Source of the DNA: Pseudanabaena sp. PCC 7367
GTDB lineage: Bacteria > Cyanobacteriota > Cyanobacteriia > Pseudanabaenales > Pseudanabaenaceae
Direction: 5' to 3'
Assembly: GCF_000317065.1 (NCBI RefSeq)
Contig: NC_019701.1
Span: 992,001 to 1,056,000, forward strand
Length of the DNA: 64,000 bases
Shown: piece after piece, positions 1 to 64,000 of the stretch
Layout: the number at the start of each line of letters is the position of its first letter
How positions within the stretch are numbered: the stretch's first letter is position 1
Made by a program: the position numbers and the translations under genes
The notes under the pieces: generated by a model
Seen by the model: the letters and a program-made list of their open reading frames with translations, nothing else
The model's database searches: none
What the model was told of the DNA's origin: nothing

Positions 1-1159
1 ACACCGCAAAGGCGATCGCCTCCTTGAAGTCCGCATCCACGCCGCAAGCATCTGTGGTGGTCACAAAAACATTGGGTGCCAGTAAATCACTTAACCGCCC
101 CATTAAATAACGATTGCGACTGCCCCCGCCACATACCAACACCTCATCCGGTCGGCAGGGCAGGAATTGATCATAGCTATTAACGATCGCTCTGGCGGTA
201 AATTCAGTCAGGGTGGCCAAAACGTCATGACCGGAAAGCTGAAGCCGATCGCAATGTTGGATCAGCGCTTGTAAATAGGCCGGACTGAATAATTCCCGTC
301 CCGTTGATTTGGGCGGTGGGGTGGTAAAAAACTCATGCTCTAGCCATACTTCCACCAGGGATTGGTTAGGTGAGCCTTGGCTGGCCAGGTGACCATCCCG
401 ATCGAAAGGTTGACCAAAAAGCTGTTGGGTGGCCATGTCGATCAAGACATTACCTGGCGCATTATCCCAACCGGTAACTGCGTTGCGATCGCCGCCAGCG
501 GCCAGAAAAGTAAGATTGCCAATGCCGCCAATGTTTTGACAGACCCGATTTAACTGCTGGTGGGAAAGTAATAACCAATCGAGAATTGGTGCTAATGGCG
601 CACCCTGGCCACCAAGATTAATATCAGCGGTGCGGAAATCACTGGCGGTGGGAATACCAGTTTGATGGGCAATCACGCTGCCTCGCCCCAGTTGAACTGT
701 GTAGCCCAACCCATGATTGAATTTGCTGGCATTATTCTGGTGATGCTCTAGCGGTTGGCGATCGAGACTTAAATTAGGGCTGGGCGGACGATGATAGACA
801 GTCTGACCGTGGGAAGCAATCAAGTCTGGTTGCAGCGGTTGAGCTAGCCCCACATCGATCGCCTGCTGTTGGATTAAGTCCTGGGCAGCATTAGCAAAGG
901 CATGGGCGATCGCATCATCCAGGACACAAATTTGCGCCAACGATCGCGGTGCTCCCGCACATACCGCCAGAATTTCCGCACGCAGATCGGCACTGTAGGC
1001 AAAAGTTGCCGCTGCCTTGAGGTTAATCTGAATTGGATTGACAACCTGATCAAAGCGATCGAAGCAGGTAACTTCCACCAGGGCGGCATCGATCCCATCA
1101 ACTGAGGTGCCACTCATCATGCCTAAAACTAACTTTCGATCCAGTTTTTGTTCACTCAT
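1..1159 (-). CDS. anmK: Anhydro-N-acetylmuramic acid kinase (3' end cut by window edge)
   Basis: The reading frame starts at ATG 1159 and is open to the window edge, giving 386 codons, so only the last few dozen residues of a usual AnmK (about 370-400 aa) can be missing. The N-terminus has the AnmK signature MSGTSVDGID at residues 15-24, and further on come a SHGQT motif, a GGIGNLT motif and the CGGG loop before SRNRYL, all typical of this ASKHA-fold sugar kinase. The family opens and phosphorylates 1,6-anhydro-MurNAc to MurNAc-6-phosphate in cytoplasmic cell-wall recycling. No other recycling gene lies beside it; the DUF2997/Ycf35 set starts divergently about 215 bp away. Confidence 0.93.
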   Translation of the reverse strand, partial: MSEQKLDRKLVLGMMSGTSVDGIDAALVEVTCFDRFDQVVNPIQINLKAAATFAYSADLRAEILAVCAGAPRSLAQICVLDDAIAHAFANAAQDLIQQQAIDVGLAQPLQPDLIASHGQTVYHRPPSPNLSLDRQPLEHHQNNASKFNHGLGYTVQLGRGSVIAHQTGIPTASDFRTADINLGGQGAPLAPILDWLLLSHQQLNRVCQNIGGIGNLTFLAAGGDRNAVTGWDNAPGNVLIDMATQQLFGQPFDRDGHLASQGSPNQSLVEVWLEHEFFTTPPPKSTGRELFSPAYLQALIQHCDRLQLSGHDVLATLTEFTARAIVNSYDQFLPCRPDEVLVCGGGSRNRYLMGRLSDLLAPNVFVTTTDACGVDADFKEAIAFAV

Positions 1160-1374
1160 ACTGCTCAAGACTGCTTTAATAGTTGCTTACACCTATTTCG
1201 ATCGATAGATTTGTCTCTATGGCATTATGTATATTTGTAAATTTTCGATTTGATTGTGTTGTGTCTATTCCCGTCAAACATTACGTTTTCACAACTTTTG
1301 CTTAACTAACTGCCTAGATTGACTCATAGCGAAAAATCAGGCAAAACTATATAAGGTTTAACCTACGAGGGTAA

Positions 1375-1635
1375 ATGGAAACACTAGAATTCATTATCCA
1401 TGCCGATGGTCGGGTCGAAGAAAAAGTGACCGGCATTGTTGGCTCCAGTTGTGCGGAAGTGACAGCGGCGATCGAAGCCAAATTAGGAAAGGTGGTCAGT
1501 TGTGAACTCACTTCAGAGCACTTTGCTACTAATCAGGCCTGTGCTCAAACCACTGCACAGCATAATTCTCAATATGAGATGGTCGGCGATCGTTTGGCCA
1601 CTGCAGGCGAACCCGGTAGTTTTAGCCAATGGTAA
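1375..1635 (+). CDS. DUF2997 family protein
   Basis: An 86-residue protein with a GAGGG ribosome-binding site just before the ATG. The first 50 residues match the small DUF2997 family: METLEFIIHADGRVEEKV, then a conserved SC(A)E and a final C-E-LT segment. The tail is Gln/Ser rich. Family function is unknown. In cyanobacteria DUF2997 genes are usually followed by ycf35 (DUF1257) and a 4Fe-4S ferredoxin, and exactly that order appears here, so the three probably act together. Two cysteines in the core (C-A-E and V-S-C-E) and one in the tail could bind metal or form thiol links, but that is conjecture. A 318-bp spacer separates it from ycf35. Confidence 0.8.
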   Translation: METLEFIIHADGRVEEKVTGIVGSSCAEVTAAIEAKLGKVVSCELTSEHFATNQACAQTTAQHNSQYEMVGDRLATAGEPGSFSQW

Positions 1636-1953
1636 TGCCACATTAGCAGGATCATAGCAAGTGACTAATGCTAACCATTTACAGTTACTTATTATAGTTA
1701 CTTAGGATTAGCGGTAGCGCCAGCCTTGATTAACTTGATTAAACTGTTAAGATTATGTAAGTGGATACTACTGCCTAAGTAAACATAGATTAATATGGGG
1801 CAAAATCATCCGACTACTTGAGCCGATCGTTCTGATTAGTTCTTCTTCTCCCCAATTTGTGAACCGGATCAACTAAATTAGTCTTTGCTTGACTTTAAAC
1901 TAAATTTTAAAATTTCAAATTAAAAAACTAACTGGAGTAGTAGATAGGGACAT
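1636..1953. other. Spacer between DUF2997 gene and ycf35
   Basis: AT-rich and without a credible ORF. A TTGACT hexamer near 1890 lies about 60 bp before the ycf35 start and could belong to a separate ycf35 promoter, but no convincing -10 box stands at the right distance. GGAG about 20 bp before the ATG at 1954 is rather far for a ribosome-binding site. Confidence 0.4.
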
Positions 1954-2343
1954 ATGTCGCATTTTAGCCAAATTAAGACCCAAATTCGTAGCCTTGAGCC
2001 CCTGCAAGCAGCCTTGTCCGAATTAGGCTTAGATTGGAAGTCCGGCGGTAACTATGATTTACGCGGACACAATGGTGAGTCTACCGTTGCTGACTTGGCG
2101 ATCGCTCAAGAAAATGGCTATGATATTGGTTTCCGTTGGAACGGAATTGAATACGAACTGGTTGCCGATCTACAATTCTGGAAGCAGCCCTGGACGGTGG
2201 AAAGCTTTTTGAACAAGCTGTCTCATCAATATGCAGTGCAAACGGTAATGTCCGAATCGCAAAAGCAAGGCTTTGCCCTGGCGGAACAAACCAAGGCCGA
2301 AGATGGTTCGGTGCGTTTGGTATTGCAACGCTGGAATGGTTAA
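1954..2343 (+). CDS. ycf35: Ycf35 / DUF1257 family protein
   Basis: 129 residues starting MSHFSQIKTQIRSLEPL, the characteristic opening of Ycf35 (DUF1257), a protein also encoded in red algal plastids. Conserved features seen are the SELGLDW segment, a D-L-A-I-A stretch, the aromatic FRWNG and FWKQPW motifs, and a C-terminal region reading as LVLQRW. Its biochemical role is not established. It lies 68 bp upstream of a ferredoxin gene on the same strand and downstream of DUF2997, the usual cyanobacterial neighbourhood, so co-transcription with the ferredoxin is likely. Confidence 0.9.
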   Translation: MSHFSQIKTQIRSLEPLQAALSELGLDWKSGGNYDLRGHNGESTVADLAIAQENGYDIGFRWNGIEYELVADLQFWKQPWTVESFLNKLSHQYAVQTVMSESQKQGFALAEQTKAEDGSVRLVLQRWNG

Positions 2344-2411
2344 TTAACCTAAATTAATTACCATAAATCTATAATTCATATTGCCGCTAGCACTAGCTAA
2401 TTTTTTGTCCT

Positions 2412-2879
2412 ATGGCTTTAAACGAAAATGCTGAACAGGCAATCGCTGATCTGATCGCTAAAAATGGCATGGAGCCAGAGTTAGGTGGTAGCCTGCGTGA
2501 GGTTGATCCCGATCTAACTGGGCTAGAGCCAGAGTTGGGCGGGGCGCTGCGGCAAAATGCAGTTTATGTGGATGAGACTACCTGCATTGGTTGTGGTCAT
2601 TGCGCCCATGTGGCCGGAAATACTTTTTTCCTAGAAGAGAGCTATGGCCGCGCCAGGGTAGTGAGTCAGGATGGAGACACGGAACCGCTAGTTCAAGAGG
2701 CGATCGATACCTGTCCGGTGGATTGCATCCATTGGGTCAACTACAACGAGCTATCCGAATTAGAACGGGCACGCAAAGATCAGGTGATTCAAAACCTGGG
2801 GATTAGCTTGGCTGGCGATCGATCGACCAAGGTGAAGAATATCTTTAAGCAAACCAGTTCACCTAAAGGCATTCACTAA
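2412..2879 (+). CDS. 4Fe-4S ferredoxin with duplicated N-terminal motif
   Basis: 155 residues. Residues 58-64 give C-x2-C-x2-C (CIGCGHC) and a CPVDC motif follows at 101-105, so one cubane [4Fe-4S] cluster held by C58, C61, C64 and C101 is expected, with C105 extra. This is a single-cluster ferredoxin, not a two-cluster bacterial one. The N-terminus carries a repeated EPELGGxLR motif (21-29 and 39-47) that is not part of the cluster fold. It is the third gene of the DUF2997-ycf35-ferredoxin set and probably an electron carrier for whatever these proteins do. A GCCAAAAG / CTTTTGGC inverted repeat with a 22-nt loop (2971-3008) sits about 90 bp after the stop and may end transcription. Confidence 0.88.
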   Translation: MALNENAEQAIADLIAKNGMEPELGGSLREVDPDLTGLEPELGGALRQNAVYVDETTCIGCGHCAHVAGNTFFLEESYGRARVVSQDGDTEPLVQEAIDTCPVDCIHWVNYNELSELERARKDQVIQNLGISLAGDRSTKVKNIFKQTSSPKGIH

Positions 2880-3049
2880 CTGAGGTCGTTTCGATCGATA
2901 TATACAAATATATTGAAATGAGATATTGAATGTTGAGAATATCGACAGAGAAATAGCTCAATTTCTCCACGCCAAAAGTTAGTTATCTATTCAAAAAAGT
3001 CTTTTGGCAATAACATCAGCCACCACAAAGCTAGATCATTAAACAACCA

Positions 3050-4063
3050 TCAACTAATTAACTCCAGCAAAGAATCCGCCGCCGCCAAGCCAGATTGATA
3101 AGCCCCCTCCACATTTTGTCCAGCACACCAATCACCAGCACAAACCAGCGGTAGTGGCTCCGCAGTGCTCAGGCAAGCAACCCCCAAGGCTTCCTCGGCA
3201 AACGCATACCGCCAGCGATGCACCTGCCACCATTTAGGCTCGGCGATCCATTTGGCCAGTAATTTGCCAGCTTGTTGTAAAAGGGGTTTACCTGCCAGTT
3301 CTAAGTTGCTTTCTTCTAGCGATTGTCTGGCAAACTCGGCCGTGCTTTGTAGCACAAATACAGGTTGCTTGGCTTGATCAGGGTGCTTACTACTATCGAT
3401 CGCAATCCAGCTCAAAATTGGATCATCAATTACCCTAATCGCCTGCCACGCGGTGGGGATTGACTCTGAATCAGCATAGCCTGCCATCAACGACAAACAG
3501 GGCGCAAATCGAATTGACTGCAAAGCTTTCACAAAACTGGGGGCAGCCGCCAGAACTGGCTCAAAAATTGGCAGCATTTGTGGGGCTGGAACTGTACAAA
3601 CAACCGACTTAGTCACGATCGGTTCCTGGTTATCAGTAATCAAGTGCCAGGCGCGATCGTGATAGTTAACCGCATTGACCCTGGTGCTGAGTGCTATTTG
3701 CTGCTCGGCTGCTAAAAACTTAGCGATCGCGGTCATGCCCTTGGGGCAGGCATAGCGTGGATACATTTCATCAGGGGCAGGAGGCTGTAAACCCTCTGGA
3801 GTTAATTTATGGATGATGCGTGTCCAGGGCTGTACAACATTTTTCTCCTGAAGCTTGTCAATGAAGCGGCCAAACCCATCATCCCGCACGGTCAAATACT
3901 GCGCCCCATGATCGACCCAAGTGCCTTGCAATCGTCTGGTGGCCATCCTGCCGCCCACCCCGGCAGATTTTTCCACGATCGCCACATCCAGCCCAGCATT
4001 GCGTAACTGCTGACCGCACACCAGCCCTGATAACCCAGCGCCAATAATTATTGCGTCTTTCAT
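3050..4063 (-). CDS. FAD-dependent oxidoreductase, renalase-like
   Basis: 337 residues with a dinucleotide-binding fold at the very N-terminus (MKDAIIIGAGLSGLVCG, GxGxxG at 8-13, acidic VEK ending the second strand). It continues with GVGGRMATRR and DHGAQYLTVRD, typical of the renalase-like branch of the amine oxidase superfamily, and ends with the FAD-contacting LVCAGDWCAG...EGAYQSGLAAA segment. Such proteins bind FAD and oxidise NAD(P)H isomers or small amines; the substrate cannot be read from sequence. It starts about 300 bp downstream of the isoaspartyl peptidase stop and seems to stand alone. Confidence 0.8.
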   Translation of the reverse strand: MKDAIIIGAGLSGLVCGQQLRNAGLDVAIVEKSAGVGGRMATRRLQGTWVDHGAQYLTVRDDGFGRFIDKLQEKNVVQPWTRIIHKLTPEGLQPPAPDEMYPRYACPKGMTAIAKFLAAEQQIALSTRVNAVNYHDRAWHLITDNQEPIVTKSVVCTVPAPQMLPIFEPVLAAAPSFVKALQSIRFAPCLSLMAGYADSESIPTAWQAIRVIDDPILSWIAIDSSKHPDQAKQPVFVLQSTAEFARQSLEESNLELAGKPLLQQAGKLLAKWIAEPKWWQVHRWRYAFAEEALGVACLSTAEPLPLVCAGDWCAGQNVEGAYQSGLAAADSLLELIS

Positions 4064-4359
4064 AAGCGAGTGTTTGTCAGTTGTGTTAAGCCTAGCTCCA
4101 TCTTCCCATGTTGTTTGGGTAATTTGGCAGTTTGGGCAAATCTTTCTTTGACCTTGTCTGTCGAGCCGATCGCGCTCTATAACAGCTTACAGCGAAGCTA
4201 ATCAATAAAGGGCAGTCCTGTAAATGTAATCATATTTGGCCACAAGGGACTGATTTTCGATCGCTCGGCTAATTCTTACTGCCACAAAACTAAAAAACAC
4301 TAGTCCTCATAATTTCATAATTCAAGTAGGTTTAACTAAGCACATCTCAGCAGCTTAAG

Positions 4360-5247
4360 CTAATAAGCTAAGAGCGTGTCACCAATTTGTGTACCATCAT
4401 GGTAGGCCGAAAATAAATACTTACAGGTCTTATCCCAGACGATCGCACCAGTGGCATCAATGCAGATCGCGCCGAAATCGCGGTTTCTGGTTCTTGCTTC
4501 TGTAAATGATTTGTCCACTGCCTGGTCTAGAGACATACCATCAGTAACCCGCACTACAATCCTGGTGGCCAGGCCCTCATCGATAATATCTTCACCCACA
4601 CCAGTGCAACTGACTGCTGCGGAGCTGGTGGCATAGTTCCCCGCTGGCATGGCGGAATCACTAACCCGGCCAATTCGCTCAAAGCCTCTGCCGCCCGTGG
4701 AAGTCCCCGCACAGAGATTACCATTTTGGTCGAGCACCACCGCGCCGATCGTACCCATTGCCACTTCCGCCATCTTACGGGTGAAATTAGTTTTACGCTC
4801 CTCGATCCACTCGTTGAGACGCTTGTCGGTGAGTGGGTTATAAATCGGCATGTTTAATTCCCGCAGCAGTTCCGCCGCGCCATAGTCAGACAGCACCCGA
4901 TCGTCGGAGGTTTGTAAATATGCGGCCAGCTCGATTGGATTTTTGACCCTGGCGGTATTGATCACACCACTAAAACTCTGGCGATCGCCCACCATCAAAG
5001 AAGCGCTCATCCGAATTTGGCCATCTGATTGCAACACCGAGCCAGTGCCCGCATTGAATCTGGGTTCGTCTTCCAAGAGCTTACAGGCTTGCACCACGCC
5101 TTCGATCGCGCTGGCTCCCCCCAGAAGCGATTGATAGACCGTATCGACAATCTGGCGCAGGGATTGACTGGCTGGTTCTAAACCGCCTTTCCCCTCGGCG
5201 GAATTGCCTGCCCCACCGTGGATAATTATTTTTGGCTGCATTGACAT
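4360..5247 (-). CDS. iaaA: Isoaspartyl peptidase / type III L-asparaginase (Ntn hydrolase)
   Basis: 295 residues, a plant-type asparaginase precursor. It starts with KIIIHGGAGN, has the FNAGTGSVL motif and a GTIGAVVLD block in which Thr166 is the expected nucleophile: family members cleave themselves between G165 and T166 into alpha and beta chains. GTSTGG follows shortly after, as in characterised enzymes. The reaction is hydrolysis of isoaspartyl dipeptides and asparagine, linking it to protein-damage repair and possibly to turnover of cyanophycin-derived beta-Asp-Arg. No cyanophycin genes lie nearby. An alternative start is Met3, with little consequence. Confidence 0.9.
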   Translation of the reverse strand: MSMQPKIIIHGGAGNSAEGKGGLEPASQSLRQIVDTVYQSLLGGASAIEGVVQACKLLEDEPRFNAGTGSVLQSDGQIRMSASLMVGDRQSFSGVINTARVKNPIELAAYLQTSDDRVLSDYGAAELLRELNMPIYNPLTDKRLNEWIEERKTNFTRKMAEVAMGTIGAVVLDQNGNLCAGTSTGGRGFERIGRVSDSAMPAGNYATSSAAVSCTGVGEDIIDEGLATRIVVRVTDGMSLDQAVDKSFTEARTRNRDFGAICIDATGAIVWDKTCKYLFSAYHDGTQIGDTLLAY

Positions 5248-5546
5248 TAATTAAATTAATTCTCGATCGAAGTTCTTACTCTATTGAAGTCTCGAAGAAA
5301 TAGGCACGACTTTAGTAGAGCCTTTCAAAACTGCTTTACCTGATCTAGCCTTGCTCTAGCATGTCTATATTACATTTAACTTGAGATGTGGCGATCGATG
5401 ATTGTTGTGTGGCAAAAATTAAATCGCCCAACTCCAATTTAGAACAGGGCGATCGCCATATTAATTGCTCATGCTAGTTATGGCTATTTGATCAAGATAA
5501 TCGATCGGTAGTCCGGCAACTGGTAACTGGTAACTAACCAAACTAA

Positions 5547-6548
5547 CTAATGCTTTAACACAATCCGATAACGAGCCTTGCCACTGCGCAGGTGATCGAT
5601 CGCTTCATTGATCTGTGCAAAATCAAACATTTCCACCACTGGCTCGATGCCATGTTGGGCGCAAAACTCAATCATTTTAGCCGTGGTGGTAGGACTGCCT
5701 AAGGGACTGGCGGTAATTGACTTTTGGCCAGCAATCAGCGGAAAGACCTGGCTAGAGACTGGATTGGGCGTTACCCCCACAAAATGCAATTTCCCCTTGG
5801 GTCGCAACGCCGCAATGTAGGCATCCCAATCGAGGTTGGCATTAGCAGTGGACAGAATAAAATCGTAGCTATTTTTGACGGCGGCGATCGCTTCGGGATC
5901 ACGGGAATTGACAAAATGGTCAGCGCCCAAATCGCGTGCCTCTTGTTCTTTGTCTGGGCTACCGGAAAAAGCGGTCACCTCACAGCCCCAGGCATGGAGG
6001 AATCGGATCGCCATATGCCCCAAACCACCAATCCCAATCACACCCACCTTGTCGGTAGATTTGATCCCCAATTGGATAATTGGATTAAACACAGTGATAC
6101 CACCACAGAATAGGGGGCCTGCTTTGGTAGGATCAACTGCTTCGGGAATTGCCGTTGCCCAAGTCCAATGAGCCCGCACCCGATCGGCAAAGCCACCTGG
6201 CCGACCTACGATCGTGCCTTCGGCAGTGAGACAAAGATTTTGATCGCCACCCAAGCACCACTCACAGGCCATACAGGAATTAGAATACCAACCCAGGCCA
6301 ACCCGATCGCCCACCTTGTGCTTCTTGACCCGACTGCCGATCGCGGCGACTTTGCCGACTACCTCGTGACCTGGCACAAATGGATATTGGGTCATGCCCC
6401 ATTCGTTATCCAGCATACTTAGATCGCTATGACAGATGCCGCAATATTCAACTTCGATCTCGACTAGCTCTTCGCCCAACTCACCGGGTTCATATTCAAA
6501 GGGTTCGAGTTTGGCTCCGGCTTGGTGGGCTGCATATGCTTTGACCAT
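5547..6548 (-). CDS. Zinc-dependent alcohol dehydrogenase (aldehyde reductase type)
   Basis: 333 residues of the medium-chain dehydrogenase family, with a clear AAGGAG seven bases before the ATG. The catalytic zinc ligands are C39 (CGICHSD) and the GHE motif at H61/E62. The structural zinc site is C92, C95, C98 and C106. The Rossmann motif GIGGLGH is near 172-178. Overall it resembles the cinnamyl-alcohol dehydrogenase/YahK group, which uses NADPH to reduce aldehydes to alcohols; a cyanobacterial member is the well-studied Synechocystis aldehyde reductase. Substrate is uncertain. It is monocistronic, with about 300 bp on each side. Confidence 0.88.
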   Translation of the reverse strand: MVKAYAAHQAGAKLEPFEYEPGELGEELVEIEVEYCGICHSDLSMLDNEWGMTQYPFVPGHEVVGKVAAIGSRVKKHKVGDRVGLGWYSNSCMACEWCLGGDQNLCLTAEGTIVGRPGGFADRVRAHWTWATAIPEAVDPTKAGPLFCGGITVFNPIIQLGIKSTDKVGVIGIGGLGHMAIRFLHAWGCEVTAFSGSPDKEQEARDLGADHFVNSRDPEAIAAVKNSYDFILSTANANLDWDAYIAALRPKGKLHFVGVTPNPVSSQVFPLIAGQKSITASPLGSPTTTAKMIEFCAQHGIEPVVEMFDFAQINEAIDHLRSGKARYRIVLKH

Positions 6549-6917
6549 TTTGGCTCCTTATTGCTTGCTCTGATTTTGCAAATCTGGGTAGTTAAGTTCA
6601 GCTTTTGTCGATTCCCATACGGTAGACGGTTGCTGAAGTATTAATGGGATAAATTTCAATTAATGGCAACATATCATGCCGAGATCGCCACTGATTCATG
6701 CGATCGGGGCTTTAATGTTTTATCTACCTAACTTTTCTAATTAAATTTGTCCGCAGTCCTACACATGTAATCATTCACATGTAATTATTCTTAGACATAG
6801 GATCGAGACAGAACCAAGAGTCATTCACTAAACAACTAAAAATTCTGACTTCTATACCGCTAACAATTTGGCTTATTCCGCCTGTGACCAGTTCAAACTA
6901 TAGCTAACTGCAAATTT
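6549..6917. other. Spacer upstream of alcohol dehydrogenase
   Basis: Besides the dehydrogenase ribosome-binding site next to 6548, it holds a 22-bp element at 6753-6774 that matches 19 of 22 bases of 4212-4233, upstream of the renalase-like gene, and a near repeat of CATGTAATCATT / CATGTAATTATT (6764-6788). No ORF is convincing. Confidence 0.4.
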
Positions 6918-7487
6918 CTATTTTTTTGATACCGCTGGATGCTCCTTGATATACCAACGCCAGGGGATTTCTGCACCCTGAGTAATGCCGATCCTGGTGG
7001 TTTGATAGATTTCAGCAGGTTTAAGTCGATCGCTAGCAGGTTCTAGCCACAGCCCAGCCCCAGGTTTGAGCATAATGCCATCCAATTGGCGATCGATTTG
7101 CAAAGCGCGACACAGCTTGCCAGGGCCAGCCGCCACCCGATCGGGTTTTTCTTTTTTCCCCAGTGTTACCCAAGCCGGAATTTTGTCGAGTGCTAGAGCG
7201 CGAATTAGCACTGCACTGCAAACATCCTCCACATCCGTGACAATATTAAGGCAATGGTACATGCCATAGATCAAGTAAACATAGACGGAGCCAGGTTTAC
7301 CAAAGATCGCCTGATTCCGAGGGGTTTTGCGGCGATAACCATGACAGGCCGGATCATCTGCAGTATAGGCTTCAGTTTCCACAATCAAACCGCGATACTC
7401 AACCCCACCGATCTTGCGAACCAATGTATAGCCCAATAAATCAGGCGCAACTAGATCCGCCGATCGCGCTAAAAATTCTTTGTCCAT
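6918..7487 (-). CDS. 3-methyladenine DNA glycosylase (Mpg/AAG family)
   Basis: 189 residues, the normal length for bacterial Mpg. The start reads [19 protein letters not shown]. The active-site block [17 protein letters not shown] includes the catalytic glutamate (VETEAY), and the [17 protein letters not shown] strand is diagnostic. GPGKLCRAL and the terminal R-I-GI motif are also present. The enzyme removes alkylated purines such as 3-methyladenine and hypoxanthine in base-excision repair. It is monocistronic; the nearest gene upstream on the other strand is radA, also a DNA-repair gene, reading divergently 535 bp away. Confidence 0.92.
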
Positions 7488-8022
7488 CGTTTAAAACATT
7501 TATCCCCTAAATATCGGGATCATCTCTTTGGCTCAATGGCGATCGCTTGCCATAGCTTAGTCCAGCTTTTAAGAACCTTGTGATCAAGAATGGCAATCAC
7601 TTAAGTGCAATTGCTGATCGATCAAGCGAGCTATATCTCGTTTGCAAGCATATTCAAGAGCATTATTAATAAGTGACATCGCTAAATTATTGTTTTAATC
7701 GTACCTAATTCTAGACAAATTCTGGCGATCGCTGTTTAAACTGTCTTTAGCCCGATTAGTTTTCCTCTGAGATCAAAAAATTTGCCCCTAAAATTAGTCA
7801 TCGCATATCGCATTATCCAGAGATAAAAATACTGTTAATAAGGTTAAACATATGTCTGAGCCCAGTTTGCCCATCGCTTGATCGTTATAATCATCCCGAC
7901 CATCTGCAACCTCCTAAACATTAAATAGCTGGGCAATAATAGTTTAGCGATCGGGCTATTTCTCATTGCCAGGCATAACCAGCGATCCCCTACATTTAGC
8001 GACTAAGAGCAAGTAAGAACCT
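7488..8022. other. Divergent spacer between mpg and radA
   Basis: About 535 bp between two divergent DNA-repair genes, so it should contain both promoters. No tRNA, structured RNA or credible ORF was seen. No matching LexA-type site could be named. Confidence 0.4.
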
Positions 8023-9477
8023 ATGGCCAAGTCCAAATCCAAATATGTTTGCAATAGCTGTGGTTCGGAATACGCCCAGATGTATGGCCGTTGTCCCGAT
8101 TGTGGCACCTGGGAATCATTGCAAGAACAGGTGGTGGAAGTAGCAACTACTGGTACTAACCGCTTAGCCAAATTGCCAACCAGTAAACAAAAAGCTGGCA
8201 AAAACTTTCAACCCAAACCGCGTAAATCATTGACCCTGCTGCAAATAGGCGATGATAACCAGCAACGACTGGGATCGGGCTATGGCGAACTCGATCGGGT
8301 ATTGGGTGGCGGAATTGTGCCGGGATCGCTGGTATTAATTGGCGGTGAACCAGGCATCGGCAAAAGTACCTTGCTGTTGGGAATGGCACAGCAGTTGATC
8401 GCCAAGGAACCGGTTTTGTATGTCTGTGCAGAAGAGTCGGCGCAACAGGTGAAACTGCGATCGCAACGTTTGGGGCTGGATCCCCAGGCTGCCGATAATT
8501 TGTATTTGATCCCCGAAACTGACCTGGAAAGCATTGTCCAGGAGCTATATGCAATTAGGCCGACCGTGGCGATCGTAGATAGTATTCAGGCACTCTATTT
8601 TGCCAGCCTTACTTCCGCACCGGGATCAGTGGCACAGGTACGCGAATGTACTTCGGCTTTGATGCGGGTGGCCAAGCGCGAGAATATTAATCTGTTTATT
8701 GTGGGGCACGTGACCAAAGAAGGGGCGATCGCTGGCCCAAAGGTACTAGAGCATTTAGTCGATACTGTGCTCTATTTTGAAGGCGATCGCTTTGCCAGCC
8801 ATAGATTATTGCGATCGGTAAAGAATCGTTTTGGCGCTGCCCAGGAAATTGGCGTATTTGAAATGGCGGAACGGGGTTTATTGGAAGTAGAGAACCCATC
8901 GGAGTTGTTTTTGGGTAATCGGGAAGAACCTGCCCCTGGCACTGCTACGATCGTTGCCTGTGAAGGAACCAGGCCGCTGGTAGTCGAATTACAATCACTG
9001 GTTAGCCCCACCAGTTATAGCTCGCCTCGTCGTACCACCACGGGCATTGAGAACAATCGCTTTTTACAAATTCTGGCCGTCTTAGAGAAAAGAATCGGCA
9101 TTCCCCTTTCTAAGCTAGATGCCTATGTGGCTTCAGCCGGTGGTCTGAATGTGGCGGAGCCTGCCGCTGATCTGGGCGTAGCGATCGCTGTGGCGGCTAG
9201 TTTCCGCGATCGGATTGTCGATCCCCGCACCGTATTAATTGGCGAGGTGGGTTTGGGGGGGCAGGTCAGGGCAGTATCACAACTAGAAATCAGGCTCAAA
9301 GAGGCGGCTAAATTGGGCTTCAAAAAGGCGATCATTCCCAACACCCAAACCACTCAAAATTACGGATTGGAATTAATTCCAGTGAATAAGGTGATGGATG
9401 CGATCGTGGCGGCTTTGCCCAGAGTGCCAGCGATCGACAATGCTGATCCTGATTTGCAAAAGCTGGAAGATAGCTAG
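8023..9477 (+). CDS. radA: DNA repair protein RadA/Sms
   Basis: 484 residues with the full RadA layout. A four-cysteine zinc finger (C10, C13, C24, C27) leads, then a RecA-like ATPase with Walker A GGEPGIGKST at 107-116, the RadA-specific KNRFG motif near residue 267, and a Lon-like C-terminal domain (SAGGLNVAEPAADLGVA, GEVGLGGQVR). RadA is a DnaB-like helicase that extends recombination intermediates and acts in double-strand break and replication-fork repair. It is single, starts at ATG 8023 and ends before a 0.9-kb gene-free stretch. Confidence 0.96.
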   Translation: MAKSKSKYVCNSCGSEYAQMYGRCPDCGTWESLQEQVVEVATTGTNRLAKLPTSKQKAGKNFQPKPRKSLTLLQIGDDNQQRLGSGYGELDRVLGGGIVPGSLVLIGGEPGIGKSTLLLGMAQQLIAKEPVLYVCAEESAQQVKLRSQRLGLDPQAADNLYLIPETDLESIVQELYAIRPTVAIVDSIQALYFASLTSAPGSVAQVRECTSALMRVAKRENINLFIVGHVTKEGAIAGPKVLEHLVDTVLYFEGDRFASHRLLRSVKNRFGAAQEIGVFEMAERGLLEVENPSELFLGNREEPAPGTATIVACEGTRPLVVELQSLVSPTSYSSPRRTTTGIENNRFLQILAVLEKRIGIPLSKLDAYVASAGGLNVAEPAADLGVAIAVAASFRDRIVDPRTVLIGEVGLGGQVRAVSQLEIRLKEAAKLGFKKAIIPNTQTTQNYGLELIPVNKVMDAIVAALPRVPAIDNADPDLQKLEDS

Positions 9478-10369
9478 AGAGGGGGGATGGGCGATTGTTC
9501 CCCAAATGCCATAGGAATCGCTAATCTAAGCTAACTGGATTAATTAAAAGATCTGAGGTTTCCGCTGATTACGACCCGATCGCATTACTAAGTATGATTG
9601 CCATCAAGCTGCAAACTGATATATGACTAGCTTATGGCGATCGTCATGCTTGAGATCACCTGAGACATGCATAATATGGCACTTATTGCTTAAGTAATTT
9701 CACTTACAAGAATAAGACCTTAGATAGATTGCATCTAATTTATGAATTCATAAAAATCAAGTATTGGCATCTAGTCAATATTGTCTTAAGCTCTTAACTA
9801 GGGGTAGGCGATTGGATCGTGATTCAGCCTAAGCCGATCTGCACGTTAGGATTTAATTTAAAAATCCCTGGACGCAGACAACAAAAAGTATTAGGCACAA
9901 TGAAATAGTCAAATCAGTTAGGTTCTGAACCAAGTTGCTTGCTGAGTGATTAGGGCAAAATGACTTGTTGCCAAGCAGCTTATAAATCTCTCCGTTGATT
10001 AGGTTGTGTTAGCTTGGTGGCTATAACGATTGGTTGTTAAGGTTCTAGTTAAATTGCTAACTCGATCGCCATAGAACAAATGATTTAGTCCAAGATCTGG
10101 CAAAGTTATCGCAACTAAATTCAACCGCTTGAATCTTGTCAAATTGAAACCATAGCTACCGCTTTGCAGTTCATGTTTTGATAGTGTAAATAGTTGTGTG
10201 GCGATAGGATTTTAGTGATCATTATGCAAAGTAAGTATTGGTTCAGTAAGTAGGTTAGCTCTGAAGATCAAGCGAAGATCAAGCTTTTCCCTTGATTGGT
10301 GGCAACAGAGAACTAAAACTAATACCAGTACGTCAAGCACATAGTAGTAGAAGTGATATTTGGGTAACC
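9478..10369. other. 0.9-kb gene-free spacer between radA and the RodZ-like gene
   Basis: No ORF, tRNA or known small RNA signature was recognised. A short hairpin (GGATTT / AAATCC, about 9848-9867) lies in the middle. The reading frame of the downstream gene is open upstream to a TTG at 10292, but the GTG at 10370 is preferred. The length leaves room for an unrecognised small RNA. Confidence 0.35.
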
Positions 10370-11494
10370 GTGAGTAGTAACAGTGACCAACTAGTTAAAT
10401 TAGCTGAGATCGGAGAACAACTTAAGCGTCAGCGTGAGGAACAGTCTATCCCCCTGACTCAAGTTACTTCGCAAACCCTGATCTCAGAACGTCACCTCAA
10501 GGCGATCGAGGAAGGGAACTTGTCTTCGCTGCCTGAGCCTATTTATGTACAGGGTTTTATTCGTAAGTATGGTAGTGCAGTTGGCTTAAATGGCTTGGCG
10601 GAAGAATTTCCGGTGAATCGTGAGCCGCTCAACTCGATCGAATTAACCAAGTCTTCGACCGCAGAACTTCGTCCCCTTCACCTCTATGGCTTATATATTG
10701 CCGTAATTACTGCTGCAATTAGCACCCTTGCAGTTGTACTAAATCCAGCACGCACGGCCAGGATTGATGACAGTAATACAAACATCAATGAGATCGCCCA
10801 GATTGATCCAGCGGATCCGACTGAGGCGGGGCGAGAACCTGAGGCAATTACTGAACCTACTGAACCTACTAAACCTACTGAACCGACCAGTCAGCCAGAA
10901 TCAGTACAGCAATTAGAACAATCCCGGCCAGGTTCACAATCCAATTCGGCCAATAATACTGCTAACTCAGACACCCTAGACACCACCTCAGATACCTTAG
11001 ACACACAGTCTCAAACTGAGGTTGATTCGCCACAAGTAACACCCGCTCAAGAGCAAGCGATCGCCAGTGCTAATACCACCAGTCCTGGCAACCCCAGCAA
11101 TACAAATTCTAGCGGAGGCCTCAATCAATGGATTGATCAGGTGGCGGTTGCCTCTCAGTTTGACTTCAACGGTAATAAGCCGGTTAATGTGGGCTTGCAG
11201 ATGAATGGCCAATCGTGGATTCGGGTGGTTGCCGATGGCTCAACCGTCTATGAAGGCGTGATGCCTGAAGGCGCAGTTCAAGCCTGGTCAGCGGATACCG
11301 ATATTGTGGTGCGGGCTGGTAATGCTGGTGCGGTTACGATTGTTTATAATGACCTGCCTGCCAAAACAATGGGCTCCGATGGTGAAGTGGTGGAATGGGT
11401 GTTTGATAAGGAAGCCGGAATCGATTATGGCTACTCGGCGGCCGATCGTGGCTATGCCAATCAATATACTTACAACTACATCCAAAATTATTAG
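10370..11494 (+). CDS. RodZ-like protein (HTH + membrane segment + DUF4115)
   Basis: 374 residues from the GTG at 10370; a TTG at 10292 would add 26 residues unlike the family, so the GTG was chosen. Order seen: a Cro/RodZ-type helix-turn-helix (IGEQLKRQREEQSIPLTQV ... YVQGFIRKYG), one membrane helix (LYGLYIAVITAAISTLAVV), a low-complexity linker rich in TEPTEPTKPTEPT, Ser, Asn and Gln, and a C-terminal DUF4115 domain ending in a Tyr/Asn-rich tail. RodZ links MreB to the inner membrane and sets cell shape. No mreBCD lies nearby, so the exact role is inferred. Just after its stop begins a broken transposase fragment. Confidence 0.75.
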   Translation: MSSNSDQLVKLAEIGEQLKRQREEQSIPLTQVTSQTLISERHLKAIEEGNLSSLPEPIYVQGFIRKYGSAVGLNGLAEEFPVNREPLNSIELTKSSTAELRPLHLYGLYIAVITAAISTLAVVLNPARTARIDDSNTNINEIAQIDPADPTEAGREPEAITEPTEPTKPTEPTSQPESVQQLEQSRPGSQSNSANNTANSDTLDTTSDTLDTQSQTEVDSPQVTPAQEQAIASANTTSPGNPSNTNSSGGLNQWIDQVAVASQFDFNGNKPVNVGLQMNGQSWIRVVADGSTVYEGVMPEGAVQAWSADTDIVVRAGNAGAVTIVYNDLPAKTMGSDGEVVEWVFDKEAGIDYGYSAADRGYANQYTYNYIQNY

Positions 11495-11499
11495 GGCGA

Positions 11500-11637
11500 T
11501 CGCAAATAGTCAAAAATGGCAGAATCCATAATGGCAAACAGAACTACAAGTGCAAGCATTGCGGTAGGCAATTTGTAGCCAATTGCGAGAAGAAACATGT
11601 TAATCAAAAAAAAATATCCATGTGCCTCAACAAGTGA
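11500..11637 (+). pseudogene. Remnant of an IS1-family InsA-like transposase
   Basis: Read from 11500 this frame gives SQIVKNGRIHNGKQNYK then CKHCGRQFV before a stop at 11635-11637. That is the N-terminal zinc-ribbon of IS1-family first-ORF proteins (second half of the zinc site, C-x2-C-GRQFV). The first CPxC half, the helix-turn-helix, the catalytic second ORF and the terminal inverted repeats are absent. The fragment begins six bases after the RodZ-like stop codon, so an insertion at or next to the gene's end has decayed, possibly replacing the original 3' flank. No start codon is present; it is not expected to be expressed. Confidence 0.75.
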
Positions 11638-11642
11638 AGGAC

Positions 11643-11672
11643 AAAAAAAGGGGCGCTTAACTTAACGCTCCA
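11643..11672 (-). terminator. Rho-independent terminator for eno
   Basis: On the minus strand, GGAGCGTTAA-G-TTAAGCGCC forms a stem with one bulged base, followed by CCTTTTTTT. It lies about 220 bp after the eno stop and points in the eno direction; the intervening sequence has no gene. Confidence 0.7.
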
Positions 11673-11890
11673 GCTTGATCAGATGTGGTCATTTGTGGAA
11701 AAGAAACAAGCCAAACTCTGGATCTGGTTAGTTAGCTATAGATGTTGATACCACGGAGATAGCAGGAAAATAGCAGGAATGCATATCGGTTCGAGTGGTG
11801 AAGTAAGGAGAGCTAAGCAATAAGCCTAGCTTAAAGCTTTAATTCTTTAAATCCTTACCCCATCCCATCATCCCATGATCAGAAATTTGC

Positions 11891-13258
<1,368 letters not shown>

Positions 13259-13414
13259 TCAGATCTTAGCGGTTGATGTGGCTTTGGCTGAAGATTATTC
13301 AGGTTTGATTTAAGCTTTGAATGTTAGCGATCGATGACTTTTGGTTTGTTGATGTGGTTTTCTTGCGTTCTCAAGCTCTATTGCGGGTTTTGAGCTTAAA
13401 TGGTGGGTTTATCT

Positions 13415-14227
13415 TTATCTGGCGATCGCGTGTGACCGGATGCGGCGATTGATGTCATGGACGATCGCAATTAATAAAATTCCACCGATGCCAAATACGG
13501 AAACGGCGCTGAACATGTTGATCTGGCCTTGTTTGATCAGTACGCCTGTGCCGAGGCCGAAGGCGATCGTGTAAATAATGAATAAGGTCGCAGCATAGTT
13601 TTGATAAGAGTTTTCAGTAAAACTATTGCTGATGAATCTGATTGTAAACCTAAACAAAAAACGGCTTAAATAAAATAAAACCATTAGGCCAACAACAGCA
13701 GCTCCCGACAAATATGATGGAGTTAATATAACTAATGTTGCATCAAACAAAAGTAGTGAGGCAATACCAGCTTTTGATATATGATTGGCCGCTGTAATGG
13801 TAAAAGAGCTTGAACAAATATAGGTAAATAGTAAACCTGCAAATAAAGCAAACTCTAGACCTTCAAAGGGGAAATACTGGTTATATTTCGCCAAATGGGG
13901 ATTAAGATAATCTGATAAGAGATGGTTAATACTAATTAAAACTATAAAAATAATTTCCCCAATTACAAACCCTGTAAATGCAATGACATCACCTGTATCA
14001 TTTGTATCATTCTCATTTAATCTAGCAAAGTTGCCTACAACAGATCCAATAGCCGTTAGAAGCAAGTAGGCAAAGATGGTAAATACTAATCCTTCAGCAG
14101 ATTCTGTATAAAATATTTGGTGAGTAGGAACAGCACCTAGAAAACCGATCGCCACAAAAAAAGCAACCAACAGCAAAAGATGCGCATAGGGGAGGCGTTT
14201 AAATTGACCAGAAGAGTTAGCAGTCAT
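13415..14227 (-). CDS. Unknown polytopic membrane protein
   Basis: 270 residues with about seven to eight hydrophobic segments (for example near residues 14-33, 45-65, 85-103, 125-145, 155-175 and 178-195, and two more in the last 70). No catalytic or transport motif was recognised. The start MTANSSGQFKRLP puts a short polar tail before the first helix. The gene follows the MscS channel gene by 94 bp on the same strand and may be co-transcribed. Its codon use is more AT-rich and contains far fewer CGATCG motifs than neighbouring genes, possibly a sign of later acquisition. Function unknown. Confidence 0.7.
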   Translation of the reverse strand: MTANSSGQFKRLPYAHLLLLVAFFVAIGFLGAVPTHQIFYTESAEGLVFTIFAYLLLTAIGSVVGNFARLNENDTNDTGDVIAFTGFVIGEIIFIVLISINHLLSDYLNPHLAKYNQYFPFEGLEFALFAGLLFTYICSSSFTITAANHISKAGIASLLLFDATLVILTPSYLSGAAVVGLMVLFYLSRFLFRFTIRFISNSFTENSYQNYAATLFIIYTIAFGLGTGVLIKQGQINMFSAVSVFGIGGILLIAIVHDINRRIRSHAIAR

Positions 14228-14321
14228 GATTAATCAACCATCCTCTCCGCAAGATGCAGGCTAAATATCTGGGCTTTTGTTAGCATTACGGCCTTAACTT
14301 ACCCAAATATTTACTTAATAA

Positions 14322-15215
14322 CTAACTTGCCGCTGCATCACTAGATTTATCAATCGCATAGTGGTCGTTATAACGATCCTGGTCAAAGAAATAAAGCGTG
14401 CGGATCGGGTAGGGGATATTGTAATCAACCTCATCACAGGCCGCCTTCAGCGCGATCATCACGTTCGATTGAGCCTTATTAACTTCTGCCTTTTGCGGCG
14501 CAGTCCAATAGCGCACCACAAAATCGATCGAACTAGCCCCAAAGCTAACCACATCAACAATCGGGGCAGGTACTTCTAATACCCCCTCTGCCTGCTTGAT
14601 CGCATTTAACAGCACCTCTCTTGCTTCCGCCAGGTTAGTGTTATAGTCCAGGCCGATCGCCAGGTCAGTACGCAAATATGGCCGATCGGTATTTACTTGC
14701 ACCGAATTGGTAAACACCACCGAATTGGGGATGATCACCTGTTCACCCTGATAGGTACGCAGCCGCGTAGAGCGAATTGTAATATTCTCGATCGTGCCCT
14801 CATAACCATCCACCACAATTTGATCGTTAATTTCAAAGGGTTCATTGACCAGCAAAATAATCCCAGCTAGAAAATTCTTGAAAATATCCTGGAAGGCAAA
14901 ACCAACCGCAACTGAACCTAACCCCAGAAAAGCAATAATGTCGCCAATGCGCAGATCAGGGAAAGCAATCACCGCCGCCACCACAATCCCTATGATCCAG
15001 GTTGTAATCGAAGCTAGTTGCATAAATAACAACCGCAATGAAATATTCTCAATCATGCGCTGGGCAGCAGCCTCAGTTAGCCTGGTGATTGGTCGCACCC
15101 CATAGGCAGTCAGTGCCAATACAGCGATCGCCACCAAAACCGCAGGCATCACCTTAACTAGCTCGCCCACCAGATCCAGTAGGCTCTCTCTAACTTCATC
15201 AATTAATGCATTCAT
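14322..15215 (-). CDS. Small-conductance mechanosensitive channel (MscS family)
   Basis: 297 residues: three N-terminal membrane helices (roughly 19-45, 60-86, and the pore helix IAFLGLGSVAVGFAFQDIFKNFLAGI), then the MscS beta domain (EPFEINDQIVVDGYEGTIENITIRSTRLRTYQG...) with the VIIPNS motif and an alpha/beta cytoplasmic domain. It should open under membrane tension and release solutes on osmotic downshift. It has the size of E. coli MscS, so it is the minimal form, unlike the 659-residue homologue at 59194. It precedes an unknown membrane protein gene by 94 bp. Confidence 0.92.
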   Translation of the reverse strand: MNALIDEVRESLLDLVGELVKVMPAVLVAIAVLALTAYGVRPITRLTEAAAQRMIENISLRLLFMQLASITTWIIGIVVAAVIAFPDLRIGDIIAFLGLGSVAVGFAFQDIFKNFLAGIILLVNEPFEINDQIVVDGYEGTIENITIRSTRLRTYQGEQVIIPNSVVFTNSVQVNTDRPYLRTDLAIGLDYNTNLAEAREVLLNAIKQAEGVLEVPAPIVDVVSFGASSIDFVVRYWTAPQKAEVNKAQSNVMIALKAACDEVDYNIPYPIRTLYFFDQDRYNDHYAIDKSSDAAAS

Positions 15216-15974
15216 AAATTCAAAACTAGTAAAATCTTCATCCCCACATCACCATAGGCACGCCAATACTTAAAATAGTTAGCGCAAAGTTGGTTTAATT
15301 ATTAAATCCAGCCTACATGAGTAGCTCAAATCTCAGCAATATGATCTTAGTTTGGGTTGGGTTGATGCTACACATAACCAGAATCAGTAGCGATCGAAAT
15401 CGATCAAAAAGACCCAAACCTTGATTTAGTATGCAACTTGAATGTGAATATTTGTTAAATTGCAAATTTTTTATTTCAACGATCGGTAATTCAATCAAAA
15501 ATTACAAAATCACCCTAAAAATGAATTTGATTTAATAACTCAAATCAGCTCTACCCTTCTCTAGGATAGGACTTCAACCCCAAGCGATCGAGACCAAGCA
15601 AGTTCTGTCATTACTTTTAAATCGTTTAAATTTTGCTAAAAATCTTTTATCGGAGTCCAAAAAATGGCTACGATCTTTTTAAATTAAAGGTTTTATCTAT
15701 GTTTTGACTATACACAGATGGTAAGTTGCTATTAGAATACAGCAGTGAAAATTAGAGCCAATGGGAGTTTCATCCTATGCTCAAGATTAAGCTGTATTAA
15801 TAGTGCGGCTAAATTATTTAACTAAGTCCTGCCTCAGGCAAACTGAAACCAGTGATTGCTAATTGGCGCTAAATACTTAACTTATGCTGTCAATCTGAGT
15901 AATCAACAAGTCTGGGTGGGCACAATCACAAAGTTGAACACTGTATTGAACTCAAGTAACTGAGATAACGGTCT
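15216..15974. other. Divergent spacer between mscS and HU genes
   Basis: About 760 AT-rich bases with no credible ORF, tRNA or known RNA. The stretch 15700-15760 holds TTGACT (15703) and several TAT-rich hexamers that may belong to the HU promoter, none at ideal spacing. The HU start is preceded by CTGAGATAACGGTCT, without a strong Shine-Dalgarno. Confidence 0.35.
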
Positions 15975-16292
15975 ATGAATAAAGGTGAATTGGTTGATGC
16001 GATTGCCAAAGAAGCCAATGTTAACAAGAAAACCGCTGATGAGGTGCTAACCGCAACTCTGAAGGTGGTTACTGAGGCTGTGGCAAAAGACGAAAAAGTA
16101 ACGCTAGTGGGTTTTGGTTCCTTTGAGGCTCGGATGCGCGAGGCTCGTGAGGGCCGCAACCCCAAAACTAGCGAGAAGATGCAAATTCCGGCTACTGCCG
16201 TTCCTGCTTTCTCTGCCGGTAAGTCTTTCAAGGAGCAAGTTGCTCCGTTGATCAACGACAAAAGCTTTAAGGCCAAGCACAAGAAAAAGTAG
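15975..16292 (+). CDS. hup: DNA-binding protein HU
   Basis: 105 residues. MNKGELVDAIAKEANV, the VTLVGFGSFE turn, the DNA-arm segment EAREGRNPKTSEKMQIPAT and AVPAFSAGKSFKEQV mark a classic HU/IHF-fold protein. It is about 12 residues longer than most HU proteins because of a basic tail (KSFKAKHKKK), as is common in cyanobacteria. HU binds and bends DNA with little sequence preference and compacts the nucleoid as a dimer. It is monocistronic, with a strong terminator at 16335-16362. Confidence 0.96.
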   Translation: MNKGELVDAIAKEANVNKKTADEVLTATLKVVTEAVAKDEKVTLVGFGSFEARMREAREGRNPKTSEKMQIPATAVPAFSAGKSFKEQVAPLINDKSFKAKHKKK

Positions 16293-16334
16293 GCTTGATG
16301 CAATAACTGTTCAGAGAATTGCAAATGTATGTGT

Positions 16335-16362
16335 GGGTGTAGGTGACTCTACGCCCTTTTTT
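16335..16362 (+). terminator. Rho-independent terminator of hup
   Basis: GGGTGTAG (16335-16342), six-base loop, CTACGCCC (16349-16356), then TTTTTT. An 8-bp stem with one G-T pair, 43 bp after the HU stop. Confidence 0.9.
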
Positions 16363-16450
16363 CATCTTAACCTGTTGTGGACACCTATGTGGACTAGGGG
16401 GATGAAGCCCTTATCTATAGACATTTTCGAGTGATCTGGATGTTTTACTG

Positions 16451-17551
16451 ATGCCGATCGATCGAGCTAACAAGTTTGTACCGCGTCATGGTGGCAATTT
16501 GGATTGGGCGGCTACGGTGGCTGGCTGCGATCGCGGCTCAATCCTGGACTTTTCGGCTAGCATTAATCCGCTGGGCTGTCCGGAGAAGGTGATTGAAATG
16601 TTGCGATCGCCGGAAATAGTTGATTTAATCCGGCGTTATCCCGATCCCGCTTACAAAGAACTGCGGCAGGCGATCGCCAATGATCACCACATTGAGCCCG
16701 ACTGGATTATGCCCGGTAATGGCGCAGCGGAATTGATTACCTGGTTGGGGCGGGAGTTTGCGGAAACGGTCAGTCAGGTGCAGTTGATTGTGCCTGCCTT
16801 CGGTGATTATTTGCGGGCGTTGCGATCGGCCGGGGCTGAGGTTGAAAAAGTTTCTAGTTTGAATGATTTGATCGCTGCGGCTAATTTAAATCAGTCGGAT
16901 CATCATGGCAATCTTGGTTTGCTGCTGAATAATCCCCACAACCCCAGTGGCGAGATGTATTCACGCGATCGCCTCCTGGAGATTTTGCCCCGATATAAAT
17001 TAGTGGCGATCGATGAAGCGTTTATGGATTTTCTGCCGGATCATGAATCCCAGAGTTTGCTTGACCAGGTCAAAAATTATCCTAATCTAGTAATTTTGCG
17101 ATCGCTGACTAAGTTCTATGCCCTGCCAGGACTGCGCATTGGCTATGGGATTGCTAATCCTCAGCTATTAACTAAATGGCAACAATGGCGTGATCCCTGG
17201 AGCGTGAATTTAATCGCCCAGCAAGCGGCGATCGCTAGTCTGGCAGATCATAACCATCGGCAAAAAACCTGGCAATGGTTACCCCCGGCTCGATCGCAAC
17301 TATTCACAGGGCTAAATCAAATTGCCGGACTTTCTGCCCAACCTGGAGCAGCTAATTATTTACTAGTCAAGTCCGCCTACTCGGTGCTGGAACTACGCAA
17401 TCGGTTATTACAACAGGCTCGCATCTTAATCCGCGATTGCCATAGTTTCCCGGAATTGGGCGATCGCTATTTTCGGGTCTGTGTCAGAACCAAGCCGGAA
17501 AATGAACTGCTGATCAATGCTTTAGATCAGATTGTGGGCGAGTTTGTTTAA
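16451..17551 (+). CDS. cobD: Threonine-phosphate decarboxylase-like (aminotransferase class I fold)
   Basis: 366 residues of the PLP-dependent fold type I family. The opening HGGNLDWAATVAGCDRGSILDFSASINPLG is the hallmark of CobD/CobC proteins and distinguishes them from histidinol-phosphate aminotransferases. NNPHNPSG, the VAIDEAFMDF aspartate strand and SLTKFYALPGLRIGYG with the PLP-binding lysine are present. CobD makes (R)-1-amino-2-propanol O-2-phosphate for the cobalamin nucleotide loop. No other cobalamin gene or riboswitch lies beside it. It converges with lipA. Confidence 0.85.
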   Translation: MPIDRANKFVPRHGGNLDWAATVAGCDRGSILDFSASINPLGCPEKVIEMLRSPEIVDLIRRYPDPAYKELRQAIANDHHIEPDWIMPGNGAAELITWLGREFAETVSQVQLIVPAFGDYLRALRSAGAEVEKVSSLNDLIAAANLNQSDHHGNLGLLLNNPHNPSGEMYSRDRLLEILPRYKLVAIDEAFMDFLPDHESQSLLDQVKNYPNLVILRSLTKFYALPGLRIGYGIANPQLLTKWQQWRDPWSVNLIAQQAAIASLADHNHRQKTWQWLPPARSQLFTGLNQIAGLSAQPGAANYLLVKSAYSVLELRNRLLQQARILIRDCHSFPELGDRYFRVCVRTKPENELLINALDQIVGEFV

Positions 17552-17564
17552 GCACAAGCCTCAC

Positions 17565-17591
17565 GACCCTGACCCCTGAATTCTCAGGGTC
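17565..17591. terminator. Hairpin between convergent cobD and lipA
   Basis: Perfect 8-bp inverted repeat GACCCTGA (17565-17572) / TCAGGGTC (17584-17591) 14 bp after the cobD stop. No T-tract follows on either strand, so it may end or protect transcripts without being a classical terminator. Confidence 0.5.
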
Positions 17592-17716
17592 AATTATGAT
17601 CTAGTAGCCGATTAACTGGTGAGTCAGCGTTACGGATCGAGCTGAGATGAATTAGCAAAGCTAACATAAACACGATCAATTCAAGCTGCTTTTATATTTT
17701 GATTTTGATATAAGTA

Positions 17717-18607
17717 TTATTCTTCCCAATCGCCCGCATGATAGGAGCTACGCACCAATGGGCCAGAACGCACATGGGTGAAGCCGATCTCGGTGGCGAT
17801 CGCACCAAGTTGATCAAATTCCGCCGGAGTCCAGTATTTTTGGACTGGTAAATGCTCTAATGAGGGGCGCATATATTGGCCGATCGTGATCGCCGTGCAA
17901 CCGACCGCAAAAAGATCTGCCATTGTCTCAGTGATTTCCGCCACCGTTTCGCCATGTCCCACCATCAGGCCAGATTTAGTCAGCATCTGCGGTGCTAATT
18001 CTTTGACGGTTTGTAAAACCTGGAGGGAGCGATCATACTTCGCCGATCGTCTCACCTGCCGTTGCAGCCGTTTTACTGTCTCGATGTTGTGGTTATAGCA
18101 AACTGGCTGCGCTGCCACTACTTGGGCAATGCATTGGCGATCGCCACGGAAATCGGGGGTCAGCACTTCGATTTTGATCTCACGGTTCAGCTGAGCATAG
18201 CGATCGCGGATCGCCTGGATCGTCGCCACAAAATGGCCTGCGCCCTGATCTTTCAGGTCATCCCTGGCCACCGAAGTAAGCACCACATAATTCAAACCAA
18301 GCAAAGCAACTGATTCCGCCACCTTCTCTGGCTCGTGGGGATCGAGCGCCAACGGCCGCCCCTTATCCACCTGACAAAAGGCACAACTGCGGGTGCAGGT
18401 GGAACCCATCAACAAAAAAGTAGCGGTTTTGTGGGCATAGCATTCCGCCCGATTGGGACAACGCCCTTCTTCACAGATGGTATGAATACCCCGTTGTTTA
18501 ACAATCTGTTGCACCGTCGATATTTCGCTGGCTTTGCCAATGTTTGATCGCAGCCAGGGGGGAAGTCGATCGATCGGTTGAGCATTAAGATTTTTAGCGG
18601 TGGTCAT
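17717..18607 (-). CDS. lipA: Lipoyl synthase
   Basis: 296 residues with both iron-sulfur sites of LipA: the auxiliary cluster C-x4-C-x5-C ([12 protein letters not shown]) and the radical-SAM triad C-x3-C-x2-C (CTRSCAFC). The end has the RSSYHAGDW motif whose serine completes the auxiliary cluster. LipA inserts two sulfurs into protein-bound octanoyl groups to make the lipoyl cofactor of pyruvate dehydrogenase and the glycine cleavage system. No lipB is adjacent. The extreme N-terminus ([19 protein letters not shown]) fits the family, supporting the ATG at 18607. Confidence 0.96.
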
Positions 18608-19047
18608 ATCTAGTTGATCTAGTTGATTTATTGGCGCTAACAGCCTAAACCTAAATTAGCTTAAATTTAAAGTCGATTAGTGGGGTGCATTAATTAATTG
18701 GAACATCTAGCAGCCAAATCCAATCAAATAAGATCATCTAATCGAATGATTGTGTTAATCTGCTAGCGCTTAGGATATTTGGATATTTATTCAAGTCCTC
18801 CAACCGATCGGCAACTTATACAAATAGCGAATAGGCATTAAAGCTGGCGATTGCTATTTATAGCCAAATATTAAAAGTAATTAAAATTAAGGGTTGTAAA
18901 CTAAAACCATAAATAGACTGGCTTTAGACTTAAGCCAACTAATCCAAACAATTAGCACCAAAAACCCGCTCCAGGTTATCAATTTTTATCTTCAATGCAT
19001 CAAGATTTTAGTGACACAATAAACAAGGTTCTATAGGTTAGTCAGCA
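18608..19047. other. Divergent spacer between lipA and response regulator 1
   Basis: 440 AT-rich bases, no ORF or RNA gene recognised. It should carry promoters for both genes. Confidence 0.35.
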
Positions 19048-19659
19048 GTGGCAGCTCGAAAGATTTTAGTGATCGATGATAGCCGGGTAATTCGCAACAT
19101 GGTGCGGGATATGCTTCCGCCTGGCAACATTGAAGTATTAGAAGCTCCTGACGGCATCAAAGGTCTAGAAATCATTCAAAATGAGCATCCCTGGATGATT
19201 CTGCTGGACTTTTTGTTGCCCCGCATGAGTGGTTATGAAGTCTATGAGCGATTGCAACAAAGCCGCGATCTCAGTTGTATTCCGCTGCTGTTGATGTCGG
19301 GGCGCAAGGAAGAAGTAACCAGCAAAATTCCTGAGCCCTTTGAAGAGAAATATTTTGCCTTCATTGAAAAACCCTTTGAACAAAAAGAGCTGCTAGCTGG
19401 AATCAAGTTATCACTAGAGCTAGCCAAGGCTAAAGATCGCATGTTGCCGGTGGTTTCGATCGCCTCTGATGTTAATGTTGCGGCTGCCTCGGTTGAAGTA
19501 GATGCCGAGACCCTGGCCAAAATTGCGCAACTAGAAGAAAAACTTAAATCTGCCAGTGCTTTAGACGATCGCCTTAAGGCACTTGAGCGTAATGTGGCTA
19601 CTCAAACCAAGCAAATTGGTCAGCTAGTTGCTTTCATTAAGCAAAAGTTTAAGGGCTAA
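19048..19659 (+). CDS. Response regulator with coiled-coil tail (copy 1)
   Basis: 203 residues from a GTG start. A complete CheY-like receiver occupies 1-125: acidic pair D10/D11, phospho-acceptor D54 (ILLDFLLPRMSG), S84 and K108 (FIEKPFE). There is no DNA-binding or enzymatic output domain. Instead a Pro/Val/Ala linker leads to a heptad-patterned tail (about 155-203) ending QLVAFIKQKFKG, likely a coiled coil for dimerisation or partner binding. A second gene at 20009 encodes a close paralogue with the same layout, so the pair arose by tandem duplication. No cognate kinase is adjacent. Confidence 0.9.
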   Translation: MAARKILVIDDSRVIRNMVRDMLPPGNIEVLEAPDGIKGLEIIQNEHPWMILLDFLLPRMSGYEVYERLQQSRDLSCIPLLLMSGRKEEVTSKIPEPFEEKYFAFIEKPFEQKELLAGIKLSLELAKAKDRMLPVVSIASDVNVAAASVEVDAETLAKIAQLEEKLKSASALDDRLKALERNVATQTKQIGQLVAFIKQKFKG

Positions 19660-20008
19660 AAGGCTAATTCTAAAGGCGATCGCCAATCGTGAAAGAAACC
19701 ATTGGCAGCCAAACTAATCGGTCTGGCCATTTTACCGATTAATATTTCGGCTCAAGACCAGATTACAAAAATGCACTGGATGACAATCGCTCGCTTCTAC
19801 GCTAGAGTTATGGGCAGATTTGGTCATGGAATTAAAAGCGATGCTAATCTTTTTCCATCATCATTTCAGGTAGCACAGCAACTAAAATTAATTGCATAGT
19901 TAATCCGATCGCGCAAAGTTCTAGTACAATCTCGATCGTGGCAGCGGTCAGGATCAATTAAGTTCAAATCTCAGGTTTAAGGTAGCAGGAATTCAGAGGA
20001 TTTAAGCC
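19660..20008. other. Spacer between the two response regulators
   Basis: 349 bp. A 65-codon ORF (19702-19899) has no recognisable family and no ribosome-binding site and is not believed. The spacer is long enough for the second gene to have its own promoter. Confidence 0.35.
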
Positions 20009-20605
20009 GTGGCAGCTCACAAAATATTAGTCATCGACGACAGCCGCGTAATTCGGAATATGGTGCGAGATATGTTGCCGCCGGGCAATTTTGAGGTGAT
20101 CGAAGCACCAGACGGAATTCGGGGCCTGGAAATGATCCAGAAGGAAAAGCCCTGGATGATTTTGCTCGATTTTTTGCTACCCCGCATGAGTGGGTTTGAA
20201 GTGTACGAAAACTTGCAGAAGAATAGTGAGCTGCGCCGCATCCCTCTATTGTTGATGTCTGGGCGGAAAGAAGAAGTCACTAGCAAGATCTCAGAGCCCT
20301 TTGAGGATAAATATTTTGCTTTTATTGAAAAGCCCTTTGAATCAAAGGAGTTGATTGCGGGGATCAAAAAAGCGATCGACTTGTCCAAGAAACTGCCGCC
20401 AGAGTCAGTTACGGCCACCCCAACCGATAGCGCTGGCGCAGCGGCGGTTGATGCGGTTGTGGCCAGCCGCCTAGAAGCCCTGGAAGCTCGCGCTCGCAAC
20501 ATTGATGAATTAGATAAGCGGATCAAGCTAATGGAGCAACAGGTGGCGATCCAGCACAAGCAAATCCAGCAGTTGGTGGCATTTATCAAGCAAAAGCTGA
20601 AATAA
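20009..20605 (+). CDS. Response regulator with coiled-coil tail (copy 2)
   Basis: 198 residues, again from a GTG start with the same GTGGCAGCTC opening as copy 1. The receiver is nearly superimposable on copy 1, with D10/D11, D54 (LLDFLLPRMSG), S84 and K108. The linker differs (Pro/Thr/Ala rich), but the tail returns to the same pattern and the same end QLVAFIKQKLK. The conserved last dozen residues in both copies suggest a binding motif under selection. As with copy 1, output must be through protein contacts. The paralogy is read directly from sequence; the pathway is unknown. Confidence 0.9.
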   Translation: MAAHKILVIDDSRVIRNMVRDMLPPGNFEVIEAPDGIRGLEMIQKEKPWMILLDFLLPRMSGFEVYENLQKNSELRRIPLLLMSGRKEEVTSKISEPFEDKYFAFIEKPFESKELIAGIKKAIDLSKKLPPESVTATPTDSAGAAAVDAVVASRLEALEARARNIDELDKRIKLMEQQVAIQHKQIQQLVAFIKQKLK

Positions 20606-20835
20606 AAATAAATCAGCTCTCATGCTTTAGCACCATTCCATTCCACCTACTAAGTCAATATGGCCCAGTAAATATGGCTCAGTAAATATGGCCAAGTGAA
20701 TATGTAAGTACAGATAAATATCTACTTTGCGGATTGGCAATCTATGTCGTGCGCAAGTTTGCCATTGCCATAGTTTGGTTTAAGACATTAGTAAAGCATG
20801 ATCAACAACCAAGAACTACAAGAACTAATTGAGCC

Positions 20836-21438
20836 ATGGGCAAGAAAGAAGAATTACTCAAAGCGATCGCCAATGTCAATCGGGGACTGGCAGCCACCGA
20901 AGACCAGAGAAAAGCAATTTTTTCGGCCACTGCCTATCTGGAATCCGCCAACCCTAATCCCAGCCCAAATCAATTGCCACACCTGCTCAGCGGTGATTGG
21001 CGATTATTGTTTACCACCAGTGACGAGCTATTGGGGCTAAATCGATTGCCTGGGTTCAAGTTGGGGCAAATATATCAGTGCATCAGGGCTGAGGCCGGCA
21101 AAATCTATAATGTGGCAGAGGTAAATAGCATTACTGGCCTGACTCCCTTTAGTGGCCTGGTCAGTGTTTGTGCAAACTTCACAGCCGCAGCCGAAAATGC
21201 CGATCGCCGCGTTAAAGTTAATTTTGAACGATTTGTGATTAGTACCCAATGGTTGTTAGGCTACCAACAAGTAAAACCATATGTTGATCTGTTGCAGACA
21301 GATAAGAGACTATGGGCGATCGATTTTGCGATCAAGAACCCCAACCAAAGAGGTTGGCTAGAAACAACCTATCTCGACCAGGATGTACGGATCGGGCGTG
21401 GCAATGAAGGGAGTTTGTTTATCTTGGCTAAAAATTAA
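20836..21438 (+). CDS. PAP/fibrillin family protein
   Basis: 200 residues beginning MGKKEELLKAIANVNRGL. The family markers are the LLSGDWRLLFTTSDELL segment, LGQIYQCI, and the C-terminal LETTYLDQDVRIGRGNEGSLFIL block, which place it in the plastid-lipid-associated protein family. In plants such proteins coat plastoglobules and thylakoids and bind lipids or quinones; in cyanobacteria they are linked to thylakoid protection. There is no signal peptide or membrane helix, so it is soluble or peripheral. It stands alone. Confidence 0.9.
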   Translation: MGKKEELLKAIANVNRGLAATEDQRKAIFSATAYLESANPNPSPNQLPHLLSGDWRLLFTTSDELLGLNRLPGFKLGQIYQCIRAEAGKIYNVAEVNSITGLTPFSGLVSVCANFTAAAENADRRVKVNFERFVISTQWLLGYQQVKPYVDLLQTDKRLWAIDFAIKNPNQRGWLETTYLDQDVRIGRGNEGSLFILAKN

Positions 21439-21910
21439 TTACTTAAAGCATTTGGCCTAGTAATTATTTCTAGCCTTTACCCCAAGATTCAATCATAATT
21501 GGCTATAGTAATAAATGATAAGGATAGTTTGCCAGTTGGCTCTGGGTAGCTAATTGTAAGACAGATTTATTTTGACAACAATAGTTAGCATATTTAACAT
21601 TGATTTAATGTGTGAAGGCCAAATTGATGATCGAGTAATAGTAATAATTCATATCAGGTGACTGGCGATCGCTAGCCAGATTTATCTTTTTGCCCAAAAG
21701 ATATTTATCTGAAAGCTTCGATCGAAGCAGCCGAGATTTGGAATTGAACCTAATGTTTGGGCTCACTCATTAAGTTTAAGTTTATTTAGATCTAGTAAGC
21801 AGGATTTATGGGTTACGGAGCTGGATTTATGCCAGCGGTTTGGGGAAAAGGTAAAGTTTTTAGCTTTTGCTGGCTTTCTAGTAATTGCTAGTTAATAATT
21901 GAATGGTTCA
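21439..21910. other. Spacer upstream of the EAL protein
   Basis: About 470 AT-rich bases with no ORF, RNA gene or strong promoter recognised. Confidence 0.35.
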
Positions 21911-23023
21911 ATGGTTAATCCTCAATGTATAGATATTGGTAACATGCTTGCTAGTTCTGAGCCAGGGCTCTCTGATTCGCAGCTTAGCTTAGTTATTCAG
22001 CCCGATAGCGGTCAGACATATGAAGTTTTGACAAGCCTAGGATTCAACGTAGCTCCTGTTGCTTCACAGTTGCTATATAAGGTTGTTGAAGATAATGAAC
22101 TGCCCGATTGTTTTTCGGAGCTGGGGCAGCGGGTTGCGGAAGTGAGTCAGACCCTATCGAGATTCACGCTAACTCGATCGGCGCTTGACTCCAAACATCT
22201 GCTGGTTGAGTTTTTAGATGCGCAGCCACTGAGTAACTTTGTAGCCTGCTATCGCTACAACTGGTTTTTGCAGCTCTTTTTAGATAATCAAGAATTTTTC
22301 TTTGAATATCAGCCAATTGTGGAAATGCCATCGGGTAAGGTAGTTGCCCATGAATGTTTGGTCAGAGCGCTTTCTGCTGAGGGTGAATATTTAAGTGCTG
22401 GCAAGCTGATTGAGGCAGCCGAGGCAACTGGCCTAATTCATGAGTTTGATCAGGCTGCACGCGAAACTTGCCTGGAAGCGATCGCTGCCTTAGATACTAA
22501 TTCCACCTTTTTTATCAACATTATTCCCAATTCAATTCTCAATCATCCGCATTTTCTCGATGACACAATCCATAAAATGCAGCAGTTGGGAATTAACCCA
22601 GAGCAAATTGTGTTTGAGCTAACCGAAAAAGAAGCCCTGAATCATCGATCGAAGTTGGCAAATGCGATCAATAAATTGCGCTCCCGTGGATTCAGGATCG
22701 CCGTTGACGATCTATATGGTGATGTGGCCTCTGACCATTATCTGATGGAGCTGCATCCTGATATTATCAAGCTCGATCGGCGCTTGGTGAGTGGTTGTGG
22801 TAGCTATCCAATGAAGCAAGTATTAATTAAAAGCCTAATCACTTCAGCCCACGAAATGAATATTGAGCTGATCGCCGAGGGGTTAGAAGATCAAGAAGAT
22901 ATTGATTTCTGTCTGGCGCAGGGGGTTGACTTTGGCCAAGGCTTTGGGATTGCTCGCCCTCACCTATTACCCCACAAAAAGCAAATTAAACTGGCCTCCT
23001 TCAACCGGTTGCAAGCCATGTAA
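21911..23023 (+). CDS. EAL-domain protein with altered signature motifs
   Basis: 370 residues from ATG 21911; a TTG four codons upstream is less likely. Residues about 1-120 match nothing recognised. An EAL-fold domain follows: FFEYQPIVEMPSGKVVAHECLVRAL, FINIIPNSI, ELTEKEAL, AVDDLYGD, IKLDRRLV, AEGLEDQEDIDFC and GQGFGIARP. The EAL triad is ECL and loop 6, usually DDFGTG, reads DDLYGD. Metal-binding Asn, Glu, Asp and Lys positions seem kept. Family members hydrolyse cyclic di-GMP to pGpG, but the loop-6 change could make this a weak enzyme or a c-di-GMP receptor. It ends 48 bp from the convergent asparaginase gene. Confidence 0.82.
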   Translation: MVNPQCIDIGNMLASSEPGLSDSQLSLVIQPDSGQTYEVLTSLGFNVAPVASQLLYKVVEDNELPDCFSELGQRVAEVSQTLSRFTLTRSALDSKHLLVEFLDAQPLSNFVACYRYNWFLQLFLDNQEFFFEYQPIVEMPSGKVVAHECLVRALSAEGEYLSAGKLIEAAEATGLIHEFDQAARETCLEAIAALDTNSTFFINIIPNSILNHPHFLDDTIHKMQQLGINPEQIVFELTEKEALNHRSKLANAINKLRSRGFRIAVDDLYGDVASDHYLMELHPDIIKLDRRLVSGCGSYPMKQVLIKSLITSAHEMNIELIAEGLEDQEDIDFCLAQGVDFGQGFGIARPHLLPHKKQIKLASFNRLQAM

Positions 23024-23071
23024 GCTTTTATATTCTTTAAGTTATTCTTTAAGTGTCTATAGCTTCGATCC

Positions 23072-24037
23072 TTAAGCCATTGAAAGCTCGCCATTCACTT
23101 CCAGGCGCTTATAATTGCCAAAGGTCATAAACATTTCCGCCAGACTTTCGGCCACGCTGGGCGAGATCCAGCCCAATTGGCGCAAAATATGGATCGCGGC
23201 TGCATGTTTAGCCCGCTTGGCTCCATCCATCACCTTGATCGAAATACCCAATCCCTCACCCATGCGACCAATACACTGAACACCCTCTGCCCCAGATTTA
23301 CTTACGATCGTGCCCTGGCTCAGTCGCATCAACTCGGTGTCAAACTCACCAACCCCCGCCACCATCTCCGGTGCTGATACCATCGCTCGACTGATCCGCT
23401 CCAGGTGAAGATTCTCACGGGAGGATAGCTGGGCAAACAAATTGGCCATCTGCCCAATTTCTAATAAATAGGTGGGCACACCACAGTCATCATGGGCACA
23501 GATTAACTCCGCCGCTGGGATATGGAGCAATTCTGCCATTTTATTGAGGATTAGTGTTTGGACTGGATGCTTGCGATTTGCATAGCCAGTGGGTGACCAA
23601 TTGTGATGCTGACAGACGGCGATCATACCAGCATGTTTGCCAGAGCAGTTATGTTGCAGCGGGCTGGTAGCATTGCTAGGCACTGGGCAAGTGAGGGTGG
23701 TTGATTCCACATCACAGCGCCAGAGAATATTAAACACCTGCCGAGCATGGCCGATCGAGCCCTGGTGTGAACCACAAATGATTGCTAAATCAGCTTCAGA
23801 AAGGTTGAACCGCTCAATTACGCCGGTGGCAGAAACAGCGATCGCTTGAATCGGCTTGAGTGCCGATCGCCCAAAAGTGGCAGTGGCAGGGTCACCCGCC
23901 GCCGAGAGAATTCGCCCCCTTGCATCTGCGATCGCCACCTTACAAATATGGGTTGACTCAACAATCCCCTCACGCAATAAATTTACTGAAATGGGAGGGG
24001 AGACAACAGCAGGACGACGACTTCTTCCTAAATTCAT
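23072..24037 (-). CDS. Zinc-type (class 3, Rhizobium-like) L-asparaginase
   Basis: 321 residues of the asparaginase II (PF06089-like) family, unrelated to the Ntn enzyme at 4360. The Ser-x-x-Lys pair is S58-K61 (RSALK) and a second Ser is at S90 (CGSHQG), the same 32-residue spacing as S48/S80 of the Rhizobium enzyme ReAV. The zinc-site residues C131, K134 (NCSGKHAG) and C185 (DDCGVP) also keep the known 54-residue spacing. The protein is expected to hydrolyse L-asparagine to aspartate and ammonia in the cytoplasm. The region between S90 and C131 is shorter than in ReAV. No transporter lies nearby. Confidence 0.87.
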   Translation of the reverse strand: MNLGRSRRPAVVSPPISVNLLREGIVESTHICKVAIADARGRILSAAGDPATATFGRSALKPIQAIAVSATGVIERFNLSEADLAIICGSHQGSIGHARQVFNILWRCDVESTTLTCPVPSNATSPLQHNCSGKHAGMIAVCQHHNWSPTGYANRKHPVQTLILNKMAELLHIPAAELICAHDDCGVPTYLLEIGQMANLFAQLSSRENLHLERISRAMVSAPEMVAGVGEFDTELMRLSQGTIVSKSGAEGVQCIGRMGEGLGISIKVMDGAKRAKHAAAIHILRQLGWISPSVAESLAEMFMTFGNYKRLEVNGELSMA

Positions 24038-24375
24038 ATGTTGAGGATGGGTGGATTAGTGGTTGGCCACGAGAATGATCATGGTTGCTGATTTGATCGA
24101 GTAGTTACTTGCATCTGGATTGCGATATCTGGATTGCGATCCCTCGGATTTAAATTAGCCGAAGATTAGTTTGCTTAATGGCATAGCATCCGCAAGATAG
24201 ATACTTACCAGATTGGGGCAATCGAGTAAAGCAATCATAGCTTATGGTAGAGGCTAGGATAACTGTAAAGATATATAAATGTATATATTGGCTGATATGT
24301 ATTTCAGCAATTTCTGCCGCGATTTCTATTGTGATTCTTCTTAGGTATTAAAGTTTAAAGTTAGGTATTAAAGTA
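24038..24375. other. Divergent spacer, asparaginase / alpha-beta hydrolase
   Basis: About 340 bp with A/T-rich TATATAAATGTATATA near 24272-24287. A 14-bp TTAGGTATTAAAGT sequence is repeated just before the hydrolase start (24343-24374). No ORF is credible. Confidence 0.35.
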
Positions 24376-25311
24376 ATGGCTTCCAATCTGCAAACCACCC
24401 CGATCGAAAACCTGGATGCGGCAGCAACCGGATCAGGGCAATATTGGCAATGGCGCGATGATCAAATTTATTATGTCAAAGCAGGTCAGAACCCTGATCT
24501 ACCACCTTTATTGTTGGTGCATGGGTTTGGTGCTTCCACTGACCATTGGCGCAAGAATATTGCCGAATTGAGCCAGGAATTTGAAGTGTGGGCGATCGAT
24601 CTGTTGGGGTTTGGGCGATCGGCTAAGCCTAATTGCACCTATAGCGGTGAGTTGTGGCGTGAACAACTGCATGATTTTATCAATCAAATTATCCAACGTC
24701 CGGCAGTGCTAGCTGGTAACTCTTTGGGGGGCTATGCCTGCTTGTGCGTCGCGGCGGAATATCATGAAGCAGTTAATGGTTTAGTTTTGCTCAACAGTGC
24801 CGGGCCCTTTAGCGACACTAGCCCGCTGGGAGCGAAGAAAGTTAACCCTGCCCAAAAGATCGCTGGGAAGTTGGTTCAATCGCTACTGAAGCAGCCCTGG
24901 GCTAGTTATTTACTGTTTCGATCGCTAAAGCGGAAATCGCAAATCCGTAAAACCCTGCTCCAGGTTTACGTCAATAAAGACCAGGTTACCGATCGCCTAG
25001 TGGAAGATATCTATCGCCCTGCTTGCGATCCAGGGGCTGCGCAAGTATTTGCAGCAATCTTTACCTCTCGCCAGGGCAAAACCGTAGATGAATTACTGAA
25101 GACAACGACTTGCCCTTTGCTGATGATTTGGGGTGAGGGTGATCCCTGGATTAAGGCTCAGACCAGGGGCGCAAAATTCAAGCAATATTACCCGGATCTA
25201 ACTGAGTATTATTTAAATTCTGGCCATTGCCCCCATGATGATACGCCAGCGGAGGTGAATGCTTTGATTCGGGATTGGGTTCTGGCTGATGTGGCGATCG
25301 CTAATTCATGA
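24376..25311 (+). CDS. Alpha/beta hydrolase
   Basis: 311 residues. The oxyanion strand LLVHGFGASTDHW, the DLLGFGRSAKP loop and the nucleophile elbow GNSLGG (Ser116) are clear. The acid is probably the Asp in WGEGDPWI and the base the His in SGHCPHDDTP. There is no signal peptide. Sequence style resembles the cyanobacterial/plant group that includes chlorophyll dephytylases and pheophytinase-like esterases, but substrate is not assigned. It precedes petM, which lies on the opposite strand. Confidence 0.85.
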   Translation: MASNLQTTPIENLDAAATGSGQYWQWRDDQIYYVKAGQNPDLPPLLLVHGFGASTDHWRKNIAELSQEFEVWAIDLLGFGRSAKPNCTYSGELWREQLHDFINQIIQRPAVLAGNSLGGYACLCVAAEYHEAVNGLVLLNSAGPFSDTSPLGAKKVNPAQKIAGKLVQSLLKQPWASYLLFRSLKRKSQIRKTLLQVYVNKDQVTDRLVEDIYRPACDPGAAQVFAAIFTSRQGKTVDELLKTTTCPLLMIWGEGDPWIKAQTRGAKFKQYYPDLTEYYLNSGHCPHDDTPAEVNALIRDWVLADVAIANS

Positions 25312-25394
25312 TTGAATCATCGGTAGCGATATTGAGCTTGAATAATAATATTGCTTGAGATAGCGCACCAATAAGCAGCGCCGAAATCGAAAAT

Positions 25395-25417
25395 AAAAAA
25401 GGCGAGCATTGCCCACC
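25395..25417 (-). terminator. Rho-independent terminator of petM
   Basis: On the minus strand GGTGGGC-AAT-GCTCGCC (25417-25401) with two wobble pairs is followed by six T. It lies about 54 bp after the petM stop. Confidence 0.7.
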
Positions 25418-25470
25418 TGAATTAATTAAGCTGATTAATTACTTAATTTAAATACTTATTCCTCGAATAC

Positions 25471-25572
25471 TTACTCCTCGCTACCTTCGGCATTGAGCAG
25501 AAAATAACCAAAGGCGATTCCCACCATCACCATCACCACCGGAATCACCAATGCATTTGTAAATTCACCCAT
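25471..25572 (-). CDS. petM: Cytochrome b6f complex subunit 7 (PetM-like)
   Basis: A 33-residue reading frame: MGEFTNALVIPVVMV, then MVGIAFGYFLL and an NAEGSEE end. One membrane helix followed by a short acidic tail, with the G-x3-G-x-LL pattern and the GxEE end, matches PetM (31-36 residues in cyanobacteria). PetM is a small peripheral helix of the cytochrome b6f complex in the thylakoid. The call rests on length, hydropathy and the tail; other single-helix photosystem subunits were considered and fit less well. A terminator follows 54 bp later, supporting a real transcription unit. Confidence 0.7.
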   Translation of the reverse strand: MGEFTNALVIPVVMVMVGIAFGYFLLNAEGSEE

Positions 25573-25724
25573 TGATTTTTAAACCTTACCAATTCAAATT
25601 TTTATTACTACCTTATTAAATTAAATAACAAATCGGTATTAAATAACAAATCAGCAGCCTAGCCCATGCCAATCTTAAAATCAGGCTGCGATCGATAATT
25701 GCTGACTATTGCTAAAAAATTCCT

Positions 25725-26537
25725 ATGCCCCACCTCGCCAGTATTCATATTTTTCCAATCAAGGCTCTCGATGGCGTGATTGTGTCTGAAGCGCAGATTC
25801 AAACTGGTGGATCACTGGTGGGCGATCGCCAGTTTGCGATCTTTGACAGCAAGGGGAAATATGTGAATGGCAAGAATAATCAGCAGGTGCATCAAATCCG
25901 CGCTAGCTATGACCTGAGCAATCGCCAGGTAGAACTAAGTCGGCAAGACGGCGGCAATCGCGCCAGGTTTAATCTAGAGGGCGATCGCCAGGCATTAGTT
26001 AACTGGCTCAGTGATTATTTTGGTTTTGCGGTCACGCTCCAGGAAAACCTGAGCACTGGCTTTCCCGACGATAAAAAATCCACTGGACCCACAATCATCA
26101 GCACCGCCACGATCGCCAAAATGACTGAATGGTTTCCAGAACTAGACCAAAATCAACTGCGGCTGCGGTTTCGCACCAACCTGGAGATCGCTGATATATT
26201 GCCTTTCTGGGAGGAGCAGCTCTATGGTGAAGTAACGCAATTAGTGCGATTTAAAATTGGCACGGTGGAATTTGTTGGCACTAATCCCTGCCAGCGCTGC
26301 ATTGTACCCACCCGCGATCCGCTCACGGGCGAGAGTTATGCTGGCTTTCAAAAAACCTTTCTGCAAAAACGGACAGAAACGCTACCAGACTGGGCAACCC
26401 GATCGCGGTTTAATCATTTTTATCGACTGGCAATCAATACCAACATTGCTGCCCCCACCGAGGCGGGTAAGGTTTTGCGGGTGGGTGATCCGGTGGAAAT
26501 CTTAGAAACTTGTTCAGTTGATAATGTTGATAATTAA
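25725..26537 (+). CDS. MOSC domain-containing protein
   Basis: 270 residues: an N-terminal MOSC_N barrel starting HIFPIKALDGV and GDRQFAIFD, then the MOSC core with VEFVGTNPCQRCIVPTRDP, whose Cys is the conserved residue of the family. The C-terminus (RVGDPVEIL) closes the barrel. MOSC proteins bind molybdenum cofactor or sulfur-carrying groups and work with molybdoenzymes. No molybdenum cofactor gene is adjacent, so the partner is unknown. The gene lies divergent from petM. Confidence 0.88.
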   Translation: MPHLASIHIFPIKALDGVIVSEAQIQTGGSLVGDRQFAIFDSKGKYVNGKNNQQVHQIRASYDLSNRQVELSRQDGGNRARFNLEGDRQALVNWLSDYFGFAVTLQENLSTGFPDDKKSTGPTIISTATIAKMTEWFPELDQNQLRLRFRTNLEIADILPFWEEQLYGEVTQLVRFKIGTVEFVGTNPCQRCIVPTRDPLTGESYAGFQKTFLQKRTETLPDWATRSRFNHFYRLAINTNIAAPTEAGKVLRVGDPVEILETCSVDNVDN

Positions 26538-26665
26538 GACGATTCTATCCAGGTGATGGCAGTTTAATTGATTTGCTGTTTGTATTTGTGAGCAATTATC
26601 GATTCTTGCCAAAATTCGCCATTTACTGCTGTGAATGAATCAATCAAATATGACAAAATCAAATT

Positions 26666-26863
26666 TTATTTACGCCACCACAGCAACAGACCAAGACCAA
26701 TCACAGGTAGGGTAACCGCTGACAGGGCGATCGAATTTTTTGTCCCATTACCTAGGGCATCATTCGCCAGAGCAGGCACATAATCACTGCCATAAATAAT
26801 CACAGCAGAGACGGCGGCGGAAATTAGCAAAATCGTGAAGATGAAAATTACTGGCGATCGCAT
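26666..26863 (-). CDS. Small two-helix membrane protein
   Basis: 65 residues with hydrophobic helices at about 4-25 and 45-62 separated by a loop, ending WWRK. No family was recognised. The second start-like CAT at 26881-26883, 20 bp upstream and out of frame, comes from a tandem duplication of the sequence around the start codon (26861-26900). Another small membrane protein gene begins immediately upstream on the same strand and the two may form a unit. Confidence 0.6.
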   Translation of the reverse strand: MRSPVIFIFTILLISAAVSAVIIYGSDYVPALANDALGNGTKNSIALSAVTLPVIGLGLLLWWRK

Positions 26864-26900
26864 ACTTTAATTTTGATTAGCATACTTTAATTTTGATTAT
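26861..26900. repeat. 20-bp tandem duplication at a start codon
   Basis: Two adjacent copies of CATACTTTAATTTTGATTAG (last base differs). The first copy contains the start codon of the minus-strand gene ending at 26863. Confidence 0.9.
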
Positions 26901-26914
26901 TTAATCACTGACGC

Positions 26915-27109
26915 TTATTTAGACTTTTCTAGCGCTTCTTCGCGGGCTTTTTCGGCTTGATCAAGTGACTTATTTACATCCCGCTGCGCTTCGGCTGGTT
27001 TATCGATCAATGTGGCATCTGGTGCCTCACTACTAGGGCGTGCGAACATCGTAAAGCTCAAATAACCAACGATGCCCAAGCCAATTAACATGCCAATTGC
27101 TCTACCCAT
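26915..27109 (-). CDS. Small membrane-anchored protein with charged tail
   Basis: 64 residues: one helix (AIGMLIGLGIVGYLSFTMF) then a Lys/Glu/Ala-rich tail (SLDQAEKAREEALEKSK) likely to be helical and amphipathic. Not assigned to a family. It reads toward the two-helix protein, with the two coding regions 51 bp apart. Confidence 0.6.
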   Translation of the reverse strand: MGRAIGMLIGLGIVGYLSFTMFARPSSEAPDATLIDKPAEAQRDVNKSLDQAEKAREEALEKSK

Positions 27110-27592
27110 GATTACTACCTCAAGTTAGCTTTTATTTTTAAAGACTAATTTTACTTGTAAAGACTAATTCAATCATGCCCACGATCGATTGGTTGATTAA
27201 CTCGGCACTCTTAACGATTAACCCACATGCGCTAGGCTGATCAACTATAATCCTGGCGATCGCTAGGCCGACCCAGGATCCATATTCATAATTCATATTG
27301 AGCGATCGAGCTGTTTATTTGGCGTTGCACATTGGTAGGATGATTTAACGATCATACAATTGGTCAAACTGATTCCAGCCATATGCTTGAGATTTTTGTT
27401 GACGGCGTTTTCATACCTGGATTATGCAATGCTATTTATTTTTACTCAGACAATTAAGTAAATTAATTAATTGCTAATTTACAAGTTATGATCCGACTTG
27501 ATTAAACATTAAGAAAGCTTAGGCAAGGCAAACGATTGATGGTATAGACTAGTCATGTCACTATTGTTTAACAGGGTTAATAATTTATTACG
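27110..27592. other. Spacer upstream of the YbjN-like gene
   Basis: About 480 bp, AT-rich, no ORF or RNA gene recognised. A repeated AAAGACTAATT motif occurs near 27139 and 27159. Confidence 0.35.
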
Positions 27593-28066
27593 ATGGTATC
27601 TACTGACATAAATACAATGGAAGCTACAATCCCTCTTCAGGAAGTCGATCTAAGTAGTGGACTTAACCATGCTGAAACAATCCAAACGGTGATTGCCAGT
27701 ATGGATGCTGATAATACCGCTGTAGTTAATCAAACCGGTGACACCTGGAAATTTCGCTATGGCACAGTAGAAGTGATTGTGAATATCACTGGCGAAGAAC
27801 CATCAGACATGTTTACGGTGCTGGCAAAGGTTTTGTCTTATCCGGTCAAGGATGAGGCCAGAATGATGCGGTTTTTGCTGGAGAAAAATGCAGCGGATAC
27901 CTTTGAAGCAAGGTATGCGATCCAGAATGATAGTGTATTGGTGCTGTCAACACGATCGGTACAAGACCTTTATCCCAGCGAGATCTCACGGGTAATTGCA
28001 ATTGTGGCTTCGATCGCCGATGACATTGATGAGTATTTGCTCGAAGAGTTTGGCACCGCTACATAA
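27593..28066 (+). CDS. YbjN-like protein
   Basis: 157 residues. The FRYGTVEVIVNI strand, the MMRFLLEKNAADTFEARYAI block and the VLVLSTRSVQDLYPSEISRVI end resemble the YbjN / type III chaperone-like fold common in cyanobacteria. It is acidic, soluble and has no catalytic motif. YbjN-type proteins are thought to act as regulators or chaperones, but for this one function is inferred only from fold resemblance. It converges with the binding-protein gene across a spacer of a few AGTCTAA repeats. Confidence 0.6.
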   Translation: MVSTDINTMEATIPLQEVDLSSGLNHAETIQTVIASMDADNTAVVNQTGDTWKFRYGTVEVIVNITGEEPSDMFTVLAKVLSYPVKDEARMMRFLLEKNAADTFEARYAIQNDSVLVLSTRSVQDLYPSEISRVIAIVASIADDIDEYLLEEFGTAT

Positions 28067-28124
28067 TTTAAGTCTAATTCTGAGTCTAAGTCTAAGTCTA
28101 ATCAATCAAATTTAATTAGACTCG

Positions 28125-29441
28125 CTAGGTCGCCACATTTTGCCCTAGGGCTCGAACCGTCATGCCTTCGTAGTTATAAATAAAACTAGCCAACTCGAAA
28201 AAGTTAAACGGGATTTTGTTGCCCGTTGCCCTCAAGCGACGAAAGCTAATGGCAATATCAGGCGGCGAGACAATCCCCACTTCTAATTCGCCTGGTTTGG
28301 CTTCGCCATTAATAATCTTGGTGCCATAGAGAGTTGCCAGGTTGGCTACGTTTTGCATCTGTGCGCCGATCGAAAGTACCGCAGATTCGTCGCCTTCTTG
28401 CACCACGTCTGGCAGCGTTGCCACTGACATGACCCGCCCGCCATATTCATTGATTGTAGCAATCTCCCGATAGACTGAGCTACTGCCAGTGATCAAGAAA
28501 ATACTATTTTCCAGGGTCGGATCGCTCTCTTGCATTTTTTTGACCGCCTGGGGAACCAACGAAATCAGCTCTTCTCTGGCTTGCTCCCGATCGACTACCC
28601 CATAGCGCCAGGCATTGATCCCCAGTTCACCAGCAATTTTAACCATTGGCTCTACCTGGGTTTTAACGGCGCTAATATTTTTCTCGGCATAGAGAATGGC
28701 AATATTTTTTAGCTCCGGCTTTAATTCCAGCAGATAGGTCTGCAAAGTGCCAAAGGGTGGGCTGATCGATGTGTAGGCAACATTTGTACCACTACCTTGC
28801 TCATAGCTGTCCGTTTGCCCTAAAAGTACCGGATCTTTTGAGGCACTGGTAACCACTGGAATTTTACTGCCCAAGAAGTTTTCCTGGATAAATTCCGTGG
28901 AAACTGAGCCCACACTAAAGATCAAATCGATGTTGTCCTGTTTAGCTTTTTCTAACAATGCCAAACCATAGGGCTCGATCGTGCCGTAGTTAACGATCGT
29001 AAAATCTGCCGCAATATTCTTTTGCTTAAAAATATTTAGCGTAGTTGACACCGCCACACCATATACCGACGATCGCTTGGGCATCAAGATTAAGATTGAT
29101 TTCTTCTCGACATCTCGACTGACCCAATTTGGCTTTACCACCAAGGTTGCAGGGTTATTGGGAACAGCTGCCACATGCCAGTGTAAATATACTTCTGGGT
29201 TGAGCGAGAACCATTTTAGATCGGGTAGCCCCTCTTCCGTATCCAGTTCTGCAGCAAAATCGATCGCATTTAAATAATCATCGGGATTAACGATAATTGT
29301 CTGCTCTACATTGGCAGATAGATTATTCTCACTATTTGTGGCCACTACCGTAGAAACAACCAGCAAAAAAGAGAGGCAGGCCAAACAAACCAGCTTGGCT
29401 ATTTTTGAATATCGCAAATATCGCAGGCGAGGACTAAACAT
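28125..29441 (-). CDS. ABC-type periplasmic substrate-binding protein (PF04392-like)
   Basis: 438 residues. A membrane helix or signal anchor is near 15-36 (KLVCLACLSFLLVVSTVVA), then about 60 residues of spacer. The rest fits the ABC_sub_bind type 1 periplasmic fold: SILILMPKRSSVYGVAVS, DLIFSVGSVSTEFIQ, PVVTSASKDPVLLGQ, AILYAEKN and IVSPPDIAISFRRL. It is often found with amino-acid or sugar ABC exporters, but no permease is adjacent. The large histidine kinase gene lies upstream on the same strand, so a role as a sensory partner is possible; that is inference. Confidence 0.85.
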   Translation of the reverse strand: MFSPRLRYLRYSKIAKLVCLACLSFLLVVSTVVATNSENNLSANVEQTIIVNPDDYLNAIDFAAELDTEEGLPDLKWFSLNPEVYLHWHVAAVPNNPATLVVKPNWVSRDVEKKSILILMPKRSSVYGVAVSTTLNIFKQKNIAADFTIVNYGTIEPYGLALLEKAKQDNIDLIFSVGSVSTEFIQENFLGSKIPVVTSASKDPVLLGQTDSYEQGSGTNVAYTSISPPFGTLQTYLLELKPELKNIAILYAEKNISAVKTQVEPMVKIAGELGINAWRYGVVDREQAREELISLVPQAVKKMQESDPTLENSIFLITGSSSVYREIATINEYGGRVMSVATLPDVVQEGDESAVLSIGAQMQNVANLATLYGTKIINGEAKPGELEVGIVSPPDIAISFRRLRATGNKIPFNFFELASFIYNYEGMTVRALGQNVAT

Positions 29442-29641
29442 AGAATTAATGCGTATTTAATGCATGCTGGTGTGTACTTAACTTGCCATCAAGTTCAGTT
29501 GATGAGTTGATCCTTGATTGGTTTCTATGCGACTCTGACCCAATCATAGTCCATATGATCAGGACTGATAATCAAGCATTTTGATGTATTGGTATTACTT
29601 AATAACTTGCCAGTCAAGGTTCCCCCAAGCTGCCATACAGT

Positions 29642-29690
29642 AAATTTAGATCACAAATTTAGATCACAAATTTAGATCGCAAATTTACAT
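29642..29690. repeat. 13-bp tandem repeat, 3.7 copies
   Basis: AAATTTAGATCAC at 29642-29654 and 29655-29667, AAATTTAGATCGC at 29668-29680, then a partial copy. Confidence 0.9.
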
Positions 29691-29897
29691 AGCGGCTTGA
29701 CTTAAAATAATTCTCACTTGAGCTTTGCCCATATCGATCGCCGTCACTTCGATCATAATTTGCGCCAACACCTATATGCTCAAGATACTCAAGATGTCCA
29801 AGATGCTCAAGATGTCCAAAATATACATGTATTAGGTAAGTCTACCCAGTTTTTCCAGCCAGGCGATAAAGGCCAAGCAAGTTCTGCTAGGTTCTGA

Positions 29898-29941
29898 TCT
29901 AGGTCTAAATAATATCAATTCTAGGTCTAAATAATATCAAT
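29898..29941. repeat. Exact 22-bp tandem duplication
   Basis: Two adjacent identical copies (29898-29919 and 29920-29941) starting TCTAGGTCTAAATAATATCA. Confidence 0.95.
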
Positions 29942-30259
29942 GCAGCAACATTATGGTTCATTAGCTGCCAGGCTAGCCTTTTGGCGATCGCTGCCAAGTG
30001 ATCAGTCCCAGCAACCGCAGCCCTTTGGTGAACTTTCACCTGGGCGCAATTGGCTATCTATATTTTTGATTATAACCATCTAGTCAATAAGAATCCGTGC
30101 CTATCATACATCACTTATAAGGCAACAGGTCCAACCAGGCGATCGGCTTTAATCCTTTTTAATCCTTAAGAGTTAGGTTCTCTAGATCGATTGTAGCAAG
30201 GATGCCTGATTAACTTAGCCTGATTAACCTGTATAGATATTATCGCTAAACTGAGAGGT

Positions 30260-33200
30260 TTAAAAACAGACAAAGGTGAGATTTTCGAGCCCAGCTTCCA
30301 AGCGCAGCGTTTTGACAATTTCACTTTGTTTGAGAAACTCCGTATTCACCACAATCATATCAGGGAGTTCTGATTTGGCCTTGGCAATGATTTCTGCTTC
30401 GGAGCTGTTATAGATCGTTGACACCAAATAGCCCTTGGCGGCTAACTCATCTACCAATTTTTGAATTGAGGAGGGATTTTGATCAACTACCAGCACTTTG
30501 CTGCGAGATTCAGTGCGGCTGAGTAGTTCGCCTATGTCTGCTAGCAATTGATCGCCTTCGATCGGCTTAGCAAGATAGCGATCGATCCCAAAGCGACATA
30601 CTTTCTCTTGATCTTCGAAGGCAGAAATAATAATGATGGGGATATTGGCCGTGGCTGGGTCATTACGCAGAATTGCCGCCACATCAAACCCACTGATACC
30701 GGGCATGGCTATATCGAGGGTAATCAGATCAGGGCGATGATCTCTAATTTTGGCGATCGCATCGGTACCATCTTCAGCCTCTACCACTTGATAACCCTGA
30801 TCCTCCAGCTCTTGGCGCAACAGCGATCGGATATTGGCATCATCATCCACCACCAGGATGCTACGTCCCTTCATATCATCTGCATCACGATCAACGCTGA
30901 CATATTGCCCCAATTGTTTGGCCAAACCGCTTAACGCCTGGCGATCGGGTTGAGCAGGATTAGGATTAAGTGGAATCGTAGTAACAACCTGAGCTGGCTG
31001 ATTAGACGTAGTTACTTGAGGCGGTGCGATTGAATTGAGCCGCGCCATAGTTTGCTCATCACGCACGTCCACCTGAGCCGCTAGATCACCACTGCTACCC
31101 AGGGAGGTTGATTCAGACAAGATTGGTAGCGTAAAGGAAAAAGTAGTACCTACGCCCAATTCACTCTCTACCCAAATGCGACCGCCATGATGCTCCACAA
31201 TTTCCTTGGAGATCGCCAGCCCCAGACCAGTCCCCTTGGGTTTGTTGGTTTGAGTGACTCCCACCTGCTTGAATTTCTCAAATACTTTGGGTAGATCAGC
31301 TTTGGAGATACCAATACCAGTATCGATAATACTAAACGCTAAGGCATCATCTGATTTAGCAACACGGCAGGTCACCGAGCCATGATCGGTAAACTTCACC
31401 GCATTTGAGATTAAGTTAATCACCACCTGAATTAGCCGATCCCGATCGCCAATGGTGCCAGGCATGCTCATGGGCACATCTTTGATTGGTTCTAGCCCCT
31501 TTTGCTCGAACAGGGCTGAAGTTGCTGCCAGGGCGCGATCGACAATTTCATCGGCAGTCAAGGGCTCCATGTGCCAATCCAGCTTGCCCGCTTCCATCTT
31601 GGCCACATCCAGCACTTCATTGATCAGCTTGGTTAGTCTGGTTCCCTCTGACACAATGATGCCAATATTTTCGCCCACCTGCTTAACCGATCGCTTCACC
31701 TTCTTCTCTTCCATCGTCACATTGGGGAAAATGCTGTCGTCCAGTTTTTTCTGGATCAACTTAGCAAAGCCCAACACCGAGGTAAGAGGCGTTCTCAGTT
31801 CGTGGGACACGGTGGAGATAAACTCGGTTTTCATGCGATCGACTTCTTTATCGACAGTAATGTCACGCACAATCACGATCGAACCAATATATTCTGGCGG
31901 CTCTCCTTCGGTGGTGCTTGATTTGAGCACAGAAGTAGCTACAGCCTTACCAATCCTTTGCTCTGGCAGCGAAAACTCAGTGGTAAAAACCTCTTTATAG
32001 GAACGACGGGTTTTCTCGATCAGCTCAATTATCTCCGATTGAAAAATATGGGTGCAGGGCTGCTGGTTAATTACCTCACGCTCTAGATCCATCATATCCA
32101 CCAGGGCTGGATTGAATTGGGTAATGTGGTTACTAGGATCTACCAGAGCCAGGCCATCCACCATGTTGTCGATCGTGGCCTTCAATTCACCCGTACGCTG
32201 GTTAACTTTTTGTTCTAGGGTGTGATTATATTCTTCCAGCTTTTCATTGGATAACTTCAGTTGCGCTGTCATCTCATTAAATGCCCGCGCCAGGGTGCCA
32301 ATTTCGTTATTACCTTGCACTGGCACTTTGACACTCAAATCGCCTAGCGCCACTTTGATCGCCGCGTTAGTCAGGTTACTCAGGGGCTTGGCCAAGGTGC
32401 GATCGGAGATAAATACTGATACCACCACCAAAATGACTACCAGCGAGACAATGATTATCAACAGATTAATATTGTTACGCTCAATTTCTCCCAGGTATCT
32501 CGATTCTGGAATAACAGTACCAACATACCAATCTAGCTGGCCTAAGGGAGAAACCGAGATCACATATTTTTCGCCTGTCGCTGGATCGGTAAATTCGTAT
32601 CTTTCCAACTCAGTCATTTCACTGAGAAGAATTTGCTCCGCGTTAAGCGCCTGGTTCGCAAACTGCAGATAGGTATCATTAGCTTCTGACAAACTCTTTA
32701 AATTTGCTTCCTTTTCCTGATTTGATAGAGTTTGAGTCAGTTCTTGTGGATCCGAGAAGGCAATCAACTCTCCTTTGGAATTAATCACAAAAATGGCTCC
32801 ATTCTGATCACCTAAAATACCTTCTAGATATTCAGAAATACTCCTGAGGCCAAAGGCAATACTAATGACACCGACTAGCTCACCATTTCTTTGATAGGTA
32901 ACGGAAGAATTTATGCCAGGAATATTACCGGTGGTAAATTTATAGACCGGAGTCCAGGTCTGTTCCTCTGGCTCGGCGATCGCCAATTGATACCAGAGCC
33001 GTTTGGTGAGTACCCAATCCTGTTGCAAAGATTGCGTTTCTACAAAGGCCACATCGCCATTGGTTAATTCTTGGTATTTCTGCGAGACTCTGGTGGTTAA
33101 GCTGGCTTCGGGATCATAGGTGCGATCGACTACATATAAAAAACCATCCTCGCTCCGATTGGCACCAATGAAATTACCGGTTTCGGTATAACCAAATACG

Positions 33201-33562
33201 ACCCAGGTAAAATTGGGGTAGCTGCGCAACACATTTAAATAAAAATCATCCCTTTGCGCGCGATCGAATGGATCAACCACCCCCGACTCAAATGATGTTT
33301 TAATTAAAGTCTGGGCAGACTGGACATTGTTGAAAATACTACTTACTTCATTTGAAGTGCCCCTGGCGATCTCTTTGTTAACTTCGCCAATGACCTTATC
33401 AATATTCTTTTGGGAAGTCCAAAGCCACGGCAAATAGACAAAGGCAGCGGTTAGGCCAACCACTGACATAATCATCACTACCAATAGGGTTTTTAGCCCC
33501 CCAGTTTTACGGAACTTTGGCGCTGAGTCAGATTTGGTCATGTCTTTGCCTGAATTATTCAA
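30260..33562 (-). CDS. Hybrid sensor histidine kinase with degenerate second receiver
   Basis: 1100 residues. Domain order: membrane helix (about 24-50), long dCache-like extracytoplasmic region, second helix (about 370-392), HAMP (PLSNLTNAAIKVALGDLSV), coiled coil, PAS, HisKA (FISTVSHELRTPLTSVLGF with the phospho-His), HATPase (NLISNAVKF, DTGIGIS, GTGLGLAIS), a receiver at about 900-1021 with its Asp in LITLDIAMPG, and a second receiver-like region at 1022-1100. The second receiver has N-T in place of the phospho-Asp (VVNTEFL) and stops after strand 4, so it is a truncated pseudo-receiver. It should sense an external signal and pass phosphate to the first receiver. HisKA has a 16-residue insertion shared with the kinase at 44822. 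Confidence 0.93.
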   Translation of the reverse strand: MNNSGKDMTKSDSAPKFRKTGGLKTLLVVMIMSVVGLTAAFVYLPWLWTSQKNIDKVIGEVNKEIARGTSNEVSSIFNNVQSAQTLIKTSFESGVVDPFDRAQRDDFYLNVLRSYPNFTWVVFGYTETGNFIGANRSEDGFLYVVDRTYDPEASLTTRVSQKYQELTNGDVAFVETQSLQQDWVLTKRLWYQLAIAEPEEQTWTPVYKFTTGNIPGINSSVTYQRNGELVGVISIAFGLRSISEYLEGILGDQNGAIFVINSKGELIAFSDPQELTQTLSNQEKEANLKSLSEANDTYLQFANQALNAEQILLSEMTELERYEFTDPATGEKYVISVSPLGQLDWYVGTVIPESRYLGEIERNNINLLIIIVSLVVILVVVSVFISDRTLAKPLSNLTNAAIKVALGDLSVKVPVQGNNEIGTLARAFNEMTAQLKLSNEKLEEYNHTLEQKVNQRTGELKATIDNMVDGLALVDPSNHITQFNPALVDMMDLEREVINQQPCTHIFQSEIIELIEKTRRSYKEVFTTEFSLPEQRIGKAVATSVLKSSTTEGEPPEYIGSIVIVRDITVDKEVDRMKTEFISTVSHELRTPLTSVLGFAKLIQKKLDDSIFPNVTMEEKKVKRSVKQVGENIGIIVSEGTRLTKLINEVLDVAKMEAGKLDWHMEPLTADEIVDRALAATSALFEQKGLEPIKDVPMSMPGTIGDRDRLIQVVINLISNAVKFTDHGSVTCRVAKSDDALAFSIIDTGIGISKADLPKVFEKFKQVGVTQTNKPKGTGLGLAISKEIVEHHGGRIWVESELGVGTTFSFTLPILSESTSLGSSGDLAAQVDVRDEQTMARLNSIAPPQVTTSNQPAQVVTTIPLNPNPAQPDRQALSGLAKQLGQYVSVDRDADDMKGRSILVVDDDANIRSLLRQELEDQGYQVVEAEDGTDAIAKIRDHRPDLITLDIAMPGISGFDVAAILRNDPATANIPIIIISAFEDQEKVCRFGIDRYLAKPIEGDQLLADIGELLSRTESRSKVLVVDQNPSSIQKLVDELAAKGYLVSTIYNSSEAEIIAKAKSELPDMIVVNTEFLKQSEIVKTLRLEAGLENLTFVCF

Positions 33563-34535
33563 AGGGCATCCTCAAATGAGCAGGTTAGCACTGTAAGTAG
33601 CAGGTAATTTATTTAATAGAACTAGGGTTGATTAGACCTTAATCTTGCAATCTAGATTCAGAAACAACTCGCCGATCGAGCCGATCGAAAAGAGCCCAAC
33701 TTGCGCGATCGTTAAGCTTGATTTGTCCCTGATTCATTTGCTATCTGCGATTTCACTTATCTGTTAATACGTACAATCTGCTAAGTGAATTCAAGTGCCA
33801 GCATGGATATGTCCCTTATTATTCCAGTAGTATACTGCAAGATCAATTACCGCTCATGATCGCTTGGGTCAGTTTATTTCTTATTTTAGTGAATTTAGTT
33901 TGATTAGCGGCTCTAGCAGGGCGATCGGCCGGGCAGAGTAATGCATGGGCTCAGCTTCTAAGATGTTTTATTTAACTGCATTGCCTCTGTTCAGCTCCAG
34001 GAAAGATCGGCTCTGCTAGCCCTGATCAAGCAACCTAATCATCTGTGTTTAGATTGCTTCTAGTTAATAATTCTAGTTAATAAATTGACTAAACCATCCT
34101 GCCATGGTTAACTCACCAATATTCACGCTCTGTTCTTATTTGCTCTGATATTTTAATTTGATAATTACCAGGGTCAGCTTGATTTAGATGCAGTTTAAGT
34201 TGTTTGCGGTGCGATCGGGCATGGCTAAGAGAGCGATTACGATTGAGCGTACTATGGTTCTAAAGAGCGCAGCAATTTTATGGGCAAGGCTTAAGCGATA
34301 CGCCTCAATCCAGAGCTAATCTCAGCTTTTTTAGAATTAATCTAATCGCGTTATCTCCATATTCACTAGATTAAGCAGGCTTGGCTCTGAGCTTGAAAGA
34401 TTGAAATTCTGCCCATCTGAGTTACCAAGATTGGCGTTTTGCATAAGAGCAATTGGCTACAATTAAAGAGCTAGCCGCACTAATTTAATTAACCTTTAAT
34501 TAACCCCCTATGCCATCACAGGAAAAAGAGCACTC
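33563..34535. other. 973-bp gene-free spacer
   Basis: The largest gene-free stretch in the window. No tRNA, known RNA family, decayed gene or terminator was recognised on either strand. CTAGTTAATAATT/CTAGTTAATAAATT is repeated near 34065-34090. Confidence 0.4.
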
Positions 34536-35237
34536 ATGAAAAATTTCTGGGCAACGATCAAATTTACAATTTTCCTGGCTGCCGTGGTGGCTGGTGTTGG
34601 CGTATGGCGAATGGGAGGGGGCTTCTTTGAACAGGCGATCGCCCTATTTAGCATCCAAGAAGCCGAGCCAGAGGTTGATATTCAGTCTTTAATTGTGAAG
34701 CAAGTGCGCGATGCCAGTGAGCTAACCACCGCGATTTATGTGATGGAAGCAGTGGTGCCAACCAAACAGGAAGCCACCCTGGGTAGTTTTACGGTCGGTA
34801 CTACCCGCTTGCTATATTTGGCTAGGGGTGAAGTGAGGGCAGGAGTTGATCTATCGCAGCTAACGCCAGAGGATGTGCAAGTGCTGGATGATCGGATCAT
34901 GATTGAGTTGCCAGCCGCGCAAATTATTGACCATAAAATCGACGTGGAGCGATCGCGGGTCTATAGCTACGATCGCGGTTTCCTGGGATTAGGGCCTGAT
35001 ACTGCGCCTGAATTACAATCGCTGGCTCAACGCGAGACCTTGCGCCGGGTGGTAAAGGCCGCATGTGCCGATGGTTTATTACAGCAAGCCAATAATCGAG
35101 CCGGGATTGTGGTGACTCAGTTAGTCAATCTGGTGGAAACGGAAAAGCAAATAGTCGTGCAAACGCAAAATCCGTTGAGTGGCTCCTGTGCTAGCCCTGT
35201 GGCACAAATTCATAATCTGGTGGCGATCCCCAATTAG
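34536..35237 (+). CDS. DUF4230 family protein
   Basis: 233 residues. One N-terminal helix (FTIFLAAVVAGVGVWRM), then the DUF4230 domain: VRDASELTTAIYVMEAVV, VGTTRLLYLARGEVRAGVDLSQL, VLDDRIMIELPAAQI and SYDRGFLGLGPD. The family has no known biochemical role. It is probably anchored by the helix with the domain on the outer face. An acidic patch (EAEPEVD) follows the helix. It converges with rpsN, with a structured inverted repeat (35307-35355) in between. Confidence 0.85.
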   Translation: MKNFWATIKFTIFLAAVVAGVGVWRMGGGFFEQAIALFSIQEAEPEVDIQSLIVKQVRDASELTTAIYVMEAVVPTKQEATLGSFTVGTTRLLYLARGEVRAGVDLSQLTPEDVQVLDDRIMIELPAAQIIDHKIDVERSRVYSYDRGFLGLGPDTAPELQSLAQRETLRRVVKAACADGLLQQANNRAGIVVTQLVNLVETEKQIVVQTQNPLSGSCASPVAQIHNLVAIPN

Positions 35238-35306
35238 GAATTAATCACGATCGCAGCGCCACTCAGTCCATCCAAAATCCATTCAAAATTCATGCAAACA
35301 CAAACA

Positions 35307-35355
35307 GCGATCGCCCGGTACAAACCTCAACAAAGGTTCAAGACCAGGCGATCGT
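35307..35355. repeat. Three-tier inverted repeat between convergent genes
   Basis: GCGATCGCC (35307-35315) pairs with GGCGATCGT (35347-35355). Inside, GGT pairs with ACC and AACCT (35323-35327) with AGGTT (35334-35338) around a six-base loop. It sits between the DUF4230 gene and rpsN, so it may serve as a transcript end for one or both. Confidence 0.6.
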
Positions 35356-35378
35356 AAAAGTTATGCAAGTATTAAGTT

Positions 35379-35410
35379 ATTTAAATATTTAAATATTTAA
35401 ATATTTAAAG
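35379..35410. repeat. ATTTAAAT-type tandem repeat
   Basis: Four successive copies of an 8-bp TATTTAAA-type unit just downstream of rpsN. Confidence 0.8.
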
Positions 35411-35523
35411 AGCAAGATGCCTAATTCACTGGCCTATCGCTGATTCACAGTGCGATCGCTACACATAATCGCTACACACATAAGCTCATCCAGGCAAATA
35501 TTAGCAATACTCAAGAGTTAAAT

Positions 35524-35829
35524 TTACCAGCTAGCCTTTCTGACCCCAGGCAATACCCCCTGATGCGCCATTTCCCGGAAGACATTGCGGCACAGCCCAA
35601 AATCACGGTAATAGCCCCTGGGCTTACCAGTCATCCAACAGCGATTGCGCAGGCGGGTGGGGAAGCTGTTGCGGGGAAGCTGTTGCAATTTACGATGCAC
35701 TTCTAGCTTTTCTTGCTGTGACAGATTGGCATCTGAAAGCTGCGCTTTGAAAGCTTCACGCTTGGCTGCGTATTTTTCTACTAGTCTCTGGCGCTTTTTC
35801 TCGCGCTCAATCATGCTTTTCTTAGCCAT
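35524..35829 (-). CDS. rpsN: 30S ribosomal protein S14
   Basis: 101 residues, the long zinc-free form of S14 found in cyanobacteria and plastids. It begins [20 protein letters not shown] and ends [22 protein letters not shown]...[11 protein letters not shown], the conserved S14 core. The zinc-binding C-x2-C pairs of the short S14 form are missing, as expected. S14 sits in the 30S head near S3 and S10. Here it stands alone rather than in a ribosomal operon, as is usual in cyanobacteria. Confidence 0.97.
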
Positions 35830-36154
35830 GTTTGGTTGTTATGATTTGCTTTTGCCTAATGTACTGCGACTAATATCAGGTTTTTCACTAATATCAGATA
35901 TCAGAATATTTTGAATAGATAACCACAACAAGCCTTTAATTGCTATGGTTCAGCGATCGCTTGGGGTTAATTTAATATTGACTCAATCTCAATGTAGACT
36001 CAATCCAAACCCAGCCAATGAATTAGGCACTTCCTAATATGACACTTATGCGATTCGATTGCGATTCAACAGCTTTTAATAATAACAAATTTATGCGCCG
36101 CAAGCAAATCTAGATGCTCAGGTTGGCCGCAATACCCTAAAACAATTGCGGAAA
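35830..36154. other. Spacer between rpsN and gvpJ
   Basis: 325 bp. It should contain the rpsN promoter. No other feature was seen; gvpJ has no obvious terminator here. Confidence 0.4.
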
Positions 36155-36499
36155 CTACTTTGTTTGTCTATTCTTGGGCAGAGCCGCTTTTTCATCCTCA
36201 GCACCCTTAAGCAACAATAATTCTTGCTCTAGATTACTCACCCGCTCCAGCAATTTTTGATTCACCATCATCAATTCCTGCGCCCTGGTACTCAAATAGG
36301 GGTCAGATTCCCACCAATTAATGCCAATCTCTTTGGCCTTATCGACCGATGCCACCAGCAAGCGAATCCGAATGCTGAGCAATTCCACATCCCCGATCGA
36401 TACGGTGATATCACCAGCGATCACAATACCTTTATCCAAGACTCGCTCTAGGATATCGGCAAGAGTAGAGCCACCGACACTGGTTGGGGGTTTAGCCAT
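36155..36499 (-). CDS. gvpJ: Gas vesicle protein GvpJ
   Basis: 114 residues with the GvpA-like fold core ADILERVLDKGIVIAGDITVSIGDVELLSIRIRLLVASV, here slightly different from GvpA, and a further C-terminal region with a coiled-coil-like segment (LLERVSNLEQELLLLKG) and a basic end. The extended tail and the W-W in IGINWWESD separate GvpJ from the main shell protein. GvpJ is a minor shell component needed to start or shape vesicles. Last of four gvp genes on this strand, 246 bp from gvpN. Confidence 0.93.
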   Translation of the reverse strand: MAKPPTSVGGSTLADILERVLDKGIVIAGDITVSIGDVELLSIRIRLLVASVDKAKEIGINWWESDPYLSTRAQELMMVNQKLLERVSNLEQELLLLKGAEDEKAALPKNRQTK

Positions 36500-36745
36500 C
36501 TGGTTTCTGGTTCAGCTATTAGTTCAAGTTTTGGGAATGGGATGCAAGGTTTTTAAGCGTCAATAGCGCGTAGATTGGTTCACAGGGACTGATGGCAGGA
36601 TGCGATCGAAGTAGCTAGTAGCTTATGCCTTGATCGCAAACAATCATGCGCCTGTAATTAATATTAAATATCAGCCAATATCACGATCTACCATCCCTAT
36701 ATTCTGTGGATATGATTTGAGTAATTGCCTAAAGCTCTGGATCTG

Positions 36746-37624
36746 CTAAGGCAACTGATCTAGCAATTTAGTCAGTGCCACGGTGGCTTCTGCCATTGCG
36801 GCGGCCTTGGACAGGAGCACATCGGCACAGAGGGCACGAAAATCTTCATCCTGGCCAGAGATCGGGATTTCATGCTCATGGCAAATGCGGCCAATCATCA
36901 AGCAGGCACGTAAGCTAGAGGTTTGAGTTTGCTCACAACGGCGACGGAAGCTGCGAATCAGGTTAATTAATTTCAAGGATTGAGTCGGCCCCAAGCCAAT
37001 CCGCCCGGTCAGGATTAGTTTTTCCGTCTCAATGTCGGCTTCGCCAATATTAATTGTGATCATGCGATCGAGCAGGGCATCCTGGGTGGCATGAACACCA
37101 GCATATTCTTCGGGGTTGGAGGTAAAGATTGCCCTGAATTGGGGATGCACCCGCACATACTCCGATTGGGAGCTATCCGGCGGCAACACAATTAATTTTT
37201 CTTCCAGGGCACTTAGCAATACATTATTTACCTCTGGGCGGGAGCGATTAAACTCATCATAAATCAGCGTAAATCCTTCGCGGGCAGCCAGGGTCAGCCG
37301 TGATTCTACCCAACTACGCTGCATATCATCTTCGACTTTTAAAACCGAGTGGATGTAGTTATCTACTACCTTCTTGCGGGTGTAACCGGAATTAGAGCCC
37401 ACCAATTGGGAGGATTTGAGATCTTCATCGCCGTAAATTAATACCATTGGTCGCCCCAATAGGCTAGCCAGGTGCATTGCCATGGTGGTTTTACCAGCAC
37501 CGGCCGGGCCACGCAAGTGAATCGCAAAGCCCGATTGCAAATAGCGCAGCGATCGCCTAGCAATCTGCTTAGTGAAGTCGGTGCTAATGAACTGGCGCGG
37601 ATTAGCGTGAAGAACTGTGGTCAT
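36746..37624 (-). CDS. gvpN: Gas vesicle AAA+ ATPase GvpN
   Basis: 292 residues. The P-loop is GPAGAGKT (39-46), Walker B-like LIYDEFNRSRPE follows, then the arginine-finger region and ALLDRMITINIG, as in MoxR-like AAA+ proteins. GvpN is an ATPase thought to help vesicle growth and remodel the shell or work with GvpC. Length agrees with other cyanobacterial GvpN (about 290). An 863-bp spacer separates it from gvpC, unusually large for a gvp cluster. Confidence 0.95.
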   Translation of the reverse strand: MTTVLHANPRQFISTDFTKQIARRSLRYLQSGFAIHLRGPAGAGKTTMAMHLASLLGRPMVLIYGDEDLKSSQLVGSNSGYTRKKVVDNYIHSVLKVEDDMQRSWVESRLTLAAREGFTLIYDEFNRSRPEVNNVLLSALEEKLIVLPPDSSQSEYVRVHPQFRAIFTSNPEEYAGVHATQDALLDRMITINIGEADIETEKLILTGRIGLGPTQSLKLINLIRSFRRRCEQTQTSSLRACLMIGRICHEHEIPISGQDEDFRALCADVLLSKAAAMAEATVALTKLLDQLP

Positions 37625-37706
37625 GGCGATCGCCTTTTTCTATGTCTTTAAATTTAAGGTTGTGCATTTAGAGTAACTGGTAAATATCGATCGAGAAAGT
37701 GTGGTT

Positions 37707-37746
37707 AGCTCCACTTCTTCAGGATAAGCTCCACTTCTTCAAGATA
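37707..37746. repeat. 20-bp tandem duplication
   Basis: AGCTCCACTTCTTCAGGATA followed at once by the same sequence with one change (AAGATA at the end). Confidence 0.9.
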
Positions 37747-37975
37747 ATTAGTCTGGCTAAGCTGAACGCCTGAGAATTTATCGATCGAACCAATCAAAAT
37801 CAAATAAAGTTGATTTGACTTTGCCACCACCAAGCTGATTTACACTATTTTTAAGCTGCCCAGAACCTAAGCTAATAAATTGACCTGGGCTTGCCTAAAC
37901 CCCTTCCTACTCAGGAGACAATTGGCGATTACTATATAACTTTAAGACCTAATTGAATTAGGGATTTAATCAGGG

Positions 37976-38003
37976 ATTGCTTGAGTAGCTTAAGCAATTT
38001 TTT
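37976..38003 (+). terminator. Terminator-like hairpin, opposite strand to gvp genes
   Basis: ATTGCTTGAG-TAG-CTTAAGCAAT (10 bp with one G-T pair) directly followed by a T run, read on the plus strand. No plus-strand gene precedes it, so an unannotated transcript may end here. Confidence 0.55.
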
Positions 38004-38487
38004 GATCGCTTAAATGATGCACAATTAGCAAACAACTGCGATCGGGAAATTATCATTGAGCTACTTTTTACTTGTTATTTTTGATGCCGTTCAAAGCCTC
38101 AGATTACTGAATTAAGACGCAAGGTATTGAGGGCGGTTTCCACTAACTTAATAACTATAAGTTGCTAATACAAGCTATTTATATATTTTTGATAGCTAAG
38201 CAATAAATAATGCACTGCGTCTTTTGAATTTCGTTGTTTCAATCACCACAGTTCAGCAACTCAAAAAGTCAAAAGCAATTATTAGGAATTAAGCTAAAGC
38301 ATAATTTGAAAAGATACTAACTTAAGTATTTACTTGAATTAGACTTTAGGAGCTGAATTCAAAAAGTCTCGCAAGCAGAAACTAAATATTTTTTCATCAG
38401 TATCAGTTTGTCAATCGTTGATTAACTCAGCTTACTAACCAAACTTGACGATCCAACTCACGGACTAACCAGTTAAAGGATACGATC

Positions 38488-39696
38488 TTAAGCGTTTTCA
38501 ACCATGCGCAAAAGCGTATTCAAGACCTCCGACGGATCGATCGCCAGGGTACTAGCCCCCTTAGCAAGCAGATCGCGGACTGCTTCTCGATCTTCCACCA
38601 CCTCCATCAACGATGGATTGCCCTTCATTTCCTTTACATAACCCTGGATAAAGGTTTCAATTTTATCCGTTTCCTGGGCAGCATTATCACTAGACTCAGC
38701 GGCGGCTGGAGGTGTGGCTGGCTTAGGTGCTGGGGCAGGTTTGGTTTGTTTTTTGGCCTTAGAACTAGAACGACGCGAAGATTTTGGCTTGGCCGGTGGG
38801 GGAGTAATCTCCTTGGCAGACGTAACCACTTCGCTATAGTCCATGCCCCAAATTGACTGGGTTAGTTTTTGGCGATAGTCAGCCAACTCTTGCGCTAATT
38901 CTGCCGACATACTGGTGCGATCTTCATGGTAGTCAGCGAGTTGCGATTGGACTGTCTCAGCCCGAACTTGCACATCCAATTGGCGATCGTCCGCATCTGC
39001 TTTGGCATTAGTAATACGATCCTGGCCAATTTGCTCTAGCTGGGATTGGGTTAACTGGGCGCGGGCTTGGAACTCTTGCATCCGATCGCGGATTGCTTTA
39101 TCAGCTTCGGCTAGCCGCTGGCTCTGGATCTCTTCTAGTTTGGCCGTGATCGCGGCAGTGCGGGTGGTCATTTCTACTAACCGCGCATTAGCATCAATTG
39201 CAGCGTTGGCTAATCGTTCCTGACTAATTTGGCTGAGTTGATCCTGCATGGCGATCGCCCTGGCCTGGAATTCTTGTCCCCGTTGATCACTGGCCTCGGC
39301 GGCATCAGTTAGGCGTTGCTGCTGTTGTTGCACCAGTTGCGATTGCACCATCGAAGCTCTGGTTTGTACTTCCAGCGATCGGAGCATCCTGTCACGGCTA
39401 GCAATATCTAATCGCTCTTGATTGAGCTGAGCTAACTTTTCCTGGGTCTGCTGCGATCGGTCTTGAGCAGCAGCAAGCCTTTGATTCTGAGCTTGCTCCG
39501 CGCTCAACTGCCGGCTTTGTTCTGATGCCACCCTTCTTTGTCTTGCGCTCGCTAAAAAATCAGTTGTAGCTTCCGCTTGGGCGGCAAACTCTGCTGCCCG
39601 CTGTGCTTGTTCTTGTTCAAGTTGCTGTAGGGCATCGGCTCTTGCCTGTAGTCGTTTTGCCCGTTCGATCGCTAATTTTTGCATGATTGAAGCCAT
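38488..39696 (-). CDS. gvpC: Gas vesicle outer protein GvpC, long form
   Basis: 402 residues. The N-terminus MASIMQKLAIERAKRLQARADAL is typical of GvpC. Residues 90-254 are five consecutive repeats of exactly 33 residues with the pattern QISQERLAxA..DR..EFQARA...Q (boundaries 90, 123, 156, 189, 222); a weaker copy spans 57-89. GvpC sits on the outside of the vesicle ribs and strengthens them; cyanobacterial GvpC is usually about 160-200 residues. This one has an added tail: a basic Pro/Ala/Lys linker (298-340) and a predicted helical module (342-402). No membrane segment. gvpA lies 234 bp upstream. Confidence 0.93.
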   Translation of the reverse strand: MASIMQKLAIERAKRLQARADALQQLEQEQAQRAAEFAAQAEATTDFLASARQRRVASEQSRQLSAEQAQNQRLAAAQDRSQQTQEKLAQLNQERLDIASRDRMLRSLEVQTRASMVQSQLVQQQQQRLTDAAEASDQRGQEFQARAIAMQDQLSQISQERLANAAIDANARLVEMTTRTAAITAKLEEIQSQRLAEADKAIRDRMQEFQARAQLTQSQLEQIGQDRITNAKADADDRQLDVQVRAETVQSQLADYHEDRTSMSAELAQELADYRQKLTQSIWGMDYSEVVTSAKEITPPPAKPKSSRRSSSKAKKQTKPAPAPKPATPPAAAESSDNAAQETDKIETFIQGYVKEMKGNPSLMEVVEDREAVRDLLAKGASTLAIDPSEVLNTLLRMVENA

Positions 39697-39733
39697 ATAC
39701 CAAACCCCAAAATAGACCCAGAATAAATATGGA

Positions 39734-39751
39734 GGGACGTAAAAACGTCCC
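39734..39751. promoter_or_regulatory. Hairpin between gvpA and gvpC
   Basis: Perfect 7-bp inverted repeat GGGACGT (39734-39740) / ACGTCCC (39745-39751) with a 4-base loop, 37 bp before the gvpC start. No T-tract follows on the minus strand. Hairpins at this point are known in other cyanobacterial gvp clusters and are thought to reduce read-through or stabilise abundant gvpA RNA. Confidence 0.6.
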
Positions 39752-39930
39752 CTTTAAACCGCACTTATACCTAAATTTAATTAAGCCAAAAGTTCGGTAA
39801 CATCAGTTAAATTGCTCAGCCAAACATAGGACTAAAATCCCCCTAGTGAGCTATAACTAAGCCATAGTTATGAGTAGTTAAACTCAACCAAACTTAGTTA
39901 AAACTTACACTTAAATTAAACAAATAAAGC

Positions 39931-40152
39931 CTAGGAGCTGGCAGGTACTGCTGCAGAAGTTGTCAGTCCAACTGCCTCTGCATACTTGAGATATGTTTCC
40001 ACAGAAGCAACTACAACTCTTGCTTCAATTGACAAGAGTTCAATCCCTACTAAAGAAACACGAACCCAGGCATCAACGACAATACCTTTGTCTAAAATTC
40101 GATCGACAACCTCGGCAAGGCTCGAGGAAGAATTAACCTTTTCTACTGCCAT
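39931..40152 (-). CDS. gvpA: Gas vesicle structural protein GvpA
   Basis: 73 residues, [20 protein letters not shown] then [20 protein letters not shown] and [15 protein letters not shown]. This is the highly conserved main rib protein; the usual length is about 71. GvpA polymerises into the gas-permeable, water-excluding shell. A GGAG stands 11 bases before the ATG. It is the first gene of the minus-strand set; 150 bp separate it from the COP23 gene upstream, so it probably has its own promoter. There is only one gvpA copy in the window. Confidence 0.97.
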
Positions 40153-40302
40153 AAAAGCTACACTCCGTTAACAATGAACTGTAAACCAAAATTATGTTTA
40201 CATGTTTAATTCTCTATTGTTTTGGTAACAGTTTCAACGGCTAAATTACCGATACGGCACATATTTTGTAACGTTTTATTGCTGCAAGTAAAATGAGATT
40301 AA

Positions 40303-41196
40303 TCAGCGAAAGTTGTTAGGACTAAGGCGAGCGCCCCTACGGCTCACACCATTCACCAGTCTTGCACCAGTGCCACCATCGGCTGGATCTAGAAATGGTT
40401 TTAAATAAATACCCGTGCCACTATAACCAGGGGTAGAAATTGTGCCAGGCAGATTAGGAATATTATTGGGTAAATTGCCTAGTTCTGGGATCGTAGAGAC
40501 ATTTGGCAGGCCAAGCAATTCGGGCACTTGGGAATTGAGCACATTGCGATCGCCTTCGACAAAGGTGGGCACGGCGGTGGTCGTTTCACCCCGATCGGCA
40601 GTGGCCAGATTGCCAAACACGCGATCGCGCACCAGGGTAGGGTCAGCGCCCTGCGGTACAGTTAATACAATCCGGCAATCGCCCCTGTTTTCGGTGGTGG
40701 CACAGAGAATGTTATAGCCATTTTCAGTGCTGGTACGCAGTTCCACCAGGCCATCGGGACGATAGAATTCGAGGCGACGACTGATTTCAAAACAACGCCG
40801 CTCCGGTGACCAACCACCACCCATTGCCGAGGGCTGAGCCCAGGGAAAATATTGATCGGGCTGGCTCTTGGGTTGATACATCACCACATGTTGCCCATTT
40901 TGCACCTGACAGGAAAATCGCTCTACGGTGCTAACTTCCACATCACTAGGATTATCAGTTGGCGTGGGCGATCCTGCATCGGTTGGGCTTTCGGTGGGTA
41001 CTGGTGCTTGAGCCCTGGCGTGATTGATTGGCAACGCAGCCAGGGTGGCAAAACTAGCGATCGATGCGATCGTACCTAAACCCAGACTTACACCTTTACT
41101 GAGCCCCAATCTCAATAATTTAAGGTAATTATGATCGAAATCTTTTTGAGCAGATGTCAATTCTGTGATGCGATTATTTTTTACTGGTAAAGACAT
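40303..41196 (-). CDS. COP23-domain secreted protein
   Basis: 297 residues from ATG 41196 (MSLPVKNN), preceded by GGGGG about ten bases before. A second ATG 15 bp upstream and another at 41268 are less likely. A secretion signal follows (LGLGTIASIASFATLAALPINHARAQA) with a likely cut after ARA or AQA. The COP23 domain is marked by FSCQVQNGQHVVMYQPKS, WSPERRCFEISRRLEFY and four cysteines in two likely disulfides. COP23 was first described as a circadian-cycling membrane protein of a cyanobacterium. The Asn/Pro/Leu-rich tail (LPNVSTIPELGNLPNNIPNLP) is low complexity. Whether it relates to gas vesicles is unknown. Confidence 0.82.
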   Translation of the reverse strand: MSLPVKNNRITELTSAQKDFDHNYLKLLRLGLSKGVSLGLGTIASIASFATLAALPINHARAQAPVPTESPTDAGSPTPTDNPSDVEVSTVERFSCQVQNGQHVVMYQPKSQPDQYFPWAQPSAMGGGWSPERRCFEISRRLEFYRPDGLVELRTSTENGYNILCATTENRGDCRIVLTVPQGADPTLVRDRVFGNLATADRGETTTAVPTFVEGDRNVLNSQVPELLGLPNVSTIPELGNLPNNIPNLPGTISTPGYSGTGIYLKPFLDPADGGTGARLVNGVSRRGARLSPNNFR

Positions 41197-41539
41197 AATT
41201 CTGACCCCCATCAAATGACCTAACTTAAAATCCAAATACAATCCAAATACATACAAACTAAACATCAATTTAGATCTAAACCATTCTGAGTTTGATTGAT
41301 CTTGCCTGGGAACTCCTAACTTGTCGTTGCTGGCGATCGGCTAAGCAAACAATTGCTCTGCTAGCGATCGTTTTTGCTCAAACAGACGTTAAACCAGAAC
41401 TAATGGCAAATTTACAGCTTTGTAAGCCGAGCGAACATCAATGCATGGTAACGCCACAACCATAAATATGTCAGCAATGTGTCAGTATCGACATTCCTTT
41501 TTGTTGATCGGAGCGTTCTAGTTCACCGCAAACCTTAGC
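41197..41539. other. Spacer upstream of the COP23 gene
   Basis: About 340 bp, no ORF or RNA recognised. The region holds the COP23 promoter and the end of the FAH-family gene's 3' flank. Confidence 0.35.
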
Positions 41540-42355
41540 CTATGCTGTATCACCAGTGTCTTCCGGCTCCGGTGGCATGGCTGGCCGCAGCCCCACATTA
41601 TTTTGCAATTTGCCAATCCCTTCAACTTCCACCGAGACCCGATCGCCCTCGTGCAATGGCCCCACGCCCGCTGGCGTACCAGTTAGAATAATATCCCCAG
41701 GCACTAAGGTCATAATCTGACTGATATAAGAGACTAAAACTTCGGGAGAAAATACCATTTGATCGATCGTAGCTGATTGCACTGGTTCATCTTTGCCCCT
41801 AATTATTGTTTGCAGCCTGGCAGAAGGGTTGAGATCGCGGACAATCCAAGGCCCAATCGGACAGAAAGTATCAAATCCCTTGGCTCTCACCCACTGGTTA
41901 TCTTTACGCTGCAAATCTCTGGCAGTTACATCATTAGCGATCGTATAGCCCCACACCACACCCAAGGCCTGCTTAACTGAGTAATTAGCACAATAAGAGC
42001 CAATCACCAAAGCTAGCTCTCCTTCATAGTCTACCTGCTGTGACTGTGCTGGCATCAGAATTGTTCCCTCCGGTGCCAAAATACTACTTAGGGGCTTGAG
42101 AAATAAGAGCGGCTCTTGGGGTAATTCATTGCCTAGCTCTTGGGCATGTTGAGCATAGTTGCGACCAACACAAACGATTTTGCTTGGTTTACAAGGAGCC
42201 AGCAACCTGTAAGTATCTGGCGCAATCAACTCTCCATTTGGTTGACCACCCAACCAAGGGGGGCCACCCAGAAGCTTCACTGACTGATTCAGCTCCAGCA
42301 GACCATAATGGATTTTACCTTTTCCAGTCTTTATACGCACATAGCGATCGGCCAT
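41540..42355 (-). CDS. Fumarylacetoacetate hydrolase family protein
   Basis: 271 residues. The N-terminal small domain is followed by the FAH core: KIVCVGRNYAQHAQELG, EPLLFLKPLSSI, the metal ligands in DYEGELALVIG, NDVTARDLQRK, KGFDTFCPIGPWIV and ILTGTPAGVGPL. Members of this family cleave or isomerise 2-oxo acids (for example acylpyruvases, oxaloacetate decarboxylases or hydratases) with Mg. The particular reaction is not determined. There is no aromatic degradation gene nearby, arguing against a FAH function proper and for a housekeeping acylpyruvase-like role. Confidence 0.9.
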   Translation of the reverse strand: MADRYVRIKTGKGKIHYGLLELNQSVKLLGGPPWLGGQPNGELIAPDTYRLLAPCKPSKIVCVGRNYAQHAQELGNELPQEPLLFLKPLSSILAPEGTILMPAQSQQVDYEGELALVIGSYCANYSVKQALGVVWGYTIANDVTARDLQRKDNQWVRAKGFDTFCPIGPWIVRDLNPSARLQTIIRGKDEPVQSATIDQMVFSPEVLVSYISQIMTLVPGDIILTGTPAGVGPLHEGDRVSVEVEGIGKLQNNVGLRPAMPPEPEDTGDTA

Positions 42356-42707
42356 TAGATTAACAACGCAGATTAAAACAACGGGGAATTGCGATCGGAT
42401 CGCATGACAATTTTAGCTGATGCTCAACTAATTAAGTTGATGGTATGAAGAGTTTAGCTGGTGGGAAGCAATGGGCGCAATTTGCTGAATATTTTGATCA
42501 ATTTTTCAAGTCTAGTTAATATCGTTGCCGATCAGGCAGGTTTAGATAAATTTGGTTTTCACAGAGGCGAGGGAGGGGTCTATAAATTTTAGTGACCAAA
42601 TAACAATCCCCCCCGCGATAACTTGCTAAAATGCTTTGCTAATTGAGTCATAGAACATCAGCAGTATTGACCATTAACCTAGCGATCAAGATAAGCGATC
42701 AAGAAAT
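42356..42707. other. Divergent spacer, FAH-family gene / aspartate aminotransferase
   Basis: 352 bp. Repeated GCGATCAAG near 42681-42703 lies next to the aminotransferase start. No RNA gene or ORF recognised. Confidence 0.35.
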
Positions 42708-43877
42708 ATGCAATTAGCCGATCGAGTTAGCCAAGTTACCCCCTCTTTGACCCTATCGATCACCGCCAAGGCACTGGCTTTAAAAGCTAAAGGCGTGGAT
42801 GTTTGCAGTTTTAGTGCTGGCGAACCAGACTTCCCCTCTCCGGCTCATGTGGTAGCGGCGGCCAAACAAGCCCTGGATGATGGCAAAACTAAATATGGAC
42901 CAGCGGCGGGGATTCCCAAATTGCGCCAGGCGATCGCCAACAAGCTAGCAGCCGATAATCAACTTAACTTTGCACCGGAGCAAATTATTGTCACCAATGG
43001 CGGCAAGCATTCGCTCTATAACCTGATGATGGCAATGATCAATCCCGGTGATGAGGTGATTATCCCGGTGCCCTATTGGGTCAGCTATCCAGAAATGGTC
43101 AAACTGGCCAGTGGAGTGCCTAAGCTGGTTTATACCGATGAAACCAGTGGCTATAAAATCACGCCAGAGCAACTGGAAGCAGCGATCGGCGATCGTACCA
43201 GACTGTTTGTGCTCAATTCACCTTCTAATCCCACGGGCATGGTCTATACACCCGATGAAATCAGGGGTTTGGCCGCAGTGCTAGAGCGCCACGAACAGGT
43301 CTGGATTGTCTCGGATGAGATTTACGAAAAGATTTTATATGATGGCGCAAAACATCTGAGTCTTGGCGCGGTGAGCCCAGCCATGCACGATCGCACCATT
43401 ATTAGTAGTGGTTTTGCCAAGGCCTATTCTATGACTGGCTGGCGATTGGGCTATCTGGCTGCGCCCAAGGAATTAATCAAGGCTACTACCACCATTCAAG
43501 GTCACAGTACCTCTAATGTCTGTACCTTTGCCCAATATGGCGGCGTGGCGGCACTGACTGGATCGCAAGATTGCGTGGAGGAAATGCGGCAGGCGTTTGC
43601 CCAGCGACGTGAGGTCATGTTTAAACTGCTCAATGCAATCCCTGGGTTTAATTGCCCTAAGCCCGATGGTGCATTTTATATGTTCCCCAGCATCAAAGAA
43701 TTGGGCATCGATTCGCTCAAGTTTTCACAGCAGCTTTTGGAAGCTGAGAATGTGGCCTTGATCCCAGGAATCGCCTTTGGTATGGATAGTAATTTGCGAC
43801 TTTCCTATGCCACTGACCTGGCCACGATCGAAAAGGGCTGCGATCGAATCTTGAAATTTGTTAAGCAATTGACTTAA
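42708..43877 (+). CDS. aspC: Aspartate aminotransferase (class I, subgroup Ib)
   Basis: 389 residues. [56 protein letters not shown] and the PLP-lysine segment [21 protein letters not shown] mark a subgroup Ib aspartate aminotransferase like those of thermophiles and plants (prephenate-type enzymes are close relatives). It transaminates aspartate with 2-oxoglutarate and may also make arogenate from prephenate. The stop codon lies within the first copy of a 13-bp tandem repeat. Confidence 0.93.
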
Positions 43878-43919
43878 TGAATTGACTTAATGAATTGACT
43901 TAATGAATTGACTAAGTGA
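43868..43919. repeat. 13-bp tandem repeat, 4 copies, across a stop codon
   Basis: ATTGACTTAATGA at 43868, 43881 and 43894, then a copy with two changes to 43919. The first copy carries the last codons and the TAA of aspC. Confidence 0.95.
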
Positions 43920-44007
43920 ATGGTTTCATCTGTGTTTCGTCTGTGGTAGGGGCAAAAATGTAAATCTGGTCGCTCCTATTTGTCCCATTCGCCAGATCAT
44001 ATTTTGC

Positions 44008-44500
44008 TTAAAAGGCGGCAGCATCCATTTGAATAAAGGCGAGATGAATAAAGGCGAGATCCGCAGTGCCAGTGGCAATTGCCTGAAGATTTTGCTGTGC
44101 CCCAACCGACTCCTCAACAATTAATTCAATGTGGGCATTGCTTAGCAACTGATTCAGCTCCTGTGCTGCCCAGTAATAACCCAGTAATAGCCCCCTTGTT
44201 TGCTGACAGCCATAGTTCTAAACTTAATTTGGGCAGATACTGGTGTTTTCTGGGCAACTGGGCAATTGGTATGATTGAGTGGGGGCGAATCAGTGGAACA
44301 TCACTCAATAAACTTTGGCTCAATTGAGGGGAATCGATCGCGGCTGGCAAATCAGTAGTTATTTCCGCGTGGTTATTTTGATTGTTTTGGTATTTGAGAT
44401 TGGCATTTACTGGTTGGGTATTAACACCAACTAAGGCTGTAACTATCGATATAACTAACTTCAGAGCAGCTAGTGAGCCTGCTTGAGGTGAAATTATGTT
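44008..44500 (-). pseudogene. Decayed TAXI-family (TRAP-type) solute receptor gene
   Basis: Two overlapping frames on the minus strand join into one protein once small lesions are undone. The first frame (from about 44500) begins with a signal-peptide-like stretch (KLVISIVTALVGV) and reads through LPKLSLELWLSANKG. The second supplies GYYWAAQELNQLL, then VEESVGAQQNLQAIATGTADL, ending MDAAAF at a stop at 44008. The core matches the GGYY, SvGsxxNLxxLxxGxADLAF and Q-x-D-x-A motifs of TAXI receptors. The frame break coincides with an 11-bp tandem duplication (44170-44191) next to a run of five C on the plus strand; a 15-bp in-frame duplication (44031-44060) repeats LAFI. No proper start codon is seen and the second half of the gene is missing. 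It cannot make a functional receptor. Confidence 0.7.
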
Positions 44501-44821
44501 TTACTTTTTCACGTCTAGATCCCAGTTTCGAGACCAACCCTAATAACTCTGTATAATGCAGTAACTCAAGCCAAAACATAGTTTACAATGCCTAAATACC
44601 ATATATTAGCAGCCACTTGAAGCTCATCCATTGTTATTGGCCACAGTATATTTTGAACGTTTAATAGGTAGAGACATGTAAGTCATAGTCATAAACCATG
44701 TCAATGTTTGTTTGCAAGTCGCAACTTTTAGCAATTACTGTTGTGCCAGCTTTATCAATGCTCGATTTGCCATTTTTCGTTCACATCTTTAGCTCAAGTA
44801 AACCTGCTGCAAATTTAAAGT
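44501..44821. other. Spacer upstream of the second histidine kinase
   Basis: About 320 bp without ORF or RNA gene. It follows the decayed receptor gene and includes the kinase promoter. Confidence 0.35.
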
Positions 44822-47800
44822 ATGTCTGGTCCTGTCAACCAACCTCCAAAGCAAGGTAGTTTGCTTAGTAAAGTACCAATTCGGGTGTTATTAACCGTAC
44901 TTTTTGGGGTTCAGGTTTGTACAGTAGTGGCGATCGTTGGTTTTTTCTCATTTCGGAGCAGCCGTGCCGCTGTAGGTGATGCTACTTCGGAGTTGAGCAG
45001 CGAGACAACAGCCCGGATCAAGCAGAAAATTAGCTACTATCTCGAAACCCCAAATCAAATCAATAGTCTGAATATTAGCGCAGTTGAGCAGGGCTTATTA
45101 AAGCTAGATGACCTAGATAGCATTGAGCGCTATTTTTGGCGACAAATGCAAATCTTTGAGCTGGTTAGTTATGTTTTGATCGCCACTGAGGATGGCAAGT
45201 TTGTGGGTGTACAAAGACAAGACGATGGTACCTTGCAAGTTAAGGTGGCAGATCCCCAAGCCAAACGGGCAATTTTATCTTTTACGCTCGATGAAAATGG
45301 CAATCGACTCAAACGCATCAATGAACAAGCCAACTTTGACCCAACCCAACGTCCCTGGTACATAAATGCCGAAGTGGAGGGGAGCGCTACCTGGAAAGAG
45401 GTAGTCAAGTTCTTTTCAACCGATCAATTAGGAGCAATCTTAGCAGAACCTTTCTATGATCAAGAGGGAAATCTGGCTGGGGTGAGTGCAACTTCGTTGT
45501 TGCTCTCGCAAATCAGTGATTTTCTGCAAGAGTTGAAAATTGGCCGTTCTGGCCAGACTTTTATTATCGATCGGGATGGGGTCTTGATTGCCACTTCCAC
45601 CGATGAAGAATCATTTCTAGAAATAGAAGGTGGCCAGCAAAGACTACCGGCTAGCCAAAGTGGTAATCCTTTAACTAAGGCTACGGCTAATTTTCTGGTT
45701 AGAAAGTTTCCCGATCTCAATCAAATCCAAACCAATCAGCAGGATCAATTTGAACTCGATCGAGCCAGGATCTTACTGGAGATTACACCCTTAACCGATG
45801 GCCAGGGAATCGATTGGCTGATTGTGGTAGTCATGCCCGAAGATGACTTCACCGAGCAGATTCGCAACAATGCCCGCAATACTTTTCTACTGAGCTTAGT
45901 GGCATTGATTGTAGCGATCGGCTTAGCCTTCCTTACTTCTAGATGGATTAGCAAAACAATTTTACGCCTGTCCCGTGCTGCCAAGGCGATCTCCCTCGGT
46001 GATTGGGATCAACAGGTAAGCGAGGATAGCACTTCGATCGAAGCCAGTATGCTGGCCAAGTCATTTAATCAAATGGCAGGACAACTAAAGGCTTCATTTG
46101 CAGAACTAGAGCGGAGTCGTTCTAGCCTGAAAGAAGCCCAAACCCTGGCTCATATTGGTAGTTGGGAATTTGAACTAGAAAGTCAATATATGACCTGGTC
46201 CGATGAACTGTTCAAGATCTGCGGCCTAGAGCCCAGGTATAACCAGATGAGCTATGAACAATACTTGAATGTAGTACATCCTCAGGATCGAGATGCAGTG
46301 GTGCAGGTAATCGATCGCTCGATCGCCACCGGTGATTTTTTCTCCCTCGATCACCGGATCGAACAACCTGATGGTTCGGTGCGCTATGTATATGCCAAGG
46401 GAGAACCAGTTTTTGAAGTACCGGAAGCCCTAGCTGGTCAAGCTGAGCTCAAGCATTCCACTACTTCTTATCACAAAAAATGTATTCCCCTATCGGCCAA
46501 TCCATCATTTCGCGGCAAGGTAATTGGCCTGCTCGGAACTGTTTTGGATATTAGCGATCGTAAAAGTGCAGAACTGGAACTGCAAGAAAGTGAAGCTCGG
46601 TTTCGTACCATTGCCGAAGCTAGCTTTGAAGGGGTGATAATTCACAACAATGGCAAGGTGATTGATTGTAATCAAACCATGGCTCAGATGACCGGCTACG
46701 GCATCACAGAATTGATCGGCATGCAGGTAATCGATCTAGTTACGCCCACCTCTCATCCTACGGTTAAACTTAGCATTGAACTCGATAGTGAGGAGTTATA
46801 TGAGATCGTTGGCCTGCGCAAGGATGGTAGTAAATTTCCAGCCGAGGTGCGAGGGAAGTCGATCCCCTATCATGGTGGCATGGTCAGGATTGCCGCCGTG
46901 CGAGATATCACGGAACGCAAGTTATTTGAACTAGAACAACAGCAGGCCAATGCTTATTTAAATGCGATCATTGATAATCTGGCGGATGGCTTGATTGTGA
47001 CCGATGCCCAAGGTCTGGTGGGAAGAATTAATCCAGCCATGGCGAATATGTTTGAGCTGGAAACCTATGCAGTGGGCAAAAGTTGTGAAGAAGTGCTGGG
47101 TGAGGGCTTGGGGCAGCTTGCTGCTCAGGTACAAAACTCTAGCAGGGAGACATTTACAGCGGAAGTCTCGTTTGGGAATGATCGGATCGCCAAGGCAGTT
47201 GCGACCGGAATTCATGGCCTTAGTCCAGCTAGTGTCACCGCTGATATTGATCTCGACGATAAAGACGAAGATGAAGTAATCGAATCCTGTATTGGTGCTG
47301 TGATTCTAGTCCGGGATGTGACCGAAGAAAGGGAAGTAGAACAACTCAAAATCAATTTTATCTCCAACGTCTCCCACGAAATCCGCACTCCATTTACCAG
47401 TATCTTGGGGTTTGCGAAACTAATCGACAAAAAATTTGCTGAAGTTCTGTTCCCCGTGATTCCTGACGACGATCGCAAGGTGGCCAGAGCTAAAAAGCAA
47501 GTGGGTGAGAATCTGGGAATTATTCTGTCTGAGGGGCAAAGGCTGGGAATTATTATTAATAATGTGGTTGATATTGCCCAAATGGATGCGGGTAAGATTT
47601 GCTGGGAAAAAGAACCGATCGAGATGGGCAATGTGATCAACGAAGCGATCGCCACCACAGCAACTCCCTCAGCCCTGCATGGTTTAGAGTTAAATGTAAA
47701 TATAGCGCCAAACTTACCAACAATAATCGCCGATCGCAAACGAATTCTGCAAGTGTTAAATAATCTGCTATCCAATGGGATTAAATTCACGGAAGTAGGC

Positions 47801-48082
47801 AGCATCACGATCACCGCCACTGCCACAGACAAGGCGATCGAAGTAATTGTGGCCGATACAGGGATTGGCATTTCTAAGCCCCACCAGGCAGCGATCTTCG
47901 AGAAATTCAAGCAGGTGGGAGAAGTATTGACCGATAAACCGCCGGGGACTGGCTTAGGGCTACCTCTTTCCCGTGGCATCATTGAAGGTCATGGCGGTAA
48001 GATTTGGTTTGAAAGCGAATTGGGCAAGGGCACAACCTTCTTCTTTCAACTACCCCTTACCCCCAAAGAGAATACAAATTAG
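44822..48082 (+). CDS. Membrane sensor histidine kinase with three PAS domains
   Basis: 1086 residues. Helix 1 lies near 20-48, followed by a dCache-like extracytoplasmic region (a PWY... segment RPWYINAEVEGSATW is typical), helix 2 near 350-372 and HAMP. Then come PAS (IGSWEFELESQYMTWSDEL), PAS (FRTIAEASFEGVIIHNNGKV), PAS (LNAIIDNLADGLIVTDAQG), HisKA (FISNVSHEIRTPFTSILGF) and HATPase (NNLLSNGIKF, DTGIGIS, GTGLGLPLS). There is no receiver. HisKA shares a 16-residue insertion and a KQVGEN segment with the kinase at 30260, so the two are paralogues. It converges with the PAS-GGDEF-EAL gene, whose product could be under its influence (inference). Confidence 0.92.
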   Translation: MSGPVNQPPKQGSLLSKVPIRVLLTVLFGVQVCTVVAIVGFFSFRSSRAAVGDATSELSSETTARIKQKISYYLETPNQINSLNISAVEQGLLKLDDLDSIERYFWRQMQIFELVSYVLIATEDGKFVGVQRQDDGTLQVKVADPQAKRAILSFTLDENGNRLKRINEQANFDPTQRPWYINAEVEGSATWKEVVKFFSTDQLGAILAEPFYDQEGNLAGVSATSLLLSQISDFLQELKIGRSGQTFIIDRDGVLIATSTDEESFLEIEGGQQRLPASQSGNPLTKATANFLVRKFPDLNQIQTNQQDQFELDRARILLEITPLTDGQGIDWLIVVVMPEDDFTEQIRNNARNTFLLSLVALIVAIGLAFLTSRWISKTILRLSRAAKAISLGDWDQQVSEDSTSIEASMLAKSFNQMAGQLKASFAELERSRSSLKEAQTLAHIGSWEFELESQYMTWSDELFKICGLEPRYNQMSYEQYLNVVHPQDRDAVVQVIDRSIATGDFFSLDHRIEQPDGSVRYVYAKGEPVFEVPEALAGQAELKHSTTSYHKKCIPLSANPSFRGKVIGLLGTVLDISDRKSAELELQESEARFRTIAEASFEGVIIHNNGKVIDCNQTMAQMTGYGITELIGMQVIDLVTPTSHPTVKLSIELDSEELYEIVGLRKDGSKFPAEVRGKSIPYHGGMVRIAAVRDITERKLFELEQQQANAYLNAIIDNLADGLIVTDAQGLVGRINPAMANMFELETYAVGKSCEEVLGEGLGQLAAQVQNSSRETFTAEVSFGNDRIAKAVATGIHGLSPASVTADIDLDDKDEDEVIESCIGAVILVRDVTEEREVEQLKINFISNVSHEIRTPFTSILGFAKLIDKKFAEVLFPVIPDDDRKVARAKKQVGENLGIILSEGQRLGIIINNVVDIAQMDAGKICWEKEPIEMGNVINEAIATTATPSALHGLELNVNIAPNLPTIIADRKRILQVLNNLLSNGIKFTEVGSITITATATDKAIEVIVADTGIGISKPHQAAIFEKFKQVGEVLTDKPPGTGLGLPLSRGIIEGHGGKIWFESELGKGTTFFFQLPLTPKENTN

Positions 48083-48258
48083 GACTAACTATCTAGGTTG
48101 GTCTTTGCTGGCAGTGCTCTGAATTTATGGATATGCTGTTGCAAATGAAGTCGTAGTTCCTATGACCGAGATTTCACATTAACCAAGCCACTATCTATCC
48201 ATTACACCGCTAATTACTTACCAGACTAATTACTTGCTACTTGCCAGACGAATAGGAC

Positions 48259-51135
48259 TCAGGACTTGGGCGCGAAGCTGAGGTGATCATGACTAGCCGC
48301 AATCAAGTCTATGAGTTTCTGGGCACTAATCGGCTTACTATATAAATGTCCCTGGATTTCTTCGCAATGCAGCGATCGCAGATAGTTTAATTGAGCTTCT
48401 GTTTCTACCCCTTCCACCACCACTTTTAGATTCAAGCCCTGAGCCAAGGCCACGATCGAGGCAATGATTGCCCTGCTGTGCCGATCTTCGGGTAAATCGC
48501 GCACGAACGACTGATCTACTTTCAGGCTATGTACGGGGAAGTTCTTGATTGAACTGAGCGAAGAATGGCCAGTGCCAAAGTCATCGATCGAAATATAAAC
48601 ACCCATGTCATATAGCTCATCCAGGATCGTGCGGGTTAAATAGACATCCTGCATCGCCAATGACTCAGTGATTTCTAGTTCCAGATATTGTGGTTCTAGC
48701 CCTGTCTGATTCAGGATTTTGGCCACCGTATCTACCAGCGTTGGTTGTAAAAACTGCCTTGCGGAAATGTTCACCGCGACCCGCATCGTAGCGATTCCCT
48801 GCTCTTGCCAGATTTTATTTTGCTTACAGGCTGCATACAAGACCCACTCTGCCAATGGCAAAATAAACCCATTCTCTTCGGCCAGGGGGACAAATACATT
48901 GGGCATAATTAACCCCATTGCGGGATGCTGCCAGCGAATCAATGCTTCAACCCCTACGATCGTGGATTTTTCTGGGTTTACCTTGGGCTGATACAACAGC
49001 ACAAATTCCCCCGCCTCAAGGGCAGTATGTAAGCCGCTTTCCAGTTCCAATAAACTAGTGGCATCAATGTTCATCGCTCTGGCATAGAGCTGGCTATTAT
49101 TACGCCCCTGCTCTTTGGCAGAAAACATTGCCGCATCAGCATTCTTAATTAAAGTGCTGCCATCTTCGCCATCTTTAGGATAGATGGCAATGCCAATACT
49201 ACAACTGCTGTGGATTGTGCAACTCTCTATACAAAAGGCTGGTTTTAGTTGATTTAAAATTTGTTCTGCTACCGCCACCGCATCCTCGGCACTGGCCACA
49301 ATTGGTAGCAACAGCGTAAATTCATCCCCACCCCAGCGTGCCAGGGTAATGGTGGGTGCCAGACTATCCTTGAGCCGTTGGGCAACTTCCTGCAAGAGTT
49401 GATCGCCTGCCCCATGCCCCAGCGAACTATTGATGGTTTTAAAGCGATCGAGGTCTAGGAACATCACTGCCATTAAGCTATTTCCCTCTTTGGCACGTCC
49501 GATCGCCTCCCTTAAGCGCTGGTTGAATAACTTGCGATTGGGTAGTTCGGTAAGCAGATCGTGGGCCGCCTGGTAGCGAATTCGCTCTTCGGCGCGCAGC
49601 CGCTCGGTAATATCCTCAACAATGCCTTCAAAATAAAGCAGCTTACCCTCAGCATCATGAACAGCGGTGGCATTCTCGGAGACCCAAATAATCGTACCGT
49701 CACGGCAATATACTTGTGCCTTGAATTCATAAACTACGCCCGATCGCTGCAATTGGTTAATAAATTCATCGCGGCGCTCAGGCTCAACATAGATCTGATC
49801 GCGGATGCTAGTAATCGCAACTAACAAATCTTCGGCACAATCATAACCATATATTTTTGCTAGAGCCGGGTTGGCGCTGATATACTGCCCTTCCCGATCG
49901 GGGGTGCTTTGAAAAATCCCTTCTACCGCATTCTCAAAAATATTCCGATACTTGGCCTCGGCTTCTTCCAGAGCCGCCTGAGACTTCATCCGTGATGTAA
50001 TATCTTCGACCGTAGACAGAATCCCAATTACTTGTCCATCTGAATCATGAATCGGGATTTTATTCACATCTAGCCAGGTGGGATCTTCTCCAGCCGCTGT
50101 TTTTTGCTTGGTCTCAACCTTGTGTAATTCCGCTTTCCCCGATGCCATGATCCGCCGATCTTGCTGGCGATATTCCTCCGCCACAGCGGGATTATCAAGT
50201 AGATCAAAATCAGTTTTACCAATTACCGCCTCCGGTGAGCCAATCTGAGCCGCCTTAGCCCAATTACGATTGCAGCCTAGAAAAACTGAATTGGTATCTT
50301 TCCAAAAAATATGTTGGGGAATATTGTCCAGCACTAATTGGAGAATTCTTTCTTTATCTTTGAGTGACTCTTCTGCATCTTTTTGCTGGGTCACATCAAT
50401 GCCGATCGTAAAAGCAGCACGGCCTTGGTCATATTTTTGCGCTACCACTAAATAGTGAATTATCCGCCCATCCAGGTTTGCCGTGACTTCGCAATGCTCT
50501 TGTTGGAGTGGCTTGGCAAAAAACTCTTCAATAAAATGAGCAAATTCAGGCGAAACCCCTAAAAAACCAACCCGCTTACCCACAAACTGTTCGATCGGTA
50601 GATCAAAAGTCTCAGCCAGATGGCGATTGACCCCTAGATAACTTAAATCGCTACTAATCCAGGACACAATCCCTGGCACTGCATTGAGCAATGTTTGCAA
50701 TTGAGATCTGGCATCACCCAAGGCTTGTTCAGAAATTTTGCGAGCGGTAATATCCCGAGCCACCCAGATCACTGTGCTGGCAGTGAGGCGCGAAACATTG
50801 GCCGAAAACCAGGTGAGCTTGCCATTGAGCATCAAGCTATATTCCACATTTTGGGTGTGGCCAGTTGCTAACACGTCTTGAATATAACGCATTTGCAATT
50901 TAGCTACATCTGGTGGCAGCAGTTCGAACACGCTTTTGTTTAGCTGTTCGGCGATCGGCATAACCAATACGTCCTGGTTATTCTGCACAATTTTCAGGCA
51001 AACACCGCGATCGTCATAGATCAAAATGAGATCGGTCATTGCCGAGAGGATGGCCTGTAGTTCTGTTTCAGAGGGATCAGAGGTATGCATTGCCGCGTTT
51101 ACTTTTATGCGATCGCTAAACTTATCTTTAGCCAA
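48259..51135 (-). CDS. PAS-GGDEF-EAL dual-function cyclic di-GMP enzyme
   Basis: 958 residues with four PAS domains (about 25-500), a GGDEF domain and an EAL domain. No membrane helix is present. The diguanylate cyclase motif GGDEF is intact (RWGGDEFTLLLP) but the inhibitory RxxD site five residues upstream is not seen. The EAL domain has its signature EALIRW, NISARQF, ELEITES, DDFGTGHSSL, KVDQSFVRDL and EGVETEAQL, so phosphodiesterase activity is plausible. The last PAS ends in the DITERLRAEERIRYQAAHD linker typical of such proteins. It should sense a cytoplasmic signal and set c-di-GMP levels. Confidence 0.94.
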   Translation of the reverse strand: MAKDKFSDRIKVNAAMHTSDPSETELQAILSAMTDLILIYDDRGVCLKIVQNNQDVLVMPIAEQLNKSVFELLPPDVAKLQMRYIQDVLATGHTQNVEYSLMLNGKLTWFSANVSRLTASTVIWVARDITARKISEQALGDARSQLQTLLNAVPGIVSWISSDLSYLGVNRHLAETFDLPIEQFVGKRVGFLGVSPEFAHFIEEFFAKPLQQEHCEVTANLDGRIIHYLVVAQKYDQGRAAFTIGIDVTQQKDAEESLKDKERILQLVLDNIPQHIFWKDTNSVFLGCNRNWAKAAQIGSPEAVIGKTDFDLLDNPAVAEEYRQQDRRIMASGKAELHKVETKQKTAAGEDPTWLDVNKIPIHDSDGQVIGILSTVEDITSRMKSQAALEEAEAKYRNIFENAVEGIFQSTPDREGQYISANPALAKIYGYDCAEDLLVAITSIRDQIYVEPERRDEFINQLQRSGVVYEFKAQVYCRDGTIIWVSENATAVHDAEGKLLYFEGIVEDITERLRAEERIRYQAAHDLLTELPNRKLFNQRLREAIGRAKEGNSLMAVMFLDLDRFKTINSSLGHGAGDQLLQEVAQRLKDSLAPTITLARWGGDEFTLLLPIVASAEDAVAVAEQILNQLKPAFCIESCTIHSSCSIGIAIYPKDGEDGSTLIKNADAAMFSAKEQGRNNSQLYARAMNIDATSLLELESGLHTALEAGEFVLLYQPKVNPEKSTIVGVEALIRWQHPAMGLIMPNVFVPLAEENGFILPLAEWVLYAACKQNKIWQEQGIATMRVAVNISARQFLQPTLVDTVAKILNQTGLEPQYLELEITESLAMQDVYLTRTILDELYDMGVYISIDDFGTGHSSLSSIKNFPVHSLKVDQSFVRDLPEDRHSRAIIASIVALAQGLNLKVVVEGVETEAQLNYLRSLHCEEIQGHLYSKPISAQKLIDLIAASHDHLSFAPKS

Positions 51136-51545
51136 TATCTAGCTAATATCGAGGTGCACTATCCAAATTGAGCTATCGATCGGTTCTGGTCTACTTAATT
51201 TATAAAACTAAAACTAAAACTAGATTCGGGAAACTGAGTTGGTGAGTAAACCTCTTGGCCAACAATTAATCCCAAAATCTCGAAATATTCAGAGCGATCT
51301 TTTTCACATCTCGACTATGCAGGCTATTTTTGACCATTGGCGATCTCAAGTCGGGAATTAATGCATAGAGCTGGAATTGCACAATATATTGAACAATATG
51401 TTGAGTAACATTAAAACGTAAGCCTCACAGGCTCCGCAACTAGACTTGTAAATTACTATCTTAGCTGTCGTCAGTTACACCTAATACATTGCCCAAATAA
51501 TTAGCATTTCTGACCTTAATTTAATTAAATTATTATGCTTAGCAG
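51136..51545. other. Spacer between the c-di-GMP gene and pentapeptide gene
   Basis: 410 bp, AT-rich, no ORF or RNA recognised. Confidence 0.35.
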
Positions 51546-52808
51546 TCATGATTCCGGCACCGGTGGACTCGATCGATCGGCCTGATCCAGTGAATTAGAG
51601 GGCTTAGCTTCCAAATCTGGCTCCAAATCTGGTTTCAAGTCTGGTTTCAAGTCTGGTTTCAATTCAGATTCAAGCTGTTGTGCCAATTCGGTTGGCAAAT
51701 TGAATGCCTCGGCTAACCCCCTGGCAATGGCGAGCTGAGCAAGGCCACAATTGCGGAGGCGATCGAGATTAGCCCCTTGCAAATTTGCTTTTTCAAAATT
51801 GACACTCTTCACATCCGCCCCAGTCAGATTGGCTTTATTAAAATTAGCGCGATTGAGATTAGCCCGGCTCAGATCGGCTGCTTGGAGATTTGCGCCAATT
51901 AAAATAGTGCGGATCAATTTAGCCCCACTCAGGTCTGCCCCCTGTAAATTGGCCTCAATCAACCTGGCTTCACTGAGATTGGTATCATGCAAAATCGCCC
52001 CATTTAGATCAGCATGGAGCAAATTAGCATCGCTGAGATTCGCCCCACTCAGGTCTGCCCCACGCAAATTAACCCGGCTCAGATCAGCACTGCTAAGATT
52101 CGTACCCCGCAGGATCGCATTGCTAAAGTTTGCCCCCCGAAACGAAGCACCAATTAGTTTAGCGCCAATTAGCTTGGCCTGGCTCAGGTCAGCATCAATC
52201 AAGATCGCCTTAGAAAGATCCACCTTCCACAGATTAGCCTCACGCAGATCCGCATAGTCTAATTTGGAACCACTCAGGTTAGCCCGTTCCAGGTCAGCAT
52301 GGCACAATTGCACGCCAGTGAGGTCGGCTTTCTCCGCTGAGAGCCCTGCCAAGCTCACCCGCTCAGCATTTAAATCCTGTAAGGCTTGAATTCTGCCGCC
52401 ACTGCCACCTTGTCCCTGGGCGGAGGTGATTACCTGCCAGGCTTCATATTGGGTTCTTTTGCGGCGATTGGGAGTTTCCAGGAAATAGATACCCAAACCA
52501 GTCAGGATCGCTAATTGTTCTAGATTGCGAAATTTGATGTAGTCTTTTAGGTTAATTTGTTGTTTGCCCTGATATTTTTCGATCCCCACGATTAGTAAGA
52601 TCGCAATAATGAAGGCAATGATGGCGCGAGAAAAATCGATCGCTGCACGCCAGATAAAAATGAAAACGAATTGAAAGAAGCGGTAACCAAATTGCCATAA
52701 CGATCGCCCCGATCGCCCCCATTTTGAATTATGCGCCCGATTCGATCGGTGGGCTTTGCCCGGTTGGAGGAAAGAATTAAGACGATCGCGCAGCGGCTTT
52801 TTGGCCAT
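51546..52808 (-). CDS. Pentapeptide-repeat membrane protein
   Basis: 420 residues. A basic N-terminus with two hydrophobic segments (about 45-60 and 65-85) is followed by about 45 tandem A(D/N)LxX pentapeptides (roughly 135-360), which fold as a right-handed quadrilateral beta helix. The tail repeats PDLKPDLKPDLEPDLE and ends in Ser/Pro. These proteins are numerous in cyanobacteria; a few protect gyrase or act in thylakoid targeting, but for most no function is known. The DNA has degenerate repeats because of the coding pattern. The two N-terminal helices make it membrane-bound. Confidence 0.92.
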   Translation of the reverse strand: MAKKPLRDRLNSFLQPGKAHRSNRAHNSKWGRSGRSLWQFGYRFFQFVFIFIWRAAIDFSRAIIAFIIAILLIVGIEKYQGKQQINLKDYIKFRNLEQLAILTGLGIYFLETPNRRKRTQYEAWQVITSAQGQGGSGGRIQALQDLNAERVSLAGLSAEKADLTGVQLCHADLERANLSGSKLDYADLREANLWKVDLSKAILIDADLSQAKLIGAKLIGASFRGANFSNAILRGTNLSSADLSRVNLRGADLSGANLSDANLLHADLNGAILHDTNLSEARLIEANLQGADLSGAKLIRTILIGANLQAADLSRANLNRANFNKANLTGADVKSVNFEKANLQGANLDRLRNCGLAQLAIARGLAEAFNLPTELAQQLESELKPDLKPDLKPDLEPDLEAKPSNSLDQADRSSPPVPES

Positions 52809-53368
52809 AGGATTGAATAATTAATTTACTGATATCCTTACACCTAGCAAAACATAGACTAAACAAGAGTTGCACTCACTTACAGGCTTTACAGGTTAGT
52901 CGAGGCAAAAAACAACCAGCAACTATCAAGGAATTACAAGATAACCAGAAGTCTGGTATATACCTGCCATTACCAACTGTCCCAGCCACTCTTAACCACA
53001 TCCCTAATCATTTCACTCAATCCAGGCAAAGCCCCAAAAGAAGCCCAAACAAAGACAGGTAAGTTAGCAAGCCAAGCCAATCACAGCAGTAGATTTATTT
53101 ACCTTTACTTATACTTAATTGTCTCTCAATCACGGCATGATGATGCGAAAAAGAAACAATGCTCAATAGACCGCTAGCCTGAATGCCCAAATAGCTGCTG
53201 TAATCATGATTTTCTCGCTGCAATATGGGACTTTGGCAGGAGTTAGTTTAAATATTGAGTTTGCGACCATTCACAAAACTATACTTTGTAGCGACGAGCC
53301 AACCGAGTATATTTAATGTCGCACCATCTTTGACCCTTTTCAATCCACCAGACCAGGAAAAGTAACCT
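52809..53368. other. Divergent spacer between pentapeptide and ABC genes
   Basis: 560 bp, no ORF, terminator or RNA gene recognised. It holds both promoters; an AGGAAAAG Shine-Dalgarno stands before the ATPase start. Confidence 0.4.
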
Positions 53369-54304
53369 ATGGTACAAGATAATTTTTACTCTGCGGCCAC
53401 TGATTTTGTGCTCCAGGCTCAGAATCTGAAAAAGGTTTACAACCGGGTGATGGCGGTCAGGGACATTAGCTTGAATGTACAGCGGGGCGATATATTTGGG
53501 TTCCTGGGGCCCAATGGTTCCGGCAAAACCACCACGATCGCCATGATGCTGAGTTTAGTTAAGCCTACCAGTGGCAGAGTTCAGGTGCTTGGCCAACCGG
53601 TGACCCTGGCCAATAATCAGGCGCTGCGCCAGGTGGGAGCGATCGTGGGGGCTACGCCTAAATACATCCCCTACTTATCAGCTTTACAAAACGTGAAACT
53701 GGCGGCCAAACTCTACCCTGAACTATCCCGTCAGCGGGTTGGTGAAGTATTAGAAATTGTAGGTTTGAGCGGTTCGGTCAATCGCAAACCAGACAAATTT
53801 TCGACGGGTATGAAGCAGCGGTTGGCTGTGGCAATGGCGATCTTGCATCGGCCCCAACTCCTGATCCTGGATGAGCCGACCAATGGCATGGACCCAGCCG
53901 GGATGAAGGATGTACGTGATTTAATCAAGCAACTAGCCGCGCAAGGGGTCACCATTTTTATCAGTAGCCATCTATTGTTTGAGGTGGAGCAGGTGTGCAA
54001 TCGGATCGCGGTGGTGGATCAGGGGGTTCTGGTGGCAGAAGGCACGATCGCTGAGTTGCGCCAGAAGGATCGCACAGTGCGGGTGAAGGTGTCTGATCTG
54101 GTGGCGGCAGAAAGAGCCCTGCAAGAAATTGAGGGTGTAACTGTGACCGTTGCTGGTGAATATTTAGATGTGGCGGGGGTAGACAGCGAGGCAGTGACTA
54201 AGCATTTGGTCAAGCATGACATGGTGCCATCGGAGGTATTTTATGCTGGTGGAGATCTGGAAGATCTGTTTATTCAACTTACCCAAGAAAGCCAGATTCG
54301 CTGA
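53369..54304 (+). CDS. ABC transporter ATP-binding protein
   Basis: 311 residues. Walker A GPNGSGKTT, signature FSTGMKQRLAVAMAIL and Walker B LLILDEPTNGMDPAG, then H-loop ISSHLLFE. The C-terminal 90 residues (DRTVRVKVSDLVAAERALQE...) form the extension common in ABC-2 type exporters. It pairs with the permease gene 208 bp downstream. Such transporters export drugs, lipids or ions, but the substrate cannot be deduced. A small tandem duplication of GAGATTCGCT follows the stop. Confidence 0.93.
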   Translation: MVQDNFYSAATDFVLQAQNLKKVYNRVMAVRDISLNVQRGDIFGFLGPNGSGKTTTIAMMLSLVKPTSGRVQVLGQPVTLANNQALRQVGAIVGATPKYIPYLSALQNVKLAAKLYPELSRQRVGEVLEIVGLSGSVNRKPDKFSTGMKQRLAVAMAILHRPQLLILDEPTNGMDPAGMKDVRDLIKQLAAQGVTIFISSHLLFEVEQVCNRIAVVDQGVLVAEGTIAELRQKDRTVRVKVSDLVAAERALQEIEGVTVTVAGEYLDVAGVDSEAVTKHLVKHDMVPSEVFYAGGDLEDLFIQLTQESQIR

Positions 54305-54512
54305 GATTCGCTGAGATGTACTGAGATATACCAAGATTTGCTAGGTATGACGCGGTGAAATTATTTGATATGTAATTTATGTAATTTGATAATTAGTTTG
54401 GCAAGTTATGGGCAAAGTCATGTCGATCGCCAGCAGCGTGACTTGCAAGATAACCGATCGATTCAAATATAGATTTTAGAGATAGATTTGAGCAGTTAGG
54501 TGAGCAAAAAAC

Positions 54513-55379
54513 ATGTGGCAAACAGTATTCCAAGTTGAGCTAGAAAAACTATTTCGGCGATCGCTATTAATTGCTTTGCTGGCAGTGATTGCTGGGACTA
54601 CCTGTCTGGTTTTTCTGGGTGGATATGGCCTCTCTCAATCGGTTGAAAATGATGCCCCAGAGGTGGGCTCCACTATTTTTCAGGTATTAGGATGGCCAGG
54701 TGGGATCGAAACTGCCCTGCGCGTGGCCGCAATCATGGGTAATCTGGCCGTAATTATCGCCACCGCCACTATAATTGGTTCGGAATATCACTGGCGCACG
54801 GTGCAGCTTTGGGTGAGTCAGGGAATCGATCGCACCACTATGTTGATCGCCCGCCTCTCAACAATCTTGATTCCGGCGGTGCTGTTTGTGGCATTGCCAT
54901 TGCTAATTGGCCTGGTATTCGTAACCACCCTTGATTTCCCTAATCAGGCTACTGCTGTCGCGGGTACTCTAGATCTAAGCCAATTGCTGGTGAATGTGTG
55001 GCGAGTCTTATTAGGAATCATTTTTCATGCTGCCCTAGCTCTATTTATGGCCGTAGCTACCCGCCGAGTTGCCGGGGCGATCAGCCTTAGTTTGGTATAT
55101 AAATTTTTTGCTGAGGGCTTTATTCTTGCCTTTGGGGTGTTTGAGGATGGTAGAGTGGCGGGCTGGGTTAAATTTTTGCCAATGCGGGCGGCGGATGCTT
55201 TGCTAGTGCCGATCGACAAGGTGGTAAGCAATCCCCAGGATAACCCACTTACGGTTGCTGATATTTTAGGGAATATTAATTTAGACCCCACCCCGGCAGC
55301 AATTTGCGTAGTGATTTACACCATTTTGCTGGTGACGGGTGCAGTTTTGATTTTCCGTAATCAGGACTTGGCTACCTAA
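54513..55379 (+). CDS. ABC-2 type transporter permease
   Basis: 288 residues with about six membrane helices and the soluble EYHWRTVQLWVSQGIDR segment between the second and third, which is typical of ABC-2 permeases of the CcmB/NatB/bacitracin-export group. It begins MWQTVFQVELEKLFRR. It likely forms a homodimer with two copies of the ATPase at 53369. It ends seven bases from the convergent acetyltransferase. Confidence 0.88.
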   Translation: MWQTVFQVELEKLFRRSLLIALLAVIAGTTCLVFLGGYGLSQSVENDAPEVGSTIFQVLGWPGGIETALRVAAIMGNLAVIIATATIIGSEYHWRTVQLWVSQGIDRTTMLIARLSTILIPAVLFVALPLLIGLVFVTTLDFPNQATAVAGTLDLSQLLVNVWRVLLGIIFHAALALFMAVATRRVAGAISLSLVYKFFAEGFILAFGVFEDGRVAGWVKFLPMRAADALLVPIDKVVSNPQDNPLTVADILGNINLDPTPAAICVVIYTILLVTGAVLIFRNQDLAT

Positions 55380-55386
55380 TAATTGC

Positions 55387-56103
55387 CTAGCTTTCTGGCT
55401 CGATAGCCGTAACCTTCTTAGTATTTGAATCGAGCTGTCTGGAATTAGGGCGATCGCGCAACACCCGACAAGGGTGACCAGTACAGATTTTATGGGCAGG
55501 CATATCTTTGGTAACCACCGCACAAGCGCCAATCACCGCCCGATCGCCGATCGTGACTCCTGGCATAATAAACGCCCGTGCGCCAATGAAAGCATCGCTG
55601 CCGATCGTAATCTTGGCAGTCATCAAGGGAATATCAGGGTCAGCAAAATCATGGGTGCCAGTACATAAATAAACTTCTTGCGCCACCGTAGCTTTGGCTT
55701 TTAGTTCAATGATGCCCAACGCATAGGCATTGGTGCGATCGCCCAAACTAGCGCGATCATGCAGAATCAAATGCCAGGGAATTTGAATCCTTGCCCGTTG
55801 ATGCACAAAGGGATTGCCATTAATTTGGGCACCGAATAGCCGCAACCAAATTAAGCGCCAGGGATTGAGGGGTTTGGGAGTCCAGCTACAAAAGACTGTC
55901 CAGCAGGTATGCCAGAGCAAGAGAACTACGCGATCGCGCATACTCCAGGGCGAAGCATAGGCATTGGCTTGATTGTGGGTTAAATATTTATCTGGCTTGG
56001 TCTTTGGCTTTGCCTTTGATTTTTGATCGGGCTCAGGGGCGATCGCTTCTGGATTCTGGCTGGTCATAGGGTTATTGCTAGGGCAAGGTTGATTGAGATG
56101 CAA
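55387..56103 (-). CDS. WcaF-like hexapeptide-repeat acetyltransferase
   Basis: 238 residues from ATG 56103; a start at Met13 (56067) is also possible and there is no clear ribosome-binding site. The N-terminal 40 residues are low complexity (KSKAKPKTKPDKYL). From there YASPWSMRDRVVLLLWHTCW, LRLFGAQI and hexapeptide-repeat strands (ITIGSDAFIGARAFIMPGVTIGDRAVIGACAVV) match putative colanic acid acetyltransferase WcaF. It should transfer acetyl from acetyl-CoA to a sugar. It lies beside a GT4 glycosyltransferase on the same strand, suggesting polysaccharide decoration. Confidence 0.85.
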   Translation of the reverse strand: MHLNQPCPSNNPMTSQNPEAIAPEPDQKSKAKPKTKPDKYLTHNQANAYASPWSMRDRVVLLLWHTCWTVFCSWTPKPLNPWRLIWLRLFGAQINGNPFVHQRARIQIPWHLILHDRASLGDRTNAYALGIIELKAKATVAQEVYLCTGTHDFADPDIPLMTAKITIGSDAFIGARAFIMPGVTIGDRAVIGACAVVTKDMPAHKICTGHPCRVLRDRPNSRQLDSNTKKVTAIEPES

Positions 56104-56335
56104 TGAAAGCGAATCTGGTTGAATATTTTAATTGATTGCCTAATTAAAAATTGCTATAACCATCGCTATTAAATTGATACTGGTTAAATCGCAGTCAATC
56201 CAAGGAGGGTGATCTAACTAGTTACCAAAATTTGAACTAATGTGATACATGCTGTGTAAATTAAACTCAAGAAAACTTTGACTGCCCAAATATTACAACG
56301 ATCCCCTTGAGCATATTTATAATCAATAGCAATAA

Positions 56336-57568
56336 TCAATGGTGATCAACCGCAGACTCCTTTAAAACTGCTTCAAAGTCTGCCAAATATTGCTTGGCAA
56401 CCTGCGGCAAGGCATAGGCTTGGGCTGCTTGATAACTGGTTTGGGCGATCGCAGCGAGTTTTTGCTGATCACTGATGATTATTTTGAGCTGGTCTGCCAG
56501 ACTAGTCACAGGATCGGCACTGCGATGATCGAAGATGAAACCACTTTCGCCCTCGCTAATAAAATCTTGAAAACACTCAAGCCCAGATACCAGCGCCGGA
56601 CAACCGCTTGCCATCGCTTCTAATGGTGCGCAGCCAAAGGTTTCGCCCTTTTCTGCCAAAGATGGATAGACAAATAGATCCGCCGATCGGTAATAGTTAA
56701 TTAGTTGCGCTTGATCAAACACCGCCCCAACCCAATTGAGGCGATCGCTAATTGCATTAGACATGGTCTGCAACTTTTGCAAATAATCCTCACCCCCACC
56801 GCCATATTTGGTTTCCCAGGGGCCAACGATCGTTAGTTGCCAGTTTGGCGCAATACCCGATTTAACCAGCTTTTGAAATGCCGCTAGCAATAGTTCGATT
56901 CCCTTTTCGGGGTGGACACGACCTACATATAAAATTGTTTTTGCTTGTTTGTTTGCATTGATGGAGTTTGGTTGCTCAGGCACGCGATCGCCATTAGCCA
57001 TCTCCTCTGGATGCTCAATCTGGTTAGTTTGATCAAGATTAGCTTGTTTGGCATAGAAAGCAGCGGCGATCGGGTAGGGCACCAGGGAAATTTTGGCTCG
57101 GAGATCGGGAATTTCCTGGGCGATCGCTGCCACTACTGGGCTGGTCACCGTCTGTAATCTGGCCACATGACGATAGAAACGCATTTGCCCCTTGGGATAG
57201 CGCCCCACATGGATATAAACTGCCCCAAAGCGCTGATGCCTGATTAGGATTGGCAGCCAAAATGTATTAGTCACCAGAATATCTGCCTCCGGCAATACCC
57301 CAGCATTAATCACCCGCCAGGAATAGACAAGGTCATATAGCTTCAGCACCAGCAAAGATTTAGGCGTATTAAATCCCTTTACCCGTTTGTGAATTACCCC
57401 GGCGATCTTCTCTGTGTCGGGCAGATCGCCATAGGCTCTGGAAATATGGGTAACCTGATGCCCCTGCCGCACAAATTCTTGCCCCAGATTGAACCAGTTT
57501 CGCTCCACCGCTCCCCCCATTAATGGTGGTACGGGTAAGAATGCCCCTTGTACAATGGTTATTCGCAT
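56336..57568 (-). CDS. GT4-family glycosyltransferase
   Basis: 410 residues of the GT-B fold: N-terminal MRITIVQGAFLPVPPLMGGAVERN, the glycine-rich GGAVE turn, central TILYVGRVHPEKGIELLLAAFQ and donor-site ADLFVYPSLAEKGETFGCAPLEAMASGCPALVSG with E-x7-E. Such enzymes use NDP sugars to lengthen exopolysaccharide or lipopolysaccharide chains. The acetyltransferase gene lies 232 bp downstream. There are no other capsule genes near, so this is an isolated pair. Confidence 0.93.
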   Translation of the reverse strand: MRITIVQGAFLPVPPLMGGAVERNWFNLGQEFVRQGHQVTHISRAYGDLPDTEKIAGVIHKRVKGFNTPKSLLVLKLYDLVYSWRVINAGVLPEADILVTNTFWLPILIRHQRFGAVYIHVGRYPKGQMRFYRHVARLQTVTSPVVAAIAQEIPDLRAKISLVPYPIAAAFYAKQANLDQTNQIEHPEEMANGDRVPEQPNSINANKQAKTILYVGRVHPEKGIELLLAAFQKLVKSGIAPNWQLTIVGPWETKYGGGGEDYLQKLQTMSNAISDRLNWVGAVFDQAQLINYYRSADLFVYPSLAEKGETFGCAPLEAMASGCPALVSGLECFQDFISEGESGFIFDHRSADPVTSLADQLKIIISDQQKLAAIAQTSYQAAQAYALPQVAKQYLADFEAVLKESAVDHH

Positions 57569-57891
57569 TAGTTGTGTCGCTTAAGTTCTGGTTGCTCGCT
57601 GCGATCGTTATAACCCAAAACGTCAATCTTGGCAGCATGAAAATCAAAAAATATTTACCAATAGTAAATCACTGAGTCTAAGCAAAAACTCGTTCAACTG
57701 CTAGCGACTTTTTTAGCCAGAATATCGATCGCTTAGGCCAACTAGTCTCGAATAATCAGGGCAAAGAATCCTGCTCTAGATCAACATTTCAGCAATTACT
57801 TGAGCATCGATGTTAAAAGTTTAAGACCTGATTGATTACCAGAAAGACGCGTGACGCGTAAGCTCTAATCGTGGATTAGTAAAACAATGAT
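57569..57891. other. Spacer between the GT4 gene and the acidic protein gene
   Basis: 323 bp. A GACGCGTGACGCGT direct repeat (57846-57859) and a CTAATC-GTG-GATTAG hairpin (57866-57880) lie near the end of the acidic protein gene. No ORF. Confidence 0.4.
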
Positions 57892-58623
57892 TTAAATTTT
57901 AGGGCGATCGCTGATCCCAGACACCTTAATCGAGATCGATTGCTCTTGCTCATCCACTGCTTCGATCACTGAAGCCAGAATTTCAGCCTTGAGCTGGGCG
58001 AACTTGCGATCGATCAAATCAGAAATCATCGGCATTAAAGATTCAGCCAGGGCAGAAGTATTGGCTACCTGTTGCCCCAAATCGGCCAACTGTTGCTCCA
58101 TGCCGCCAACGGTAGCATCGACCCGATCGAGATCGCGGCGCAGTTGGGTCGCAAAGGGGCCGACTAGCAAATTCTGGAGCGTGGAAACACCATCTTTGCT
58201 CAGATTTTGCCCTGCGCCTAGCTGACTGGGATCGGCATTTTCTGGGATTGCCCAACCAGAGAGAATATTCAAGAGGCCAGAAATTTGATCAGACTGCTTA
58301 GGCTGTTCAGACTGGCTTTGGGGTAGATTAGCACTTGGCTTAGGACTGGTCTCAGGTTCAGTTTTTGCCTCTGGCTGAAGTTGTGGGGATTCAGGGGCGG
58401 TAGCGATCGACTGGGGCTGATCATCCACCAGCGCATCCAGCAAGCTACTAATATCTTTTCGAGGGGCAGGAGAGGATAGCGGTTCAATCTCTATATCCTC
58501 CAAGCTTTCATCATCAAACCCATCCGGCGACAGGTCATCTGTCCAATCTGACAATAACTCCATCAGGCCAGATAATGGGCTATCTGCTGAATCGGTTACT
58601 GGTACTTTAATTTGGTTCATCAC
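57892..58623 (-). CDS. Unknown acidic protein with a repeated LLsxW motif and coiled coil
   Basis: 243 residues. No recognised family. The N-terminal SGLMELLSDWTDDLSPD and a second SGLLNILSGWAIPENAD (about 112-130) look like an internal repeat of a short helical motif. Between them is a Pro/Ser/Gln-rich linker. Residues 145-225 have heptad-like spacing (ATQLRRDLDRVDATVGGMEQ...), likely a coiled coil. It is soluble. It starts divergently from the large MscS gene across a 570-bp spacer. Function unknown; a scaffold role is a guess. Confidence 0.7.
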   Translation of the reverse strand: MMNQIKVPVTDSADSPLSGLMELLSDWTDDLSPDGFDDESLEDIEIEPLSSPAPRKDISSLLDALVDDQPQSIATAPESPQLQPEAKTEPETSPKPSANLPQSQSEQPKQSDQISGLLNILSGWAIPENADPSQLGAGQNLSKDGVSTLQNLLVGPFATQLRRDLDRVDATVGGMEQQLADLGQQVANTSALAESLMPMISDLIDRKFAQLKAEILASVIEAVDEQEQSISIKVSGISDRPKI

Positions 58624-59193
58624 AAAACCTCATAACAGTGTCTCCACCCACTTGCTTATTATGTGCACAAGGAGACAATATTTAGCCTTAGGCGATCGAA
58701 ATTTTTTTGATTTTAAAAATTATCTGGTTCCAATTCCCCTGCAACCTGCTTCCATATAGCTAGCCGAAACCAACCCAATCTCGCAGTTTGTCAATAAAAC
58801 CGGAGCAATATCTATATAACTATCTCTTTGTTCATGTCAGAACTCACATCAGGCAAAGGAGAAACAATTATTTATTAACTAACAATGCTAGTAACAATGT
58901 TAGATCCCTGTTAGACCAGGGTTATTGTTGCTTTCCCCCAGCTATCCCCACCGTGTAACCATTACCTATACTCTATTAAATTAATAGGTCTAGATTTAGT
59001 TGTCTGTGATCTAGCGCACTATGGTCAAATAATTAATTAACTTTCGTCAATCGCACCCATAACAGAGGATTAGCTAGCTGGATCTGGGTGATTGTTGTAT
59101 CATTTGCGCGATCGCCTGTTTGAATTTGCTGAATCTGCTCTTAACTTAACCTTACCTTACTTTAGCTAGCTAGCCCTATCCCCGACGAGAACC
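58624..59193. other. Divergent spacer with both promoters
   Basis: 570 bp between the acidic protein and the large MscS gene. A CCCTG-TTAGAC-CAGGG hairpin near 58905-58921 and several TAATTAAT stretches are seen; no RNA gene recognised. Confidence 0.35.
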
Positions 59194-61173
59194 ATGAAAA
59201 AACGCACCCTGGTGCTGATCCTCCTGGCCTTTGCCGTATTTGGTTTGACGATCGCCCCCAGTATCATCCCCAGTATCGCCCCCAGTATTACCACAAGTAT
59301 TGCCACCGATGCTGGTGCATATTCTTCTCCGGCCAGAGTGATTGTTCAACCCAGCGATCAAATTAGCGATCAAATTAGCGATCGAGGGCTTGATCCGGGG
59401 CAAGTCAAAATCGCCCAACTGCTTGAATCGGACAATCCCAACAGCACTGACAATGAAGCGGAGTCAGACACGATCACCCCAATTGCCACATCAGCGATCG
59501 TACGTTTAGGCAATCAACCAATTTTTGAGATCAAAGTCGCGGCCGGTGCAACCACTGCCGCCGATCGAGCTGAGATCATCAGCGATCGCATTGAAACCCT
59601 GGCCAATGATCCATTGATTCCGCTAGGAGCAATCCAGGTGGGCGACCAAGGTGGTGTAACTGTAATTTTTGCTGGGGATGTGGTGCTGGCGCAAATTACC
59701 GAAGCCGACGCGATCGCTGCCAATACTACAGTTTTGGAGTTGGCCAATCAATCTGCCAATCAGATCAATCAGGCCGTAGCTAGCTATCGCCAAACAAATA
59801 ACGTAGGGGCGATCGCCACCGAACCAGGCGCAGGTTGGGCAACGCTGCCACAGCTATTTCAATTTATTAACAATCGCAACCTGAATATTGGCACTACGCA
59901 GGCAATTCTCTATGCGGTGATCGCCACGTTTGTTTTTGTGATTGTACGGCTGATTGTTGGTAGCTTTTTTGGCCTGATTATTAACCGGATCGATCGGCAG
60001 CGGAGTAGCCAAGCCAGCGGGATCAGAATTAGGGAAATTGAATTCTTTTCTGCCGATCAGCTAATCGACTTTGTCCTGGATATCACCAAGTTTATTCGCT
60101 TTGTGGCCAATCTAGGGCTATTCACAATCTATTTGGTTTTTGTATTTAGCCTTTTTCCGATCACCCAAAAATTAGAAGCGCAGTTCTGGCAATATTTATC
60201 CCTGGCCTTAAATAATGGCTGGAAAGCCTTCGTTGACTATATCCCGAACCTGTTTAGCATTTTCCTGATTGGCTTTGTTATTTACTATATTCTCAAATTT
60301 ATTCGGCCAATTTTCCGGCGCTTGGGGGATGGCTCGCTCACGATCGATGGCTTCTATCCAGAATTCGCCCAGCCCACCTATCGCATCATTGAATTACTGG
60401 TATTGGCGCTCACTGCGATCGTGATTTTTCCCTACCTACCTGGGTTTGGCTCGCCAGCATTTCGGGCGATCGCCCTGTTTTTGGGTGCCCTGGTTTCGTT
60501 TGGTTCCACCACCGCCGTGGCCAATGGCGTAGCGGGAATTATTTTGATTTATACGCGCTCGTTTCAAATTGGCGATCGGATCAAAATTGGCAACGTGACT
60601 GGCAATGTGGAAGAAAAAATGTTGTTGGTGACGCGGATTCGCACCTTTGAAAATACGGTGGTCACGATTCCCAATGCCAATCTGCTCTCTGACAATATTG
60701 TTAATTACAGCGCCACGATCCGCGATCACAATACGCCAGTGTTGCTCTCGACCACAATCACGATCGGCTATGATGTGCCCTGGCGGGAGCTAGAGCCAGT
60801 TTTGGTTGCTGCGGCGCTTGCCACTGAACATGTGCGATCGGAGCCGCGTCCGTTTGTGTTGCAACTTGGTTTGGGGGATTTTTCGGTCAGCTATGAGCTA
60901 AAGGTTTATACCGATCGACCCACGATTATGGAGTTAATCCACTCGGAATTGCATCGCAATATTCAGGATCAATGTAATGCCGCCCAGATCGAGATTCTTT
61001 CGCCAGTCTATTCCGCCATGCGAGACGGCAATAAATCTACAATTCCCTCGGAATATCTGCCGGATGATTATGCGGAGCCTGGGTTTAATTTGCATCCGCT
61101 GGGTAATCTATTTCAAATTGACTTACGCATGGGCAAGAACCGCAATGGTGGACAAAGTGATTCGTCTCCTTGA
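59194..61173 (+). CDS. Large MscS-family mechanosensitive channel
   Basis: 659 residues. A signal peptide (KKRTLVLILLAFAVFGLTIA) is followed by a low-complexity stretch of repeated PSI units. A periplasmic region of about 180 residues comes next. About five membrane helices follow (first near 245-270), then the pore helix region and the MscS beta domain (FQIGDRIKIGNVTGNVEEKMLLVTRIRTFENTVVTIPNANL). The C-terminal domain ends with LRMGKNRNGG. It should release solutes at osmotic downshift and is larger and structurally more complex than the small channel at 14322. Confidence 0.9.
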   Translation: MKKRTLVLILLAFAVFGLTIAPSIIPSIAPSITTSIATDAGAYSSPARVIVQPSDQISDQISDRGLDPGQVKIAQLLESDNPNSTDNEAESDTITPIATSAIVRLGNQPIFEIKVAAGATTAADRAEIISDRIETLANDPLIPLGAIQVGDQGGVTVIFAGDVVLAQITEADAIAANTTVLELANQSANQINQAVASYRQTNNVGAIATEPGAGWATLPQLFQFINNRNLNIGTTQAILYAVIATFVFVIVRLIVGSFFGLIINRIDRQRSSQASGIRIREIEFFSADQLIDFVLDITKFIRFVANLGLFTIYLVFVFSLFPITQKLEAQFWQYLSLALNNGWKAFVDYIPNLFSIFLIGFVIYYILKFIRPIFRRLGDGSLTIDGFYPEFAQPTYRIIELLVLALTAIVIFPYLPGFGSPAFRAIALFLGALVSFGSTTAVANGVAGIILIYTRSFQIGDRIKIGNVTGNVEEKMLLVTRIRTFENTVVTIPNANLLSDNIVNYSATIRDHNTPVLLSTTITIGYDVPWRELEPVLVAAALATEHVRSEPRPFVLQLGLGDFSVSYELKVYTDRPTIMELIHSELHRNIQDQCNAAQIEILSPVYSAMRDGNKSTIPSEYLPDDYAEPGFNLHPLGNLFQIDLRMGKNRNGGQSDSSP

Positions 61174-61479
61174 TGCGGGGATGCGCAGGGATGCTCCGAT
61201 CGCTACACATGCACAAGCTGAGATGTTCAAATATTTAAATCAAAGTATTTGAGCCAGTTAAGTTGATGAAGCTATAGCAGTCGAGGAGAGGATTAGGACA
61301 TAGTCAATCTTTGCAAGAACTTCAATCAGGGTGATCTAAATCCACAAACTTTTCCACTAATGATGTTTGGCGTAAATCCTCTGCAATGGCATCAATAACA
61401 TTGACTGAGCTAAACTGAGGCTGGAATAAATGCACACATCAGTTAGCATTAGGGTAGTCATAGCAATTGGACTCAAGTC
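61174..61479. other. Spacer between the large MscS and antitoxin-like genes
   Basis: 306 bp. On the minus strand a GTG-started 37-codon frame (61322-61435) reads ...SSVNVIDAIAEDLRQTSLVEKF..., protein-like but without a partner or family. No RNA gene recognised. Confidence 0.3.
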
Positions 61480-61713
61480 ATGCTACGAGAAACACTAAAG
61501 CACGAGATCGATCAACTCAGTGATAGTCAACTGGCAAAGATTGCTGACTTTATCAATTCAATCAAGACACAAGCTATACCAATTTGGCAAAGTGCCACAC
61601 CGATCGAACGGGCTGAAGATTTTCGCGCTTGGGTTGCCCAGCTTCCTGAAACAAATATTCCCCTTGATGATGCCGCTTTTGACCGCAGTATTATCTATTA
61701 TATTAATAGCTAA
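61480..61713 (+). CDS. Orphan antitoxin-like small protein
   Basis: 77 residues. MLRETLKHEIDQLSDSQLAKIADFI resembles the N-terminal helical region of many small cyanobacterial antitoxin-like proteins. The rest (WQSATPIERAEDFRAWVAQLPETNIPLDDAAFDRS) is also typical, with an acidic end. No PIN-domain or RelE-like toxin gene is next to it, and the next gene downstream (44 bp) codes for an OmpA-like protein. It may be an orphan antitoxin or a small regulator. The start ATG follows a TCAAGTC with no clear ribosome-binding site. Confidence 0.6.
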   Translation: MLRETLKHEIDQLSDSQLAKIADFINSIKTQAIPIWQSATPIERAEDFRAWVAQLPETNIPLDDAAFDRSIIYYINS

Positions 61714-61757
61714 CTAAAGATTACAAACCAAACTAACAGCGCGATCGGCAGCAGGTT

Positions 61758-63161
61758 ATGGCAACTCCGGAGCGACCCCAGGACTATTCCGCCCATTCCA
61801 ACCTCGATCCCATCGATGAAACGATTCGACTACATGGGTTCGCAGATTTGCTATCGGAACTGGCCAAGGAAGATAAACCCTTGGTAGATACAGATGTGGT
61901 GGCCAAAAGTCAGGAAATTGAAAAAAAATTAGATTTGCCACCCATTCCCGATTTGGTCAAGCAAGCCCAAGAGCACTCTGAAGCCTCTGGAGCATTAGAC
62001 ATCCCATCCGAACCCGCTGCAACCATAGCCGATCGCCAGCAAGCTAATGATTCCGAGCAGAGCAATCCAACCTTAACTCCAGTCGATCGCCCTACCCCAT
62101 CCCCCACTCAAACCCAAACCGAACCCGCCTCCGTGATGGTGGCCACCGACAAGCTGAATGCCCTGTTGGCGGAAGTGTCCCATCTGCGTGATGCTCAAAC
62201 TAATCTAACCACTCACATCAATGATCTAGAAACTCAGCTAAAGGAGGCAGAAGGTCGATCGATCGATCCATTGGCACTTGATCCATCGTCAGGATCTAAT
62301 CAAACAGCCAACCAGTTATTCATGGCAAGATTTGGCCTGCTGATTCTATTGGGTTTACTAATATTAATTCCGGTTGGCATCTATCAATATTTCAAGCTGG
62401 TGGAACGGGGACGCGAAAAAGCCGTAATGCTGAAGCTAAGCGCAGTGCCGCAATTATCGGTTTATCGGATTGAAGCAGATGTGCGCGGTCAAAACCTAGA
62501 GCTGCGCGGTAAGTTGCCCCAGCGGCATTTACGGGATCTGGCCGAAGAAGTGGCCACGGCTGCGCTACCGGGATATCGCGTTAACAATGAAATTATCACG
62601 ATCGATATCCCTGCTGATCCATTACTGGTCAACGAAGAAGCCCAGCGATTGGCGGCGGCTTTTTCAGCGATCGATGGCATGAACATTGAGGCGCAACTCC
62701 AGGGGAGCGAAGTGCTTTTAACCGGAACCGCAATCCGCCAGCAAAGCATCAATGCGCTGGTGCCTGCTTTCAATCAGTTGCCGGGGGTGGAACAAATCAC
62801 CAATCAGGTGAAATTTACACCACCAGCGATCGCCACCAGGGTCTACTTTGCGTTTGAATCAGCCACAGTTGAGCTAAGGGACATAGATGGCAAGCTAGAA
62901 AACGTCAAGCAATTTATGCGCCAAAATCCTACTTTCCGGTTGCGCATTGTTGGCTATGCCAATGCAAATGAATATCTGGCTGAGCAACTAGCTCAGGAAC
63001 GCGCCCAGGCGGTGAAGAATATTCTTGAAGATCGTGGCATCGATCGCCGTAACATGAGCGCGATCGCTGGGGCGGGCAATCCACCAGGGGTAGCAGCAGA
63101 TCAAGAAGATTGGCTGAATCAAGCGGTTTTGTTTGAATTAATTGAACCCGATTCAGAGTAA
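61758..63161 (+). CDS. OmpA-like C-terminal domain protein with BON-like region
   Basis: 467 residues. N-terminal part (1-175) is soluble and acidic, with a Pro/Thr/Gln-rich linker and a helical stretch (LNALLAEVSHLRDAQTNLTTHIND). One membrane helix is at about 197-218 (LLILLGLLILIPVGIYQYF). Next are BON-like modules (residues about 240-350, LSVYRIEADVRGQNLELRGKL), then an OmpA/MotB-type peptidoglycan-binding domain (YFAFESATVELRDIDGKL ... RLRIVGYANANEYLAEQLAQERAQAV). It thus spans the membrane and may anchor to the cell wall. The long cytoplasmic-side N-terminus is uncommon among OmpA-like proteins. Confidence 0.85.
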   Translation: MATPERPQDYSAHSNLDPIDETIRLHGFADLLSELAKEDKPLVDTDVVAKSQEIEKKLDLPPIPDLVKQAQEHSEASGALDIPSEPAATIADRQQANDSEQSNPTLTPVDRPTPSPTQTQTEPASVMVATDKLNALLAEVSHLRDAQTNLTTHINDLETQLKEAEGRSIDPLALDPSSGSNQTANQLFMARFGLLILLGLLILIPVGIYQYFKLVERGREKAVMLKLSAVPQLSVYRIEADVRGQNLELRGKLPQRHLRDLAEEVATAALPGYRVNNEIITIDIPADPLLVNEEAQRLAAAFSAIDGMNIEAQLQGSEVLLTGTAIRQQSINALVPAFNQLPGVEQITNQVKFTPPAIATRVYFAFESATVELRDIDGKLENVKQFMRQNPTFRLRIVGYANANEYLAEQLAQERAQAVKNILEDRGIDRRNMSAIAGAGNPPGVAADQEDWLNQAVLFELIEPDSE

Positions 63162-63177
63162 AAATTGAGAGTACAAA

Positions 63178-64000
63178 CTAACCCTGACAGCGCACTAGAA
63201 ACAAATCAATGGCGATCGCCAACCGATGTAGATCGCACGGTGCTGGTGCAGGCTTGTAACCGAGATTATGTAACTGCGATAGCCGTTGCCAATGCTTGGT
63301 ATATAGATGGCTCACACTCAAATTGGGAAAAGATTGGCGCAATGCCTGGGCAAACTTGAGATCTTCCACGTCTTTTTCGATCGTGGTGGTCAAGGATGCT
63401 CCATTCTCAAAATCACTATAAAAGTAATAGACCATTTGACCAAGGGTGCCCAGGAGCAGAAAGCCATAGATCTGTGAATCGGCCTTGCCATAGCCGCGAA
63501 TAATAATATCGCTAAACTTACTGCAAACCATGTCCCCCAGCGCATAGAAGCGCAGATTAGCCATTGCGGCATCAACCCCATCGATCAATTGCTCCAGGTT
63601 ATTCTGGCTCGATACTTCCTCCGTGCCATCGCTGTGCTCCACATCAGCAGCATTGGCAGCATTGGCAGCATTGGCAGCATTGGCAGCATTAGCTGGATTA
63701 TCATTTAGGTTGATCGCCAGTGGCATTGCTGTTTCCGGCAATTGGTTTAGATCAGAAACATAAAAAGTAGCTGCTTGCCCTGCTAAAATAACCTGCTCAG
63801 AACGGTAGGCTGCAAACTGACGGCTGATGTCAGAGCGTAAGATATCCTGCGCCATCGAGGTGGGGTCAATCTTGACTCGCTCCATAGACAAAGACCAAAT
63901 GTCACCAAAGCGCTGTTGAAAAAATAAGGTGGCCAAATGTGGTTTATATTTTGCCTGAATGCCGATCGCCACATGTGACCGGGTTAGTTCTGCTTGCTGA
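63178..64000 (-). CDS. Unknown protein, 5' end outside window
   Basis: The frame is open to the window edge; an internal GTG at 63972 is only one possible start, so at least 274 residues are present. No recognised family. Early strands FFQQRFGDIWSLSMERV precede a tandem Asn-Ala-Ala repeat from five copies of a 9-bp unit (63647-63691). The second half has IIRGYGKADSQIYGFLLLGTLGQMVYYFYSDF, possibly a buried helix pair. It converges with the OmpA-like gene 16 bp away. Function unknown. Confidence 0.65.
   Translation of the reverse strand, partial: QQAELTRSHVAIGIQAKYKPHLATLFFQQRFGDIWSLSMERVKIDPTSMAQDILRSDISRQFAAYRSEQVILAGQAATFYVSDLNQLPETAMPLAINLNDNPANAANAANAANAANAADVEHSDGTEEVSSQNNLEQLIDGVDAAMANLRFYALGDMVCSKFSDIIIRGYGKADSQIYGFLLLGTLGQMVYYFYSDFENGASLTTTIEKDVEDLKFAQALRQSFPNLSVSHLYTKHWQRLSQLHNLGYKPAPAPCDLHRLAIAIDLFLVRCQG
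63647..63691. repeat. 9-bp coding repeat (Asn-Ala-Ala)
   Basis: Five copies of GCAGCATTG (last copy with a terminal A) in the unknown gene, encoding repeated Asn-Ala-Ala on the minus strand. Confidence 0.95.

Follow-up and report, generated by a model that had tools for sequence, protein, structure and literature searches.

A probable TAXI-type receptor pseudogene and the short tandem duplications of its genome in Pseudanabaena sp. PCC 7367

A 0.9-kb intergenic region of Pseudanabaena sp. PCC 7367 carries, on its minus strand, open frames that resemble a solute receptor but do not add up to one. Does this region hold a broken gene, and, if so, what broke it? A sequence-only reading of 44008-44500 had answered that a TAXI-type receptor gene was killed here by slippage duplications and not by an insertion. 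The locus is considered below within the window, by which we mean the whole stretch of 64,000 nucleotides analysed (all positions refer to it), and within the genome as a whole. The region is bounded by two genes:

42708..43877, plus strand: convergent class I/II aminotransferase gene (PF00155, E 1.4e-78)
44822..48082, plus strand: divergent histidine kinase gene with HAMP and PAS domains

Scanning the window with Rfam and for tRNAs returned nothing. The octamer GCGATCGC, which we take to be HIP1, has 77 copies in the window where 0.96 would be expected, and a neighbour gene in the window matches COP23 (PF14218); the abundance of this octamer and the presence of COP23 are marks of cyanobacteria.

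Pieces of the relic and their homology

The two minus-strand frames noticed earlier are present, together with the 11-bp and 15-bp duplications reported for them, all within two bases of the positions first given. From the upstream end of the locus to its downstream end, the pieces are:

44402..44500, minus strand: signal-peptide-like stretch, recognised by eye
44192..44236, minus strand: first mature piece (LPKLSLELWLSANKG), which, once joined to the next piece, lines up with the relatives' first mature strand
44011..44181, minus strand: main piece, in another frame (GYYWAAQELNQLL...VEESVGAQQNL...ADLAFI...MDAAAF), matched by PF16868 and by five relatives
44008..44010, minus strand: in-frame TAA inside the relic
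43936..44007, minus strand: continuation past the stop (AKYDLANGTNRSDQIYIFAPTTDE), recognised by a gain in alignment score over the five relatives
43880..43924, minus strand: last recognisable piece, 15 residues, after a further frame change, running into a 13-bp array

Family profiles recognise these pieces at scores under their curated cut-offs, as is expected because the relic is a fragment. The first mature and main pieces, joined with an X for the uncertain residue, are matched by PF16868 at E 5.6e-4 (20 bits, cut-off 27); without the first piece the match is at E 0.0026 (17.9 bits, again below the 27-bit cut-off). TIGR02122 matches a longer read-through at E 0.011 (14.6 bits, cut-off 84.35). 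When the PF16868 profile was run against the whole genome of the strain, no match was obtained at E <= 0.001, the relic included; it is detected by protein queries only. One such query, L002, is an intact protein of a related genome and an undoubted member of the TAXI family (E 1e-39 to PF16868 and 6.9e-51 to TIGR02122). Its best match in the whole 4.9-Mb genome is the relic (window 43879-44178, E 4.2e-5), in an alignment that spans three internal stops, one TAG and two TAA, and the runner-up (E 0.006, residues 100-194) is at another locus, in a frame of 316 residues without a break. The protein L005 matches the window by tblastn at E 4.4e-9.

The relic was aligned with five relatives, all of the 325-residue type (L002, L005, L006, L008, and L009; L003 and L007 are longer). 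These relatives are 35-42% identical to its main piece and are collinear with the relic over about 95-110 columns, the relic itself being broken by a stop and two changes of frame. It had been expected that relatives would align over both frames, and all five do so; in the longer alignments each of the five leaves a gap of 5 residues where the relic has the 15-bp duplication. The frame-disrupting lesions are absent from these five relatives, but no close orthologue was found, so that the lesions are judged against proteins that are only about 29-42% identical. L005 (792-1770, G044), which is among the best-matching relatives, has a frameshift of its own at about residue 216 in L002 numbering; it comes from a draft contig, so that a sequencing error is possible.

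Searches with the joined query gave matches in 3 of the 38 genomes of the family at E <= 0.01 and in 6 of the 388 genomes of the class at E <= 1e-4, the strain's own genome being counted in both. The joined query of 72 residues, run against the genome contigs, produced 103 pattern matches and no confirmed relative, and a PDB sequence search with the read-through found nothing at E <= 1. In seven loci of TAXI relatives, covering at most about 1.5 kb on each side, the aminotransferase, the kinase, and the FAA hydrolase of the window had no tblastn match at E <= 1e-5.

The extent proposed earlier proved too short at one end: the frames first noticed lie within 44008-44500, but homology runs further, through the stop and a third duplication, to 43880. 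The stretch past the TAA down to 43922 brings a summed score gain of 76 over the five relatives (23, 12, 31, 6, and 4), a value reached by 3 of 5000 dinucleotide shuffles and by 2 of 5000 random places in the window, the latter possibly including the relic itself. The other two frames past the TAA gain 25 and 8, and the gain of 25 in the wrong frame is not significant (reached in 75 of 1000 shuffles and at 115 of 2000 random places). For the last piece the gain is 92, reached by none of 3000 random places and by 4 of 3000 shuffles, a shuffle count that is somewhat favourable since the start of the piece was picked to follow the alignment. The relic then ends, at residue 137 of the 325 of L002. 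About 100 residues are left and about 188 (about three fifths) are absent, and a search of the genome with L002 found no relic of these missing 188. The relic does not span both lobes of a TAXI binding protein (about 290 mature residues).

At the other end, the signal-like stretch is where it had been described, but its attribution is uncertain, because 55 residues separate it from the mature part here, whereas in the relatives the mature domain follows close behind the N-terminal hydrophobic stretch. It lies outside the part covered by the relatives. Between the upstream stop and the end of the stretch there is no in-frame ATG, GTG, or TTG, rarer starts being possible, and the open run around it, 124 codons long, is equalled in 82 of 2000 shuffles, which is not significant.

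Could the frames simply be open by chance in an intergenic region of this size? The profile scores under the cut-off and the non-significant upstream run would fit such a reading. It is nevertheless extremely improbable, given the L005 match in the window, the finding that L002 has no better match anywhere in the genome than the relic, and the collinear continuation of homology across the frame changes; for practical purposes, a chance resemblance to TAXI proteins is excluded. The PF16868 match, the genome-wide rank of the L002 match, and the five aligned relatives uphold the earlier view of a broken TAXI-type receptor gene. Minus-strand 43880-44236 very probably preserves the front portion of a TAXI-type solute-binding protein gene (PF16868 / TIGR02122), now a pseudogene. 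It would represent the 5' two fifths of that gene, whose product, judged by homology, was presumably a periplasmic binding protein before the gene died.

Tandem duplications at the locus and in the genome

Five tandem duplications are found in about 400 bp at the relic, three of them within the homologous stretch:

44250..44269: 8-bp tandem duplication, upstream of the first mature piece
44169..44193: 11-bp tandem duplication, 92% match by Tandem Repeats Finder, copies differing at one base; the frame changes here
44030..44060: 15-bp tandem duplication, in frame, 100% match by Tandem Repeats Finder, copies identical
43923..43945: second 11-bp tandem duplication, copies differing at one base; the frame changes again
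43867..43921: 13-bp tandem array of 4.2 copies at the broken end of the relic, overlapping the last codons of the aminotransferase gene

The pieces that flank the duplication at 44169-44193 adjoin in the relatives, the joint being placed by the X in the query, and the loss of one G next to this duplication is compatible with the spacing in the relatives. The 15-bp duplication is probably the youngest, or at least late, because it keeps the reading frame and shows no difference between its copies, whereas the copies of each 11-bp duplication differ at one base; copy identity makes a poor clock. Since the 13-bp array spans the aminotransferase stop codon, changes in its length could alter the last residues of that protein.

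To place these duplications in the context of the genome, tandem duplications of 8-30 bp were counted, the coding set being defined by a crude longest-ORF rule and not by annotation. The window contains 38 duplications in 18.3 kb of non-coding DNA (2.07 per kb) versus 15 in 45.7 kb of coding DNA (0.33 per kb). Ten shuffles of its non-coding part gave 0-4 duplications, and a different minimum ORF length gave 36 in 16.6 kb. The same pattern is seen in 16 other 20-kb stretches of the genome, with 165 duplications in 71.2 kb of non-coding DNA (2.32 per kb, against 0.08 per kb after shuffling) and 61 in 248.8 kb of coding DNA (0.25 per kb); the rate varies little with the length of the intergenic stretch (2.15-2.63 per kb). 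Most of the duplications are of 8-22 bp and in two copies. In these 16 stretches the period is divisible by three for 42 of the 61 coding duplications versus 51 of the 165 non-coding ones, a coding bias that is expected if selection removes frameshifting duplications. Short duplications look like the usual mark of neutral decay in this genome.

Per kb of non-coding DNA, the strain carries roughly 3-10 times as many duplications as four sampled members of its family, namely G014 (28 in 35.0 kb, 0.80 per kb), G030 (7 in 12.0 kb, 0.59 per kb), G005 (3 in 13.9 kb, 0.22 per kb), and G004 (5 in 5.8 kb, 0.86 per kb). Among genomes of other families of the class, G055 and G082 have 0.27 and 0.16 per kb of non-coding DNA, and G060, with 2.54, is as rich as our strain; 50 kb of E. 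coli gave no duplication in 4.1 kb of non-coding DNA. A several-fold difference in load between related genomes would bear on the growth of bacterial intergenic DNA. Even for this genome the relic is dense: in 435-bp samples from 72 non-coding segments the maximum was four duplications (1.2%), against five at the relic, a place picked after the fact. Background decay alone may therefore not explain all five, and one of them may have acted early in the decay of the relic.

How do the duplications arise? Sampling of the strain's own non-coding DNA yielded 62 perfect duplications of at least 10 bp, of which 4 multi-copy cases were set aside and 58 analysed. Their mean flanking microhomology (capped at 6) is 0.86 bases versus 0.77 expected without preference (P 0.26), with a small tail of 3 duplications having at least 6 bases versus 0.3 expected. 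For periods of at least 9 (n=95), microhomologies of 0, 1, and 2 bases were found 59, 16, and 7 times versus the expected 52.0, 27.1, and 10.6, again with a small long tail. Since the mean is not above expectation, the data do not favour misalignment of short repeats already present as the general source of duplications, though single ones may have originated in this way. The mean is higher in G060, at 1.74. The end-joining protein Ku had no match in any of the seven genomes tested, those with high and low loads alike. Our tentative proposal, possible but short of likely, is that an unusually active process makes short (about 8-22 bp) tandem duplications in this genome, mostly without pre-existing repeats, by which non-coding DNA and dead genes would grow and become scrambled. 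A search of the literature on tandem duplications, pseudogene decay, and Pseudanabaena brought up nothing on point by title, which is not proof of absence in print.

The cause of death

The earlier proposal, that an intact gene was killed by a frame-shifting 11-bp slippage duplication and that the rest followed, draws on several of these results. Both 11-bp duplications sit at frame changes, a few duplications of the genome do have long microhomology, and no large insert is found within the stretch aligned to the relatives, to which extent the words "not an insertion" stand. However, the stop, the missing usual start, and the loss of about three fifths of the gene are each equally able to kill, and such duplications are common in the non-coding DNA of this genome. 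With several potentially lethal lesions in one relic, the killing by slippage duplications is not supported, and their frequency in non-coding DNA, together with the unraised mean microhomology, weakens both the notion of a killer lesion and that of slippage in the narrow sense. We consider this course of events unlikely. A truncation at the outset is a better candidate, possible if somewhat doubtful: a deletion ending at the aminotransferase gene would have taken the 3' part, all other lesions being post-mortem. It would account for the absence of about 188 of 325 residues, of which the genome holds no other trace by L002 search, but its date cannot be fixed, and the 3' part could also have gone late or piecemeal.

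On the sequence of the relic, any of several lesions may have been the first. We infer a loss of selection as the beginning, most of the duplications coming later. In this scheme of decay after lost selection, the TAXI receptor gene would first have ceased to be selected; its 3' part would have vanished where the aminotransferase gene now ends; and the remainder would be decaying in the manner of the non-coding DNA of this genome, by short (about 8-22 bp) tandem duplications and point changes. As a fossil, the relic is of little importance, telling of a bacterium whose TAXI receptor was lost and in which no other gene matches PF16868. Its value is rather that of a worked example of how a dead gene decays in this genome.

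Comparison with known systems

Two kinds of partners are named for TAXI proteins, the TRAP permease in the available part of PMC11574862 and GltS in that of PMC12344293, where the TAXI-GltS system of Bordetella pertussis is described as a TAXI protein working without a TRAP permease. Neither partner was matched in the genome of our strain (G000). The DctM permease (PF06808), by which a TAXI-TRAP system would be recognised, had 0 matches at E <= 0.001, and GltS (PF03616) had no match there nor in 6 of 8 other genomes tested. Across the class, PF16868 is matched in 227 of the 388 genomes and DctM in 160 (E <= 0.001). Within the family DctM is matched in only 2 of 38 genomes, weakly and over half the profile, and TAXI genes without that permease are therefore common in the family. 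Several family genomes (G001-G037) match PF16868 strongly, often in frames about 450 residues long, without a full-length DctM match. At the locus L003, positions 18-1331 encode a 437-residue TAXI-like protein with a PF16868 match and, by eye, a hydrophobic stretch after the binding domain; a gene that by eye is response-regulator-like lies at 1442-2128, divergent from it.

The family TAXI genes in genomes without full-length DctM resemble the TAXI-GltS system of B. pertussis, as far as it is described in the available part of PMC12344293, from which our genome differs by having no GltS match. The likeness of the relic to TAXI-type TRAP binding proteins lies in its N-terminal mature part (YY region, EES.G..NL, ADLAF, and FAP), which can be aligned with members from the same class that are about 325 residues long. 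It differs from them in consisting of about 100 residues with two frame changes and a stop, and its genome differs in matching neither a TRAP permease nor GltS.

Ordinary bacterial pseudogenes decay by small indels. The TAXI relic is one of these, derived from a known family, and it shares with others of its kind the frameshifts, the stop, and the truncation. What sets it apart is that the insertions seen in it are short tandem duplications, of which its genome has many.
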